NCBI GenBank assembly: GCA_951813605.1
Contig: OX638379.1
Coordinates: 1,002,471 to 1,066,470, forward strand
Direction: 5' to 3'
DNA from: an uncultured Bryobacterales bacterium
GTDB lineage: Bacteria > Acidobacteriota > Terriglobia > Bryobacterales > UBA6623
DNA length: 64,000 nucleotides
Shown here piece after piece: positions 1 to 64,000 of the stretch. The translations under genes and the position numbers were made by a program. The notes beneath the pieces are model-generated. The model saw only the letters and a program-made list of their open reading frames with translations. It did no database searches and was not told the DNA's origin. Each line of letters opens with the position of its first letter. Position 1 is the stretch's first letter.

Positions 1-1341
1 GACATCGAAGCGAATCCCGAGAATCCTCCGCTCGTTCTGGCGGTCGCAGGAGGCAGCCGTCTGGAGCGTTCCCATGTCCAGACGGATCTCGACAACTTCG
101 GCCCCCGCGTCGGTTTTGCCTACCAGGTCCGCCCCGGCACCGTGATACGGGCCGGTTACGGCGTGTTCCACGGCACCTGGGATCCGCCGGGCGGTGGCAA
201 GCTGATGCAGAGCAATCCTCCGTTCGAGGTGCGGAACTGGAGCAGCACGGACAACATCCACCCCGACATCCGGTTGCGAACTGGCATCCCCAACTCCCCG
301 GTCAGCGACAGCTTCGACCCAAGCGCGGCGTCGAACATGTCAGTCACCAACTACCAGAGAGACCGGTCTTGGCCGTATTCGCAGCAATGGAACTTCAACA
401 TCCAGCAGAGTTTCGGCGGTGACTGGATGCTGGAGGTCGGGTATTTCGCTTCGAAGTCGACGCACGCCGTGCGGAAATACGACATGAACTTCTCGCCCCC
501 CGGGCCGGGCAATCGGAACAAGAAGCGCCGCTGGAAGTCGATCGTGTGGCCGGGGTCGGACATTGTCATCTCGCCCTTGGCCCAGGTGTTCCGGCATCAA
601 TTCGACGGGGACGCAAACTTCCACTCGGCCCAGTTCAAGATCAAGAAGCGCTTGTCAAACGGTCTGAACGTGTTGGGATCCTATGCTTACTCCAAGAACA
701 TCGACGACTTCTGCGCCGAGGGCGGTGGCGGCACGACCGGAGGCTGCGGCGAGCCGCAGGACACAAATAACTTCCGTCTGAACAAGTCGCTGAGCAGCTT
801 GCACATTCAGAATCAGTTCGTGGGAAGCGTCATCTACGACCTGCCATTCGGCAGGGGACGGCGATGGGGCTCTAGCTGGAACGGCATTCAAGAGGGAGTG
901 CTTGGCGGCTGGACTCTGGCGAGCATCACCACCCTAAGGAGCGGCCAGCCATTCAGCGCCACAGTTCGAGGGAACCCGGCCAACACGAACACGACCAACC
1001 GGCCGAACCTGCTCGGGGATCCCAACCTGCCTTCAGGCCAGCGGACGCTGGGTCGGTGGTTCGATACGGACATGCTGGTCCCCAACGAGAGGTATCAATT
1101 CGGCAACGCGGCGCGAAACATCCTGTTCTCGCCCGACCGCAGGAATTGGGACTTCGCTGTCTACAAGCGGTTCGAGCTCACCGAGTCCAAGTCGCTGCAG
1201 TTCCGGTTCGAGGCCTTCAACTTCACCAACACGCCCCCGTTCAACAACCCGAATGCCGAGGTGGGTAATCGCAACTTCGGCCGCATCACCAGTGCCGGAG
1301 GCCCGAGAAACATCCAGTTCGGACTCAAGTTCATTTTCTGA
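1..1341 (+). CDS. TonB-dependent receptor, Oar-like, C-terminal part (5' end outside window)
   Basis: The frame is open from base 1 to the TGA at 1339-1341, so this is the last ~446 residues of an outer-membrane receptor whose start lies upstream. It shows the beta-barrel signatures shared by all the receptors here: FGPRVGFAY near the start, then YSQQWNFNIQQ, DLPFGRGRRWG and GGWTLASITTLRSGQPF, and an aromatic last residue (GLKFIF), the usual barrel-assembly signal. The family takes up large substrates through the outer membrane, powered by TonB-ExbBD. The missing N-terminus should hold a signal peptide, a carboxypeptidase-regulatory-like domain and the plug. Ligand unknown. A secreted sulfatase follows on the same strand 0.7 kb downstream, which would suit a glycan ligand, but this is inference. 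Confidence 0.9.
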   Translation, partial: DIEANPENPPLVLAVAGGSRLERSHVQTDLDNFGPRVGFAYQVRPGTVIRAGYGVFHGTWDPPGGGKLMQSNPPFEVRNWSSTDNIHPDIRLRTGIPNSPVSDSFDPSAASNMSVTNYQRDRSWPYSQQWNFNIQQSFGGDWMLEVGYFASKSTHAVRKYDMNFSPPGPGNRNKKRRWKSIVWPGSDIVISPLAQVFRHQFDGDANFHSAQFKIKKRLSNGLNVLGSYAYSKNIDDFCAEGGGGTTGGCGEPQDTNNFRLNKSLSSLHIQNQFVGSVIYDLPFGRGRRWGSSWNGIQEGVLGGWTLASITTLRSGQPFSATVRGNPANTNTTNRPNLLGDPNLPSGQRTLGRWFDTDMLVPNERYQFGNAARNILFSPDRRNWDFAVYKRFELTESKSLQFRFEAFNFTNTPPFNNPNAEVGNRNFGRITSAGGPRNIQFGLKFIF

Positions 1342-2056
1342 CACCACCTTGAACGCGGTCACGGACGCCTCGCGAGCGGGCCGCTTTTCCAAGTCGAAGA
1401 CGCTTGACCGTCAATTCTCGCACCGCCAGTCTTCGTTACAAACAAAGGCTTGGGTATTCGGCGTCCTACTGAGCCGAGTCACGGAATGCGCGCAATGGCT
1501 GGTCCGTGTCCTCCACCACCTTGCTGGCAGGCTTCGCAACGTGTCGAACCCAATAGAGCTTGGTCGTGACCATGCCGCACTGGATGTTCATCTGTCAAAC
1601 TCCGGACGATCCGTTTTGAGACGCCTCAAGGGTTCACCCAATATTCCGCAGTTTTCCGAGGAGTTCTTTGCCCGTTCTCGCAAGATCTGCGAGCGGCACG
1701 CCGCCGGGGTTGCTGCGGAACACCTTCATTTACCGCAGCAAGTCAGGATGTCGCCCACTGAGGTCCGCTGGGCGGACTCGCCAGCACGAAACTCGCTATG
1801 GGCGCAGGCCTGGCGGGCGCAACGCTCGAATCTGCCTGCCCGAGTCCAGATAGCGCCCGCAAGTGGCGGCTTGTCCGATGCCCACGTGGGATGGGATTCA
1901 GATCTCGGTTGGAGCAATGCGCTGTCGACCCAGCCAATCCGCCGCGACAAGGATCGCCTAACTCGGCTCGACGCTGTGTGATAACAGTGTATTGTGGCTC
2001 GCCGCGTCCATTTGGAGGCCGGTGCCAGTCACGAAAGAAAGGAAGAGCATAGGCCA
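1342..2056. other. Intergenic region, no gene recognised
   Basis: About 0.7 kb between the receptor and the sulfatase. A + strand frame is open from 1253 to 1981, but it overlaps the receptor's 3' end and its translation is low-complexity and unlike any family I know. The last bases hold the AAAGGAAG-like ribosome site of the sulfatase near 2037-2044. Nothing else is supportable. Confidence 0.5.
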
Positions 2057-3460
2057 TTGCTAATTCTCATCATCCTGTCGCTATCTGCGCCGTTGGCTGC
2101 AGTAGCGGCACCCAACATCGTGTTCATGATGGCGGACGACCTCGGCTGGAACGATGTCGGCTACCACGGCAGCGAAATCAAGACGCCGCACATCGACGCA
2201 TTGGCCGGGCACGGCGTCGAGCTAGACCGCTATTACGCGTTTCCCCTTTGTAGTCCGACCAGAGTGGCGCTCATGACCGGGCGTTCCCCGATCCGCCAAG
2301 GGGTCGATACCCCGATAGGTCCGAACGGCGGCATGCCGTTGGACGAGCACCTGCTGCCCCAAACGCTGCGAGCCGCCGGATACCAGACGTTCCTCACTGG
2401 CAAATGGCACTTAGGGATCGAACGGGTTGCATCGCACCCGTACCGCCGGGGATTTGATCATTCCTACGGGCACTTGGGTGCCGCCGTCGACTACTACACC
2501 CATATATGGCTTGGAGGCCTCGATTGGCACAGGAACGGACACGTGGTTCGCGAAGAGGGGTACTCTACCGAACTGATCACGGCCGAGGCGATCGATCGAA
2601 TCACGAAACGCGACACGACCGCCCCGATGTTCCTCTACGTGGCGTTCAATGCACCCCACACTCCCTTGCAGGCTCCGGACAGGTTCTTGGACCGGTATCC
2701 CGGCATTGCGAATCCCAGCCGGAGACATTACGCGGCGATGGTGAGCGCGGTCGACGACGGCGTGGGGCAAATCCTTGCCGCCATCGAATCGGAGGGAATT
2801 GCGAACGAAACGCTCGTCGTCTGGGTTAGCGACAACGGAGGCAATTTCCGGGCTGGAGCGAGCAACGAGCCGTTTCGTGGCGGAAAGGGCAGTGTATTCG
2901 AAGGCGGGATTCGAGTGCCGGGAATGATTCGGTGGCCAGGCGTCCTGGCAAGCGGCGCAACCTTCCGGCAGCAGATCACTGCGCACGACTGGTTCCAAAC
3001 ACTGACTTCCGCGGTCGGAGTCAAGCCGCAGAACGTCAAGGCGTTTGACGGAGTCGACATGTGGCCAGCTCTTAAGGACGGGGCGGCGGTCGAGCGCGAG
3101 GAGACTGTCATCGGCATAGACGGGAGCTACGCGATCTTCCGCGATGGCTGGAAGCTCGTCGAGCATAGACCCAGAGGGTCGGACACAGCGACCAAGCATC
3201 TGTACCGGATAAATGAGGACCCCGGCGAAGAGCGCGACCTAATTGACGTCAAGCCCGATTTTGCGAAGGACCTGTTGGCCCGGATTCGCAAGATTCCCAG
3301 GCCTCCCTCTGTGAGCCGCGACGTCGTTCCCCGAGGAGCGGCCACCGGACGCCCCAGAAAGAAACGCGCCAAAGCGGGTGGACCGGGTGGTCGCAACCCA
3401 CAGACTGGCTGGCCTGAGGAGACGAGGCCTCCTTGGGTCGAGGCGGCGATCCGGGATTAA
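2057..3460 (+). CDS. Secreted sulfatase (alkaline-phosphatase superfamily)
   Basis: Predicted exported sulfatase that hydrolyses sulfate esters, probably on glycans. With the TTG start at 2057 the protein is 467 aa and begins with a short hydrophobic signal peptide ending around AAVAA, then NIVFMMADDLGWNDVG, whose paired Asp residues bind metal. The active-site signature CSPTR follows near residue 65 (its Cys would be converted to formylglycine), then GKWHLG, HTPLQ and SDNGG. I chose TTG 2057 because a purine-rich AGGAAG lies about 11 nt upstream and it places the signal peptide at the terminus; GTG 1994 gives a 488-residue protein with an unlikely charged leader. The C-terminus is a basic Pro/Arg/Lys-rich tail. 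No maturase gene is in the window. Substrate is not predictable. Confidence 0.9.
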   Translation: MLILIILSLSAPLAAVAAPNIVFMMADDLGWNDVGYHGSEIKTPHIDALAGHGVELDRYYAFPLCSPTRVALMTGRSPIRQGVDTPIGPNGGMPLDEHLLPQTLRAAGYQTFLTGKWHLGIERVASHPYRRGFDHSYGHLGAAVDYYTHIWLGGLDWHRNGHVVREEGYSTELITAEAIDRITKRDTTAPMFLYVAFNAPHTPLQAPDRFLDRYPGIANPSRRHYAAMVSAVDDGVGQILAAIESEGIANETLVVWVSDNGGNFRAGASNEPFRGGKGSVFEGGIRVPGMIRWPGVLASGATFRQQITAHDWFQTLTSAVGVKPQNVKAFDGVDMWPALKDGAAVEREETVIGIDGSYAIFRDGWKLVEHRPRGSDTATKHLYRINEDPGEERDLIDVKPDFAKDLLARIRKIPRPPSVSRDVVPRGAATGRPRKKRAKAGGPGGRNPQTGWPEETRPPWVEAAIRD

Positions 3461-3485
3461 GCGAACAGCCGGAGCTGCGCTGAGG

Positions 3486-4093
3486 ATGCGTCTGCTGACT
3501 CGCAATCTAGCCGTCTGCTTGGCGCTTTCGATGGCTCCCGGCTGGTCCGCGCCAATCCGGGACAAGCCGCCGCTTCCCGCAGACGAGGAATCTGTCGCCG
3601 ATAGGCTAGCCGCTTCGCCACGACATGGCGAGTCGATCGAGGTGCTCGAAGGGCAGGGCTGTCCGTGGGCTGGCACGACGCAGTTTGCGCATGGATCGTC
3701 TATCCTGAGCGGGCGGCCCAAGCTCCGGTCGTAATGGCGATCCGCGAGATTTTCGGGCTCACCGACTGGATTCGAGCTGTCGCTGACCAATTGGCGGGCG
3801 CAGGATTCATCGCCACCGCTACCGACCTCTTTAGCGGAGTTAGCGATACAGGCCGGACCCCCGGTGATCGCCACGAGGCCATCAGGCTGATCCGCAGCCT
3901 GCGCATCGAAGCCGCTGCCCGTTGTCTGACGGCGGTTGCTCGTTTCGGAACTTCGATGCCGGCGTCGAGCGGCAAGATCGGCACTGTCGGATTCCGTTGG
4001 GGTTCCTCGACGAGCTTTGTTCTTGCTGGGTACGAGCCCGCGCATTCCAATCCAAGAATGAGCATGAACAGAGGTCAGGCAGCTTCGGGCTGA
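3486..4093 (+). pseudogene. Dienelactone hydrolase family protein, frameshifted and 3'-truncated
   Basis: ATG 3486 opens a frame with a signal peptide (MRLLTRNLAVCLALSMAPGW) and the family's typical pre-domain (LAASPRHGESIEV), but this frame soon loses similarity. The homology resumes in another frame from about 3659-3665 (AWIVYPERAAQAPVV, then EIFGLTDWIRAVADQLAGAGF). A frameshift near 3640-3665 therefore separates the two parts. The nucleophile elbow, normally GxCxGG, reads GFRWGSS, so the catalytic Cys is Arg. After TSFVLAGYEP the sequence becomes unrelated and stops, losing the region with the catalytic Asp and His. Three independent defects make a non-functional relic likely. It sits 25 bp after the sulfatase, so the two may once have been co-transcribed. 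Confidence 0.75.
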
Positions 4094-4289
4094 GTCCGGA
4101 TATAGCGCGTGCCAGCAAGGTGCATCACCCGGGGGTTACTAGGCTTTGGTGGATAGCTAACGCTGCGGCAGGTGCTGAGCTGCGTGGTAAACTCGCTGAG
4201 ATTCGGGGTCGTCACGGGGCTGCACTGGAGGCCAAGCCGCCTTTGAGGGAATTCCCAGACGATTGTTTCAAGAGAGGAGGATACAAACT

Positions 4290-7200
4290 ATGAGACACGG
4301 TACTCTCGCAGCAAGCACCTTTGCCACCATCGGCATAGCGTTGCTGATCGGTGGCATGGGAACGCATCCACTGCCGGCACAGATTCTGTACGGAACGTTG
4401 CTTGGAAACGTCACGGATGGAACCGGGGCGGTGATTCCGGGAGCGCAAGTCACGATCACCAACGAGGGTACCGGGGCGACGCGGACTGGCGAAGCCAACG
4501 CCGCTGGTGCCTACAGTTTCCCCACTGTCGCTGCCGGAACCTACCGTATCGAAGTGCGCTCCGACGGCTTCAGGACGTATTCAGCGATAGGGGTGTCTGT
4601 CGGCGCAAACGATGCGACACGGGTCGATGTCGGCCTTGAGATCGGTGAAGTGACCGAAGTCGTGGAAGTCAGTGCGAGCTCCGTGAGGCTGCAGACGGAC
4701 CACGCCGAAGTCCGCGGGGAAGTTGGCTCGCAGGAACTGCAGAACGTGCCGGTGCCGCTCGGGCGCAACTACCAAATGCTGCTCCAGACGCTGCCCGGGT
4801 TCTCGCCCCCTGCCAACGCCCACTCCGTGCCGGCGAACCCGACCCGGGCCGTCCGCTACACGGTCAATGGCACTGCCGACAACAACAACAACGTACGAAT
4901 CGACGGCGCTACCAGCTACAACCCGAACCTGACTCATATGACGGGCATCAACCCGGCGCTGGAGTCAATCGAGGTCGTGAACGTCACGACCGGCTCGTTC
5001 GATGCCGACCAGGGACTTGCTGGCGGGGCTGCCATCAACCTGCAGATCAAGAGCGGCACCAACGAAACCCACGGTTCCGGCTTCTGGTACCACAACAACC
5101 AGCACATGCAGGCGTATCCGTACTTCAGCGACCGGGGCAGCGCGAAGCCGAAGTTTATCTACAACCAAGCGGGAGGAACAGTTGGCGGCCCGATCAAAAA
5201 GAACAGGGCATTCTTCTTCGTCAGCTACGAACGCACGTCCGAGAATTCGAACGCCACCCGGTTCATCAAGGTGCCGACCGTCGCAATGCGAGCGGGCGAT
5301 TTCTCAGGGTCACCCCTTCCGATCTTCGACCCCTTGTCGGCTCCAGTGGGCAGCGAGCCCGACCGCACTCCGTTCGAGAACAACATGATTCCTGAGTCGA
5401 GAATCGCTCGCGCCAGCCGAATCCTCGCTGACGATTCCGACTGGAGCATTCCTGACCGGCCGGGCGTCGGGGCCCTCGGCCTGAACCGCAACAAGCTCGC
5501 GGGCATCACCTATTCCTTCCTGCGCCACCAGATCGACAGCAAGGCGAACTTCAACCTGTCCGACAAGTGGACCATGTTCGCGCGCTTGAGCTTCTTCTAC
5601 TACACCCAGTGGAATCCTGCCGCTTTCGGCAATCTGTCCGGAATCTCGGTGCATCCCACGAACTTCCGCACCGACAACGGTTTCGGGCCAACGTACAGCG
5701 GCACTCTCTCGACGACCTACGTCGCTGCCCCGAACCTGGTCTTCGACGCCTACTTCGGATCCACCTTGGTCGACAGCAACGCTTTCGCCGGGAACCTGGA
5801 CCAAAGGATCGGCCTGGACGTTCTGGGCATTCCCGGCACGAACGGGGAAGGCGTGCCCGGCGAAGCCGGGAGCTTTTATGGGGGCATGCCGCGCATGCGC
5901 TTCGATTCCGGCTTCGGCAACCTGGGTTACCAAGCCACTTCGCCTTTTATCGGGCACGACTACCTGCATCAATTCGTGGTCAACGGAAACTGGACCAAGC
6001 AAAACCACGAGGTGCGTTTCGGGACTGACATTTTCCTAACGCACATCAATCAGGAAGTTGCCAACTTCCCGGGCGGCGACGCTCCAGCAGGCGGATTCCG
6101 GTTCCGCAATAACACCAGCGGTCGGCCGGGTACGAAGACGAACGACTACAACGCTATCGCATCGTTCATGCTTGGCCTTCCTCGAGACGCGGGCCGGAAT
6201 TTCCTGAATGGCAAGAACTTGCAGACGCGTTCGAGCCAGTATGCGGCGTATATCCGCGATCGCTGGCAGATCAGGCCGGACCTGACTCTTTCCTATGGCA
6301 CGAGGTGGGAATACTACCCGTTCCCTGTCAGGCCGAACCGGGGAGTGGAAAGATTCGATATCGACGAGAACATCATGCTCGTTTGCGGAATCGGGTCTGT
6401 GCCGCGGAATTGCGGCCTACCGCAGAGCAAGACACAGTTCGCACCGAGGGTCGGCATCGCCTGGCGGGCCTCCGGCACCTTAGTGCTCAGGACGGGATAC
6501 GGTCTGACCTACAATCCATTCAATCTCGGACGGGACCTGCGGGGGAACCTGCCGACCCAGTTCTCGCAAAGGCTGCCCACGCCGAACTCCTACTCTTATT
6601 CCACGACCCTCGACCGAGGATTTCCCGACATTCCACCGATTCCCACAGGCGAACGCATCGAAATGCCGCTGCGGGCCGGCGTGGCGACTGCCGACGAGAA
6701 CTTCGTGCGCGGGTACATCCAGTCCTGGAACGTCAGCCTCCAAAAGCAATGGGGCGAGTGGATGGGGACAGCCTCGTACGTCGCGACCCGCTCCACACGG
6801 CAGACTTCTCGCATCGAGGCGAACTGGGGGGAGATCGGCAGAGGCAATGCCGGTAGACGCCTGCGCCAACTGTACGGGCGAACGGCGGGTACCCTCTTCT
6901 GGGGCACCATTGGCACGCCGATGTACGACTCTATGCAACTCAGGCTGGTCCGGCGGAGCCGGTCCGGCCACAACTTCAACCTTGCCTACACGTGGGGGCA
7001 CGGCCGCGGGTACACGTCGGAGTCGTCCACCGCACAGCCCCGTGTCAGGCATCCCGACTACTACTGGAAGAACCGGGGCCCGCTCAACAACGACATCAGG
7101 CACAATCTTGTGATCTCTAACTCGTACGAGTTGCCATTCGGCCGGGGCAAGAGCTTCTTGCAAAGCGGCCCGGCGGCAGCCATTCTAGGAGGTTGGCAGA

Positions 7201-7652
7201 TCAACGCACTAGCGTCGTTCTACACTGGCCGGCCTGCGACGCCAACTGCCCCCGGGGGATCCGTCAACAGCGCCGGGTCGGGCCAGTTCGCGGATTGCCT
7301 CGCTGCTCCGCGGAAGCTCGGCAACCCTGACGGTTGGTGGGATCCTTCGTCTTTCGCCGACCCAGACGATGTCGGCGGCACGCCCAGATTCGGGACCTGC
7401 GGCTCGAACGTGCTGCGCGGGCCCGGACTCATCAACGTCGACATGGGCATTTTCAGGCGATTCCAGCCGACCGAGGGCATCAGCGTGCAGTTCCGCGCCG
7501 AGGCTTTCAACGTCTCGAATACCCCCCACTTCAGGACGCCGAATTCGAATGTCGCGAGCAGCGGGTTCGGAGTCGTGACTGCTATGGCAAATACCGGCCG
7601 CGACGGCAACGACCACCGGGTCTTCCGGGTAGGTCTGCGGATCGGATTCTGA
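4290..7652 (+). CDS. TonB-dependent receptor, Oar-like
   Basis: 1120-residue outer-membrane receptor. ATG 4290 is preceded by a strong AGAGGAGG at 4273-4280, which decides the start over an upstream TTG at 4263. Signal peptide (GIALLIGGMGTHPLPAQ), then a carboxypeptidase-regulatory-like beta-sandwich (GTLLGNVTDGTGAVIPGAQV to about residue 100), a plug-like region (VPLGRNYQMLLQTLPGF; the AINLQIKSGTNETHGSGFW motif typical of Oar receptors near residue 250), then a ~22-strand barrel with YELPFGRGKSF and GGWQINALASFYTGRPATP, ending in RVGLRIGF. It imports an unknown ligand with TonB energy. A GC-rich hairpin follows the stop codon. No SusD-like lipoprotein accompanies it. Confidence 0.93.
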   Translation: MRHGTLAASTFATIGIALLIGGMGTHPLPAQILYGTLLGNVTDGTGAVIPGAQVTITNEGTGATRTGEANAAGAYSFPTVAAGTYRIEVRSDGFRTYSAIGVSVGANDATRVDVGLEIGEVTEVVEVSASSVRLQTDHAEVRGEVGSQELQNVPVPLGRNYQMLLQTLPGFSPPANAHSVPANPTRAVRYTVNGTADNNNNVRIDGATSYNPNLTHMTGINPALESIEVVNVTTGSFDADQGLAGGAAINLQIKSGTNETHGSGFWYHNNQHMQAYPYFSDRGSAKPKFIYNQAGGTVGGPIKKNRAFFFVSYERTSENSNATRFIKVPTVAMRAGDFSGSPLPIFDPLSAPVGSEPDRTPFENNMIPESRIARASRILADDSDWSIPDRPGVGALGLNRNKLAGITYSFLRHQIDSKANFNLSDKWTMFARLSFFYYTQWNPAAFGNLSGISVHPTNFRTDNGFGPTYSGTLSTTYVAAPNLVFDAYFGSTLVDSNAFAGNLDQRIGLDVLGIPGTNGEGVPGEAGSFYGGMPRMRFDSGFGNLGYQATSPFIGHDYLHQFVVNGNWTKQNHEVRFGTDIFLTHINQEVANFPGGDAPAGGFRFRNNTSGRPGTKTNDYNAIASFMLGLPRDAGRNFLNGKNLQTRSSQYAAYIRDRWQIRPDLTLSYGTRWEYYPFPVRPNRGVERFDIDENIMLVCGIGSVPRNCGLPQSKTQFAPRVGIAWRASGTLVLRTGYGLTYNPFNLGRDLRGNLPTQFSQRLPTPNSYSYSTTLDRGFPDIPPIPTGERIEMPLRAGVATADENFVRGYIQSWNVSLQKQWGEWMGTASYVATRSTRQTSRIEANWGEIGRGNAGRRLRQLYGRTAGTLFWGTIGTPMYDSMQLRLVRRSRSGHNFNLAYTWGHGRGYTSESSTAQPRVRHPDYYWKNRGPLNNDIRHNLVISNSYELPFGRGKSFLQSGPAAAILGGWQINALASFYTGRPATPTAPGGSVNSAGSGQFADCLAAPRKLGNPDGWWDPSSFADPDDVGGTPRFGTCGSNVLRGPGLINVDMGIFRRFQPTEGISVQFRAEAFNVSNTPHFRTPNSNVASSGFGVVTAMANTGRDGNDHRVFRVGLRIGF

Positions 7653-7660
7653 CTCGGCCC

Positions 7661-7691
7661 CGGGGGCGGCAGCTGCATCCGGCCGCCCCCG
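7661..7691 (+). terminator. Terminator-like hairpin after receptor gene
   Basis: A perfect 10-bp stem, CGGGGGCGGC (7661-7670) against GCCGCCCCCG (7682-7691), with an 11-nt loop, beginning 9 nt after the receptor's stop codon. No T-run follows, so termination is inferred from position and stem strength only. Confidence 0.5.
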
Positions 7692-7749
7692 AATATGACC
7701 GGGGTTCGAGAGCGTGCGCTTTCCGTGGGCACGGCGCGGTCCCCTAGCG

Positions 7750-7895
7750 GTACGCAGGCTCCGACTCCCGGGGTCTTGGTCGCCTGAGGTCCGCGTATCC
7801 CTTTCGCCGTCGGACGACCGGCATCCGGCGGTCGCCGCCGACTCCAAAGTCACGGTCTACGTCGCCTGGGAGACCTACGAGAACGATGACTTCGA
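7750..7895 (+). pseudogene. Relic of a propeller repeat related to the gene at 12342
   Basis: One + strand frame here reads SWSPEVRVSLSPSDDRHPAV, then AADSKVTVYVAWETYENDDF and DI. This matches a stretch of the DUF3604 protein at about 13250-13376 (TWSPEARVSLSPADDWHPAI and AWETYENNDYDI), with similarity also visible in the DNA. Similarity stops after the DI codons and nothing upstream resembles the rest of the gene, so this is about one repeat blade of a lost paralogue or a partial duplication left behind. It lies directly upstream of a receptor, as the full gene lies next to that same receptor on its other side. Confidence 0.7.
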
Positions 7896-8921
7896 CATCG
7901 GCTCGTACTCCAGGGTGCCCAAGAGCCACGTTTCTGTTTTCACTCCCCGTCATTTGTCTCGAAGTCTTGCGACGTCTGGCCCGGAAGCCTGTTGCTGGAC
8001 CGATGCTTCAACCGGTCCACTTGGATTGTCTTTCCATGAGAGCAAACCAGATCAAGGCAGGTACCTAGCCGGGCGCGGCCAACCGCGTCAGCACATCGAA
8101 GGCCCGAAGCAGCCTATTGAATGACTCGAGCTGTTCTTCGAGATCGTCCAGACTGGTTGGTCGAGACCCTGGCGGCTGGTGATGAATTGCACGCCATGAG
8201 CAGCGAATCAGAGCGCCAACCCCAGCGAGGCTCAGGCGAATGGGTCGACCTTCGGACTTGGCGTCGCGAAACTTGTCCAGGATTCCCTGTTCAGTCATTT
8301 CGTAGGGGCATCCAACCCCAGATCTCGCCTTGCGCTGGCAGTCAATCAGCAACCGATGCGCTACATGCCGAGGGCGCCAGCAGGCGTGAAGGAGAAGGAT
8401 TAGCCGGTCATCTGTCTAGGTGGCCGCCCCCGCCCGCTGGGGCGCGAGGGGATTCTTCAAGGCAGTGTCGTCGGTGCGTTCAATAGTCGCACTTGGCAGC
8501 GTGCAATCCGTTCCCCGTCAGCAAGAAATTCATACGGTCACCCAGACGCGACGATTCGGCGATTACGCCTTGTAGAGCAAGAGAATAGGTGTGGACTGGT
8601 CCACTTTCGGAACTGCCGGGGCTCTAGTCGGTCTGAGGCTGGGCCTCACGGGAATGAAGCCTTCGCGGTGCCATTTGTGCCCGAAACAACTGGGAGGAAT
8701 TGCACTGGTAAATCAGCCAGAAAGTTACTGCCGGCTCGGCGGACTTCAAGCCTCTGCAACTCCCCAAGAGAACTACAGGATTAGCGAAATTTCCTTACGA
8801 ACAATCGGAAATCCATTCTTGCGTACCTGAGTTGGGCTGTGTAGACTCACGGTCGGACGTTCGGCTGGCGCCTTCCTTGGGCGGTGGGATTCATCGGCCG
8901 ATTGCCGGCAGGAGGGATTCA
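7896..8921. other. Intergenic region, no firm gene
   Basis: About 1.0 kb with no recognised gene. A - strand frame at 8065-8352 (95 codons) ends in an amphipathic-looking stretch (LDDLEEQLESFNRLLRAFDV) and could be a small protein or relic, but it has no clear ribosome site and no homologue I recognise. The last bases hold the GGAGGGA ribosome site of the next receptor (8911-8917). Confidence 0.4.
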
Positions 8922-11900
8922 ATGAGGCGACTATTCTGGCTTTTCGCACTGTTTGCGTTCATGGGAAACCTGCCTGGCCAAGTCTCTACAGGCACGATCA
9001 CTGGGGTTGTTACAGACACCAGCGGAGGCTCGATACCTGAAGCGGAGATCCGCATTACGAATCAGAATACTGGCGCGGTTCGCAGCCTTACCACTCAAGT
9101 GAGCGGGGCATACGTGGCTCGCAATCTGCCGCTCGGGAACTATCGGGTCGAGGCTCAATTCACCGGTTTCCAACCCGAGGTGAAAACAGGCATCGTGCTG
9201 ACCATCGACCAGACGCTTACCCTGAACTTTACGTTGCAGCCCGGCGGGCAACAGGAGGTTGTCACCGTCGTGGCTCGCTCCGAGCAACTCGTCGAGGCCG
9301 CCACGTCAAGCCTTGGCCAGGCGATCGAGGAGACGGAAATCCGGAACCTGCCGCTCAATGGCCGCAATTACCGGCAACTAATTGCCCTGACAGCGGGGGC
9401 GGTACCGGCCGTGCAAGGGGTATTCACCGCGGGCAACTACTACATGAGCGGCGGTCGGGGAGACGCGAATGCCTTCTTGCTGGACGGACTGGATATCAGC
9501 CAGTTCTCGACGGGCGGTCCCCTCACGTCCATCAACCTCGAGGCAGTCGGCGAGTTCAAGGTCATCACCAATTCCTACTCGGCCGAGTACGGACGCACCT
9601 TGAGCGGCGTTGTCACTGCGAGCGTCAAGGGCGGGACTAACGAGTTTCACGGATCCCTTTTCGAGTTCTTCCGCAACCGGACTCTTGACGCGCGTAATTT
9701 CTTTGCGAACGAAAAGCCCAAGTATCACTTCAATCAGTTTGGCTCGTCAATAGGTGGACCGATAGCCAAGAACAAGCTATTCGTATTCGGCGACTATCAA
9801 GGGACCCGCATACGATCCGGTGGGCCGAGGTTGGTCAGGATCCCCACGCCGACAATGCGGAGCGGTGATTTCTCGGAAAACGCCGCACCTGTCCACGATC
9901 CGTTGAGCACCAATCCGGATACGCTCGAGAAGACTCCGTTTCCCGATAACGTGGTTCCGCAGGCCCGCTTTGACCGGCCTTCGGCTGTGATGTTCGGCGC
10001 TCTGCCCGAGCCGAACGAGGCAGGCGTGCTCAATTATCGGACCGTTGCCGGCCAGCAAGACGACTCCAACAGCTTTGATATCCGCACCGACTTTTACGCA
10101 ACGCAAGCCGACCGCGTCGGGTTTGTTCTGACCTACTCGGACCAAGCCGCTGCGACCGACTCCATCTTGCCCCGATTGAGCGGGCACCTGCTGCCGCCCG
10201 CTTTTTCAGCCGAAACTCGTACCGCTTCGCTGAACTGGACTCGTGTCATGGGCACCGCGATGGTGAACGAGCTGATCCTAGGCGTGAAGCGCTTTGCAAG
10301 GCGGGGCACTCGGGTCGACGGCTATCAGTACGAACCCGATCTCGGTGTCCCCCACCTCAACTTGGGCGAAGACGACCTGTTCGCGACCGGCTTCCCGATG
10401 TACATCATTCCGGGATTCAATTTTTTCGGCGGCCCAGCCGGAGGGCCCTACGCCCAAATCCACAACATTCCGCAACTCACCAACAACTTCTCGATCTCCA
10501 AGGGCAACCACTCGATCAAGCTTGGAGGTGGAGTGCGCTTCCGCCAGTTCAATCTAGGCCAGAGCGTCTGGCCGCGCGGGCTGTTCGTGTTCCTCAGCCT
10601 TCCCACGAGCAGCAAGGGCGCGGGAGGTGATTCTGTGGCGAGCGCCCTACTAGGCTATCCGTTCAACGCTGTCCGCGATTTCACACCGCCTTACGGCGAG
10701 CGTTTGCACGAATACGGTTTCTATCTCCAAGACGACTGGAAGGTAACCCGGCGGCTCACGCTGAACCTTGGCATTCGCTGGGACCTCTATCCTCCGGCTT
10801 TCGAGAGGCATGACCGGCTTGCGAACTACGACCTGCAGCAAGGAGTCATGACACTCGCCAACCAGAACGGCCAGTCCCGGAGCACCTTGACTACCAACAG
10901 GTCGAACTTCAGCCCGCGGCTTGGCTTCGCCTACCAGTTGACCTCCGACGGCAAGACCGTGGTACGCGGCGGCTTCGCCATGGGCTATCTGCTCCAGCAG
11001 ACCAGTGCAGTCGGCACCGCCAATGAGCGGCTCACCGCCAATCTGCCGTTCAAGCGGAACTTCGCCCAAGTCTTCGATTTCAACTCTCCGAGCCACCGAG
11101 TCTCCGACGGATTGTTCTTCCCGGATCCGGATCCCACGAACCCGAACGGCGATGTGAACTTTCTTTTGCGAGGCGACCCCACACCCTATATGGAACAGTG
11201 GAATTTCAACCTCCAGCGAGCGCTGCCGTGGAACTTCATGGGCGAGGTTTCCTACGTCGGCTCGCACGGAGTTCACTTGAGCGGCAACGCGAACCTGAAC
11301 CAAGCTCCTCCGGGCCCGACCGCATCAGGCCCGCGCTCCATCTACGATCCCAACCTGAATTCCATTACGAGCATCCTCTCTCGCCAGAGCTCGATTTATC
11401 ACGCCCTGCAAGCCAAGTTGCAGCGGCGTTTCGCTGACGGCTTGTACTTGGTCGCCAGCTATACGTTCTCGAAATCGATCGACGACGGCTCCTTTACTTC
11501 GTCAGCCGCCGGTGCCGGCTCCTCTTCCGGGCCCCAGAACGCCTACAACTGGCGAGCGGAACGAGGCCCCTCCGATTTCGATGTCACTCACCGGTTTGTG
11601 GGGAGCTATGTGTATGAATTGCCTTGGGGCAGAGGTCGCAAGTTCATGACGAGCGCGCCCAATGCGTTGGAGATGATCCTTGGAGGGTGGCAGATCAACG
11701 GCATCACGACAGTGCAGAGCGGCGGTCGCTTCACGCCCAGCGTGGCGAACCCGCGGACCAACGCCGGACCCGGCGGGTCGATTCGTCCTGATCGCATCGG
11801 CAGCGGCAAGCTTTCCGGCGGAGCCCGCATGATCCAGAAATGGTTTGACAGATCCGCCTTCGTGCCGCAAGGGTCAGATGGTTCCGATCCTTACCATTTT

Positions 11901-12140
11901 GGGAACTCGGGCCGGAACATCCTTCGTGGACCAGGACTTGTCAACTTCGATTTCTCGCTCTTCAAGAAATTCTCGATCAAGGAGAAGGCGGCTGTCGAGG
12001 TCCGAGGTGAGTTCTTCAGTCTCTTCAACACACCCCGGTTCGATCTACCTAACCGTTCGGTCGACGTTCCTCAAGGAGGGGTGATCAGCTCGGCGCAGGC
12101 CGCGCGACAAGTCCAGCTCGCCCTGCGCTTGACGTTCTGA
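8922..12140 (+). CDS. TonB-dependent receptor, Oar-like
   Basis: 1072-residue outer-membrane receptor. ATG 8922 is chosen because GGAGGGA lies 5-11 nt upstream and a signal peptide (MRRLFWLFALFAFMGNLPGQ) begins there; the frame is open further upstream to 8832. Domains: carboxypeptidase-regulatory-like (TGTITGVVTDTSGGSIPEAE), plug region (NLPLNGRNYRQLIALTAG, LLDGLDISQF, VTASVKGGTNEFHGSLFEFF), barrel with the conserved MEQWNFNLQRALP, YELPWGRGRKF and GGWQINGITTVQSG, terminal QLALRLTF. The N-LPLNGRNY motif is common in Acidobacteriota receptors. Ligand unknown. The broken propeller/DUF3604 gene follows 0.2 kb downstream on the same strand and may be its partner. Confidence 0.93.
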   Translation: MRRLFWLFALFAFMGNLPGQVSTGTITGVVTDTSGGSIPEAEIRITNQNTGAVRSLTTQVSGAYVARNLPLGNYRVEAQFTGFQPEVKTGIVLTIDQTLTLNFTLQPGGQQEVVTVVARSEQLVEAATSSLGQAIEETEIRNLPLNGRNYRQLIALTAGAVPAVQGVFTAGNYYMSGGRGDANAFLLDGLDISQFSTGGPLTSINLEAVGEFKVITNSYSAEYGRTLSGVVTASVKGGTNEFHGSLFEFFRNRTLDARNFFANEKPKYHFNQFGSSIGGPIAKNKLFVFGDYQGTRIRSGGPRLVRIPTPTMRSGDFSENAAPVHDPLSTNPDTLEKTPFPDNVVPQARFDRPSAVMFGALPEPNEAGVLNYRTVAGQQDDSNSFDIRTDFYATQADRVGFVLTYSDQAAATDSILPRLSGHLLPPAFSAETRTASLNWTRVMGTAMVNELILGVKRFARRGTRVDGYQYEPDLGVPHLNLGEDDLFATGFPMYIIPGFNFFGGPAGGPYAQIHNIPQLTNNFSISKGNHSIKLGGGVRFRQFNLGQSVWPRGLFVFLSLPTSSKGAGGDSVASALLGYPFNAVRDFTPPYGERLHEYGFYLQDDWKVTRRLTLNLGIRWDLYPPAFERHDRLANYDLQQGVMTLANQNGQSRSTLTTNRSNFSPRLGFAYQLTSDGKTVVRGGFAMGYLLQQTSAVGTANERLTANLPFKRNFAQVFDFNSPSHRVSDGLFFPDPDPTNPNGDVNFLLRGDPTPYMEQWNFNLQRALPWNFMGEVSYVGSHGVHLSGNANLNQAPPGPTASGPRSIYDPNLNSITSILSRQSSIYHALQAKLQRRFADGLYLVASYTFSKSIDDGSFTSSAAGAGSSSGPQNAYNWRAERGPSDFDVTHRFVGSYVYELPWGRGRKFMTSAPNALEMILGGWQINGITTVQSGGRFTPSVANPRTNAGPGGSIRPDRIGSGKLSGGARMIQKWFDRSAFVPQGSDGSDPYHFGNSGRNILRGPGLVNFDFSLFKKFSIKEKAAVEVRGEFFSLFNTPRFDLPNRSVDVPQGGVISSAQAARQVQLALRLTF

Positions 12141-12341
12141 CGACCCGCTAGCAATCCGACGCCGTCCCGAGACGGACGGGAATGCGGCCTTTCTGACGGT
12201 CAAGATCTGTCGCCTCCGACCAACGGCAGCTCGCTGGGATTCAAAGACAGCCTCATGCGTGAGAAGGCCACGGACTTTCTTTCGTGCTCGGCGCGGAGAG
12301 GATCGATCGACCAAACGACTCCTTTCGAAGTCAGTCGTTCT

Positions 12342-13568
12342 ATGCTGGACGCTATGCCTGATCGACTCGTCCCCGTGTTATCGCTCGTTGCGCTTGTCAT
12401 GGGCGCGCAGGTCATGGCAAAGGCGGAGGACTACACGTTCCGAGTCCGCTTCGGCCTGACGGACACCGAGCCGACCGCGTGGGATGGCTCAGCGGATGTG
12501 TCGGGCGGGCGCGTCGCGAGTCTACGGAGCTGGAGGCCAAGGGCCTCCGACGAGATCGGCGAGTCTTCTTGGAGACTGTCCACCGCTCCGGGCAGGAAGT
12601 TCCGATACCGCAATTGGGAGCCAGAACCTTCCTTCCCAGTGCCGGATTACCTCCATCTGCCGGGCCTGATACTCACGGTCGAGGCCGTAGGTGACGCACG
12701 CGTCGATCTGCAAACCGCCGGAGGGCACCTTTCGTTCCGCCTGTCGGAACAGCCTCCCGGCCTGCGCCGAAGCTTCCTTCAGGGCGCCGTGGTTGTTGAG
12801 CGGGCAGGGAACTACACGTCCGTGTCGGACCAGTCCTCCCACAACGGTTTTGCGGATACTGTCGCCGGTGAAAGCGGAGAATTCTGGGTAGCTTGGATCG
12901 GCTATCGCAACTGGGGCAACAGCGTGTTCGTCCGTCGGCTCGACGATCAAGGACGGGGAGAGATCCAGGAGGTAACTAGTGGAGCTTCCGACGCCTACTA
13001 TGTTCGGCTGGCAAGCGACGGACGAGGAGGCGTGATCGCCGTTTGGGCGGACCAACGAGACGGAAATTTCGACTTGTACGGTCGCCGATTCGACGGCGAG
13101 TCTTGGTCCGTTATCCAAAGGCTGACCGACGCGCCACAGCCGGATATCCACCATGCCTTGGCAACGGACTCCCAAGGAGCGGTGTGGCTGGTCTGGCAGG
13201 GTTTTCGAGAAGGCAGGTCCGACATCTTCGCCCGCAAGCTGGACGGCGGCACATGGTCGCCAGAGGCTCGCGTGTCGCTCTCGCCCGCCGACGACTGGCA
13301 TCCAGCGATTGCCGCTGATTCGAAAGGCGGCGTCTACGTCGCGTGGGAGACGTACGAAAACAATGATTACGACATCCTGATGAGAAAGTTCTCCGGCGGC
13401 GCGTGGGCCGATGTCGTCCCCGTTGCGGACACCCGCCGCTACGAAGCCTACCCGTCCCTGACTTGCGATTCCGAGGACCGCCTTTGGGCCGCCTGGAACG
13501 AAAGCGGTCTCCAGTGGGGCAAGGACACGGGCTTCCTGCTGAACCGTCCCGCAACGCAGCTCTACTAA
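12342..13568 (+). CDS. Propeller/DUF3604 protein, N-terminal half (split by in-frame TAA)
   Basis: N-terminal half of a ~930-residue secreted protein. The likely start is ATG 12342 or ATG 12354, both leading into a signal peptide (PVLSLVALVMGAQVMAKA). After an N-terminal region come repeated blades with the pattern W-x(3)-R-x-G-x(2)-D-I/L-x(3)-R-x(2)-D-G-x-x-W-S (VWADQRDGNFDLYGRRFDG, VWQGFREGRSDIFARKLDG, AWETYENNDYDILMRKF), suggesting a beta-propeller. The frame ends at TAA 13566-13568, inside what should be another blade, and the same frame continues without other interruption to 15146. The stop could come from CAA by one C-to-T change. I treat the two halves as one broken gene; expression of the N-half alone cannot be excluded. 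Confidence 0.75.
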   Translation: MLDAMPDRLVPVLSLVALVMGAQVMAKAEDYTFRVRFGLTDTEPTAWDGSADVSGGRVASLRSWRPRASDEIGESSWRLSTAPGRKFRYRNWEPEPSFPVPDYLHLPGLILTVEAVGDARVDLQTAGGHLSFRLSEQPPGLRRSFLQGAVVVERAGNYTSVSDQSSHNGFADTVAGESGEFWVAWIGYRNWGNSVFVRRLDDQGRGEIQEVTSGASDAYYVRLASDGRGGVIAVWADQRDGNFDLYGRRFDGESWSVIQRLTDAPQPDIHHALATDSQGAVWLVWQGFREGRSDIFARKLDGGTWSPEARVSLSPADDWHPAIAADSKGGVYVAWETYENNDYDILMRKFSGGAWADVVPVADTRRYEAYPSLTCDSEDRLWAAWNESGLQWGKDTGFLLNRPATQLY

Positions 13569-13589
13569 GGCCGCTGGATCGCAGCGGCT

Positions 13590-15146
13590 GTGTACGAGAA
13601 CGGAGAGTGGCGTCAGCCGATGCGCAGCTTTGAAGAGTCGCTCCCTTCCGACTTGCAGGACTTCAATGATTTCCCTCGGCTGCGAACCGATGGTGACGGA
13701 CGGGTGTGGGCGCTCTTCCGCCACCGGCACCTTAGGCAGCGCGAAGTGCCGCACACGGCGGCGGCGCATCGTGCTGCGTGGGAAACCTACGCCACCGCCT
13801 TCGACGGCCGCGAGTGGAGCGGGCCGATTCCGCTGCCCGCTACGGCGGGGCGCTCGGATGCAGGTGCCGGGTTTTCGTCTAGCCCGGATGGATCGCTGTA
13901 CGCAGCTTGGGCGACAGACAACCGGATCTACGATGACTACTTGTACGAGCAGGGAGAGGTTTTCGCTTCGCGACTGCCCACGCTCGGCCGCCCCGTGTTC
14001 CCGGCTCAGTTCAAGAGCCGCGACCGCGATCAATTGAGCGTCTTCATGAAGCACCCCAACGAACAGGAGGATGTCGCCAGGATTAGGGCCTACGAAATCA
14101 ACTCGAACGGCAAGGCCTACAAGATCTACCGCGGCGACACGCACAGGCACACGGAGTATTCGGGAGACGGCAACAACGACGGCGCTCAAAACGACACCTA
14201 TCGCTATGCCTTGGACGTGGCCGAACTCGACTACCTCGGCATGAGCGAGCACCACAACAGCGGCGGCGGGAATATCGAGTACATCAACTGGCTGCTCCAA
14301 CAGCGCGTGGAGGTCTTCCACGTGGCGGGGCGGTTCGTGCCACTATTCGGATACGAGAGAGGAGTCGGCTATCCCAACGGACACCGCAACATCTTCTTCG
14401 GGAAGCGCGGAAACCCGACGTTCCCGGACCAGCCCAACGAACGGGAGACTTCGTCGGGCGCCGTCGGGCTGTTCGATTACTTGAAGCGCTACGACGGGAT
14501 TTCTATACCTCACACGCCGGCGACCGGAATGGGAACGGACTGGCGTGACAACGACCCGGAAGTCGAGCCGCTCGTGGAAATCTACCAAGGTGACCGCGTC
14601 TCCGCCGAATACGAGGGCGCGCCGAAGGCCGCTACAGCCGACGACTTGACGAACCAAGCCGGAGGGTTCCGACCGAAGGGTTTTGTATGGAACGCCTGGG
14701 CGAAGGGCTACAAGATCGGCGTCCAAGCGAGTTCCGACCACCTATCGACTCATATTTCGTATTCCTGCACGATCGCCGAGGAGTTCACGCGCGAGGGCTT
14801 GCTCGACGCGATGCGCAAGCGGCACAACTACGCCGCGACTGACAACATTGTGCTCGACTATCGTATGCGGGCTGGCGGCAGGGAATACCTGCAGGGCGAC
14901 ATCGTGCCCGGCCAGGCTTCCGACGTCGAGCTGAGGGTCAAGGTCTTGGGCACGGCACCGGTCAAGCAGGTCGATGTGATCCGCGGGCAGGACTTTGTAT
15001 ACACGCTACAGAACCAGCCAGATTCCGTGGAATTCCGCTTCGTCGACAAGGAGTCTCTCTCTGGCGAAACGCATTACTATGTGCGGGTTCAGCAAGCGGA
15101 CGGCCAGATGGCGTGGTCCAGCCCCATTTGGGTGACCCTGCCTTAA
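13590..15146 (+). CDS. Propeller/DUF3604 protein, C-terminal half (after in-frame TAA)
   Basis: Same reading frame as the preceding half, resuming immediately after the TAA at 13566-13568 (the codons between read GRWIAAA). The first GTG is at 13590, with no ribosome site. It contains the last propeller-like blades, then a DUF3604 domain related to PHP metal-dependent hydrolases: YRGDTHRHTEYSGDGNNDG, LGMSEHHNSGGG, a glycosyl-rich middle and SDHLSTHISY, ending in a beta-rich C-terminal domain. The His/Asp motifs resemble metal ligands of the PHP fold. The role is unknown; members are exported and often adjacent to sulfatases and receptors. No signal peptide belongs to this half, so without readthrough it would not be exported and is probably a pseudogene part. 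Confidence 0.75.
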   Translation: MYENGEWRQPMRSFEESLPSDLQDFNDFPRLRTDGDGRVWALFRHRHLRQREVPHTAAAHRAAWETYATAFDGREWSGPIPLPATAGRSDAGAGFSSSPDGSLYAAWATDNRIYDDYLYEQGEVFASRLPTLGRPVFPAQFKSRDRDQLSVFMKHPNEQEDVARIRAYEINSNGKAYKIYRGDTHRHTEYSGDGNNDGAQNDTYRYALDVAELDYLGMSEHHNSGGGNIEYINWLLQQRVEVFHVAGRFVPLFGYERGVGYPNGHRNIFFGKRGNPTFPDQPNERETSSGAVGLFDYLKRYDGISIPHTPATGMGTDWRDNDPEVEPLVEIYQGDRVSAEYEGAPKAATADDLTNQAGGFRPKGFVWNAWAKGYKIGVQASSDHLSTHISYSCTIAEEFTREGLLDAMRKRHNYAATDNIVLDYRMRAGGREYLQGDIVPGQASDVELRVKVLGTAPVKQVDVIRGQDFVYTLQNQPDSVEFRFVDKESLSGETHYYVRVQQADGQMAWSSPIWVTLP

Positions 15147-15659
15147 CAGCAAGATTGTCGGGTCCGCGATTGGGATTGAGTTGGCAGCTGCGGAGTTCAG
15201 GACCAACGCGCTCGTCTTGGGCGATTCGGTTGCCTTCAATTGAAGGATTTGCGGTTCATTTGCGATGGCCATTTCCCAAAGCGGTGCTATGGGTCGTCTC
15301 ACGAAATGGCACGCGAAGTCCGGCGGACCGCGGAAGGGTTAGGCGGCGCGTCTTGAGCGACTGGTGCCGTGAGGTTTGCACTGTGCAGGTGCATCCTCCA
15401 AACTCACCCCAGCGGGTAGTGCCGTCTAAACCTGGGCGCACTTCTGTCAGAATTTTGGGGGATTATATACATAAGTGGCGAAGCCCCAACATCTAGGGTT
15501 TGCGGTCCCGGGAGATGCACTGCTGCATTGGCGAGTGTCGTGAAGCGCAATGAGATTCCTGGGCAGGTATCGCAGAGAGATCCTCTGAGTGCTTGAATAA
15601 GTCGGAAGTTAGATCGATTTCCGCTTGACAGAAGCGCCACTTTCCTGCAAGACGGGGGC
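15147..15659. other. Intergenic region with possible IS end
   Basis: About 0.5 kb without a recognised gene. At 15444-15455 it contains CTGTCAGAATTT, identical to 12 bases of the left terminal repeat of the IS256-family element at 56804. It may be a relic end or chance. I could not find matching terminal repeats for the IS1595-type transposase that follows. Confidence 0.4.
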
Positions 15660-16547
15660 ATGGCGGCAAGCAAGCATGCACCGGGTAAGGCTCATCGCAA
15701 GGGGTTCAGTCTCAGGGCGATCTTGCGACGGTTCCCCGACGACGCGCAGGCGGAAGCGTGGTTCATCCAGCAGCGCTGGCCGCACGGGATCTGCTGCCCG
15801 TGCTGCGGATCGCTAGATGTCCAGACGGGCTGCCAGCACAAGACGATGCCGTTCCGCTGCCGGGAGAAGGCCTGTGCCAACAAGTTCAGCGTCCGGACGG
15901 GTTCGGTCATGGAAAGCTCGAAGATCGGCTTCCAGGACTGGTTGGTGGTCATGTTCCTGGTGACCACGAATCGGAACAGCGTTTCCTCGATGAAGCTGCA
16001 CCGGGACTTGGCCATCACCCAGAAGTCAGCGTGGTTCCTGGCCCGACGGTTGCGCCAGGCACTGGCCGGGCGCGGCGCGGTGGGCAAGACGGCCGTGGTC
16101 GGTGCCAAGGATCGCGCCACCAAGCAGGTCGCGGCGAAGGTCGTCGCGGCCACCGATGCCGCAACCCTGCAGGGCTTCGTCCAAGACAAGGCCGCTTCCG
16201 ACGCGACCGTTTTCACGGACGATGCGGCTGCGCACGAAACGCTGCCGTTCGATCACGACACGGTCAAGCATTCGCTCCGGGAGTAGGTCAAGGGAGAGGT
16301 GCATGCCAACGGCATCGAGTCTCTGTGGTCGATGCTCAAGAGGGCGCACAAGGGCACGTTCCACAAGATTAGTTCGAAGCACCTGGATCGATACGTCCAG
16401 GAATTCGCCGGCCGGCCCAACATGCGCGAGCAGGACACGATCGATCAGCTGCGCTCGCTGCGTTCCGGGATGGAGGCTAAGCGACTGACCTGCAAGGCGC
16501 TGATCAAGGACAACGGCTTGAAATCCGGCGCCAGGGCGGTGGCGTAG
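15660..16547 (+). pseudogene. IS1595-family transposase with in-frame TAG
   Basis: A ~295-codon transposase of the IS1595 (ISPna2-like) group. It has an N-terminal zinc-ribbon (CCPCCGS, then RCREKACANKFS, near residues 41-75) and a DDE-type domain with AKDRATKQVAAKV, FTDDAAAHETLPFDH and the C-terminal HANGIESLWSMLKRAHKGTF. In this family the residues before VKG are usually EY; here the Tyr position is TAG (16284-16286), so TAT/TAC to TAG is the simplest explanation. The frame is otherwise intact on both sides, and the C-terminus (LIKDNGLKSGARAVA) is typical. Terminal repeats were not found. Probably an inactive copy. Confidence 0.8.
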
Positions 16548-16726
16548 TGGCGCGGAGCGTCAAGAGCCGCACCCTGTTCACGGTCGACCGTAGCGTGCCG
16601 CGCTCCCGAGGCGGCACCGATCACAGAGACAATCTCCAGCTTCTGTGCGGGGTGCGCAATGCGACGAAGGGCACGATCGGCCAAGCTGCGTTCCATGCGA
16701 AGCTGATTAAGCAGGGATTGCGATAA
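16547..16726 (+). pseudogene. HNH endonuclease C-terminal relic
   Basis: A 59-codon frame starting in the last base of the transposase stop codon. It reads SVPRSRGGTDHRDNLQLLCG, then NATKGTIGQAAFHAKLIKQG, the typical end of an HNH nuclease domain (consensus DHxxPRSxGGTDxxxNLQLLCxxCNxxKG). The first catalytic His (DH) is Arg, and the Cys of CNxxKG is Arg (GVRNATKG). The N-terminal part is absent, so this is a decayed fragment rather than a working nuclease, either carried next to the IS or cut by its insertion. Confidence 0.6.
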
Positions 16727-16731
16727 CCGGA

Positions 16732-16851
16732 ATGAAGAGCAAGGCCAAACAAGAACTGGTGGAGTCGCGGATCATCGAACTGCCCCATCATTCCTACCAG
16801 CCCAGCATCGCTGAACTGAACGAGGACATTATGGAGTGGCTCTTCTCGTAG
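16732..16851 (+). CDS. Small ORF, probable truncated hypothetical protein
   Basis: 39 codons from ATG 16732, starting 5 bp after the HNH relic. It contains HHSYQPSIAELNEDI; from memory, the YQPSxAELEE motif occurs in short uncharacterised proteins of marine and symbiotic bacteria, which usually continue for another 20-30 residues. Here it ends abruptly in MEWLFS, so it may be truncated. Function unknown; no ribosome site is evident. Confidence 0.3.
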   Translation: MKSKAKQELVESRIIELPHHSYQPSIAELNEDIMEWLFS

Positions 16852-16914
16852 GCTGAAGGAATCTGAGCCAGTGCAGCTATGACCGCTGCGACTGGAAGCC
16901 GACGGAACGGGGTT

Positions 16915-17802
16915 TCAGTGCCCGTGCGAAGCTAGAAAAGCGAGAACGACTCCCGTACCTTGCTCGTCATAAGACCCGCTGCCACCGTGTCCAGCCCCAT
17001 GCACTACGTGAAAGCTCACCGGAAGGCCGAGGTTCTTGTACCTTCCATGCAGTTCGTGAGACTGGTTAATCGGCATTTGACTGTCTTGATCGCCATGCAG
17101 CAGTAGCAGAGGGGGATCCGACGCGTCGACGTGAAACACCGGACTGGCCTGCCTTGCCAGCTTGGCATCTTCCTGGGGCTGGGCGCCGAGCAAGAGCTGC
17201 AATGCGGGAATGCGGACGCCCAGCCCTCGCGGAGTGGACTGCGGGAGGATTGTTAGCAGGTTGGACGCGCCAAAGTAGGAAATGATCGCGTGCACGTCCG
17301 AAGATCTGGTTAGGTGCCCGCCAACCGCCGCTTCGAGCGCTGGATTCCCGTTTGAAACTCCGACCAAGGCTGCAAGATGAGCGCCAGCCGAGGAGCCCGC
17401 AATCGTGATCTTGCGGGCGTCGTAACCGTGTTGGTTCTGCTCGTCACGAAGGAAGCGAATCGCCGATTTGATGTCATGCACCTGGGCGGGAAAGCGCCCC
17501 TCCCGGCTGAGCCGGTAGTCAACGCTCGCGATCGCGTATCCCTCGCTGGCCAAGCCGGTCAGCGGCATCGAGTCTTTCGACCCGCTTCTCCATGCCCCTC
17601 CGTGAACATATACGATCAGCGGAGCACGTTTCGAGGCTCGGGGCAGGTAGAGGTCGAGCGATAGTTTGCGTCCGCCAACTTCCGCAAAGACGACATCAAC
17701 GAGCTTTCGAAATGAGTACCGCTCTGCAGCGGGCACGACTCCCAAGCCGACACAGGACGCGACGAGCAGACATGCAATCGAGAAACGATTCAAAGCGGGC
17801 AA
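16915..17802 (-). CDS. Secreted alpha/beta-hydrolase (esterase/lipase, BD-FAE-like)
   Basis: 295-residue esterase of the hormone-sensitive-lipase/BD-FAE type. It has a signal peptide (IACLLVASCVGLGVVPAAE), the oxyanion motif HGGAW near residue 67, the nucleophile elbow GSSAG (Ser138), a probable catalytic Asp in HGDQDSQMP (Asp240) and His in HGAGHGG (His272), so the triad is complete. The start is TTG: either 17802, immediately after the stop of the upstream ankyrin gene, or 17793, which has AGGTAG-like bases upstream and removes three residues. It is the last gene of a - strand run with the ankyrin, DUF1552 and DUF1592 genes, so a shared transcript is likely. It probably acts on acyl esters of carbohydrates or similar substrates outside the cytoplasm. 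Confidence 0.85.
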   Translation of the reverse strand: MPALNRFSIACLLVASCVGLGVVPAAERYSFRKLVDVVFAEVGGRKLSLDLYLPRASKRAPLIVYVHGGAWRSGSKDSMPLTGLASEGYAIASVDYRLSREGRFPAQVHDIKSAIRFLRDEQNQHGYDARKITIAGSSAGAHLAALVGVSNGNPALEAAVGGHLTRSSDVHAIISYFGASNLLTILPQSTPRGLGVRIPALQLLLGAQPQEDAKLARQASPVFHVDASDPPLLLLHGDQDSQMPINQSHELHGRYKNLGLPVSFHVVHGAGHGGSGSYDEQGTGVVLAFLASHGH

Positions 17803-19311
17803 CTACCTAGTGGCACCGCTGATGAACGCTTCCGGTTCAACCTCCGCTTTGATGCCTGCGGCTTGCAGTGCGTCACGGAGAGTTGCGGCAGTTTCGGGCG
17901 AAAAGCGGAAGTTCATACCGCGGTGAACGCCCGTCGCGATGCGAAGGGGTGTCCACCCAAGCTGGTTCTTGCGATTCCAGATCCTTATGTCGGCTCCCGC
18001 CTCGACCAATAGGCGCACCGCGCCCGGAACATGCTTGTAGGCCGCGCCGTGCATGGCCGTGTTCCCGTGGCTGTCTACCGCGTTCGGATTGCCGCCTAGC
18101 ACGAGAGCCACCTTGACGGCCTCGGCAACCTCCTCCGGCGTGCCAGCGTCCTCGCCCGGGGAACGAACGCCGACGCCGGCAGCGACCATCAGAGGCGTCG
18201 TGCCCGCGGCGGTCGGCATCGTCGGGTCAGCGCCCAATCGGTGAAGTAGCCTCATCAACTCGGCGTCGGCCGTGCGAGCGGCGGCTAGGAACGGTGTCGC
18301 GCCCACGGTGTTAAGACTGTGCTTGCCGGGGCTGGTCGCCGAAGTCATCCGTGCGTTGACATCAGCTCCGTGAGCGACGAGCCTGCGAACGATCTCGAGG
18401 CTGCCGAGGTTTCCGGAGCCCGCAGGAGCAGGATCGTTGCTCCCAGCGCCGGCCTTGCGAATCCAAGTGACGGTGTGAAGGGGCGTCCAGCCGGTGCCGA
18501 TGTGATTGGGGTCGGCTCCTCGCGCGAGCAGCAGAGCAGCAAGCTCGAAGTGAGCGTTCGCCACTGCAACTTCAAGAGCGCTTGCACCTGACGGCGGTGC
18601 GCCATCGGGACCGTCTTCCACCATCCAGCCCCGACGGCGCTTGGGGAGCCAGTCGTTGACGTCCGCACCCGCATCGAGCAACACGCGAGTCACTCCTCGG
18701 TGGCCTTGGCGCACGGCGAACATGAGTGCCGAATAGCTCTTCTTCGACTTCGCGCCGACATCGGCGCCCGCCTCGATCAGAGTCTGTAAGGTGTCCAGGT
18801 GGCCTTCGCCGGCAGCCCACATCAGTGCGGTCTGCCCGCGCCAGTTCTCTGTCGCGTTGACCTCCGCACCATGACTGAGGAGTGCACTGACGGCGGGGCG
18901 CCTGCCCGTTCGGGCTGCCGTCATCAGAACAGTCTCTCCGGACGGCAGGGCGGCGTTGGGATCGGCACCGGCCTCGACGAGCGCTTCGATCATCGCAGCG
19001 CTGCCGTTTTCAGCGGCGAGCATCAACGGGGTCACATAGAAGCGGTTCGAAGCGTTCGCTATGGCCCCGGCCCTGATCAGAGCCTGCGCAATGCGCAAGT
19101 CGTCCGAATGCACGGCCCAGTGCAATGCTGTAGCGCCGTCGGCGGACTGAGCGTTGACGTCGGCACCTGCTTCAAGCAGAGCAGCAACAGCCGCGGCGTC
19201 GTTGGATCGGGCCGCCTGCAGCAAGTCGGCGCTATCGTCGCCGAGGAGTGGCCCCGCGACGCCCGCACCCCAGGCGGAGCAAAAGGCCAGCGCCAGTGAG
19301 AACCTGCGCAT
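17803..19311 (-). CDS. Secreted ankyrin-repeat protein
   Basis: 502 residues: signal peptide (MRRFSLALAFCSAWGAGVAG) followed by about ten ankyrin repeats filling almost the whole mature chain. The repeats carry the usual G-x-T-x-L-x(2)-A and L-L-x-x-G-A-D-x-N pattern, e.g. ADGATALHWAVHSDD, WRGQTALMWAAGEGHLDTL, HGNTAMHGAAYKHVPGAV. Ankyrin repeats bind proteins; the partner is unknown. The gene starts 2 bp downstream of the DUF1552 stop and abuts the esterase, so it belongs to one transcription unit. DUF1592-DUF1552-ankyrin clusters recur in Acidobacteriota, which suggests a structural partner of those exported proteins rather than a host-directed effector, though secretion leaves both open. 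Confidence 0.88.
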   Translation of the reverse strand: MRRFSLALAFCSAWGAGVAGPLLGDDSADLLQAARSNDAAAVAALLEAGADVNAQSADGATALHWAVHSDDLRIAQALIRAGAIANASNRFYVTPLMLAAENGSAAMIEALVEAGADPNAALPSGETVLMTAARTGRRPAVSALLSHGAEVNATENWRGQTALMWAAGEGHLDTLQTLIEAGADVGAKSKKSYSALMFAVRQGHRGVTRVLLDAGADVNDWLPKRRRGWMVEDGPDGAPPSGASALEVAVANAHFELAALLLARGADPNHIGTGWTPLHTVTWIRKAGAGSNDPAPAGSGNLGSLEIVRRLVAHGADVNARMTSATSPGKHSLNTVGATPFLAAARTADAELMRLLHRLGADPTMPTAAGTTPLMVAAGVGVRSPGEDAGTPEEVAEAVKVALVLGGNPNAVDSHGNTAMHGAAYKHVPGAVRLLVEAGADIRIWNRKNQLGWTPLRIATGVHRGMNFRFSPETAATLRDALQAAGIKAEVEPEAFISGATR

Positions 19312-19313
19312 GG

Positions 19314-20651
19314 CTAGAGCGAGAGCTCCTCGACACGACCGGTGCTGTCGCCGAAGGTGTCCAGGCGGACGCCGAACTTATCAAGCAGCGTCAAGTGCAG
19401 GTTGGCAAGTGGCACCGGCTCTTCGTACTTGATATGCCGACCTCCAGCGAGCCCGCCCGCCCCTCCACCGGCGACTAGGATCGGCAGATTCAAGTGGTCG
19501 TGAACGTCCGGGTTGCCCATGCCGCTGCCGCAAAGCAGGACGCAATGGTCAAGAAGGGAACCGTCTCCGTCCGGCGTGGACGACAGTTTCGCCAGATAGT
19601 ACCCGAACAGGGAGACATGAAAGGCGTTGATCTTCGCGAGCTTAGCGAGTTTGACCGGATCGTTGGCGTGGTGGGAAGTCGGATGGTGCGGATCAGGAAC
19701 CCCGATTTCCGGATAGGTGCGATTGCTCGTCTCCCGCGCTAGCTGAAACGTCATCACACGGGTGATGTCGCCTCGCATCGCAAGCGTCTGCAGGTCGAAC
19801 ATCAGACGGGCATGGTCCGCATAGACTGCGGGGACGCCGACAGGCCGGGCGAGATCGGGGAGCGGCACTCCCTCGGTGGTTTCCTCCGCACGCTGGATGC
19901 GTCGTTCGACCTCGCGGACTGTATCGAGATACTCATCCACGGTTCGGTTGTCACCCGGACCTAGCTCTTTCTTGAGGCGAGTGAGGTCCGTGCGGACCCA
20001 ATCGAGGATTCCATTGTCGATTCGCAGTTCGGCCCGGCGCTCGGCCGCCGTGCCGCCATCCCCGAAAAGCCGCTCGAATGCAACTCTCGGGTGCGCGATA
20101 GAGGGCAGGGGAGTCGTCGGCGATGACCACGAAAGATTGTTCTGGTATACGCATGCGAAACCGTTGTCGCAATCGCCGACATTCGTCTGGAGGTCCATCG
20201 ACAACTCAAGTGACGGCAGGGCGGTTTGGACTCCCGCCCGCTGCGCTGCGATTTGGTCCACCGTGGTGGCGAGTTCGTAGTCGGCGCCCTCGGTCATCTT
20301 GGCCTTAGCGGCGCTCAGGAAACCCGAGTTGGCTGTCGCGTGATTGCCGGCGGAGTAGGCATTCCTGTTTTCGAGGTTCGTGATAACGGTGAGTCCCTGC
20401 TTGAACGGCTCCAAAGATTCTAGGATTGGTGACAATTGAACGAGTCGGTCGCCTTCGCCAGGCGGTGTCCACTCGTCAAGATTGGCTCCCATTGGGATAT
20501 AGATGTAGCCAAGCCTGCGCACGGGCGCCGCCGCAGTCCTTGCCTGGGCGGTCATCGCAGGCACCATCGCGTCGAGTAGCGGAAGCGCTATCGTCGCGCC
20601 CATCCCTCGCAGCAGCGTTCGGCGGGGAAGAGATTTCTTTGTGATGATCAT
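19314..20651 (-). CDS. DUF1552 family exported protein
   Basis: 445 residues starting with a twin-arginine-type signal (KKSLPRRTLLRGMGATIALP). DUF1552 proteins are uncharacterised, found mainly in Planctomycetota, Acidobacteriota and Verrucomicrobiota, and nearly always paired with a DUF1592 protein, as here. Recognisable landmarks are PMGANLDEWTPPGEG near residue 55, NNLSWSSPTTPLP in the middle, and LCGSGMGNPDVHDHLNLPIL near residue 380, which recalls the metal site of alkaline-phosphatase-like folds. The ATG overlaps the stop of the upstream DUF1592 gene by 4 bp, showing translational coupling. It is probably folded in the cytoplasm and Tat-exported. Enzymatic activity is not known. Confidence 0.9.
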   Translation of the reverse strand: MIITKKSLPRRTLLRGMGATIALPLLDAMVPAMTAQARTAAAPVRRLGYIYIPMGANLDEWTPPGEGDRLVQLSPILESLEPFKQGLTVITNLENRNAYSAGNHATANSGFLSAAKAKMTEGADYELATTVDQIAAQRAGVQTALPSLELSMDLQTNVGDCDNGFACVYQNNLSWSSPTTPLPSIAHPRVAFERLFGDGGTAAERRAELRIDNGILDWVRTDLTRLKKELGPGDNRTVDEYLDTVREVERRIQRAEETTEGVPLPDLARPVGVPAVYADHARLMFDLQTLAMRGDITRVMTFQLARETSNRTYPEIGVPDPHHPTSHHANDPVKLAKLAKINAFHVSLFGYYLAKLSSTPDGDGSLLDHCVLLCGSGMGNPDVHDHLNLPILVAGGGAGGLAGGRHIKYEEPVPLANLHLTLLDKFGVRLDTFGDSTGRVEELSL

Positions 20652-22957
20652 CGGGGGCTCCTCATTTGAAATGCCGGGCTTTGGATGGCTCCTAGTACCA
20701 AGGACGAAAAGCGGTAGTCGTTCCGCGCCGCGCCGCGCACGATTCCGCGGACCGCCGGGGCATCGTAGTACTCGAGTCCGCGTCCCAAGGCGTAGGTCAG
20801 CAGCTTTTCCGTAGCGGTGGACACGAATAGTTGCGGCCGATTCAACAGAGCCCTGCGGAACTCGACAGGCCCGTCAAACCAAGTGCCGTCGGGAAGGGTT
20901 CCCGAGGCATCCACCGGCACGCCCGCATCCTGACTGCGCCAGCGTCCGACGGCGTCGTAGTTCTCGAGCGCGAACCCAACCGGGTCCATGATGTCGTGAC
21001 AGCTGGCGCAGGCCGGATTGTCGCGGTGTTCCGAAATCCTCTCCCGCAATGTGAGCGGCTGCGCCGCAGGGCTGCTTTCTTGAAGCGTGGGCGTCTCCGG
21101 CGGCGGCGGGCGCGGGGGCGTCCCGAGAATGTTCGCCAAGATCCACTTGCCGCGAAGCACTGGCGACGTCCGATTGGCGTAGGAGGTCAGGGCGAGCACG
21201 CTGCCATGGCTTAGCAGGCCGCCTCGGACCCCATCTGGCTTCAGTTCGACCCGGCGGAAATGATCGCCGTAGATGTGTGGGATGCCGTAGTGCTTGGCGA
21301 GGCGCTCGTTCAGAAATGTGTAGTCGGCGCTGAGAAGTTCGAGGACGCTTCGATCTTCCCGCAGGATTCCCTGGAACAGCAGCTCGGTCTCGCGCCGGAA
21401 CGACTGGCGCAGGTTGTCGTCGAAGTCTGGAAAGAGTCTTCGGTCCGGGGTTAGAGAATCCAGGTTCCGCAAATGAAGCCATTGCCCCGCGAAGTTGTCC
21501 ACCAGCGCTTGGGAGCGGGTGTCCCGCAGCATCCGCCGGACCTGCTGCTCAAGCAGGCCCTCGTCTTCCAGGTCCCCCTGCTCCGCCGCCCGTAGAAGCT
21601 CCTCGTCGGGGATGCTGCTCCACAGGAAAAACGAGAGCCGCGACGCTAGCTCGTATTGGGAGACCCCGTACGGCCTCCTTCCTGGCGCGACCGGATCCCG
21701 TTCAGCACGGAATAGGAACTGGGGACTCATCAGCAGGGCGCGGAGCGCGGCCTCGATCCCGGCCTCGAAGCCGCCGCGCGCGTGCCCTTGGCGGTAAAAG
21801 TCAAGTAGATGCTCGAGATCCGCGGGTGTCTCCGGGCGCCGGTAGGCGCGGCGAGCCAGCCGCGAAAGGATCCGCTGGGCACAGTGGTCTTCGTCAGCAG
21901 TCGACCGCGGTCGGCAGGAGAAAATCCGCCGGCGGCTGGGAGTGTCACCTGAGCCCTTGGCCCCGTACGGACCGGTGATCGAAACAGAGTAAACGGCTGG
22001 CTGCGTGCGCGGGTGGCGATCCATGTTGAATCGAGCCAAGTATGGTTGACGCTCGGTCTCGATCAGCGCCGACGACTTCTTGAGAAACGTGGCACCGATC
22101 TTATGGAGCCCGGCGCTGACCGGGAAACGCGCGATCAGATGCTTGTCCACATCAGTGTGATCGCGACTCTCGGGCGGCGCTATTGCAAACCGTTGAACTT
22201 GCCGGCCGTCTAGCATCAGTTCTACTTCGTGCAGGCTATCGAGGCCCTCGACATGCTCGTTTCGGTCACGGCTGAGAGTTATGCGAATCTCGTACTCGGC
22301 GTCAACCGGAAACGTGTGGTGCACGACCGTCCCACCCCTCGTGCCGAACGGCAGCGTCCTGGAGCGCGCTTCCTGGGTTCGGTCCACGGGAACCACGGTC
22401 AGCTCGCCGCCCAGCGACCGCGGGGGCGTTCCGACCGCCAGCCGACTGATTCTTCTCGCTGCCAAGAGGTATCGCTCGAGCAGCGTGGGCGACACTTCCC
22501 GAGTGATGTTGTCGAACCCAAGACTGCTCTCGTCGCGCGGCAGCAGCGACTGAACGGCAATATCCACCGCGAGAAGATCCCGAATCGCGTTGCGGTATTC
22601 CGCCCGATTGAGGCGGCGGAACGCGCTTTCCCGTCCCGGATTGGGATGTTTGCCGGCGTGCTCGTCCAAGAGGACGACTAAATCGCGGACGACTGCATCG
22701 TAGGTCGCTTCGTCGGGGCGCGCCATACCCATTGGGGGCATGTGACGGTGCTTGAGTTTGCGAACCACTGCTTCCCACGCCCGCGGATCCCCGCTTGGCG
22801 AGCCGGGGTCGAGCCGGTCGAGAGCGAGCCCGCCATTTGCGACATGCGAGTTATGACACGCGACGCAGTACTGGTCGAGAATCGCTCGCGCGACGGACTG
22901 GGCACAAAGCGGGGCCGCGAACGCGAGGGGTAGCGCTAGCGACCAAGCAATGATCAT
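20648..22957 (-). CDS. DUF1592/DUF1587/DUF1595/DUF1588/DUF1585 cytochrome-like protein
   Basis: 769 residues with the start at ATG 22957, where a signal peptide begins (MIIAWSLALPLAFAAPLCAQ); the frame stays open upstream to 23230, but that extension is arginine-rich and unlike an export signal. Domains in order: an N-terminal haem-type CxxCH (YCVACHNSHVANGG) with MPPMG as a likely distal Met; DUF1587 (FRRLNRAEYRNAIRDLLAVD); DUF1595; DUF1592 (ASRLSFFLWSSIPDEELLRA); DUF1588 with a second CxxCH (CASCHDIMDPVGFALENYD); and C-terminal DUF1585. Predicted periplasmic, possibly electron-transferring. It heads a run with DUF1552 (4-bp overlap), ankyrin and esterase genes. Substrate and role unknown. 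Confidence 0.92.
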   Translation of the reverse strand: MIIAWSLALPLAFAAPLCAQSVARAILDQYCVACHNSHVANGGLALDRLDPGSPSGDPRAWEAVVRKLKHRHMPPMGMARPDEATYDAVVRDLVVLLDEHAGKHPNPGRESAFRRLNRAEYRNAIRDLLAVDIAVQSLLPRDESSLGFDNITREVSPTLLERYLLAARRISRLAVGTPPRSLGGELTVVPVDRTQEARSRTLPFGTRGGTVVHHTFPVDAEYEIRITLSRDRNEHVEGLDSLHEVELMLDGRQVQRFAIAPPESRDHTDVDKHLIARFPVSAGLHKIGATFLKKSSALIETERQPYLARFNMDRHPRTQPAVYSVSITGPYGAKGSGDTPSRRRIFSCRPRSTADEDHCAQRILSRLARRAYRRPETPADLEHLLDFYRQGHARGGFEAGIEAALRALLMSPQFLFRAERDPVAPGRRPYGVSQYELASRLSFFLWSSIPDEELLRAAEQGDLEDEGLLEQQVRRMLRDTRSQALVDNFAGQWLHLRNLDSLTPDRRLFPDFDDNLRQSFRRETELLFQGILREDRSVLELLSADYTFLNERLAKHYGIPHIYGDHFRRVELKPDGVRGGLLSHGSVLALTSYANRTSPVLRGKWILANILGTPPRPPPPETPTLQESSPAAQPLTLRERISEHRDNPACASCHDIMDPVGFALENYDAVGRWRSQDAGVPVDASGTLPDGTWFDGPVEFRRALLNRPQLFVSTATEKLLTYALGRGLEYYDAPAVRGIVRGAARNDYRFSSLVLGAIQSPAFQMRSPR

Positions 22958-23440
22958 TGCCTTTCGAATTGCAATCGCCGCTGCTAACGTACAACCCTTC
23001 GATTGATTGCGAGCGGATCGATTCGCCCGAAACACGCTAGCGCTCGACAGTTCACGATACTCTGACTGGCGACGCAAAGCCAATGGATCACTTGTCGGAG
23101 GAATCGAGTCGATTGGATTCCAGTTCACTCGCCGTTTCGCAACGGAAAACGTTGACCGAAGCAGCTTTCGCTTTGCGGTCTGCTCGTACCCTGCGAGCGC
23201 AGGCAGCTGAGGCAAGCCCGTCCTCGTCATTCGTTCGTCCAGATGCCTAGACGGCAGAGGAAATCAGCAGGCCTCGGTTCTTGCAGCGCGGCCAGGTCAG
23301 CTTGCCGATTGCGCCGCGCACAGCCGAGCAGTTTACCTGCTCCCCGCTGTCTTGTAGGGGCCGCCATGCCGCTTCTGGTCTCCGCCCGGGAACGTTCCGG
23401 CGGGACCCGAGAGGATCCCGCCGGTGCAATCCGATTGCTC
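22958..23440. other. Intergenic region between DUF1592 gene and - strand receptor
   Basis: About 0.48 kb. It should hold the promoter of the - strand DUF1592 run and the terminator of the receptor upstream of it on the same strand. Apart from the hairpin at 23397-23424 I see no gene or conserved motif. Confidence 0.4.
23397..23424 (-). terminator. Terminator-like hairpin after receptor gene
   Basis: Perfect 9-bp stem CCGGCGGGA (23397-23405) / TCCCGCCGG (23416-23424) with a 10-nt loop, 16 bp beyond the stop of the - strand receptor. No T-run follows on either strand. Confidence 0.5.
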
Positions 23441-26400
23441 CTAGAACGTGATTCGCAAGCCCATTTGCATCTGACGCATCGCCCCGGCGCTGTCGAGGGT
23501 GCCGAAGTCGGAATTCTCCACGTTTCCATTCAACGAGCCGAGATTGACGTGGTTCAGCGCATTGAACATGTCCGCCCGGACCTGAATCCGTGTGGACTCA
23601 TTCACGGCAAAGCTCTTCGAAAGGGAGAAGTCCACGGTCCATTGGCCCGGACCGCGTACCAGTCCGTTGCCGACGTTCCCGGGCCGCTGGGCGATGCCCC
23701 TGACCTCTTCCACCCTGGCGAACGCGTCCGGATTGAGAAACCGAACGTCCTGGTGGGAACCAACCCGCGGACTGCCGTACGTCGTCCCCTTCGAAACGTA
23801 GATGTTCCCTCCAGCGTAATCTGACCGGCAGACCCACCCCTGCGAGCAGCCTTGCCTGATCGTAATCGGCTCGCCGGTCGTGCCGGAATAGATGCCGGCG
23901 ATCTGCCATCCGCCGAGAACGCTTCGAATCGCCGGGCCGGCCCCTATGAACCTGGGGAGCTCGTAAATCAAATCGGCGACGGCACGGTGTGTAGTGTCGA
24001 ATCCGGGATTGCCGCGCTCGATCGCGAGATTGAAGAAGTCTTGGATTCCGCTCGTCGCGTCCGTTCCGTAGTACACGCCGACATCACCGCCGGTGTAAGC
24101 GATTGTCTTGCCGAAGGTGTAGTGAATGTCGAACGACAAGTTGCGCGAGAAGCGCTTGCGCGCCGATGTCTGCAGAGAGTGATTCATCACACTCTCACCC
24201 ATGTCGACGAAGTACGGACCTCCAGGGATGAGCGTTGGGTTGGGCCGGATCCCGGTCTGTCGGTCGGGCAGGTTGAAACGCCTATGCATCGGGAATTTCA
24301 CCCCTCGCGTTCCCACATAGCCGATCTCCCACATGAGGTCCGGGGTCAGCTGCCGTTGAATGTTGAATTGGTAGTTGATCGTGTACGGATTCTGCAGGTC
24401 GGGAGTTATCAGCGAAAACACCAATTCGTTCCCACTATCTTGAATGTCCTTCAGTGCGATCGGTATGACCTCTTCGTTGCTGAAGGGGTATTGCACGCCC
24501 AAGCGGTTCGCTTCGTTCGCGCTATACCTGACTCGAAAGGGAATGTCCGGTCCGGCTACGCTTTGGCGGAGCACTGCCGGCACCTGGGCTGCGAACGTGA
24601 CTCCGACTCCACCCCGAATTACGGTCCTTCCCTCATCGTCAACGCGGTATGCGAAGCCCAATCGCGGTCCGAGGTTCGCCCAGCCGTCGTGCTCGGTCGG
24701 CCTGTCGCGCGGACGACGGGGGCCGAAGGCAAAATTCGTGAAATCCGCTCCCGGAGGTAGTTCGAGGTTCTTGTTCGTGACGTCGATGGCTCCCGTGGGC
24801 TCGACCGTGTTGTTGGAGTAGAAGTCGTAGCGCAGCCCGATGTTCAGCGTTAGCTTCTGGCTTGCCCTCCAATCGTCTTGAACAAAGCCCCCGATCTCGT
24901 ACATCCGGGACGAATGCGGTCCATTCGACCCGAACGAGACGACCGCCCCGTTGATCCGATTGGCCTGCATGTCCTCGATGTTTAGGAACTCGTACTGTGG
25001 ATTCTCGGGATTCGTTCTAGAGCCGCCATAGTGAACCAAGCGACCACCGAACTTGATCGTGTGCTTGCCTTTGTTCATCGTGAACTTCTGGTCGACTGTG
25101 GTGGTGGCGCCCTCCATCAACCAGACCTCGCCACTACCCAGAGTGATCGTGCCGCCGACATTGCGAAGCCTTAGTCGCGGAATTCGGTTTTGCCAGTCAA
25201 TCGTCTCCTGCCTGTCCGGGTCTTGCAGCGTGAAAATGTTGTCGAGCCTTTCCATATCGGCGAAATTGTAGCCGAAGCGGGTTTCGGAAACCCATGTCGC
25301 GCTGCTGTTTGTGAACTGCGCGTTGTAGCGGTCCTGCACATAGGTGTATTCCCGGTCATTGGCGCCGTTGAGGTTGTATCGGGGATCGAGTCCGAACGGA
25401 CGATTTCGGGTGTAGGTGAACGACAAGTTGCTGGTATCAGTCACCCGATAGTCCGCTCTGGCGATGACGTGGTTCTCCGTCCTCTCCCGAATGCCCACCG
25501 ATTCGACCCGTCCGCGGTACTCATCGAACAGCAATGACGGTTCCGGAATCGTGTCCAGCAGCAGTGTCGTCTCTTGGAACGGAAGTGCGTTCAGGATTGT
25601 TGTTCGCAGCGCCGGGCTCGGAACTGTTCCCGCGACCCGCCGCGAAGCAGTCTCACGGTACCCTTCGTAGGTGCCGAAGAAGAAGAGCTTGTTCTCCTTG
25701 ATCGGCCCGCCCAGAGAACCTCCGAACTGATTGAACACCTCACGGTTCTTCGGGATCATGGAACCGTCCGATCGGTAATTTGTCTGAAACGGGTTGCGCG
25801 CGTTGAAGAGGTGCGAGCGATAGTTTTCAAACAAACTTCCGTGAAACTCATTGGTGCCCTGCTTGCTGATGAGATTGATCGTCCCGCTTACGACCCCACC
25901 GTTTTCGGCCTTCATGATCCCGCGCATGATCTGCACTTCGTCGACGGCCTCGATGCTCATGACGTCTATGTAGTTGCGCCCCCCGTATTGTTCCAGGGCA
26001 CGTCCCTCCGAGGGATTCGCGTTGGCGTCCGTTCCGTTGACGGTGACGCCTGTTCCGCTCTTGCCGATCCCATTGATGCGGAGACTACCCCCGCCCACGT
26101 CCACTCCGCTGGATAGCTTCAGGACCTCGGTTATGTTGCGGCGGGCCAAAGGCAGCTCCCGAACTTTCAAGGTGTTCAAGCTCTCGCGCTGTTCCGAGGC
26201 CTCAGTGTTGACTAGCGGAGGGCGCCCTTCTACCGTAATCGTCTCGGTCAGGCTGCCGACTTCGAGCAGATGGGTCTGCCGCACCACCTGCGACGCGATC
26301 AAGGTGATGCCGGTGCTCTCGTAGGTCTTGAATCCGTCGGACTCGATCCTGAGAGTGTAGGTCCCGACGGGCAGGACGTTAATGACGAAATCGCCCTCCG

Positions 26401-26593
26401 CATTCACGAAGGCGGAGTAAAGCAGCCCTGTGTCGTCGTTCGTGACAGTTGCCTGACCGCCTGGGATCACCGCCCCACTAGAGTCCTGCACGGTTCCGAA
26501 CAAAGTTGCTGTCGTGACTTGGGCCGGCGCGGCCTTCGCGAAGGACAGCAGCAGTATCGACGCCAGCGCAACAGTTAAGAATTCCGCTCGCAT
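23441..26593 (-). CDS. TonB-dependent receptor, Oar-like
   Basis: 1050-residue outer-membrane receptor. The start is ATG 26593 because GGGAGGA lies just upstream on the - strand and the signal peptide begins there (LTVALASILLLSFAKAAPAQ); the frame is open to 26785 but the extension is basic and unsuited. It has a carboxypeptidase-regulatory-like domain (TATLFGTVQDSSGAVIPGGQ), a plug region (RELPLARRNITEVLKLSSGV, GTINLISKQGTNEFHGSLFE) and a barrel ending QMGLRITF. Its R-x-NITEVLKLSSG motif sets it apart from the NGRNY type here and groups it with the receptors at 34037 and 46486. A divergent receptor starts 286 bp away, so both may share a regulatory region. Confidence 0.93.
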   Translation of the reverse strand: MRAEFLTVALASILLLSFAKAAPAQVTTATLFGTVQDSSGAVIPGGQATVTNDDTGLLYSAFVNAEGDFVINVLPVGTYTLRIESDGFKTYESTGITLIASQVVRQTHLLEVGSLTETITVEGRPPLVNTEASEQRESLNTLKVRELPLARRNITEVLKLSSGVDVGGGSLRINGIGKSGTGVTVNGTDANANPSEGRALEQYGGRNYIDVMSIEAVDEVQIMRGIMKAENGGVVSGTINLISKQGTNEFHGSLFENYRSHLFNARNPFQTNYRSDGSMIPKNREVFNQFGGSLGGPIKENKLFFFGTYEGYRETASRRVAGTVPSPALRTTILNALPFQETTLLLDTIPEPSLLFDEYRGRVESVGIRERTENHVIARADYRVTDTSNLSFTYTRNRPFGLDPRYNLNGANDREYTYVQDRYNAQFTNSSATWVSETRFGYNFADMERLDNIFTLQDPDRQETIDWQNRIPRLRLRNVGGTITLGSGEVWLMEGATTTVDQKFTMNKGKHTIKFGGRLVHYGGSRTNPENPQYEFLNIEDMQANRINGAVVSFGSNGPHSSRMYEIGGFVQDDWRASQKLTLNIGLRYDFYSNNTVEPTGAIDVTNKNLELPPGADFTNFAFGPRRPRDRPTEHDGWANLGPRLGFAYRVDDEGRTVIRGGVGVTFAAQVPAVLRQSVAGPDIPFRVRYSANEANRLGVQYPFSNEEVIPIALKDIQDSGNELVFSLITPDLQNPYTINYQFNIQRQLTPDLMWEIGYVGTRGVKFPMHRRFNLPDRQTGIRPNPTLIPGGPYFVDMGESVMNHSLQTSARKRFSRNLSFDIHYTFGKTIAYTGGDVGVYYGTDATSGIQDFFNLAIERGNPGFDTTHRAVADLIYELPRFIGAGPAIRSVLGGWQIAGIYSGTTGEPITIRQGCSQGWVCRSDYAGGNIYVSKGTTYGSPRVGSHQDVRFLNPDAFARVEEVRGIAQRPGNVGNGLVRGPGQWTVDFSLSKSFAVNESTRIQVRADMFNALNHVNLGSLNGNVENSDFGTLDSAGAMRQMQMGLRITF

Positions 26594-26878
26594 AGTTTCC
26601 TCCCTATTTATAGAAGGCGCCCGCATGCGGGGCCCTCTCTGCTGGTCAAGGGTTGTCCCGACTCGAGCCTTGTCCCTGAGGCGGCGTGCTAAGGCCCGCG
26701 CCACCCAACACTGGCAAGAGCATGCATCCAAGACCCGCCCTAATCGTATTGCACGAGGGCGTCGGAAGACAGAGCCTTTTCCCAAAAACGTCAGTGATTC
26801 GCAGAATTAACTCTCGATTCTTGTTCCATAAGGAAATCCTGCCTTGACCCATGGCTTCACCGGACTTATCATGCGGCC
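26594..26878. promoter_or_regulatory. Divergent intergenic region with 12-bp palindrome
   Basis: 285 bp between two divergently transcribed receptor genes, so it must contain both promoters. CCCGCATGCGGG at 26620-26631 is a perfect 12-bp palindrome, 27 bp from the - strand start codon; it could be an operator or a leader hairpin. No convincing -35/-10 pair was identified. Confidence 0.35.
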
Positions 26879-29800
26879 ATGACAGATGGGTGCTTCCGCA
26901 TTACTTTGCTTGGGCTGGCGGCCATCGTTGCGACCGTCCCGTGCTCTGCTCAGGAGGTAACCGGGGCGATTGTCGGCGTAGTTCGGGACGCGACCGGATC
27001 CGTCATCCCGGGAGCGGAGGTCGAAGTCCAGAACGAAGAAACCAACGCCGTCTACGCCGGCTCTGCCTCAGGGCAAGGCTTCTATAGCTTCCGGGGCTTG
27101 CCAGTCGGCGCATACACGCTGCGGGTGGAGTCTTCAGGATTCAGGAGGCACGAGGTGACCGGCATCCAGACGCAGGTGAACGAAGCCTCACGAGTCGATG
27201 TATCGATGGAGGTCGGCGCGGTAACGGAGACCGTGGAGGTAGCTGCTGAGGTCATCGGCGTAGATACCCAGTCGGCAACTTTGAAGACTGTCGTCGACCA
27301 GCGCCGTGTCGTGGGCCTCCCGCTGAACGGACGCAACCCGACCCAGTTGATGCGGTTGATCGCGGGCGTCTCGGTCTATCGCGGTGCAGGCGTAACTTCA
27401 GGCACTACCTACCCTGGCGTAACGCCGGTGTCGGTTAACGGAAGCCGGGGTAACGCAACGAACTACATTCTTGACGGAGGCCAGAACAACGACCACTACA
27501 GCAACGCACCCGTTCCGCTGCCGAATCCGGACGCGCTGCAAGAATTCAGCGTCCAGACAAACAACTTCAGCGCCGAGTTCGGCCGCAATGCGGGCGGGAT
27601 CGTCAATGCGGTCACCAAGTCGGGAACAAACGAGCTCCACGGCAGCGCATTCTGGTACCTTCGCCACCATGAATTGAACGCGCCGGAATGGAATGCTCCG
27701 CCCGACCCGAAGGACCCCTCCAAGAAGGCCGACGACGGCCTCAAGCGCAACCAGTTCGGCGCAACCGTAGGCGGGCCAGTATTGCGCGACCGGACCTTCT
27801 TCTTTTTCTCCTTCCAAGGCACGCGGATCCGCAGGCGCCCGAACGAGATCAACCGCGACACCTTCACCGCAGCCGAAAGGCAGGGCGACTTTTCACAATC
27901 CGGCATCAATCGAGCGATCAATGACCCTGGGTCGGAGATGCCATTTCCAAATCAAGTCATCCCGTCCACGCGTCTTTTTCCAGGTTCGGTGACATTTGCC
28001 AACGATTTCCTGCCTATCCCCACCTCTGGAACCCGGAGGACGACCGTCACGCAGGTTGCGAACTTTGACGAGAATCAGACGCTGTTCAAGATTGACCAGC
28101 AGGCCGGCAGCAAAGTGCGGTTTTCTGGCCGAGCGAGCTGGAATCGCGCGGCGCAGCCGGGAAACTTGAATCAGAGCAATTTCTACGAAGACACCACGCA
28201 ACGCGAATGGAACAACACGAGCGTAGTCGGAAACGTGCAGTGGATCATGAGCCCAACTGCCCTGAATCAGACGATTTTCAGCGTTGGGCGCATGGAAGGG
28301 CCCTCGAAGCAAGTCCTGCCGGCGAAGAACTGGAATGACCTTGGAGTCGGCATTACGCTGGACGAATTCACCCAGTACCACACGACCTTCCAGACCATCA
28401 GAGGGCCCAACACAGGCGATACGAACAACTTCCTCAGAGACGAATACCAGTTCTCGAACACGACCCGGCTAACACTGGGGCGGCACAGCGTGACGTTCGG
28501 CGGCGAATGGGGGCACGGAATCGGAGACATCACCAACAACTTCCGCGCGCAAGGTCGGTTTCGCTGGCGACACAGCGCCGGCTACACCGGGCTGGACATC
28601 GCCGATTTCATGATCGGACGGTTTGAACGCTTCCAGCAGGGGGTAGGCGAATTCAAGAACACGCGCTTCGACATTCTCAGCTTCTTCGTCAACGATTCAA
28701 TGAAGCTGTCGCCTTCCCTGACCCTCGACCTCGGGGTGCGCTGGGAACCGTTTTTCCCCTACACGGACACACTTGGCAAGCTAGCCGCCTGGGGCGGCGC
28801 CGGTGCCCAGTCAAGCCGTTTCATCAACGCCCCGGAAGGCGTTCTCTATCCTGGGGACCCAGGATTGCCCGATGGCGGCTACGACGTCGGCTGGGGGAAC
28901 TTCGGACCACGCTTGGGCCTGGCGTGGGACGTGTCGGGTGATGGAAAGACCAGCATCCGGCTTGGATATGGCGTGTTCTTCGACCGCTCCAACACGATTT
29001 CGACCAACAGCCAGGCGAACCAGGGGCCGTTTGGCACGGTCGTCACGATTTACGGCGGTGCGAATGACACCATGGCCAATCCTTACGCGAGTTTCCCCGG
29101 AGGCAACCCGTTCCCAGTAATTGGATTCGACGCCATTGGTACGGACCTGCTGGACCCGCCCTCGGATGCGACATTCGTCCTCCCGCACCGGGCCCACGTG
29201 TATTCACGCAACATGCGCAATGCCTACATGCAGTCATGGAACCTGACCCTGGAGCGTCTGTTCGCTCGCAATTGGGTGGCGCGGATCTCGTACGCAGGTT
29301 CCGCCGGCGACGCACTCGTCAGCGGCCGCGACATCAACGCCCCCCTGCCGGACGCGTCAGCCTCGACGCGCACGACGAACCAGCGACGTCCCATGTATCC
29401 CCTATACGAGCGCGTCACGCTCATCGAGCCGACAGGTTTCTCGCGCTACAACGCGATGCAACTCACGGCCGAGAAGCGGATGAGCCAAGGCTTCACGGTG
29501 CTTACGAACTATACTTGGGCGCATACTACTGACAACAATCGAGGGTCAGCGAACAAGGCAACCGGCACATCAGTCACGAACCCCTTGGACCAGTCCTACG
29601 ACGACGGCCCAGCGAACTACCATCTCCGCCACGTTTTCAACTTCTCGGGAATCTGGGAGCTTCCGAACAACTTCACCAATCGGGCGGCGCGGCTACTGGT
29701 CGGTGGCTGGACGTTGACTTCGATCGCGAACTGGCGCAGCGGATTTCCATTCACGGTCTTGAGTGACGTCGACAATGCGCGCACAGGCCAGGGGGGGCAG

Positions 29801-30148
29801 CGAGCCGAGGTTATCGGCGATCCTCATTTGGGTAGCCGTTCGCGTGCTGCGGTCACTGCCGAGTACCTGAGCCGGGCCGCCTTCGCCCCGAACATTCTCG
29901 GTACCTACGGGGCGCAGCCGCGAAACTCCTTCCGCGGGCCGGGGTCCTTCAACTTCGACTTTGGACTGCACAAGGACTTTCCCGTCACGGAGCGGTTCGG
30001 CATGCAGTTCCGTTTCGAGGCGTTCAACCTGCTCAACAACGTGAACCTAAACCACCCCGAAGCGAGGTTGCGGAGGAGCAGCTTCATGAGAATCGACGGT
30101 GCTGCCGATCCGAGAATTCTGCAGTTTGCCCTTCGCGCATCGTTCTGA
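26879..30148 (+). CDS. TonB-dependent receptor, Oar-like
   Basis: 1089-residue outer-membrane receptor. ATG 26879 begins a signal peptide (ITLLGLAAIVATVPCSAQ); no good ribosome site precedes it, so the exact start is less certain than for its neighbours. Carboxypeptidase-regulatory-like domain (GAIVGVVRDATGSVIPGAEV), plug with VVGLPLNGRNPTQLMRLIAG, YILDGGQNNDHYSN and NAVTKSGTNELHGSAFWYLR, barrel with QSWNLTLERLFARNW and GGWTLTSIANWRSGFPF, last residues QFALRASF. The - strand sialidase-like gene converges on it from 57 bp downstream. Ligand unknown. Confidence 0.92.
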   Translation: MTDGCFRITLLGLAAIVATVPCSAQEVTGAIVGVVRDATGSVIPGAEVEVQNEETNAVYAGSASGQGFYSFRGLPVGAYTLRVESSGFRRHEVTGIQTQVNEASRVDVSMEVGAVTETVEVAAEVIGVDTQSATLKTVVDQRRVVGLPLNGRNPTQLMRLIAGVSVYRGAGVTSGTTYPGVTPVSVNGSRGNATNYILDGGQNNDHYSNAPVPLPNPDALQEFSVQTNNFSAEFGRNAGGIVNAVTKSGTNELHGSAFWYLRHHELNAPEWNAPPDPKDPSKKADDGLKRNQFGATVGGPVLRDRTFFFFSFQGTRIRRRPNEINRDTFTAAERQGDFSQSGINRAINDPGSEMPFPNQVIPSTRLFPGSVTFANDFLPIPTSGTRRTTVTQVANFDENQTLFKIDQQAGSKVRFSGRASWNRAAQPGNLNQSNFYEDTTQREWNNTSVVGNVQWIMSPTALNQTIFSVGRMEGPSKQVLPAKNWNDLGVGITLDEFTQYHTTFQTIRGPNTGDTNNFLRDEYQFSNTTRLTLGRHSVTFGGEWGHGIGDITNNFRAQGRFRWRHSAGYTGLDIADFMIGRFERFQQGVGEFKNTRFDILSFFVNDSMKLSPSLTLDLGVRWEPFFPYTDTLGKLAAWGGAGAQSSRFINAPEGVLYPGDPGLPDGGYDVGWGNFGPRLGLAWDVSGDGKTSIRLGYGVFFDRSNTISTNSQANQGPFGTVVTIYGGANDTMANPYASFPGGNPFPVIGFDAIGTDLLDPPSDATFVLPHRAHVYSRNMRNAYMQSWNLTLERLFARNWVARISYAGSAGDALVSGRDINAPLPDASASTRTTNQRRPMYPLYERVTLIEPTGFSRYNAMQLTAEKRMSQGFTVLTNYTWAHTTDNNRGSANKATGTSVTNPLDQSYDDGPANYHLRHVFNFSGIWELPNNFTNRAARLLVGGWTLTSIANWRSGFPFTVLSDVDNARTGQGGQRAEVIGDPHLGSRSRAAVTAEYLSRAAFAPNILGTYGAQPRNSFRGPGSFNFDFGLHKDFPVTERFGMQFRFEAFNLLNNVNLNHPEARLRRSSFMRIDGAADPRILQFALRASF

Positions 30149-30204
30149 TTTCCGCGGCTACGACGACTGCCCGGACCAAGGCCAAGCGTTTCCGGAGGCT
30201 CGGG

Positions 30205-31377
30205 CTAAGGTGCGTTCGGATCCCAAATCGTGGCGCCAATATAGCGCTCGCGGCCTGTGACAGGGTCGCTGAAATAGTACACGGCGACGACCTTGCCATC
30301 CGGGCGCTGCACCGCCCGCACATACCCGATATCGCGACTGGAACCGTCGGCGCGCAGCAGGATCTCTTCTCCCCAAGTCCGGCCCCCATCGCTACTGAGC
30401 GTGGCCCGTATACTGTACGGCTCCTCGCGGTATCCGTACATCAGGCAGACCCGGCCGTCGGCTAGCCGGATCATAGCGGGAGGATTGCCGATTCCCGCGT
30501 CACGGACCGGCTCGCTCAATTCGTTCCAACTCGCGCCATTGTCTCGCGAGAGGTGCGCTTGGATCCAGCGCCTCGGCCCCTCCCTGCGTCGGGTAGCGAC
30601 GAGAATCTCGGTGGCGGAAAGCCGGACCGAGGCCGGCATTATGGAAAACCCCGCTGGTTCAGGACCGATCCACGACACGCGGTTCCACGTCTTGCCCGCG
30701 TCTGTGGTCCTCGCGCAAAGTGGCCGCCCTTCCTCCGAATCCGATTTCGCCGCCGTGAGAAAGATCATGCAATCGCTCTCCCCGTTGACGATGTAATCCG
30801 TGCGGGGGGCGATGCCCGGAGCACCGAAGTTCGGCAAGCGAAACGGTCCCTTCCACGTGCGTCCGCGGTCATACGTGTAGAAGAAACGACCGATTCCTGC
30901 GTCGACGCTGTTCGTTCGCAGGGTCATAGCGAAGTCCGGGTGAGCGAAATTGATTCCTCCGTCGCTATCCATCAGTTCCGGCACCGAAATGCCCGGACGT
31001 GGCGTCCCATGCAGAACCGCGCCGTCAGTGACCAAGAAACCGTTCGCGCCGGGATCCTCGATCGACCAGGTCTCACCGCCGTCGCGACTGCGTGCTAGCA
31101 GGTGCGCCTCGGGCCTTTCCCTGTCGATGTGGTGCCGGTTGCCGAGGTCCTTGTAATATCCTTGGGAGAATCCCACGAGGATCTCGTTGCCCCAGTTCCA
31201 GATTCCATGGTTGGCGGGCCAGCCGCCAAATCTACCTTTTTCGAAGTAGACCTTGACGTGACGGGCGGACGAGGCTGTTTGTAGCGACCGGGCCTCGGAT
31301 CCCGGCTCGGATGTCCCGCACCCGGCCATGATGGCTAGTGTCCAAGCGATTACCGCCGGCCTCCAAATCGTGGTCAC
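30205..31377 (-). CDS. Sialidase-like (BNR/Asp-box) lipoprotein
   Basis: 390 residues starting at GTG 31377. The N-terminus is a lipoprotein signal with the lipobox MAGC (Cys at residue 20), so the protein should be anchored to a membrane. The mature part has five Asp-boxes of the form S/T-x-D-x-G-x-T-W (SRDGGETWS, TYDRGRTWK, TTDAGKTWN, SRDNGASWN, SSDGGRTWG), which mark a six-bladed propeller of the sialidase/neuraminidase superfamily. Whether it cleaves sialic acid is unclear, because the superfamily also includes hydrolases for other sugars and inactive binders, and the catalytic Arg triad and Tyr were not assigned. A role with the neighbouring receptors in glycan use is inference. Confidence 0.85.
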   Translation of the reverse strand: MTTIWRPAVIAWTLAIMAGCGTSEPGSEARSLQTASSARHVKVYFEKGRFGGWPANHGIWNWGNEILVGFSQGYYKDLGNRHHIDRERPEAHLLARSRDGGETWSIEDPGANGFLVTDGAVLHGTPRPGISVPELMDSDGGINFAHPDFAMTLRTNSVDAGIGRFFYTYDRGRTWKGPFRLPNFGAPGIAPRTDYIVNGESDCMIFLTAAKSDSEEGRPLCARTTDAGKTWNRVSWIGPEPAGFSIMPASVRLSATEILVATRRREGPRRWIQAHLSRDNGASWNELSEPVRDAGIGNPPAMIRLADGRVCLMYGYREEPYSIRATLSSDGGRTWGEEILLRADGSSRDIGYVRAVQRPDGKVVAVYYFSDPVTGRERYIGATIWDPNAP

Positions 31378-32244
31378 TTGCGTCCCCCGCCTCGGCGTTT
31401 CCCGTTCACCCTCATGCTCCGATCCCCAAGAATCGCATCATACGGGGCTGAAGAGGTTTGGAGTATCACACATAGGGAAAGGCTTTCCGCTTCGAATCCG
31501 GGAATTCGCAGGCCGGGCGGCAGACGGGTCGGTCTGATACCTAGAACCTGCAAAACGAGGACAGTGACAATCATATTCGCTACAACCCGTAGGTCGCTGG
31601 TCTGTTCGCATCGCCCTTCGAACGTGGTAAGAGCAGATTAGGGTGAATCAAAGGAACTCTTGGCGCCCGTAAGGTGCAGTTCGACGCTGACCAGAAACTC
31701 CGAGCCGACAGGCTGCCTTGGATTCCGATGACAGGCACCGCTTGCCCGCGGCCATCTATCCCGCGTTTCTGCGGCTGGAGGGGGAATGCGAACAGCACTC
31801 TTAAGCCATCTAGGGTCAACGCTCAAGGTCGTCAAATCGAGTCCGTGCCAGTCACAGCTCACTTGGCCAAGTCGGGATCGGCGCAGCCAAGGGCCTGCCC
31901 GACTAGCGTGTTCGGATGCGATCATGCGGATCGTACGCCCTCGAGTTCCGGTTGACGATTGTGGATTCGGTGTAATCAATTCGATTCAGGGGTTGCCTGG
32001 CATGGCGGTCTAGTCGAACGGGTGCTGTTAAAGGTGATTCGTCGGCCGCCCAGCTGAGGTATCACAAGGGACTCATCGGCTGGACCGGTTTTCAACAGCG
32101 CGGGCAGGCTGCGATTCTTCCGATGACCTCAATGGCGGATTCGCGAATTCGGCGGGCAGTGCTGGGGCGCTAGAGCAGCCAAACAGCCGCAATCGGCAAT
32201 CGAGCGACAGAGCGACATTGACCGGTCAGTTCGCCTATGGTTTA
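31378..32244. other. Intergenic region, no gene recognised
   Basis: About 0.87 kb between the sialidase-like gene and the IS1380 element. Several short frames exist on both strands (e.g. 31580-31819 and 31638-31979 on -), but none resembles a known family or has a ribosome site. It should contain the promoter of the - strand lipoprotein gene. Confidence 0.4.
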
Positions 32245-32293
32245 CTAGCCCGGATTTCTCACGAGGGGTAGGGTATAAGGCCGTGTCTTGTGG

Positions 32294-32299
32294 TATAAT
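32294..32299 (+). promoter_or_regulatory. Possible -10 box of IS1380 transposase
   Basis: A consensus TATAAT about 45 bp upstream of the transposase start, in an AT-rich patch inside the left end. No good -35 box is seen at the right spacing. Confidence 0.35.
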
Positions 32300-32343
32300 T
32301 GGTTTATTATGAACAACTTAACACGTAGCAGAACGACGGCCTT

Positions 32344-33747
32344 ATGACGACAGAGTGTAGCACAGCACGCTTGGAGTTCGCAGGCTTGCGAAGGCAGCGT
32401 GTAGTCGGTCGGTTTGACGGCGGGGAACTGGGGTCGGATGGCGGCGGGCTGCTGCTGCGCGAGCTGGCGCTGCGGACGGGGCTGTTCCGGCGGTTGAGTG
32501 CGTGTTTCCGGGATCACCGCGACCCGCGGCGGACGCAGCATGCGCTGGAAGTGCTGCTGGCAGCGCGCGTGCTGGGGCTGGCGCTGGGCTATGAGGACCT
32601 GAACGATCACGACACGTTGCGCCAGAGCAGGCTGTGGTCATTGCTGTGCGGGGCGGCGGGCCGCGGGCGGCGCCGGGCGAGCTGGGAGGGCTGGCCGCCG
32701 GGCAAGAGCACGCTGAACCGCCTGGAGCTGACGGGGGCGGCGCTGGGTCCCGGGGAACGCTGCAAGAAGATCGTGGCCGACACGGCGCGGCTGGACGCCC
32801 TGCTGGCGGACCTGTTCCTGGACTGGCACGGCGCGCAGCCGGAGCGCATCGTGCTGGACGTGGACGCGACGGATGACCCGCTGCATGGCCGGCAGGAAGG
32901 CCGCTTCTTCCATGGGTACTGCCGCAGCTACTGTTACTTGCCGCTGTACATCTTCTGCGGCCAGCAGCTGCTGGGGGCGCGCCTGCGGACGGCGGACCGC
33001 GACGCGGCAGAGGGCACGGTGCAGGAGCTGGAACGCATCGCGGGGCGCCTCCGGGAGCGCTGGCCGGGGGTGGAGATCCGGCTGCGCGGGGACAGCGGGT
33101 TCTGCCGCGAGGAATTGCTGGCCTGGTGCGAGGCGCAGGGAGTGGAGCATGTGCTGGGAATCGCGCAGAATGCGCGCTTGAAGCGGAGCCTGGCCCCGGC
33201 GATGGAGCGCGCCCGGCAGGCATGCGAGCGGACGGGGCAGGCGGCGCGGGTGTTCCAGGACTTCCGCTACCGGACGCTGGACAGCTGGAGCCGCGAGCGG
33301 CGCCTGATCGGCAAGGCAGAGCATTTGCCGCGGGGGGCCAGCCCGCGTTTCGTGGTGACGTCGCTGGGGGCCGGGCGGATGGCGGCGCGCACGCTGTACG
33401 AGCAGGTGTACTGCGCGCGGGGCGCCATGGAGAACCGCATCAAGGAACAGCAGCTGGCGCTGTTCGCGGATCGCACCTCGGCGCACACCATGCGGGCCAA
33501 CCAGCTGCGCCTGTATTTCGCCTCGTTCGCTTATGCGCTGCTGGAGTTGCTGCGGCGCCGGGGCCTGCGGGGCACGCGGCTGGCGCGGGCGCCATGCGGC
33601 ACGATCCGCCTGCAGCTGCTCAAGATCGGCGTGCGGATCCGGGTCAGCGTGCGGGCCGTGCGGCTGTCGTTTGACGAGGGCTTCCCGGAAGCGGGCCTCT
33701 TCGGGCAGGTGCTGGCCCGTCTCCAGAGCCTGCCCCTGCGCTGCTAG
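32344..33747 (+). CDS. IS1380-family transposase
   Basis: 467 residues, the only gene of the element. Family landmarks are present from the N-terminus: RFDGGELGSDGGGLLLREL, the first acidic catalytic region LDVDATDDPLHGRQEGRFFH, the second RGDSGFCREELLAWCE, and the C-terminal CARGAMENRIKEQQLALFAD with the catalytic Glu, followed by the ANQLRLYFASFAYALLELL helix. Length matches the family and no stop or shift interrupts it, so it is probably active. The start ATG 32344 has only a weak ribosome site. Long frames on the opposite strand are by-products of its GC-rich codons. Confidence 0.93.
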   Translation: MTTECSTARLEFAGLRRQRVVGRFDGGELGSDGGGLLLRELALRTGLFRRLSACFRDHRDPRRTQHALEVLLAARVLGLALGYEDLNDHDTLRQSRLWSLLCGAAGRGRRRASWEGWPPGKSTLNRLELTGAALGPGERCKKIVADTARLDALLADLFLDWHGAQPERIVLDVDATDDPLHGRQEGRFFHGYCRSYCYLPLYIFCGQQLLGARLRTADRDAAEGTVQELERIAGRLRERWPGVEIRLRGDSGFCREELLAWCEAQGVEHVLGIAQNARLKRSLAPAMERARQACERTGQAARVFQDFRYRTLDSWSRERRLIGKAEHLPRGASPRFVVTSLGAGRMAARTLYEQVYCARGAMENRIKEQQLALFADRTSAHTMRANQLRLYFASFAYALLELLRRRGLRGTRLARAPCGTIRLQLLKIGVRIRVSVRAVRLSFDEGFPEAGLFGQVLARLQSLPLRC

Positions 33748-34036
33748 CCGCGGCACTCCAGCCATCGTCTCGAGCCCCGTCGGAGGTCAGCGGGACCACT
33801 GCGTCGGCGGGGCGCGTGGCAAGACAAAACGGACCCCGGCAACCGCGGATCTGGCGACCCTTGCCCGGCCTCTGCCCGGATCCAGCACGCCACGCAACAT
33901 TGCCAGGCTATCCATCCACCCCAAATGGACAAAACGCCTCCAAATCTAAAACTCTTGAGAAGGTCGGGCTAGGGGAAATCAAACGGGGGTTGCCCGTGCG
34001 TAAGCGGCAATCTGGTCGCAAAATAGGGGGAAAGAA

Positions 34037-37000
34037 ATGTCCGAATCGATTTCACGGAGATCGAGAAGAAGCCACCGCAGAAGGGGCGTCTTGCTTGCGT
34101 TCATAGCGCTGTCTGGTTTGCTAGCGGCGGCAGCCTCGGCGCAAGTGACAACCGCCACGATCTACGGCCGCGTCTTGGATCCGTCGGGAGCGGTTATTCC
34201 GGGAGCCGCAATCAGCGCGGTCAACGAAGCCACGGGAGTGGCGAAGACCGCCGAAGCGAACGAGCGAGGCGAGTTCGCGATTCCGTACGTGCCGGTGGGT
34301 CCCTATACCATCACTGTCGAGGGGGCCGGCTTCAACACCCACGTTCAGTCCGGCGTGAACCTCGCGTCGGGCCAGAAGGCCGATTTCAGCTTCGTGCTCG
34401 AAATCGGAGCGACCACCGAAATGGTCGAGGTCACGGCAGATGCTCCGCTGCTCAACACCACCAGCGCTGAGCAAGACATCAGCCTGAGCAGCGACCAGGT
34501 GGATCATCTGCCGATGCGGAACCGTGACATTACCTCGATCATTGATCTTGGAACGGGCGCATCCAGCAACGGCCTGACGATCTCCCTTAACGGTTTGCCT
34601 CCGCGCGGCTTCACCTTCGCGGTGGACGGCGTCAACGCGGTGCCAGACTCCGAGTTCGCATCCCTCGCTGCGTATCAGAATTACAACTTCATCAAGGGAG
34701 TCAGCGTCGAGGCCGTCCAAGGAGTCGAGGTCTCCAAGAACATCTTTTCCGCCGAGATCGCCAACACGCTGGCGGGAAACGTCAACATCATCACGAAGGG
34801 CGGGACCAACGAATTTCACGGCAGCGCGTTCGAGCAATACCAGGCTGGCGGCCTGAATGCGAACAATCACATCCTGGCCCGGAAGACATCCTTGGTATTT
34901 CACCAGTACGGAGGATCGATAGGCGGGCCGATCGTGCGGAACAAGCTGTTCGTCTTCGGCACCTTTGAGGGTTACCGATACAACGCCCAGCAGACACTGT
35001 CCGGCTCCGTGCCTTCGACATGGGTGCGGGAGCGGACAATTGCCGCGATTCCCGAATCCAAGGCCTATTGGGACTTGTGGCCCGCGCCCACGGAACCACC
35101 CGCCTCTCCCGATGCCGTCGATTCGAACTTTATCGGCACGGATGCGCGACAGCGCGAGGACAACACTGCCTCGGTCCGAGGCGATTATTCCATCACCGAC
35201 AACGACCTGCTGACCGTCCGGTACACGCGCGGACGTCCGTTCCAGAGGAGCCCGAGGGTAGCGATCGGGAACTCGCGCGTTCATGACGGACTGACCGAGA
35301 ATGTTTCGTCGACCTATAACCGGGTCTGGAATCCGAGCTTCACGTCCGAAACTCGCTTTGGATACAACCGCGCCGACCTAGACCGCGTGGACCAGATGCT
35401 GCTGGCAGGCATACCGCAGATCAACGGCGGGGGATTGCCTTCTCCTTCTCAGGGGAGACGTTTCGCCAAGAAGGGTTCGACCTCGACTTGGGAGCAGAAC
35501 TTTGCCTGGAACAAGGGTCGGCATGCCTTGAAGTTCGGAGCCCTCCTGCAGTTGGTATTCGTGCGACGAGCCCTGGAGGACACGCCGAACTTCGAGTTCT
35601 CGACGGTGGATGAGTTGTTCGCGAACGAGCCGCGAAGCGCCAGATTCAACTTCGGATTGGCCCCATTCGAGATAAAACGTTGGCAGACCGGATTCTTCTT
35701 GCAGGACGATATTCGCGTGAACTCGGATCTGACGCTGAATGTCGGCCTCCGCTGGGATTACGACGCGGTGCCTAGTGAACGCGACGACCGGTTCTTCAAC
35801 CGGATCACTCCCTTCGGGGAAACCTTGCCTTCAAATCAGGCCTGGAATCCCCAATTCACCTCGTTCTCGCCCCGCCTTGGCTTCGCCTACAAGGTGGGCG
35901 AAGCCGGCAAGACCGTCATCCGCGGGGGATCCGGCATCTTCGTCATGCCGCACAATTTCTTCTCGGGTCCAGTCGAAATCGTCCGCAATGCCGCGAATTC
36001 GCCGGCGGAGGTAGGGTTCAGCCGGGCGCAGATCGAGCAATTCGGAGTCCGCTACCCGTTCAGTACCGAAAGCGCGAAGTCGCACGCGCAGGCTTCGGGA
36101 ATCACCGGCGGAACCGTGGTTGATCCGAACTGGAGGAACGCCTACAGCATTCAGTACACGCTCGGCGTTCAGCGCCAACTCACCGGCACCACGGTCTTCG
36201 ACCTTGCGTACGTGGGCAACCACGGTGTCAAGGTGACAACGAGCCCGCGCGTGAACCGCCCGGACCGGCTGACAGGCTTGTTGCCTAGGGAAGATTTCAC
36301 GGCGCGTTTCCGCTTCTACCAGAGCAACGATTCGATGACCTACCACAGCTTGCAGACATCGCTCAAGAAGCGCTTCTCGGACAATCTGACGTTCAACATG
36401 AACTACACCTGGGCCAGCAACATGTCCTACTCGAGCGGCGACTTGAGCTGCTGCTTGATCCAGCCTTGGAGCCTCGACGACCTAGCGAATAACCGAGCAC
36501 CGACCCGATATCACATTCGCCACCGTTACACGCTCGACTTCGTTTACGAGATCCCTGTTCCCAGCGGGCTCGGAAGCGTCGGGCAAGGCATTCTGGGAGG
36601 TTGGCAAATTGGCGGGATCCTCACGCTGAGAACCGGGAACCCCATAGACATAGCGCAAGGCAGCAGCGGCCCCGCCCAGCGCCCCGACATCTTGGCTGGA
36701 AGTCACTCGGCCGCGGTCAGGGGCAACTATCGAACAAGCCTGGAGAATGGGACGTACCAGTACTTGGACAAGGCCGCGTTCGAACAGGTCTCAAGGCACC
36801 CGGTCAGCCTACAGTCGCTGCGGCAGGGCACGCTCGGGCGCAACGCGATCTATGGTCCCGGCTTCTCCGGTCTGGACGCAACCATTCAGAAGAGAGTGTT
36901 TCTCAACGAGAAGCACCGCATGGAAGTCCGGGTGGAATTGTTCAATGCTACGAATCACACGAATCTCGGCGGGATTCAGCGCAACACGCGCAGCAGCCAG

Positions 37001-37066
37001 TTCGGCCGCTTGAGATCCGCGCTGCCGGGACGGGCGACTCAGTTGAGCTTGCGGTACGAATTCTGA
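34037..37066 (+). CDS. TonB-dependent receptor, Oar-like
   Basis: 1009-residue outer-membrane receptor. ATG 34037 follows a purine-rich GGGGGAAAGAA. The signal peptide is preceded by an unusually long basic stretch (SRRSRRSHRRRG) and then LLAFIALSGLLAAAASAQ. Carboxypeptidase-regulatory-like domain (TATIYGRVLDPSGAVIPGAA), plug region HLPMRNRDITSIIDLGTGAS, RGFTFAVDGVNAVPDSEFAS and NVNIITKGGTNEFHGSAFEQ, barrel ending QLSLRYEF. It is clearly paralogous to the - strand receptor at 46486, sharing the R-DIT-L-TGAS, DAEF/DSEF and YQNYNFIKGVSVEAVQ motifs. It starts 70 bp beyond the IS1380 element, which could affect its expression. Confidence 0.93.
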   Translation: MSESISRRSRRSHRRRGVLLAFIALSGLLAAAASAQVTTATIYGRVLDPSGAVIPGAAISAVNEATGVAKTAEANERGEFAIPYVPVGPYTITVEGAGFNTHVQSGVNLASGQKADFSFVLEIGATTEMVEVTADAPLLNTTSAEQDISLSSDQVDHLPMRNRDITSIIDLGTGASSNGLTISLNGLPPRGFTFAVDGVNAVPDSEFASLAAYQNYNFIKGVSVEAVQGVEVSKNIFSAEIANTLAGNVNIITKGGTNEFHGSAFEQYQAGGLNANNHILARKTSLVFHQYGGSIGGPIVRNKLFVFGTFEGYRYNAQQTLSGSVPSTWVRERTIAAIPESKAYWDLWPAPTEPPASPDAVDSNFIGTDARQREDNTASVRGDYSITDNDLLTVRYTRGRPFQRSPRVAIGNSRVHDGLTENVSSTYNRVWNPSFTSETRFGYNRADLDRVDQMLLAGIPQINGGGLPSPSQGRRFAKKGSTSTWEQNFAWNKGRHALKFGALLQLVFVRRALEDTPNFEFSTVDELFANEPRSARFNFGLAPFEIKRWQTGFFLQDDIRVNSDLTLNVGLRWDYDAVPSERDDRFFNRITPFGETLPSNQAWNPQFTSFSPRLGFAYKVGEAGKTVIRGGSGIFVMPHNFFSGPVEIVRNAANSPAEVGFSRAQIEQFGVRYPFSTESAKSHAQASGITGGTVVDPNWRNAYSIQYTLGVQRQLTGTTVFDLAYVGNHGVKVTTSPRVNRPDRLTGLLPREDFTARFRFYQSNDSMTYHSLQTSLKKRFSDNLTFNMNYTWASNMSYSSGDLSCCLIQPWSLDDLANNRAPTRYHIRHRYTLDFVYEIPVPSGLGSVGQGILGGWQIGGILTLRTGNPIDIAQGSSGPAQRPDILAGSHSAAVRGNYRTSLENGTYQYLDKAAFEQVSRHPVSLQSLRQGTLGRNAIYGPGFSGLDATIQKRVFLNEKHRMEVRVELFNATNHTNLGGIQRNTRSSQFGRLRSALPGRATQLSLRYEF

Positions 37067-37117
37067 TCGAGGGCGATCCGTGCCGCTGTGATCGGCCTCG
37101 TCGCGTTCGAACGTGGC

Positions 37118-37351
37118 AGCGGCAGACGCCGTTGCCGTGTGCATCCCTGCAGCGTGCCTTTCATGGCCGCAACCGGCGCGATTCGCCGCAACGCCGGGTG
37201 CAAGACCTTGTACCTCCGCCTGACGGCTAGGGGTCGGGCGCACTGCGTGGCCTTCCTCGCCCTCTTGCAGCGGCCTATGGTGCTCGTCAACGCCCTGGTC
37301 CCTGACGACCGAGCGTTCGTGCTGGTGCCCCCCGTAGAGGGGCTCGCATGA
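37118..37351 (+). pseudogene. IS110-family transposase, C-terminal relic
   Basis: A + strand frame that aligns with the end of IS110/IS116/IS902 transposases: VPFMAATGAIRRNAG matches their ...LYMAAL-A-RRNP, then LYLRLTARGRAHCVAFLALL matches YQRL-A-GKPxKVAL-A-M, and LVNALVPDDRAF matches LNAMLRDxxxW. The catalytic Cys/Ser region and everything N-terminal are missing, so only the last ~75 residues survive. Recognition is from memory of the family consensus and similarity is moderate. Confidence 0.5.
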
Positions 37352-37369
37352 ATCTCCGCGTGCATCCGG

Positions 37370-37640
37370 TTCGGGCGCTCGATCGGCAAACGCATTCCAA
37401 AGCAGCGCGCCCATGCCGGTGGCAATAGCTGTCGCTACGGGTAGGAACATTGTCCCGAGCATCTTCTCAGTGCTCGCGTAGTGACTAGCGATCGTCACTT
37501 CGATCCGGCCCATGCGGTTGTCCAATTAGCCCAGGCGCTTGAATGCAGCTTGGACCTCCATTCGCAGCCCTGCTATTTGCGCGAGGATGTCGCTCCCTTT
37601 GCGGAATTGGTAGTTTTGGTACCCGCAATCGGAAAGAAAC
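37370..37640 (-). pseudogene. Possible broken coiled-coil membrane protein
   Basis: On the - strand one frame reads FRKGSDILAQIAGLRMEVQ then AAFKRLG, a TAA at 37526-37528, then LDNRMGRIEVTIASHYASTE and MFLPVATAIATGMGALLWNA. A heptad-like helix followed by a hydrophobic segment is typical of small coiled-coil membrane proteins. The stop interrupts the helix in frame. No family was identified and both ends are unclear, so this is weak. Confidence 0.25.
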
Positions 37641-37710
37641 ACTCGTGGTAAAATCGCACCGATTTGCCTACCAAGAAATTGGTGGCAACCATGGATTCGG
37701 GGACTGTCAT

Positions 37711-40700
37711 ATGTTTATTTGGTTTCGCCAGCTAGGCCCTCTGTGCATTGGAGCGCTTCTTCTTTCATCCGCGCTGTGGGGCCAGGGCGTCTCAGGCAGC
37801 GCGTCTGTCGCGGGTGTTGTTACGGACGAGACCGGCGCGGTAATACCTGGCGCTACGGTGGTCCTACTTGACGTCGAGCGTGGTTCCCAGCGCGAACTCT
37901 CAGCCAACAATCTCGGAAACTACGTGTACCCGGACATCACGCCCGGGGTCTACACGGTGCGCGTATCGAGCGAAGGCTTTGCAACCCAGGAAGTCACGGA
38001 TCTTGAGGTGCAGGTTGGCCAGCGCGCCACCGTCAACATCGAACTGGCTGTTGGCCAAGTGACCGACGTCGTCACAGTGGAAGCTGCTGCAGTGTTGCTC
38101 GAAACCGAATCGAACGTCATCGGCACAGTTGTCGACTCGGATCGCGTCAACGGGCTTCCGCTGAACGGTCGGAACTTCCTCCAGCTCGCTCTTCTGGCGG
38201 GCGGTACGGCACCTTCCGAGGGCCGGGCCTCCTTCCGGGGCCAGATCGGGCATGACGGCCGGTTCGTGGTCATCGGCGGTGTCAAGGCGGCGAACAACAG
38301 CTACACCATCAACGGAATCCAGGTGCGCGGTGCCCGAGGTGGGGAACTGGCTGTCAATGTCTCGATCGCAAATGTAGACCAATTCAAGGTCCAGTCCAGC
38401 TTCTTCATGCCGGACCAAGGGCCCAATCCCGCCATGGTGAATGTCACCACGCCCGGTGGCGGCAATGACTTCCACGGAGAGGCATTCGAATTTCTCCGAA
38501 ACACGGCGCTTGACGCTCGCAATTTCTTCGCTCCCGGTCCCGAGGAACTAAAACGCAACCAATACGGATTCGCCGTCGGTGGGCCGATCGTACGAGACAA
38601 GATGTGGTTCCGTGCTGGCTATGAAGGCATGCGGGAGCGAGCCGCCTTCTCCCGCGGGGTCTTCACGCCTACCCAGGCCATGTTTGGCGGCGACTTCAGC
38701 GCGGACCCGTTCGTCATTCACGATCCACTAACGCTCGACGCGGCGGCTGGAATCCGCCAGCCCTTCGCGAATCAAACGATTCCGAACAGCCGTTTCAATT
38801 CGGTTTCCGAAAACCTTCTCCAGTACTACCTGCCCGGGTCGAGCTTCCAAACGAGGCCGAGCAACCTCTTCGTTAACCCGCGGAACACAGTGGACAACGA
38901 TCAATTCAATGTCCGCGTCGACACGCAGCTTAGCCCCAAGCAAAGCCTGTTCAGTCAGTACATATGGTCGGACAACTCCGCGGTCCGTCCCGGCGCTTTC
39001 CCGCTAAGCGGGGCCTTCTTCCCGAATCAGTTCGCCATGTGGATGGCGCAGCACACGTATACCATCTCGCCGAAGCTGGTCAGCACAATCCGGCTCGGTG
39101 TTTCTCGCAATCAAGCTCTGTTCAGCAACGAGGCTCGCGAAGTGGGCGACATCCTGACCCCGCTAGGCATCACAGGGACGTTCGACACACGCGGCGTGTT
39201 CGCCCAGCGGATCCAAGGCTTCACCGGCTTCGGCAGGTCGAACGGCGACTTAGGCAACATTGATAACAACTATCAGTTCGACCCGGGCGTGAGCTACATC
39301 ACTGGCAATCACCAGTACCGCTTCGGCGCGAGCATTCGTTACCGTCGCACTTGGCAGCAGAACGCGAACGCCGGAGCTCACGGCAGCTTGATCTACAACC
39401 GCGTCTACTCGGCCCAGCTCACGACGAACGCAGCGGGGAACTTTGTTCCGAGCGGAGGAACCAGCGGAAATGCTTTCGCCGACTATCTCCTCGGGACACC
39501 GGACCGAGGCAGTACGCGCGGTCTGCCCATGCTGCAGTATCGCCACACGCAGTTTATGCCCTACGTCCAAGACACTTGGAAAGTCCGGCGCAATCTGACG
39601 CTCAACTGGGGTGTTTCTTGGTTCAAGGACACGATTCCAAATCCTCGCGGCCGCGCGGCTGACTACCCGCACGGATTCGATCCAGCGACTGGCCTGCTGG
39701 AATTTGCCGTGCTCGGGCAGGTGGACCCTCGCGTCATCGAGCCTGACAGCGACAACATCGCTCCTCGCTTCGGCATCGCGTGGCAGGTCGATGACAGGAC
39801 TGTGATCCGCGCCGGCGCAGGGGCGTACTTTTCCGATATGCAGTTGATCGAGCTGCAATTCTCGGCTGTCGGCCCGCCCTTCACCAACAGTGTTGACGCC
39901 ATCAACACTGGAAAGCTCATTCCGGAGTTCGTCCCCGGCGTCAACATTTTCCCGGTGATACCGTTGCCTCCGATCGACGAGAATTTCGCTCGCAACCTCC
40001 CGGCAGGGATCACGCCCTTCACGCTGCAGGAAGAGGGCAGAACGCCTTACGTGCAGCAGTGGAACTTCTCGATACAGCGCACGCTGAGCGATAACGACCT
40101 ATTCGAGCTGAGCTACCTGGGCAACAGCGGGCATCGTCAGCAGAACCGCTACGACAACAACCAATGCCGCGTCGGCTCGGATCTCCGCTGCGACCGCTCG
40201 ACCCGTCCCTACCTGCAATACAGGGCGATCCTGCAGTCTGACTTCAATGCCAATTCAAGCTACAACGCACTGGTCGCTCGATACCACCACCGCATGTCGC
40301 GCGGTCTCGACCTGCGCGTCGAATACACCTACAGCAAAGCGCTCTACGACGGTTGGGAACTAGGCGGAGCTACGAACAATCAGATCGCCACGAACCGGGC
40401 TCTCGACAAGGGTCCGACCTCATTCAATGTGGCGCATCGCGGCGTTTTCAGCGCGCTCTGGGAACTGCCATTCGGGCGAGGTAGGGCTTTCGGGTCCGAC
40501 ATGCCCAGGGCATTGGATTACGCGGTGGGAGGCTGGGTCGTGACCAACATTGCGACCTTTTCGAACGGATTGCCCATATTCATCACCCTTCCCAACCGCA
40601 CCGGCAGCCCGTTTGTCGGACACCGTCCGAACCGGACCTGCTCTGGAAATCTGGACGGTGCCAACCTTCGCAACAGCCTGCAATTCATTGACACGAGCTG

Positions 40701-40968
40701 CTTCCATGACACAGAGCGAGGCTTCTTCGGAAACTCGGACCGGGCACCGATCAGCGGTCCCGGCCGGAATAACTTCGACATCGGAATTCAAAAGCAGTTC
40801 GCAATCGCGGAGAGCAAGCACGTGCAGTTGCGCGTGGAGATGTTTAACGCGTTTAACCATGCTCAGTTCCATAATCCGAACGGTGCCGTAGCAAACCGTA
40901 ACTTCGGCTTGGTTAGTCGGGCCCGGCCTCCGCGGATCGTGCAGATTGGCATGAAGTTTGTGTTCTAG
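37711..40968 (+). CDS. TonB-dependent receptor, Oar-like
   Basis: 1085-residue outer-membrane receptor. ATG 37711 is chosen because the signal peptide begins there (LGPLCIGALLLSSALWGQ); the frame is open to 37543, but the extension does not look like protein. It has a carboxypeptidase-regulatory-like domain (SVAGVVTDETGAVIPGATVV), a plug region with NGLPLNGRNFLQLALLAGGT and NVTTPGGGNDFHGEAFEFLR, and a barrel with VQQWNFSIQRTLSDND, WELPFGRGRAFG and a terminal QIGMKFVF. The oxidoreductase-DUF1549-DUF1501 run begins 171 bp downstream on the same strand, so this receptor may deliver its substrate to that module. Confidence 0.93.
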   Translation: MFIWFRQLGPLCIGALLLSSALWGQGVSGSASVAGVVTDETGAVIPGATVVLLDVERGSQRELSANNLGNYVYPDITPGVYTVRVSSEGFATQEVTDLEVQVGQRATVNIELAVGQVTDVVTVEAAAVLLETESNVIGTVVDSDRVNGLPLNGRNFLQLALLAGGTAPSEGRASFRGQIGHDGRFVVIGGVKAANNSYTINGIQVRGARGGELAVNVSIANVDQFKVQSSFFMPDQGPNPAMVNVTTPGGGNDFHGEAFEFLRNTALDARNFFAPGPEELKRNQYGFAVGGPIVRDKMWFRAGYEGMRERAAFSRGVFTPTQAMFGGDFSADPFVIHDPLTLDAAAGIRQPFANQTIPNSRFNSVSENLLQYYLPGSSFQTRPSNLFVNPRNTVDNDQFNVRVDTQLSPKQSLFSQYIWSDNSAVRPGAFPLSGAFFPNQFAMWMAQHTYTISPKLVSTIRLGVSRNQALFSNEAREVGDILTPLGITGTFDTRGVFAQRIQGFTGFGRSNGDLGNIDNNYQFDPGVSYITGNHQYRFGASIRYRRTWQQNANAGAHGSLIYNRVYSAQLTTNAAGNFVPSGGTSGNAFADYLLGTPDRGSTRGLPMLQYRHTQFMPYVQDTWKVRRNLTLNWGVSWFKDTIPNPRGRAADYPHGFDPATGLLEFAVLGQVDPRVIEPDSDNIAPRFGIAWQVDDRTVIRAGAGAYFSDMQLIELQFSAVGPPFTNSVDAINTGKLIPEFVPGVNIFPVIPLPPIDENFARNLPAGITPFTLQEEGRTPYVQQWNFSIQRTLSDNDLFELSYLGNSGHRQQNRYDNNQCRVGSDLRCDRSTRPYLQYRAILQSDFNANSSYNALVARYHHRMSRGLDLRVEYTYSKALYDGWELGGATNNQIATNRALDKGPTSFNVAHRGVFSALWELPFGRGRAFGSDMPRALDYAVGGWVVTNIATFSNGLPIFITLPNRTGSPFVGHRPNRTCSGNLDGANLRNSLQFIDTSCFHDTERGFFGNSDRAPISGPGRNNFDIGIQKQFAIAESKHVQLRVEMFNAFNHAQFHNPNGAVANRNFGLVSRARPPRIVQIGMKFVF

Positions 40969-41139
40969 TCCCGCGACTGCCGTTGCGGGGGAACTTGTCG
41001 CCCACAGAGCGTGGATCTGACGGCAGGCAGGCGCGGTGTCTAGTCCCCCGGGGAGCCCGGATTCGATGTGCGGGGCATGCGCGGCGCGTTGCGCCAGCCC
41101 CGCCAAAGGCTTACGATATGTGCGGAGGCTGGTAGCCCA

Positions 41140-42165
41140 ATGATTCGTCGCACATTCCTAGCAACTGGCCTAGCCGCACCGCTTTCCGCAGCGCGAGGGC
41201 CTGGTCGGCCCGTGAGCATCGGGTTCTTTGGGGCGAGCCACTCGCACGGGGGCGGAAAGATCCGCGTCGCCTCGAACTCGCCGGAATTCGAGATCGCGGG
41301 TTTGTGGGACGACGACTCCGAGATTCGTGCCAAGTACGAGTCGCAAGGCATTCGCATTTCCGATCCCGACGAGCTTCTCGGCGATCCGGCTATCGAAGCG
41401 ATCGCTGTGGAGGGTCCCGTAGCGGACCATTCGCGCGACGGGCTGCGGGTTGTCGAGTCCGGCAAGCATCTCCATCTCGAAAAGCCTCCCGCTCTTGATG
41501 TGGAGTCGCTGAGGACCATCCTCAAGGCTGCCTCGCACAAGGGTCTTGTTGTGCAGCAGGGGTACATGTGGCGCTATCACCCCGGAATCAACCGCATGCT
41601 GGAAGCCGCGCGCAAGGGGTGGCTAGGAGACATTCACTTGGTCCAAGCGGCGATGCACAAGACGCTGAGCGATGACGCTCGTCCGGAATGGGCTCAGTTC
41701 CGAGGCGGCCAGATGTTCGAGCTCGGGCCACATGTCATCGACCCGCTCGTGCGGCTTCTGGGACGCCCGAATCGCGTGACGCCGTATCTGAAAAAGCACG
41801 GCGAGTTCGACGACACGCTGGCCGACAACACCATCGCTGTGTTCGAGTACTCGGGTGCGCTTGGCTTGGTGACGGGAGCTGCTCTTGCAGCGAACGGCAG
41901 CCGCTACCGGAGTTTCGAGATCCACGGCACGCGCGGCGTAGCGACGCTTCGGCCGATCGAATCGCCGCGACTGGTGCTTGACTTGGTGCGGCCTGCTGGG
42001 CCGTATCCCAAGGGGACGCACGAGGTCGAGCTGCCTCCCTACGAGCGCTATGTTGACGACATGGCCGCCCTGGCTGCGGCAGTGCGCGGGGAGAAACCGT
42101 TGCACGTGTCGTTCCACGAGGACATCATCGTCCAAGAGGCGCTGATCAAGGCATCTGGCATGTAG
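41140..42165 (+). CDS. Gfo/Idh/MocA-family oxidoreductase
   Basis: 341-residue NAD(P)-dependent oxidoreductase of the glucose-fructose oxidoreductase/inositol dehydrogenase family. ATG 41140 has GGAGG about 10 nt upstream; the frame is open to 41068. The N-terminus MIRRTFLATGLAAPLSAARG looks like a twin-arginine signal, so the enzyme may be exported with its cofactor bound. The Rossmann part follows (VSIGFFGASHSHGGGKIR) with an altered glycine motif, then EKPPAL around residue 114, the Lys of which is the usual catalytic residue, and ELGPHVIDPLVRLLG, the conserved C-terminal domain motif. It acts on sugars or sugar derivatives; the substrate cannot be predicted. It lies 18 bp ahead of the DUF1549/1553 gene, so co-transcription is likely. 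Confidence 0.9.
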   Translation: MIRRTFLATGLAAPLSAARGPGRPVSIGFFGASHSHGGGKIRVASNSPEFEIAGLWDDDSEIRAKYESQGIRISDPDELLGDPAIEAIAVEGPVADHSRDGLRVVESGKHLHLEKPPALDVESLRTILKAASHKGLVVQQGYMWRYHPGINRMLEAARKGWLGDIHLVQAAMHKTLSDDARPEWAQFRGGQMFELGPHVIDPLVRLLGRPNRVTPYLKKHGEFDDTLADNTIAVFEYSGALGLVTGAALAANGSRYRSFEIHGTRGVATLRPIESPRLVLDLVRPAGPYPKGTHEVELPPYERYVDDMAALAAAVRGEKPLHVSFHEDIIVQEALIKASGM

Positions 42166-42183
42166 TGCCCGGAGAGGCGAGCT

Positions 42184-44808
42184 TTGTGCGGCGCATCCCT
42201 TGAAACGGGCAGTCCAATGAGATCTGTTACCAGCATTCCAAACCCCTGTGCTAGCCGCTGGCGACTTCCGCGGTGGTCGGCGTTCGTCGCATTGGCAGCA
42301 TTGCTCCCCGGGGCCGAGCTACCGCCCGCTTCAAAAGTCAAAGTCGATTTCGAGAGCGATATCCGCCCGCTCTTCCACGAGCACTGCCATGCCTGCCACG
42401 GTGAGGCCACCGCCATGAACGGCCTGCGCCTAGACCGGAAAGCGGACGCTCTCGCGGGTGGCCACTCGGGTCGGGCGATTTTGCCGGGCGACTCGGCTAG
42501 CAGCCGACTGATCCACATGGTGGCGGGATACAAGGTCAAGGTGATGATGCCACCGGCAGGCGATCCGTTGGACCCTGCGGAGATCGGCCTGCTCAGGGCG
42601 TGGATCGATCAGGGAGCAGACTGGCCAGAGCCTGCAGCTGATGGGCGAGAGGTCGAGCCTGGGCCTCGCACTTCCGGTCATTGGGCTTTCGAGCCTGTCC
42701 GCCGTCCAGATGTGCCATCCGGCCGTAACCCGATCGACCACTTTGTCAGGGAGCGATTGCGTAGAGAAGGGCTCGAGCCTGCTCCCAGCGCCGACCGCGC
42801 CACGCTCTTGACACGGGTGTCGATCGACCTGACTGGCTTGATGCCCACCATCGAAGAGCAGCGCGCTTTTCTCGGCGACACGCGTGAAGGGCCCTATGAA
42901 AGGGTCGTGGATCGGCTCCTCTCGTCCGACCAATTCGGCGAAAAGCAAGCCATACACTGGCTTGACCAAGCCCGCTACGCTGACTCGGACGGTTACGCGA
43001 AGGACTATTCGAGGCCGCACGCGTGGCGTTACCGTCGCTGGGTAATCGATGCCCTCAACAGCGGCATGAGCTTCGACCGCTTCTCCATGGAGCAGATCGC
43101 GGGCGATTTGTTGCCCCAAGCAACCATCGAGCAAAGGGTCGCGACTGGATTTCATCGCAACACTCTCCGTAACCGCGAGGGAGGGGTGAACCCTGCTCAG
43201 TTCTTCTTTGAGGAGACCGTCGACCGGACCAGCACATTCGGTACGGTGTGGCTGGGATTGACGGTTGGATGCGCACAGTGCCACGACCATAAGTACGATC
43301 CGATATCCCAGCGCGACTTCTACGAACTCTTCGCATTCTTCGACAATCTAGAAGAGGCTCACATCTACGCGCCTGTGGAAGGCGAATTGGGCCCGTACCT
43401 GCGATCCGTCAACGACTATCGTCGCAAGCACCAGGAAATCTTAGACGAGTACAACGTTCCGGCTCTTCAGGCGGATTGGGAGACGAACTGCCTCAAGGCG
43501 GGCGCTACGCCCGGAGTCTACCTGGATTGGGACTTGGCTTGGCAGGAACTCGGTCTCAATACCGATGGCGGGCAGGAGATTATCCGGTCACCTCCGGAGG
43601 ATCGCTCCTGGCGTCAGGCCAACATGGTTACCTACTACTTCCTACGGGCCTATAGCCTGATCGTCGGGGGGCCGAAGCAGAAGGAACTGGGGTTTCCCGA
43701 GGCGTCTCGGAAGATCAAGGAGCTCAACGAGCGATATCCGCAGCTGAGCGAGGCTCGCGTCGTCAGTGAGAATCCCGTTCCCAATCCCACTTACCTGCGG
43801 GTTCGCGGAAGCTGGGACCGGCCTGGAATCGAGGTAAGTGCCTCCGTGCCGGAGGTTCTTCCAGGTCCAGCCAATCCGAAGCCGACTCGTCTGGATTTGG
43901 CGAACTGGCTTTTCTCGCCCGATAATCCACTCACAGCGCGCGTTGCGGTGAACCGGATCTGGCAAGAGTATTTCGGGAGGGGACTGGTTGCGACTTCGGA
44001 TGATTTTGGCAAGCAGGGCGAACGGCCGAGCCACCCACGCCTATTAGACTGGCTCGCCGCAGAATTCCGCGATTCCGAGTGGAACATAAAGCATTTGCAC
44101 CGCCTGATAGTGACCTCGGAGACTTACAAACAGGCATCGAGCGCGTCGTCCGAAGCAGCCGGAGTCGATCCGGGCAACGAACTGCTGGCCCGACAAGTGC
44201 GTCTTCGCCTTCCAGCGGAATTGGTATGGGACCGTGCCCTAGGGGCCGCGGGGCTCCTACACCATGACGTCGGCGGTCCGAGCTTCCGTCCGGCCATGCC
44301 CGAGGGTTCCACCGGGCTGAAGACGGGCACTTCCAGTTGGGAAGCGAGCACCGGTCGGGAACGGTACAGGCGCGGCATGTACATTCATTTCCAGAGGACG
44401 CAGCCGTACCCGTTCCTCGTGAATTTCGATTCGCCCGATTTTCGCGCACCCGCCTGTCGCCGAGAGCGCTCCAACACTCCATTGCAGGCTCTCAATCTCC
44501 TGAACGATTCGACTTTCGCAGAAGCGTGGCAGGCTCTAGCGACCCGCGTATTGACCGAGACGCCGGAAGCGGACTTTGAAAAACGGCTGCGCCTAGCGTA
44601 CGGCCTCGCCCTGGGACGAGCACCGACGCCCGGCGAGATCGAACGCTTTTCGAGTTACGTCTCCGACCGACGAGCACAGGCCGGCAAAGTTGCAGAACTT
44701 TTGAATCGACTGCCGATGGTGGAGGGGCTAGCGCAAGCCGACCTTGTGGCTTGGACCGGCGTGAGCCGCATCCTGATGAACCTTGACGAGTTCGTGATCC
44801 GACCATGA
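42184..44808 (+). CDS. PSD1-type DUF1549/DUF1553 cytochrome-like protein
   Basis: 874 residues from TTG 42184, which has GGAGAGG 6-12 nt upstream; ATG 42217 is an alternative that removes 11 residues and has no ribosome site. A signal-like stretch (RWSAFVALAALLPGAELPPA) precedes a PSCyt1-type haem region with HCHACHGEATAMNGLRLDRK. DUF1549 contains WLDQARYADSDGYAKDYSRP and a second CxxCH (CAQCHDHKYDPISQRDFYEL); DUF1553 contains NPLTARVAVNRIWQEYFGRG and ends with RRERSNTPLQALNLLNDSTF, characteristic of planctomycete-type cytochromes. Predicted periplasmic; activity unknown. Its stop overlaps the DUF1501 start by 4 bp, the usual pairing of these two families. Confidence 0.92.
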   Translation: MCGASLETGSPMRSVTSIPNPCASRWRLPRWSAFVALAALLPGAELPPASKVKVDFESDIRPLFHEHCHACHGEATAMNGLRLDRKADALAGGHSGRAILPGDSASSRLIHMVAGYKVKVMMPPAGDPLDPAEIGLLRAWIDQGADWPEPAADGREVEPGPRTSGHWAFEPVRRPDVPSGRNPIDHFVRERLRREGLEPAPSADRATLLTRVSIDLTGLMPTIEEQRAFLGDTREGPYERVVDRLLSSDQFGEKQAIHWLDQARYADSDGYAKDYSRPHAWRYRRWVIDALNSGMSFDRFSMEQIAGDLLPQATIEQRVATGFHRNTLRNREGGVNPAQFFFEETVDRTSTFGTVWLGLTVGCAQCHDHKYDPISQRDFYELFAFFDNLEEAHIYAPVEGELGPYLRSVNDYRRKHQEILDEYNVPALQADWETNCLKAGATPGVYLDWDLAWQELGLNTDGGQEIIRSPPEDRSWRQANMVTYYFLRAYSLIVGGPKQKELGFPEASRKIKELNERYPQLSEARVVSENPVPNPTYLRVRGSWDRPGIEVSASVPEVLPGPANPKPTRLDLANWLFSPDNPLTARVAVNRIWQEYFGRGLVATSDDFGKQGERPSHPRLLDWLAAEFRDSEWNIKHLHRLIVTSETYKQASSASSEAAGVDPGNELLARQVRLRLPAELVWDRALGAAGLLHHDVGGPSFRPAMPEGSTGLKTGTSSWEASTGRERYRRGMYIHFQRTQPYPFLVNFDSPDFRAPACRRERSNTPLQALNLLNDSTFAEAWQALATRVLTETPEADFEKRLRLAYGLALGRAPTPGEIERFSSYVSDRRAQAGKVAELLNRLPMVEGLAQADLVAWTGVSRILMNLDEFVIRP

Positions 44809-46238
44809 CCCAATTGGACTTTCTGACCACGCAGACCCGGCGCGATTTCCTGGACCGCTCGCTTTACGGCTTGGGTCTCGGAGTGCTGTCGCACTTGATG
44901 GGCGTCGAAGGGCGATCCGCGGCAAGCATTCCAGACGCAATGGCACCGCGCGACCCGCACTTCGCTCCAATGGCGAAGAATGTGATTTTCCTGTTCCAAG
45001 CGGGTGCTCCTAGCCAGATCGACCTCTTCGATCCCAAGCCGAAGCTCCACGAATGGAACGGCAAGGCCCTGCCTGAATCGCTGGCAAAAGATCTGCAACT
45101 GCCATTCATCAAGCCCACGGCCAAGGTCTTGGCCAGCCGTCGGGAATTCCGGCCGGCAGGACAGTCCGGCATCGGGCTATCGGAATGGTTGCCGCACACA
45201 GCGACGATCGCGGACGAGATCTGCTTGGTGCGGTCGATGCATGGCGAAGCGGTCAACCATCATCCGGGGCAGTCGCTCCTAATGACTGGAAGCCCGCTGC
45301 TCGGTCGGCCTACCGTTGGCTCCTGGGTGACCTACGGCCTTGGAAGCGAGTCTCGGGATCTTCCCGGTTTCGTGGTCCTCAAGACCGGCAGTTCGACCCA
45401 AGGCAGTACCGGCAACTGGTCCAATGGCTTCCTGCCGTCGAATTACCAGGGTGTGCTGCTTCGGAGCCACGGCGACCCGATCCTGCACCTCTCGAACCCC
45501 GCTGGCATCACGCCCGAGATGCAGAGACAGGATCTCGACATGATCCGGGAACTCAACCGGGAACAAGTCGATCGAACCGGCGATTCCGAGATCGCTTCGC
45601 GGATCGCAGCGTACGAGCTTGCTTTCCGCATGCAGGTTTCCGCACCCGGGCTGATCGACGTTTCCGACGAGCCCGAGTCGATGCGTGAAATGTATGGACT
45701 GAACGACGAAGACACTCGAGCTTACGGCACGACCTGCCTCCTGGCTCGGCGCTTGGTCGAGCGCGGTGTGCGATTCATACTCAACCAGCACGCCCAGTGG
45801 GACCACCATTCGAACTTGGACAAGGGGCTCAGCCAGAAGTGCCGAATCACGGACAAGCCTGCGGCGGCCTTAGTCAAGGACTTGAAGCAGCGAGGCCTCC
45901 TGGACGAGACTTTGGTTATCTGGGCAGGGGAATTCGGTCGTACCGCACTCGCGGAATGGAGAGACCCGTCAGATCCGGCGAATATCGGACGCGACCATCA
46001 CGCCGACGGATTCAGCGTTTGGGTCGCCGGCGGGGGCATCAGCGGCGGCCAAGTGATCGGGAAGACCGACGACCTGGGCCTGACCGTGGCCGAGGATCCT
46101 GTGCATGTGCATGACCTGCAGGCCACGCTCTTGCATTGCCTCGGCTTGGATCACGAACGCCTGACCTATCGGCACGCCGGACGGGACTTTCGTCTCACCG
46201 ATGTCGGGGGAAACGTAGTCGAATCCATGTTGCTTTAG
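44805..46238 (+). CDS. DUF1501 family exported protein
   Basis: 477 residues beginning with a twin-arginine-type signal (TRRDFLDRSLYGLGLG) and the sulfatase/alkaline-phosphatase-like core of DUF1501: VIFLFQAGAPSQIDLFDPKP near residue 60, EAVNHHPGQSLLMTGSPLLG near 147, NQHAQWDHHSNLDKG near 328, and WAGEFGRTALAEW near 368, with RDHHADGFSVWVAGGGI next. The His/Asp/Glu pattern resembles metal sites of the alkaline-phosphatase superfamily, but activity is uncharacterised. The ATG overlaps the stop of the DUF1549/1553 gene (ATGA), so the proteins are made together and may act as a pair outside the cytoplasm. A strong hairpin lies 190 bp downstream. Confidence 0.92.
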   Translation: MTQLDFLTTQTRRDFLDRSLYGLGLGVLSHLMGVEGRSAASIPDAMAPRDPHFAPMAKNVIFLFQAGAPSQIDLFDPKPKLHEWNGKALPESLAKDLQLPFIKPTAKVLASRREFRPAGQSGIGLSEWLPHTATIADEICLVRSMHGEAVNHHPGQSLLMTGSPLLGRPTVGSWVTYGLGSESRDLPGFVVLKTGSSTQGSTGNWSNGFLPSNYQGVLLRSHGDPILHLSNPAGITPEMQRQDLDMIRELNREQVDRTGDSEIASRIAAYELAFRMQVSAPGLIDVSDEPESMREMYGLNDEDTRAYGTTCLLARRLVERGVRFILNQHAQWDHHSNLDKGLSQKCRITDKPAAALVKDLKQRGLLDETLVIWAGEFGRTALAEWRDPSDPANIGRDHHADGFSVWVAGGGISGGQVIGKTDDLGLTVAEDPVHVHDLQATLLHCLGLDHERLTYRHAGRDFRLTDVGGNVVESMLL

Positions 46239-46426
46239 CGTGCGACCGCTAGCGCATGTCCTGCCCGTGCGGGCCTGAGGCCCGCTAGTTCCAACTGCTA
46301 TGCGGGTGGTCACCGCAACGTCGGTGAAGAAGCGCAAGCCGCAGGTCACTCCCCGAAGCGAAGGCGTTTTGTGTGCATCGTAGCTGACGCCTGGTCGCGT
46401 CACCCACTCGCGTAAACCAAGAGAAT

Positions 46427-46453
46427 AGGGGCCGGTTTCGTCAACCGGCCCCT
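46427..46453 (-). terminator. Strong hairpin between convergent genes
   Basis: A perfect 11-bp stem, AGGGGCCGGTT (46427-46437) against AACCGGCCCCT (46443-46453), with a 5-nt loop, 32 bp past the stop of the - strand receptor and also downstream of the + strand DUF1501 gene. On the - strand it is followed by ATTCTCTT, moderately T-rich, so it probably terminates the receptor and may work both ways. Confidence 0.65.
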
Positions 46454-46485
46454 CGTGGAATTCAGCGCCCGGCGCTGAGTTCGTT

Positions 46486-49400
46486 CTAGAACGAATACCG
46501 AACCATCAGCTGCACGCGGCGCGGCGGAGCCACGCTGTTGAGCAAGCCGAACGTGCCCGAGCGGGCGTTCTGGTTGACCCTCGTGAAGTTGACGGTGTTG
46601 AACATGTTGTAGAAGTCAATCCGGAGCTGCAACCGCTGGGTCTCCCCGGCGTAGAAGTTCTTCTGCAGCACGAAGTCGATGTTCTTCAGACCAGGGCCGT
46701 ACAACGCCCGTCTCGAGAGCGTACCTGGCCGAATGTTGACCCCCTTGTCGTCCGTAGGAGGCAAGACAAAGGCGTTCGGATCAAGATACTGTCTCTGGTT
46801 CGGGCCCCAGCCGCTCATGATGGCCTGGGCGTGAGTCGTCAAAATGTCGGGTCGCGCCCCCGGGTTCGTGCTGGTGCTGCTGCTGACTGGAATCGTGAAG
46901 CCGGATCGAAGCTCCAAGATACCCCCGACGGTCCAGCCTCCGGCAATGTGCTTGGCAGCGCCGTCGAGATTCTTGCCAGGGAGCTCCCAGAAGAAATCGC
47001 CAGTGAAGCGATGCCGAATGTGGTAGCCCGTGGGTCCGCGGTTGCTTCTCATATCGAACTGATTCTGAGGGTTCTCGCTGCGCCCGCAGCACGTCATGTC
47101 GCCGCGGAAGTGCGCCCAGTTCCAGCCGTACGTGTAGTTCAGGTTGTACTGAAAGCTGTCTGCGAACCGTCGCTTCAACGAAGTCTGCAAGCTGTGATAC
47201 CCAGTGGAATCGGCGTTCTGGTAGTAGCGGAAGTTCTGCGAGAAGTTTCCGGCCAAGCCGAGGGTCTCGCTTAGCTTGAGTCCACCTGTGTTAGGCACAA
47301 CCCGATTCCAGTCGGGGCTGTAGATCGTTCTTACGCCGCGGTTCCCCACGTATCCGATCTCCCACACGGTCGAACGGCCTAGCTGGCGTTGGATGCCGAA
47401 CGAATACTGCATGCTGTATGGCGGGCGCCGACCAGGTTCCACAGCACTGCCTGAAATGACGCCGCTCGACTGAGCCCCGGCAAGGGCTGCCTCGTTTGCG
47501 TCGCCGTATTGCAGGCCCAGCTGGCGGACCAACAGTTCGTTTGCCGTCAGTTCAACGGGCGCATCCGGACCGTTTGAGAGGATCTCGATGGCGCCGGAGA
47601 ACATGTTGTTAGGCATGTAGAATATGCCGGCACCGCCGCGTATGACTGTCTTGCCGTCGTCGTCCAGCGTGTAGGCGAAGCTCACGCGCGGCGAAAACAT
47701 CTTGTTGTAAGCGTCCCAGGCGCTGTCTGCCGGTCGGAATAGAGCGCCTTGATTCTGAAGAGACGCACCCGGTTGACCGAACGGTCCATCGCGGTTGAAC
47801 ACGTTGTCTTGAATCCCGTCAACCTGATCCGACCGGACCACCGACGCATAGTCCCACCGAGCGCCCAGGTTCAACATGAACTTGGGCGTTAGCCGGATAT
47901 CGTCCTGGAAGAAGCCTCCGAAGAACCATCGTGTCCAGAGAAACTTCTCGAGCGAAAAGATAAACCGAGCCGACGTGATGTTGGCTGCCAGAAGGTCCGC
48001 TTGCGTCTCGTAGGTGTAGGCCGGCGATTCTTCGTTTACCCTAGTGCCGCTCATATAGCGGTACATGCCGCCGAACTTCAAGGAGTGCTTGCCGACCGTC
48101 TTGGCAAAGTTCTGGGTCAGTGTCGAAGTGTGGCCGTCCTTTGCGAAGACCTCCGCGCCTGGCTCGGACGGGTTGCCGAATCCGCGGATGAACGGAATCT
48201 TGTTCGCAGCGAACGCTACGTCCAAGCGATTGATGGCATTGACGTTGGTTCCCCAACGCGTCTCGGACGTCATTGTCGGGCTAAGGATCTTCGTCCACGT
48301 GAAGGCACCGTTCTGGTTAATGCCGTCCCACTGCCGTCCGTTGCCAATCATGGTGCGCGGGATGCGCCTTAGCGGTACACCACCGACATAGCGAAACGTC
48401 AGAAAGTCCTTGCCGGACGCATTCCAGTCCACCTTCCCAACGAAATGGTCATCCTTTCGCGTCTCGTCCCCTTGGCCGCCCCAGAACGTGGTCGGCGAAA
48501 GGCAGCGCACATTTGGCCCTAAATCGCCGCAGGCTTGATTGCTTGGATCAAGATCGGGGCCGTCCGGAGCCGTGGGCTCGGGCCAAAGCGCCAAGTAGTC
48601 GCCGGCCGCCGGGATGGCTTGCAGGATGCGCTGTCGCATGCCACTGGACCAAACGTCGCCTGGGACTGGGGTCTTGCCGCCAAACCGGTATCCCTCGAAC
48701 GTCGCGAAGTAGAACAGCTCGTCCTTCTTGATCGGGCCGCCGATGGAACCGCCGTATTGGTGGTACACCAGTGGCGCCTTCTCGCCGACAAGGAAGTTGT
48801 TCGCGTGCAGTCCGCCGGACTGGTACATCTCGAAGAGGCTTCCGTGGATCGCATTCGTGCCGCTCTTGCTGATGAGATTCACGTTGCCCGCGATCGTGTG
48901 GCTGACCTCCGCGGAGAAGATGTTCTTCGAAGTCTCGACTTCCTGCACTGCCTCTACGCTGATGCCCTTGATGAAGTTGAAGTTCTGGTACAGTGCCATC
49001 CCCGCGAACTCCGCGTCGGGTACCGCGTCGACCGCGTCGACGGTCATCGTGAAGCCACGCGGGGCCAGGCCGTTGATCGAAAGGGTCCAGCCCCCGTCAG
49101 TGAGCGAGGCGCCCGTGCCAAGGGTCAGGATGCCGGTGATATCGCGGTTGATCATCGGAAGCTCGGCCACTTGGTTCCGGTTCAGCGAGATGTCCTGCTC
49201 GGCGTTCACCGTGTTCATCAGCGGTGCTTCCGAAGTCACCGTGACGGTCTCCGCGGTTGCGCCGATTTCCAAGCCATAGTCCCGGTTGTGACGCTGGCCG
49301 GACGCCAGCGTGAGACCGGTCTCGAGGTAGGACTTGAAGCCTTCCGCCGATATAGCAAGCGAGTATATGCCGGACGGCAGGAAGGCGATGGTAAAGTCCC

Positions 49401-49614
49401 CTCCCGTGCTTGTCACAGTGGAATACTCTGCACCGGTGCCCTCGTTCGAGGCCGCGACGCTTGCCCCTTGGATGACCGCACCGGACGGATCGATGACGCG
49501 TCCGTACACGGTCGCGGTCGTCACCTGCGCCTCCAAGCCAGCGTGAAATATCAGCATGCCGAGGCACAGGGCAATGGCCAAGTTTGACCATAAGCGAAAT
49601 CGTTTCGATTTCAT
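46486..49614 (-). CDS. TonB-dependent receptor, Oar-like
   Basis: 1042-residue outer-membrane receptor. The start is ATG 49614, preceded by AAAGGAG on the - strand and followed by a signal peptide (NLAIALCLGMLIFHAGLEAQ). Carboxypeptidase-regulatory-like domain (TATVYGRVIDPSGAVIQGAS), plug with ELPMINRDITGILTLGTGAS, RGFTMTVDAVDAVPDAEFAG and NVNLISKSGTNAIHGSLFEM, barrel ending QLMVRYSF. Its closest relative in the window is the + strand receptor at 34037; the two flank, in opposite orientation, the region with the Gfo/Idh/MocA and DUF genes. Ligand unknown. Confidence 0.93.
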   Translation of the reverse strand: MKSKRFRLWSNLAIALCLGMLIFHAGLEAQVTTATVYGRVIDPSGAVIQGASVAASNEGTGAEYSTVTSTGGDFTIAFLPSGIYSLAISAEGFKSYLETGLTLASGQRHNRDYGLEIGATAETVTVTSEAPLMNTVNAEQDISLNRNQVAELPMINRDITGILTLGTGASLTDGGWTLSINGLAPRGFTMTVDAVDAVPDAEFAGMALYQNFNFIKGISVEAVQEVETSKNIFSAEVSHTIAGNVNLISKSGTNAIHGSLFEMYQSGGLHANNFLVGEKAPLVYHQYGGSIGGPIKKDELFYFATFEGYRFGGKTPVPGDVWSSGMRQRILQAIPAAGDYLALWPEPTAPDGPDLDPSNQACGDLGPNVRCLSPTTFWGGQGDETRKDDHFVGKVDWNASGKDFLTFRYVGGVPLRRIPRTMIGNGRQWDGINQNGAFTWTKILSPTMTSETRWGTNVNAINRLDVAFAANKIPFIRGFGNPSEPGAEVFAKDGHTSTLTQNFAKTVGKHSLKFGGMYRYMSGTRVNEESPAYTYETQADLLAANITSARFIFSLEKFLWTRWFFGGFFQDDIRLTPKFMLNLGARWDYASVVRSDQVDGIQDNVFNRDGPFGQPGASLQNQGALFRPADSAWDAYNKMFSPRVSFAYTLDDDGKTVIRGGAGIFYMPNNMFSGAIEILSNGPDAPVELTANELLVRQLGLQYGDANEAALAGAQSSGVISGSAVEPGRRPPYSMQYSFGIQRQLGRSTVWEIGYVGNRGVRTIYSPDWNRVVPNTGGLKLSETLGLAGNFSQNFRYYQNADSTGYHSLQTSLKRRFADSFQYNLNYTYGWNWAHFRGDMTCCGRSENPQNQFDMRSNRGPTGYHIRHRFTGDFFWELPGKNLDGAAKHIAGGWTVGGILELRSGFTIPVSSSTSTNPGARPDILTTHAQAIMSGWGPNQRQYLDPNAFVLPPTDDKGVNIRPGTLSRRALYGPGLKNIDFVLQKNFYAGETQRLQLRIDFYNMFNTVNFTRVNQNARSGTFGLLNSVAPPRRVQLMVRYSF

Positions 49615-50018
49615 GAAAGATTCTCCTTTCCCTACAACAATTAGGGGCAATCCCCTCCCCAGCAGCATTCAACGTAACGGTGCTAGGCGATCCCAATTGG
49701 ACTACAGGCTTTTACGCATGTCAAGTTGGATTTGTTTCAGGGTTCGAGTCCCGAGTCCCGGTTAGTCCACGCATTTTCCCGTAGCGGCATACGGCTTGGG
49801 GATGGCCTCGCACCGATTCTCTGGAAACGCCTTCGTTCCGGTAGTGGCGGTCGACCTAGGAGACTCTTGTGCAGTTTCGGTCTCCTTTCAATGGACTCTA
49901 GTCCTCGGCTTTGAGCGTTGGTCTAGGATCCACCGAGTCGGCGAGAGGGCCGAACCGATATAGCCTGTCAAACCATCGGGTAACTGACAGGCTTGGCCGC
50001 AAGTACAATGCAGGCTGA
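49615..50018. other. Intergenic region between divergent genes
   Basis: About 0.4 kb carrying the promoters of the - strand receptor and the + strand CRTAC1-type gene. GGTTCGAGTCCC at 49740-49751 resembles a tRNA T-loop, but no tRNA can be folded around it. No gene seen. Confidence 0.4.
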
Positions 50019-51653
50019 GTGAGGGGGCTGGCTGCATTGCTGACAGTGGCCTGCGCTTCGAGCGCGTGGGGCCAGGGCCCCGACTTCAGCCTTGACATCG
50101 AGTTTCGGCGCGAGCGGCCTGTGGACCGGGTACTCGCCAAGACCGATCCCCTTGAAGATGTTTGGATCGGGGAGCGCGATTATCAGGCAGTAGATTCCAA
50201 ACTCAAGGAAATCTCCGAATTCCTGCTTGACGACCCGGGCTCGTTCGAGCCACTCGCGGAAGCGACGAGGGGCTTTCGAAACCTCCGACTGGCAGAATTC
50301 AAGATCGTTTCGACAGTCCGGGAGGGCGATTCGGACGACCCTGTGCGCATCGCAGTCCGCATTGAGCTGGGCGGAGAGGCATCCGATGGGGGCGTCCTTT
50401 CCAGGCTCGGGGCGGCGGAGATGTCATGGCATAACACGTCCGGCGTTTGGGCCGTACGGTCTGCCGTGCTTGGGGAATTCCGCGATCTACGTGCGAGCAG
50501 CTACGGGTTCGCGGAGATCACGGATCAGGTGTTCGGCGAGATCGACTCGTTCCGCGAGCAACTGAGCCTAGGGATAGACCACTGGAGGGACTCGCTGGAC
50601 GCGGCTCTGGGTGTCTCGATCTACGGTCATCAAGGGATTTCCTTGGGCGACTTTGACGGAGACGGATTAGAAGACATTTATATAGGCCAACCAGGCGGAC
50701 TGCCAAATCGCCTCTATAGGAACAACGGTGACGGCACTTTCTTGGATGCGACCCATCGAGCAGGACTGGACGTCCTTGATGACACCTCGATGACCCTGCT
50801 TAGCGATATCGACAACGATGGCGACCAGGACCTGATCCTGATTGGCGCGACGCCGATGCTGTACCGCAACGGCGGAGACGGCCGGTTCACTCTTGATTCG
50901 GACGCAGGATTGGATGTGCCCGAGGACAAAGCGGCGATGTTTACCGGGGCTGCTCTAGCCGACTACGACCTTGACGGCGACGTTGACCTTTTCGTCTGCG
51001 CCTACGATTTCTGGCAGGCCGGGGCGGAATACGACGCTCCGACTCCTTATTACGACGCTGTCAACGGTCCTGCAAATCTGCTCTTTCGGAACGAGGGGCA
51101 GGGCACTTTCGCGGAAGTTTCCGAGGTCGCCGGGCTGGAGGACACCAATGATCGTTTTAGCTTTGCCGCTGCTTGGGGTGATTACGACAATGATGGCGAC
51201 CCCGACCTCTACGTCGCGAACGACTTCGGACGAAACAATCTCTACCGAAACGACGGAGACGGCACCTTCAGCGATGTTGCTGAAGCGCTTGGGGTGGAGG
51301 ATCTCGGGGCGGGCATGTCGGCTGCTTGGGGCGACTATGACAACGATGGTGACTTGGACCTCTATACCGCGAACATGTGGTCCTCGGCCGGGTTGCGGAT
51401 CACTACTAGCTCTCAGTTCGACACTGTGGCACCTGACGAGCTGGAGCGCGGCCGGTTCCAGCGGCAGGCGCAAGGGAATTCCCTTTTCCGTAACGACGGA
51501 TCGCGGGGCTTTAGTGACGTGAGCGAGGAGGCGGGGGTTCGCACCGGAAGGTGGGCATGGGCATCGGACTTCGTGGACCTCGATGCGGACGGACTGCTCG
51601 ACCTATTTGTCCAGAATGGGTACGTCACCGGTGAGCAGACAGACGATCTTTGA
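50019..51653 (+). CDS. CRTAC1-type FG-GAP/VCBS protein, N-terminal part (split by in-frame TGA)
   Basis: First 544 residues of a ~1220-residue secreted protein. GTG 50019 begins a signal peptide (LAALLTVACASSAWGQG). After a ~190-residue N-terminal domain come FG-GAP/VCBS calcium-binding repeats with D-x-D-x-D-G-x-x-D-L motifs (GDFDGDGLEDIYIG, SDIDNDGDQDLILIG, ADYDLDGDVDLFVC, GDYDNDGDPDLYVANDF, GDYDNDGDLDLYTANMW), a predicted beta-propeller. The frame stops at TGA 51651-51653, right after NGYVTGEQTDDL, and continues unbroken in the same frame with SFFWRQVV, which in related proteins is one continuous segment. I regard this and the next entry as one broken gene, or one recoded at TGA. Confidence 0.8.
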   Translation: MRGLAALLTVACASSAWGQGPDFSLDIEFRRERPVDRVLAKTDPLEDVWIGERDYQAVDSKLKEISEFLLDDPGSFEPLAEATRGFRNLRLAEFKIVSTVREGDSDDPVRIAVRIELGGEASDGGVLSRLGAAEMSWHNTSGVWAVRSAVLGEFRDLRASSYGFAEITDQVFGEIDSFREQLSLGIDHWRDSLDAALGVSIYGHQGISLGDFDGDGLEDIYIGQPGGLPNRLYRNNGDGTFLDATHRAGLDVLDDTSMTLLSDIDNDGDQDLILIGATPMLYRNGGDGRFTLDSDAGLDVPEDKAAMFTGAALADYDLDGDVDLFVCAYDFWQAGAEYDAPTPYYDAVNGPANLLFRNEGQGTFAEVSEVAGLEDTNDRFSFAAAWGDYDNDGDPDLYVANDFGRNNLYRNDGDGTFSDVAEALGVEDLGAGMSAAWGDYDNDGDLDLYTANMWSSAGLRITTSSQFDTVAPDELERGRFQRQAQGNSLFRNDGSRGFSDVSEEAGVRTGRWAWASDFVDLDADGLLDLFVQNGYVTGEQTDDL

Positions 51654-51674
51654 AGTTTTTTCTGGCGGCAGGTC

Positions 51675-53687
51675 GTGTCGCAATCCCCCCTTCGAGCGGA
51701 GGGCTCCAAGGACTATGAGGACGCCTGGCGCGCCATCAACATCCTGATCCGATCAGACGGAAGTTGGAGCGGCAGAGAGCGCAACCTGTGCTTCCGCAAT
51801 CGCGGGGACGGGACTTTCGAAGACATTTCGTTCTTGAGCAGCCTCGACCTCGATGCCGATGGTCGGGCGTTCTTACCGCTGGACATAGACGCCGACGGGG
51901 ACGAGGACCTGATTGTCAAGAACCGCAACGGGCGGCAATTGAGGGCATTCCGCAATGACATGCGGCAAGGGCGGACTAGGCACCTGACGGTGCGGCTGGA
52001 GGGCAATCGCAACAACCGTGACGGTGTTGGTGGCCGTGTTTGGGTCACCACGGACCGGCGAGCGCTGATGCGCGAGATTGTCTCGGGAAGCGGATATTTG
52101 TCGCAACGATCCCGCGCGGCGAGATTCGCGCTGCCCCAAGGCGAGCGCGTGCTCAGCGTCCGCGTTCGCTGGCCCCTCGGTTTCATCCAAGAATTCAATG
52201 ATCCGCCGCAAGCGGGCACGCATTTGCTGATCGAGGGCGAGACCGCTCTCCGAAGCGTGACAAGACCACGCGCAACCCCCGCATTGTCTGAATCCGCCGG
52301 AGCCAACGAGCGCCCGCCTAGCCGAGGCACATGGCTCGCAGACCCCTTGCCAGCACCGGACTTCGAACTTCCCGTCATTAACAATCACGGGTCAACAGTG
52401 CGATTATCCCAGTGGCGCGGCCGCCCGGTGTTGCTCAATTTCTGGGCCACTTGGTGTCCGCCCTGCCGTCGGGAACTGGCTCAGTTCCAGAATCGACTGG
52501 GTGATCTGACACGGCTCGGTGCGGAAATCCTCGCAATATCGGTCGACGAGCCCGGCAATTCAAACGCCGTCATAAAGCTGGCGGAGGAGCTGGAACTTGA
52601 CTACCAGGTCTTGCTGGCCGACGCGCAGACCGCGGAGACCTACAGCGTGCTCAACGAGCGCCTTTTCGACCGCCGACGGGCTCTGGCGATTCCGACCAGT
52701 TTCCTCGTAGACCGGCTAGGGCGAATCGTGAAGGTTTATCGCGGGGAAGTCGACGCGAGCGAGATCCTAAGCGACATGCAGGCTGGAAGTGGGGACGCGT
52801 TGCCTTTCACCGGTCACTGGGCGAAATCGAATCCGCAACGGGACTTCGAGGAACTTGGATCCGCTTTCGCCGAGAGAGGCTTGGGCACGCCCGCTCGGAG
52901 GATGTTCGATCTAGCAGTGGCCCAGGGAAATCGGTCGCCTCAACTGCTTAACAACCTGGCCGGGGCCCTAATTTCGGATGGCGATGTCGGCCAGGGAGAG
53001 GAACTGCTGCGTGAGGCTCTGGCCGCGGAGCCCGGACTGACCGACGCGAAAGTCAACTTGGCAACGTTGCTCGTCGAGCGAGGCGAAACCGCTGAAGCCG
53101 AGAATCTATTGGAAGAAGCTTTGGTAACTCAACCCGAAGACGGCCAGGCTTTGTCGGTCCTCGGATCAGTTCGGTTCGCCCAAGGCAGTTTGGAAGCGGC
53201 CGAGGGCTTGTTTCGCAGATCCGTCGAGGCACGGCCAGAGGACGCCAGGTTCAGGGAGAACCTTGGGGCGGTGCTTGCTTCGCAAGGTCAATTCGAGAGC
53301 GCTCTGGCAGAGTACGAAAGGGCTCGGGACCTCGGTTCCGCCGGGGCCCCCGTTCATACCAATCTTGGCGTGCTCTATATTCAGACCGGCCGAGCAGCCC
53401 AAGCACTGGATTCCTTCCAAGAAGCGGCTGATGCAGCCCCTGATTCGCTAGGGCCGCATCTCAACTTGGCCCGTTTTCGATTGCAGGTTGGTGACATGGA
53501 CCAAGCGATGAATTCGATTCGGAAAGCCAAGGACTTGGATCCCGGGAACCTCCAAGCCCTTTTGATGGAATCCCAGGCACTCGCCATTCAGGGCAGGGTC
53601 CAAGAGGCAAGGGAGTCTGCGCAGGAGGCACTCCGTCAGCATCCTGGTTCGGTAGAGGCCACGGACCTTTTGAAGTCCCTCCGCTGA
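51675..53687 (+). CDS. CRTAC1-type protein, C-terminal part: ASPIC/UnbV, thioredoxin and TPR domains
   Basis: Same frame as the previous part, resuming after TGA 51651-51653; the first start codon, GTG 51675, is internal to the conserved SFFWRQVV segment and has no ribosome site. Domains in order: a last VCBS repeat (PLDIDADGDEDLIVKNRNG), ASPIC/UnbV (SGSGYLSQRSRAARFALPQG, VRVRWPLGF), a TlpA/ResA-like thioredoxin (LLNFWATWCPPCRRELAQFQ; CPPC at 52455-52466) and about seven TPR repeats to the C-terminus. The thioredoxin part would reduce or isomerise disulfides outside the cytoplasm; TPRs mediate protein contacts. Without readthrough this half has no signal peptide. Whole-length proteins of this architecture occur in Acidobacteriota; their function is unknown. 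Confidence 0.8.
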   Translation: MSQSPLRAEGSKDYEDAWRAINILIRSDGSWSGRERNLCFRNRGDGTFEDISFLSSLDLDADGRAFLPLDIDADGDEDLIVKNRNGRQLRAFRNDMRQGRTRHLTVRLEGNRNNRDGVGGRVWVTTDRRALMREIVSGSGYLSQRSRAARFALPQGERVLSVRVRWPLGFIQEFNDPPQAGTHLLIEGETALRSVTRPRATPALSESAGANERPPSRGTWLADPLPAPDFELPVINNHGSTVRLSQWRGRPVLLNFWATWCPPCRRELAQFQNRLGDLTRLGAEILAISVDEPGNSNAVIKLAEELELDYQVLLADAQTAETYSVLNERLFDRRRALAIPTSFLVDRLGRIVKVYRGEVDASEILSDMQAGSGDALPFTGHWAKSNPQRDFEELGSAFAERGLGTPARRMFDLAVAQGNRSPQLLNNLAGALISDGDVGQGEELLREALAAEPGLTDAKVNLATLLVERGETAEAENLLEEALVTQPEDGQALSVLGSVRFAQGSLEAAEGLFRRSVEARPEDARFRENLGAVLASQGQFESALAEYERARDLGSAGAPVHTNLGVLYIQTGRAAQALDSFQEAADAAPDSLGPHLNLARFRLQVGDMDQAMNSIRKAKDLDPGNLQALLMESQALAIQGRVQEARESAQEALRQHPGSVEATDLLKSLR

Positions 53688-54871
53688 GTTGTTCTGGCTG
53701 TAAGGTCAGGGGCTGGGAAGCAATCAAACTGCCCAGCGCCGCAGCATTGCGTGGACCCATCCGACCGATCGACCTCGCTCGGTAAAACACGGGGCGACGC
53801 CGATTCCGGCGACAATCAATCGGAAATCAGAGCTGTGGAGGGCGAAACAGGCAAGCCGACCCGTGAGCCGTCATAGCGCGATGCGGCGGACGGATCGACC
53901 GTTTCGGAAGCCCTCCACCATCAGTTTTTTTTCGGGCAAGGCACTCCGTCCACTGCCGTCCTGAAAGGCAAGCGTTCTCCAGCAGTCCTGACCGGTGAAC
54001 TTGGGTTGCGTTGCTATTGCTAGTCTCGGAGCCGTCTGCGCTTGCGATTCGCGACAGCGGCGAAGTTTGTGACAGACGTCGTCGCCCGCGAGAAGAAAGT
54101 TGTCGCCGACTCATCCGGAGGGGCGATTCAACAGGCTCAGCTGGTATGTCTGGACGTTGGACCAACCGAGCCAGCGATAACGCATGCTGGATGCCAAGTG
54201 CCACGAAGGACGATTGTGCGGAGTGGGGATAAACGACATGAAGGGGCGAGTTCCTCGCACAAGACTCCAGCAGTTCCCAGCGAATTTCATTAGTCGGGGA
54301 CAGCACTCGATTGTAAGGGAGGGTGACCCACGCTGAGCATTGGATCTACCCGCACAAACGATGGAAAAATCGGTCCAAGAAATCGAGCACAGCAGACTCC
54401 GCCGTTTATGGCGGCGAATGGGCGAGGGAACGTAAGAATGCAACGGGCCGAGTCGACCGGCTTCCGGTTGAAATGCGTGGTCCGGCACGGCTGGGGTGCC
54501 GCTTTGCTGAAACTGGCCGGATTTGGTTGGGTACAGCGTCCGAGCGCATCGTGCCTCGGGGATCATTCAAGACTCGCGGTGGCGGCGCGGATTGGTCAAT
54601 GAGCTATGGTAGACCACTGGTGTAGCGACCGCTGCGAAGCTGACTTGGACTAAATTCCGATGCGGAGATTCGTGACTCCTGTGCCCTAAGTTGACGAATT
54701 CTCGGTCGACTCCGGATCACTGATCCTGCTCGACCAGCCAGGGAGATTCCAAGAGCCCTGCCTCGACTCTTCCTTTCTTCGCCGACCCTTGCGAGGCGCG
54801 GCTGAAGTATAAGACAATACCGAGAACGGGTCGGCTTGCGTTGACCCGGTGCCGTTTTAGGGGGATTCATT
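53688..54871. other. Long intergenic region, no gene recognised
   Basis: About 1.2 kb. Frames at 53827-54306 and 54111-54566 (-) and 54042-54293 (+) overlap one another, lack ribosome sites and match nothing I know. The region may be decayed coding sequence. Its last bases hold the AGGGGGA ribosome site of the next receptor (about 54859-54865). Confidence 0.45.
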
Positions 54872-56803
54872 ATGAAAATGCAGCGTCCGCTTGCCGTGTA
54901 CATCGCGATGCTCTTGCCGGGAGCGTTGCCTCTTGCCGCCCAGCAGTCAGGACTTATCGGCGCGGTGACTGACACGACGGGTGCAGTCATCGTCGGCGCG
55001 GACGTTGCGTTGGTCAACTCCGATACCGGCGTCGACTTTTTGGCGCAGACCAACGAGTCGGGAGCGTTCAACTTCACTCTCGTGCAGCCTGGCACCTACG
55101 AGTTGAGCTGCGAGTCGGTGGGATTCAAGACTTACCGGCAATCAGGCTTGGTGATGGAAACCGGCCTGACCAAGACTGTCACCATCCAGCTCCAAATTGG
55201 TGAGATCACCGAGACCATCGAGGTTACCGGTTCCGCGCCGCTGCTGGAGACCGAGAATACCACGGTAGGGCAGTTCATCGAGCGCACAACCGTCGCTCAG
55301 ATGCCGGTTGGCAGCCGGCAGGCGGGTCAGCTGATCAAGCTGGCTGGCAACGTGACGTTCGCCACGTCTGGCGGCGGACTCTACGACCTGCCGTTCTTCT
55401 CAATGGCGGGCGGCCGCTCACGGAATCAGATGTGGCACCTCGATGGCGGTGTCGTGCAGAACATGGCACTAGGCATCGCCCAGCTCAACCTCAACCCTCC
55501 TGTGGAATCTTTACGGGAGTTCAAGGTTGAGTCCAACAACTACGCGGCGGAATTCGGGCGCACGGGCAATGGCCTGATCATCATGAGCACCCGCTCGGGG
55601 ACTAACAATTTCCATGGCGCTCTCTACCACAACTTCCGCAATGACAAACTAGACGCCCGCACCTTCTTCGCTCCGAGCATCGCCCCTCTCCGCTATAACA
55701 TTTACGGTGGCTCGTTTGGTGGCCCCATCAAGAAGGACAAGTCATTCTTCTTCGTCAATCACGAGGGACAGCGTCGCAGCGACGGCCTCACCATCGCGAA
55801 CACCGATGTGCCGCACCCCGTTGAAACCCAAGGGGATTATTCGAATCGCTCCGGCTTCGCACTCACCGACCCGCTTACCGGCGATCCCTTTGACAACAAC
55901 ACGATTCCCCAGAGCCGCATCGATCCTCTCGGCAGGGCATTCGCCAGCCTGTATCCCGCACCCAACAGACCCAGCCCCGCAGGCAGCGCGCCGCGGGACA
56001 ACTTCGTCAAGAACGTCGCGAATAGAGGCATCTCGGACTTCACCACCGTCAAGGTTGACCACAACTTCGGGGCCGATGACCGAATCTCGAGCCGCTTCAG
56101 TTACGTCAACGCGCCGGCCGAGCCAGAACCCGTCTTCCCCAACGAGTTCGCGGACTTCCGCGCTTCCAAGCAGACACGCTCCAACCTCGTCTCGACCTCG
56201 ACTTGGAACCACAATTTCACCACCACGATGGTGAACGAGTTCCGCTACACCTTCGGAAACCGCACCTTCACAACCCGCGGCCTCGGTACCGGCAGTGGCA
56301 AGAACGGAGAATTGGGCGTACCGAATGTCGATCCGGAGTTCTTCGCCACCGTAAACCTCACCGGGTACACCCGGTTGGGAGCGGGCAACCAACAGCGCAT
56401 CCAGAAGCCCATTCGAACCCACCAAGTCGTGAACAACACCTCGTGGTTCAAAGGCGCACACAGCATTAAGTGGGGCATGGAATACCGCTATTCGCGCAAT
56501 CAGGACGACTTTAACCAATTTGCCGGCGGTAGTTTCAGCTTTAACAGCAGGGTGACAGGCGACGCTCTCGCCCAGCTTCTTCTGGGGTGGACCACGAGAG
56601 GGCAGTTGGTTGACACAGACATTCTCAACACGCGCAGCGACTATTGGGGCGTCTACCTGCAAGACAGCTGGAAGGCTACTGACAAGCTGACCCTGAACCT
56701 AGGCCTGCGTTGGGACATAGACACGCCACGCTGGGAGCTGAGCAACAATCAGAGCGGGTTTGACCCAGCGGGCATCAATCCCGTGTGCGATTGCCCAGGC
56801 GTG
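54872..56803 (+). pseudogene. TonB-dependent receptor, N-terminal part, interrupted by IS256-family element
   Basis: First 644 codons of an Oar-like receptor, from ATG 54872 (AGGGGGA upstream; signal peptide AVYIAMLLPGALPLAAQ). Carboxypeptidase-regulatory-like domain (GLIGAVTDTTGAVIVGADVA), plug region (MPVGSRQAGQLIKLAGNVTF, LIIMSTRSGTNNFHGALYHN), and the first barrel strands up to LNLGLRWDIDTPRWELSN. The IS enters after the codons for CPGV. Removing the element and one copy of the target duplication joins this frame to the one at 58186 and gives a normal 1084-residue receptor, so no other damage is present. The interrupted gene would make a truncated protein without most of its barrel. Confidence 0.9.
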
Positions 56804-58177
56804 GGGACTGTCAGAATTTCCGTGTGTGAGGTTGCTGCATCTTGATTTGCCCGTCCACGGTGACGGAGCCTATGATGCCCATGCGGCTGAGTTCTCATGG
56901 CGTCACCAGCCGAAATCTTTCGCCGAACTGGAGGGCGAACTCGGTGCGCGCCGGGTGCCAGAACGCGGGCGGCCGCACCCATTTCCGTGCGACCTTCCGC
57001 AACGCCAGGCAGAGCAGCTTGGCCGCTGCCCGGTCATTCGGGAAGTGCCCACGCGTGCGCACTGCGCGGCGCACCGTGCTGTGCAAGCTCTCCATCGCGT
57101 TGGTCGTGTAAATCGCCCGGCGTATCGGTTCGGAGAACGCGAGGAACGGGATGATCTGCGGCCAGCGGGAACGCCAGCTCCGAGCGATAGCCGGATACTT
57201 CCGTCCCCAGGGGCCGGCCTCGAACGCGTCCAGCGCGGCCTCGGCCTGCTCCGCCCCCGGCGCCCGGTAAACGGCCTTCAATGCCGCCGCCAGCTTCTTG
57301 CGCTCCTGATACGAGGCATGCGCCAGGGAGTAGCGGATCAAATGCACGATGCAGGCTTGCACCAGGGTTTGAGGATACACCGCTTCAATGACCTCCGGAA
57401 AGCCCTTCAGGCCGTCGGTCACCGCCACCAGCACGTCCTGCATCCCCCGCGCTTTCAACTCGTGCATGACCTTCAGCCAGAACTTCGCACCCTCCGTCTG
57501 CTCGATCCAGAACCCCAGCACCTCCTTGCACCCCGCGCAGGTCACCCCGATCCCCCTGTAGACCGCCTTGTTCCGCACCAGGCCCTCCTCGCGAATCTTC
57601 ACCCGCAGCGCGTCGAAGTACACGATGGCGTACACCTCCTCCAGCGGCCGCGACTGCCATTCCAGAATCTCCGCATGCACCGCGTCCGTCACCTTGGAAA
57701 TCAGCTCCGCCGAGACCGAGACCCCGTACAGCTCCTCGACATGCCCGCGCATCTCGCGCGTGCTCAAGCCCCGCGCATGCATCGCAATCACCTTGCCGTC
57801 AAAACCTGGCAGGCGCCGGCAGTACTTCTCGATCAGGCGCGGCTCGAAGCGGCCCAGGCGATCCCGCGGAACCGACCGCCTCCATCGCCCCGCTGCCCGT
57901 CAATACCCGCTTGCGGTGGTGACCGTTGCGGTGGTTCCTCGCCCCGGCCTCGTGCGCGCCCTCCAAATGCGCCTCCCTCTCCGCGTTCAGCGCCCGCTCG
58001 GCAACTGCCTTGCGCAAATCCGCCAGCAACTCGCCGTTGCGAAACGCCTCTAGCGGGTCCTCTCCCGCCAGCAACTCGTCCAATACCTCGTCGCTGATCC
58101 GCTGCCTGTGCTTCGTCATCAGAGGTCCTCCTTGCAGACCATCCTAAGACCTCACACACGTAATTTCTGACAGGGCC
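56804..58177 (-). mobile_element. IS256-family insertion sequence inside a receptor gene
   Basis: A ~1374-bp element. Terminal inverted repeats: left ACTGTCAGAATTTCCGTGTG from 56807, right complement CCTGTCAGAAATTACGTGTG, both continuing TGAGGT (26 bp, 3 mismatches). The target duplication is perfect: CCCAGGCGTG occurs at 56794-56803 and 58176-58185; 8 bp of this (CAGGCGTG) fits the family's 8-9 bp duplication, the extra matching bases being element or chance. The transposase is on the - strand and carries a frameshift. Confidence 0.9.
56895..58119 (-). pseudogene. IS256-family transposase, frameshifted
   Basis: Read on the - strand, the first frame (58119 to 57799) has the family N-terminus (LLADLRKAVAERALNAEREA, NHRNGHHRKRVLTGSG) and then loses homology after GAMEAV. 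The second frame (to 56895) has the rest: GKVIAMHARGLSTREMRGHV, the catalytic regions YAIVYFDALRVKIREEGLV, LVAVTDGLKGFPEVIEAVYP and YTTNAMESLHSTVRRAVRTR. Joining them needs one base removed (or two added) near 57873, where the second frame continues VPRDRLGRFEPRLIEKYC. The transposase should be inactive unless frameshifting occurs, which is not known as a feature of this family. Confidence 0.85.
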
Positions 58178-58185
58178 CAGGCGTG

Positions 58186-59508
58186 ATGCTGTTCTCAGGT
58201 CGTAATGGGCGCAGTAAGTACGCACATAACACCGATTTCAACAATTTCGGGCCCCGCGTGGGCTTCGCATACCGCGCGAGCAGCACTACGGTCATCCGCG
58301 CCGGCTACGGCGTTAACTACAACGGAGCCTATGCTCGGGCCGTTCCGTTCACGCAGTTCTGGACTTTCTCCAAGACACTGGACATCAGTTCCCCCGATGG
58401 CGGTTTCACGCCAGCTTTCATCCTCCGCGAGGGGCTTCCAACCGTGCAGCCCTTCAGCGAGGCCGATCGGGTCGGCTCCTTTGGGACCGTCACCGCCGGA
58501 CGGCGCACGGTATCACCGGACCTAATCCAACAAAACCAGCAGAACGGATACTCCCAGCAATGGAACCTCACGCTGCAAAAGCAGCTGCCCGACAATGTGC
58601 TGGTGGAAGCCCAGTACCAAGCCAATGTAGGGCATAGTCTCGGCGGTCCGAATTACAACTTCAACATGATCCCCCTCGTCGGAGGGCAAGGTCCCGCGAG
58701 CCAAAGCCAGACCATGCGCCTGTTCCCTCAATACAACGGTGTTTTTGTCGAGAGTCCGGATTGGGGCAACTCGACCTATCACTCGCTGAACTTGAAGGCA
58801 GAGAAGCGCTTCTCCAGCGGCCTGAGCTACCTGTTGAACTACACTTGGTCGAAGTTCATTGACGATGTCGAGTCGGCGAACGAGCTCGGAGGCGAGCAGA
58901 ACAACGGATACACTCACTTTCAGCTGCGCCATCTCGACAAGGCTCTCTCCGGCAACGACATCCGGCACCGCGCCGTGACTAGCGGCGTTTACGAGCTTCC
59001 GGTGGGGCGCAACAAGCCGCTTGCCATCGAGAATGCCGCGCTAGGCGCTTTGATCGGCGGCTGGAGCCTCGGCGCGATCGCCGAATTCCGCACAGGCTCT
59101 CCGTTTGGAGTTATCGAGCAGACGAACCGCAGCAACACATTCAGCCACGGCCAGCGCCCGAACCTGATGGGCAATCCCACGCTCTCCGGCAACCGCTCGA
59201 AGGCTGACCGTCTCGCTCAGTGGTTCGACACGTCCATGTTCGAAGCACCAGTAGCGGGCACCTTTGGAAACTCTCCCCGGAACGTCTGCTGCGGCCCGGG
59301 TTACGCGCTTGTTGACGTGTCGATCCAGAAGAGGTTCAGCATCACCGAGGATGTCAAGCTCGAGTTTCGGGCGGACTTCTTCAACATCGCCAACCACGCC
59401 AATTTCAGAATCCCGGAGCGTCGACGAGGCAATTCCGGTTTCGGCAGGGTTCGAGGCACGATCGGTACCGGACGTCAGACGCAGCTTGGACTGCGGCTCG
59501 AGTTCTAG
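58186..59508 (+). pseudogene. TonB-dependent receptor, C-terminal part after IS256-family element
   Basis: The remaining barrel of the interrupted receptor, 440 residues after the insertion point: FNNFGPRVGFAYRASSTTVI, YSQQWNLTLQKQLPDN, TWSKFIDDVESANELGG, YELPVGRNKP, GGWSLGAIAEFRTGSPFGV, and terminal QLGLRLEF. The frame is clean from the target duplication to the stop. The GTG of the duplication and the ATG at 58186 could start translation, but there is no signal peptide, so a separate product would not reach the outer membrane. Confidence 0.9.
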
Positions 59509-60080
59509 CGATCGCCGAATCAGTCGGTTCGGATTCCTGGTTGCCGCCACTTGATGGATGAGAAAGCCGCCAGTTTGGCCGCTTCTCTTGAGAGGCGCAT
59601 CGAGGGATACCGTGGCTTGGATCCAGAGTCGGCTAGTCGATTAAGCTCCCAAGCGGTCAGTTCTGCTCCCGGGGATGCCGGGCTAGTTTGGTCGCACCCA
59701 TTGGTCATCGCCAGTCATCGGCGCGATGCCGCTTCCTTCGATAGTCGACGTCCTGCGGTCCACCGTCGCTATCCCGCCGGGCGTGGAGACACGATGCCAG
59801 AGTCACGGTCCGCCGTGCTTGTCAGGTGGAGAGCCCGATGGCAACCACGCCTGAGATGCAACCCCAGCAACGGCACCTGCGGCTCGCATCAATTCACCGC
59901 CTGCCGTGTTCGACTCGGTAGGGGCAAGACAATTGCGCTTCCTTGATGGAATCGCCCTGCGTTTAGGTCGGCCTGTAGATCTTCTTACGAGCGACTCGTT
60001 GTCGGACTTTCGGGTCCATGCCAATGATCCCTCCGCCAACTGTCAGGTGTCACTAGTGGCGGTCGTATACTGTTTGCGTC
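59509..60080. other. Intergenic region, no gene recognised
   Basis: About 0.57 kb upstream of the sulfatase. A TATACT at about 60066-60071, close to the start codon, is the only promoter-like element. Short frames on both strands are not convincing. Confidence 0.4.
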
Positions 60081-61577
60081 ATGGCTAGCACGCGCCGAGA
60101 CTTTCTCACCACCGTCGGGGCGATCTCCACCCTCGGCGCCTGTCAAACGCTCCCCGGCCCTCGGCCGAACACGCGGCCCAACTTCCTATTCTTCTTTCCG
60201 GACCAACATCGGTTCGACTGGATTCAGTGGAACGAATCCGTGCCGGTTCCAACACCCAACCTAGATGCACTCCGCCAGCGAGGCGTGTCGTTCTCCAACG
60301 CAATTGTGGATTCGCCGGTGTGCGGCCCGTCGAGGGCGTGTCTTGCTTCCGGAAGCGTCTACGAGCGCTGCGGAGTCGTCAACAACAGCGACAACTTTCC
60401 GACCGAAAGGCGCAGCTACTACAAGGCGTTGCGGGACAGCGGCTATCACGTAATGGGCTGCGGCAAGCTCGATCTCCACAAGGGCGATTGCTCATGGGGC
60501 GTCGATGGCAAGGGCAGTATGGAGGCATGGGGCTTCTCGGACATGATCGACAACGGTGGCAAGGGAGGCGGTGCTAGTGCCTACCGCAGAGAGCCGACCG
60601 GGCCAAAGGATCCGTACTACGCCTATTTGGATTCGCTGGAGCCGCCGCTCGGCGCGTCTTGGGCGGCCGAGCTGCAGCGGCTGGGCAAGGTCAAATGGAA
60701 CCAGATCGTTCGCGAGGAGAGCGGCGAGGCGCTTGAGGAGCTGATGAGCCGCGAGACGTGGTGGGGTGAGACCGACCCGGTAACACTTCCGGACGAAGCG
60801 TATTGCGATAACTGGATTGCTCGCAACGGCCTTGAACTCCTGGAGAGGGCACCCGACGCCAAGCCTTGGCACCTCGTGCTGAACTTTGTCGGGCCGCATC
60901 CACCGATGGACATCACCAGGACTATGGAGAGCCGCTACCGCGGCCCGGACCGGGTGATCGCCGAATTCGGTCAACCTCACAGCTACAACGGACCCTTCCC
61001 GCCGGATCAGCACATTCGAATCCGGCAGAACTATGCCGCGATGATCGAGAACATCGACCGCTGGCTAGGTGTCTTCGTCGACCAGCTGAAGGCACGGGGC
61101 GACTACGAGAACACTCTGATTGTCTACTCGAGCGACCACGGGGAAATGCTCGGCGACCACGGTCTCTGGGGCAAGAGCTTTCCGTTTCAAGCTTCTGCGG
61201 GAGTCCCGCTTTGTATTGCCGGGCCAGGTGTCCGGCGGGGATTCGAGAGTGACGCTATGGTGAGCCTCATCGACCTAACGGCGACATTCATGGATTGCGG
61301 AGAGGCGGGAGACCTCGAATACCAGGACGGGCAGTCCCTGAAGCCCCTGCTGGAAAATGTCACAAACGACCGCCGGGAATTCTCGCGATCCTCTCTGAAG
61401 ATACGGTCAGGTCTCTGGCAATTCGTGCAAGATCACCGCTACAAACTGGTCCAGGGCTTCGGTCCGGACGGACCGCGACTCTTTGATCGCGAGGCGGACC
61501 CGTACGAAGCGAGGAACTTCGCTGACGCGAGGCCCGGGGAAGTCGAGAGGCTCGCGAGACTGCTTACGGACGCCTGA
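60081..61577 (+). CDS. Secreted sulfatase (Tat/lipoprotein signal)
   Basis: 498-residue sulfatase. The N-terminus STRRDFLTTVGAISTLGACQ is a twin-arginine motif followed by a lipobox-like LGAC (Cys21), so it may be exported folded and then lipidated. The metal-binding start NFLFFFPDQHRFDW is followed by the active-site signature CGPSR at residue 81 (Cys converted to formylglycine), GKLDLHKG, and SSDHGEMLGDHGLWGKSFPF, which supplies further metal and sulfate ligands. Only the C-x-P-S-R pattern matches, without the stricter second residue. It is distinct from the sulfatase at 2057 and probably prefers another substrate. It stands alone here, downstream of the IS-split receptor. No formylglycine-generating enzyme is in the window. 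Confidence 0.9.
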   Translation: MASTRRDFLTTVGAISTLGACQTLPGPRPNTRPNFLFFFPDQHRFDWIQWNESVPVPTPNLDALRQRGVSFSNAIVDSPVCGPSRACLASGSVYERCGVVNNSDNFPTERRSYYKALRDSGYHVMGCGKLDLHKGDCSWGVDGKGSMEAWGFSDMIDNGGKGGGASAYRREPTGPKDPYYAYLDSLEPPLGASWAAELQRLGKVKWNQIVREESGEALEELMSRETWWGETDPVTLPDEAYCDNWIARNGLELLERAPDAKPWHLVLNFVGPHPPMDITRTMESRYRGPDRVIAEFGQPHSYNGPFPPDQHIRIRQNYAAMIENIDRWLGVFVDQLKARGDYENTLIVYSSDHGEMLGDHGLWGKSFPFQASAGVPLCIAGPGVRRGFESDAMVSLIDLTATFMDCGEAGDLEYQDGQSLKPLLENVTNDRREFSRSSLKIRSGLWQFVQDHRYKLVQGFGPDGPRLFDREADPYEARNFADARPGEVERLARLLTDA

Positions 61578-62217
61578 GCAGATTGGCGGCGGGCCGCGCT
61601 TGGACGCTCAGTCCCGTCCGATATCTCCGGATGGGGCATACGCATTCATTTGAATCGCTGGTCCAGCCTTGCCGAGCCATGGTGCCGACGTAGGCGCGGA
61701 GCGGAGGCTACCAGTTTGTCTCCCGTCTGTCACTGTTCACTCGAAGAGAAACTTAGCCAGCGGTAGACTACGTCCTGGTGGGTTGCATCCGGTTTCGAGC
61801 TTGGCGTTGAATTGCGGAGACCCCGCTTCTCAGTTACGATGCCATCGATGCAGATTACGCGCTGATAGCATGACTGCGCCGATTGACATACGGAAGTTAA
61901 TCAGCACCGTTTTGGAAATCCTTGTATCTCGGGCCGTCCCTCTATCCGCGAAACCCGCGCTAATACAGGAGACTCGTCAAGGGGCCCCACAGCCCTGCGC
62001 AATAGCAACAGGTCGACCATAGTGTAAGCCGATTCCATCAAGCAGCCTAAGTGTGGGGCAGCTTGGCGCCTATTCGTGCCCGCGAGGCGCCTATTCGCAG
62101 GCTCCCAAGTAGATGGATCAACTCGTTGACCGATGACCACTCGGGTGTTAGTATGATCTGGGTTCTTGAGGTGGTGTGATCGGACTTCCAGCGTTTTCTT
62201 GAACATCTGAGCGCGAA
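61578..62217. other. Intergenic region, no gene recognised
   Basis: About 0.64 kb between the sulfatase and the E1-like gene. Frames at 61669-62022 (+) and 61901-62251 (-) are unsupported. It should contain the promoter of the E1-like gene. Confidence 0.4.
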
Positions 62218-64000
62218 ATGGTGAGCCGTATGGCAGGTCATCCGCAAGCACAATTCCACGTCGAGCCGCGCTCCGGTCGGAGCGAGCTGGGGGTACTCGA
62301 ATCCATTCAGAATCGCGTGCTTTGGCTTAGCACGCAAATCGTTCACTACGCCAACAACAGTCGCGAAAACCCGGACGGCGTCAAGGTCGGCGGTCATCAA
62401 GCCAGTTCGGCCTCAGTTGTCAGCTTAATGACGGCGCTCTATTTCCACCAGCTTCGTCACGGCGATTTCGTTTCCGTCAAGCCTCACGCGTCGCCGGTAT
62501 TCCATGCAATCCAGTACCTTCTAGGGAATCTGCCCGCCGAAAAACTCACGGAACTACGGGCATACAAGGGGCTTCAGGCCTATCCAAGCCGCACGAAGGA
62601 CGTTGATCCTGTCGACTTCTCGACCGGGTCGGTCGGGCTGGGAGCGGTGGTGCCGAATTTCGCTGCCTTGACTGCTCGCTATGTCGAAGACCACTTTGGC
62701 AGCGTCGGCTCGCATCGCTTCTTCGCGCTAATCGGCGATGCAGAACTCGACGAGGGCAGCGTTTGGGAAGCCCTGAGCGACGAGAACCTGCGCGCTCTCG
62801 ATCAAATCGTCTGGATTGTCGACCTGAACCGCCAGAGTCTTGACCGAGTAGTGCCCAGCGGGCAAGCCCAGAAGGTCGAGGAACTGTTTCGAGTCCACGA
62901 TTGGGATGTCATCGAAGTCAAGTACGGTCGCAAGCTGCAGGCTTTCTTCGAGCGACCGAACGGAGCGCTTCTGCGGGAGCGCATCGACATGATGACCAAC
63001 GACGAGTACCAGAGCCTGCTTCGCCTTTCGGACGGAGAAACGATCAGGGCACGGCTGGCCCAACGGAACGGGATTGCCGACGGCAAGTTGATGCGATTGC
63101 TCGAAGATTACCCTACTAAGGAAGTTCGCGGGCTACTCGCCGATCTTGGCGGTCACGATCTCGCGATGATCTTGGACGCCTACGAGCGGGCGGACCGCGT
63201 AATCGGAAAGCCCGTCGTTATCATTGCCTACACGATCAAGGGCTGGGGGCTGCCTATCGCAGGCGATCCGTTGAACCACTCCATGCTCCTGACGAACCGG
63301 CAGATGCAGGAACTGCAGTCGCAACTTGGCGTGCCGGAAGGGAAGCCGTTTGACGGGTTCGAGCCGGATAGCGAAGAGGCCGCCTATATCGACGGTTGCC
63401 GGGAGAAGCTTTCCGACCCCGGCGATCGTGTGTCGGCCCCTGGTCTGGGCCCGGATGCGATCCCCGAATCGCTCGATTCGAGCTACAAGGGCACGCGCTC
63501 CACTCAGCAGGTGCTGGGATCAACGCTCACTGCGCTTGCACGGCGTCCGGAAATCGCGAGCCGGATTGTCACCACGTCGCCCGATGTGGCCAGCTCAACC
63601 AACCTTGGCGGATGGATCAACAAGAACGGAGTATACAGCTCGCAAGTCCGCACCAACTACTTCAAAGAGGCCGATATACCGCAGCTGCTGGACTGGGAGC
63701 AGTCGCCGCGAGGCCAGCACATCGAATTGGGCATTTCCGAGAACGACTTTTTTCTTTTGTTGACTGCGCTAGGCTTGTCGAACGAATTCCTAGGTGAGTG
63801 CTTGCTGCCGATCGGAACGATCTACGACACGTTCATTTCTCGCGGCTTGGATGCATTGAAGTACGGGCTTTATAGCAAATCGAAGTTCGTATTTGTGGGC
63901 TCCCCGTCCGGTATCAGCCTTAGTCGAGAAGGCGGGGCGCATCAATCCTTGATCACGCCTTCGATCGGAGCCGAGCTTCCCAATCTGGTGTACTACGAGC
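62218..64000 (+). CDS. Thiamine-diphosphate E1 / transketolase-like enzyme, N-terminal part (3' end outside window)
   Basis: 594 codons of an uninterrupted frame running off the window. ATG 62218 is chosen; ATG 62230 with GGTGAG upstream is an alternative. The sequence matches large single-chain E1-type proteins often annotated as pyruvate dehydrogenase E1 or transketolase: VGGHQASSASVVSLMTALYF, VKPHASPVFHAIQYLLGNLP, VDFSTGSVGLGAVVPNFAAL, the ThDP motif GDAELDEGSVWEAL near residue 173 ending VDLNRQSLDRVVPSG, KGWGLPIAG, and in the second domain LGISENDFFLLLTALGLS. It probably decarboxylates a 2-oxo acid or transfers a ketol group; homologues of ~800-900 residues form homodimers. It uses cytoplasmic cofactors and has no signal peptide. 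Which oxo acid is used cannot be told. Confidence 0.88.
   Translation, partial: MVSRMAGHPQAQFHVEPRSGRSELGVLESIQNRVLWLSTQIVHYANNSRENPDGVKVGGHQASSASVVSLMTALYFHQLRHGDFVSVKPHASPVFHAIQYLLGNLPAEKLTELRAYKGLQAYPSRTKDVDPVDFSTGSVGLGAVVPNFAALTARYVEDHFGSVGSHRFFALIGDAELDEGSVWEALSDENLRALDQIVWIVDLNRQSLDRVVPSGQAQKVEELFRVHDWDVIEVKYGRKLQAFFERPNGALLRERIDMMTNDEYQSLLRLSDGETIRARLAQRNGIADGKLMRLLEDYPTKEVRGLLADLGGHDLAMILDAYERADRVIGKPVVIIAYTIKGWGLPIAGDPLNHSMLLTNRQMQELQSQLGVPEGKPFDGFEPDSEEAAYIDGCREKLSDPGDRVSAPGLGPDAIPESLDSSYKGTRSTQQVLGSTLTALARRPEIASRIVTTSPDVASSTNLGGWINKNGVYSSQVRTNYFKEADIPQLLDWEQSPRGQHIELGISENDFFLLLTALGLSNEFLGECLLPIGTIYDTFISRGLDALKYGLYSKSKFVFVGSPSGISLSREGGAHQSLITPSIGAELPNLVYYE

Follow-up and report, generated by a model that had tools for sequence, protein, structure and literature searches.

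The closest described relatives of the element analyzed here are insertion sequences of the IS256 and Mutator-type families. In the sections of PMC3942029 used for this comparison, these families are described as producing target duplications of 8 or 9 bp and as having inverted repeats of 18-39 bp, while the ISMich2 group, which is Mutator-related, has a conserved -1 frameshift in its transposase. Biofilm genes under reversible insertion of IS256-family elements have been described in Staphylococcus and Pseudoalteromonas (PMC5649170, in an excerpt citing Ziebuhr 1999 and Perez 2015). Our literature searches found no report of a TonB-dependent receptor interrupted by an insertion sequence with a target site duplication and, for the Acidobacteria, no report of a TonB-dependent pseudogene arising from an insertion sequence or a transposase.

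We analyzed an interruption of this type in a stretch of 64,000 nucleotides, hereafter the window, from an uncultured Bryobacterales bacterium (Table 1). The gene is broken between positions 56803 and 56804 and resumes after 58177. Once its flanks are joined by removing 1382 bp (1374 + 8), an open reading frame of 1084 residues spans 54872-59508, with its stop codon at 59506-59508. Searches with Pfam placed CarboxypepD_reg (PF13620) at the N-terminus, in the 5' part, and a C-terminal barrel, OMP_b-brl_4 (PF25183), split across the element, with profile positions 1-411 in the 5' part and 418-838 in the 3' part; TonB_dep_Rec_b-barrel also matched the 5' part weakly. We take the combination of CarboxypepD_reg and OMP_b-brl_4 to mark TonB-type, Oar-like receptors, and the domain content of the interrupted gene is that of a predicted TonB-type outer-membrane receptor. 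As the sequence stands, the 5' reading frame extends into element sequence, where it stops at 56845, and its product would end in half a barrel and 13 residues encoded by the element. The split receptor is most likely null, because the 5' part terminates inside the element and the 3' part is without an export signal.

Table 1. Features of the interrupted receptor gene and of the inserted element (window coordinates).
Feature	Coordinates	Strand	Remarks
Two genes upstream of the receptor (544 and 677 codons)	50019..53684	+	Homologues near the intact orthologue in relatives
Receptor 5' part, 644 codons before the insertion	54872..56803	+	CarboxypepD_reg and first half of the OMP_b-brl_4 barrel
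Left copy of the target duplication, 8 bp, CAGGCGTG	56796..56803	+	Ends fixed by sibling copies
IS256-family element, 1374 bp	56804..58177	-	Ends GGGACTGTCAG / GGCCCTGTCAG, shared with other copies
Transposase ORF B, 334 codons (listed start 57791)	56895..57899	-	Catalytic part of PF00872; +1 frame relative to ORF A
Transposase ORF A, 106 aa	57799..58119	-	N-terminal part of PF00872
Extra base, element position 303 on the transposase strand	57875	-	Shifts the frames of ORF A and ORF B
Right copy of the target duplication, 8 bp, CAGGCGTG	58178..58185	+	Ends fixed by sibling copies
Receptor 3' part, 440 codons and stop	58186..59508	+	Second half of the OMP_b-brl_4 barrel

The insertion inside the receptor gene is confirmed. 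An 11-bp direct repeat, GCCCAGGCGTG, lies on either side of the element (56793-56803 and 58175-58185) and contains the 10 bp that the first-pass annotation had given as the target duplication. The limits of the element were set from eight copies of full or almost full length in the bacterium's genome, whose ends are shared with the element in the window. The claim that a direct repeat flanks a 1374-bp IS256-family element thus holds, but the duplication is 8 bp long and not 10 bp, because the other copies fix the ends and only the removal of 1374 + 8 bp keeps the frame. A 10-bp duplication is ruled out on both counts, since 1374 + 10 bp breaks the frame. With the corrected length, deleting the element and one copy of the repeat does restore the continuous 1084-residue receptor, as had been proposed. 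The 3 bp beyond the 8 are a chance match between the right end of the element (...GGGCC) and the target (GCC). The 8-bp duplication is perfect in six of the eight copies (L001, L002, L003, L005, L006, and L007) and matches at 7 of 8 bases in L004, while L008, a copy with 86% identity, has no visible duplication. The chance of a perfect 8-bp match at independently fixed ends is 4^-8, about 1.5e-5.

The element resembles the IS256 family (Mutator-type, p-MULT 1) in its Transposase_mut domain (PF00872; E=5.1e-96 for ORF B and E=3.7e-6 for ORF A), its 8-bp duplication, its multiple copies, and its imperfect terminal inverted repeats, the arms of which (56796-56832 and 58149-58185) are 84% complementary. 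It differs from the family in that the transposase lies in two frames in the window copy and in most of its siblings instead of in a single intact reading frame, whereas relatives with an alignable N-terminal part mostly have one frame. This break in the transposase gene had been overlooked in the first-pass annotation. We read the element as a degenerate IS256-family member by descent, probably not autonomous. Scanning the element region for promoters gave one weak promoter-like match, against a mean of 0.4 in shuffled sequences.

The genome (one contig, 6.19 Mb) has 27 matches to the element, and in eight of them (L001-L008) the element is whole or almost whole. The element in the window is 100% identical to the copy at G000:C1:4549315-4550688, and comparison with L001 gave no difference over 1374 positions. 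Among 200 genomes drawn from the class, which may have held only some of the same-genus genomes, the bacterium's own genome alone matched the element at E <= 1e-60. Some copies lie in contexts of their own. At L007/L018 (G000:C1:1555292-1557768), a copy is nested within another IS256-family transposase gene, with a perfect 8-bp duplication, CGCGCCTG; the host gene is about 51-55% identical to the transposase of the window element. The copy at L009/L011 (G000:C1:5708385-5710283) is in two parts that lie about 520 bp apart, with other sequence in between, and the left flank of L006 (G000:C1 near 1704696) adjoins the 5' end of a sulfatase-like ORF, as judged by eye.

The receptor has intact counterparts in relatives. 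The joined protein has a match at E <= 1e-100 in 56 of the 61 genomes examined (its own included), mostly to paralogues. Uninterrupted orthologues with 83-85% identity were found in 7 of the 10 other genomes of the same genus (G001, G002, G003, G005, G006, G009, and G010), and one with 73% identity in a genome of another genus (G014). All eight are open across the insertion point, without a stop, and the restored junction residues, CPGVMLF, are identical in six of these eight aligned orthologues. The best matches in G004, G007, and G008 reach only 57-58% and are probably paralogues. Homologues of the two genes upstream of the receptor adjoin the orthologue, in a different order, in five of the seven relatives whose neighbourhoods were fetched, and were not found in the neighbourhoods of G002 and G014. 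These two genes precede the receptor in the window and directly follow the intact receptor in several relatives, a local rearrangement. Since gene order differs, the case for orthology is made by best match, protein identity, and common neighbours and not by strict collinearity. The first-pass annotation had named the absence of any empty-site allele, together with additional mutations in both halves, as the mark of an old, fixed loss. This combination was not what we found, and the empty site is present in other species of the genus.

The reading we favour, with a probability of roughly 0.9, is that an IS256-family element recently transposed into the TonB-type receptor gene, making the 8-bp duplication, probably as a copy mobilised in trans whose helper has since been lost or inactivated. 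The element would have entered the receptor gene by the usual route of its family, and its donor would be a copy identical or nearly so to the one at C1:4549315, given the zero differences between the two. The window copy was probably mobilised by a helper since lost or inactivated, for example a lineage without the extra base, because both identical copies are frame-broken and the search for an intact cognate transposase gave none. The genome has 49 Transposase_mut matches, none of which is both intact and close to the element transposase. Two of them, L132 and L133 (432 and 451 codons, no stop), were considered as trans helpers and set aside, being only about 27% identical to the element transposase; TGTCAGA-type ends were not found around them.

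The extra base that breaks the frame is present in 8 of the 11 distinct copies in the genome that cover the spot with at least 86% identity (with copies that appear in two overlapping loci entered a single time and L018, at 70% identity, left out). The copies with the base are L001-L005, L008, L009/L011 (one copy), and L015/L021 (one copy); L006, L007, and L016 are without it. Even so, L006 carries a different frame break, and L007 is interrupted by one in-frame TAG. Since the extra base occurs in so many copies, two old ones included, programmed +1 frameshifting looked promising at first. In the ISMich2 group too, as described in the part of PMC3942029 used here, the transposase lies in two frames, but the window element would need a +1 step, the break is found in its own genome only, and the copies show no coding constraint. 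The restriction of the break to this genome follows from the relatives in other genomes (about 60% identity or less), which mostly read in one continuous frame where the alignment spans the site. L001 and L008 differ about equally often at each of the three codon positions (35/37/39 in the part covered by ORF B only and 6/9/7 in that covered by ORF A only), and seven near-identical copies differ by 28 nonsynonymous and 14 synonymous changes. Programmed frameshifting as the main reading was therefore rejected on the even codon positions, the 28:14 changes, and the single-frame relatives, as a conserved break with coding constraint in both reading frames was not what these copies displayed. The even spread and the 28:14 ratio are as expected of decaying copies moved by a helper and not of a recoded gene under constraint, though weak recoding would also be compatible with them.

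A weaker form of this idea deserves a small share of the probability: low-level +1 frameshifting might bypass the extra base and keep the transposase alive, in which case transposition in this IS256-family lineage would be controlled by recoding. Old copies (86% and 91% identical) and brand-new ones alike carry the base. When polarised by L008, the base would be ancestral in the element family and would have been lost in L006 and L007, so the broken copies would have a long history, and this counts against decaying copies dependent on a helper. We nevertheless consider such a bypass improbable, and the frame-broken copies most likely spread widely through trans mobilisation by a now-dead helper.

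The first-pass annotation had further suggested that the insertion could be reversible or variable among cells. The element would then act as a phase-variable switch, excising precisely and re-inserting, so that only some cells would express the receptor. The locus shares with the biofilm phase variation of Staphylococcus and Pseudoalteromonas, as presented in the excerpt of PMC5649170, an IS256-family element in a gene of surface function and a perfect duplication, and the retained perfect 8-bp repeats would suit a precise excision. It departs from these systems in its broken transposase and in being known here from a single genome sequence. The suggestion is weakened by the broken transposase and by the failure to find an intact cognate transposase in the genome; in addition, the orthologues of the relatives are without the element at the receptor site. 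We thus regard a switch as very unlikely. Reversal would proceed through a cognate transposase or through replication slippage over the 8-bp repeat, and the precise loss of the element by rare slippage is possible in principle. Transposase-independent excision was reportedly described by Hennig and Ziebuhr in 2008.

The age of the insertion can be assessed from the receptor. Its 1084 codons contain no stop and no frame-breaking indel. The dN/dS between the receptor and the seven orthologues of the genus is 0.077-0.091, compared with 0.058-0.104 among those orthologues; the synonymous distances in the former comparisons are high (1.25-1.39). The eight others share 227 invariant codons, at which the receptor has changed 49 times synonymously and 3 times nonsynonymously; for L028, the comparable set has 217 codons, with 36 and 6 such changes. 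Among residues invariant in the eight others, 20 of 714 are changed in the receptor (9 before the break and 11 after it), and 16 of 710 in L028. In a pseudogene, nonsynonymous changes are expected to outnumber synonymous ones by about 2.5-3 to one. Set against this expectation, the 49:3 changes suggest that selection on the receptor can have been absent over no more than a few per cent of its branch. The receptor is without further disabling mutations, as the first-pass annotation had stated, and shows no relaxed selection, and the youth it ascribed to the insertion is supported by the identical twin element (0/1374 differences) and by a clean receptor under purifying dN/dS. The variable sites among the element copies conflict strongly, which suggests gene conversion, and conversion instead of recent transposition could also have made the twins identical.

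An old, fixed pseudogene that only looks intact would fit the fact that the empty site is known from other species only. It seems to us even less probable than a switch, given 1084 codons without a stop or a frame-breaking indel, the predominance of synonymous changes at otherwise invariant codons, and the identical twin. An assembly artefact, in which two repeats were mis-joined and the element lies only apparently inside the gene, is about as improbable, for although assembly can go astray at a repeat such as this element, with its 100% identical copy elsewhere, a single-contig genome reads through the site, the two flanks make up one gene and bear matching 8-bp duplications, and a mis-join would not yield a matching duplication of the right length.

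Besides the interrupted gene, the genome has at least 65 OMP_b-brl_4 genes (65 of 160 candidates were scored, all 65 above the family cut-off, and the interrupted gene is absent among the matches listed); the receptor repertoire is very large. With so many other receptors of this type, the loss of one may be tolerated. Overall, this is an ordinary disruption by an insertion sequence, and only the spread of frame-broken copies is mildly odd. The locus shows a gene that was disrupted recently and is otherwise still clean, in a genome whose receptors are very numerous; the IS256-family element responsible has spread though no examined copy has an intact transposase. The rest is ordinary genome flux. 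If the +1 bypass were true, insertion of this lineage into genes like that of the receptor would still be going on.
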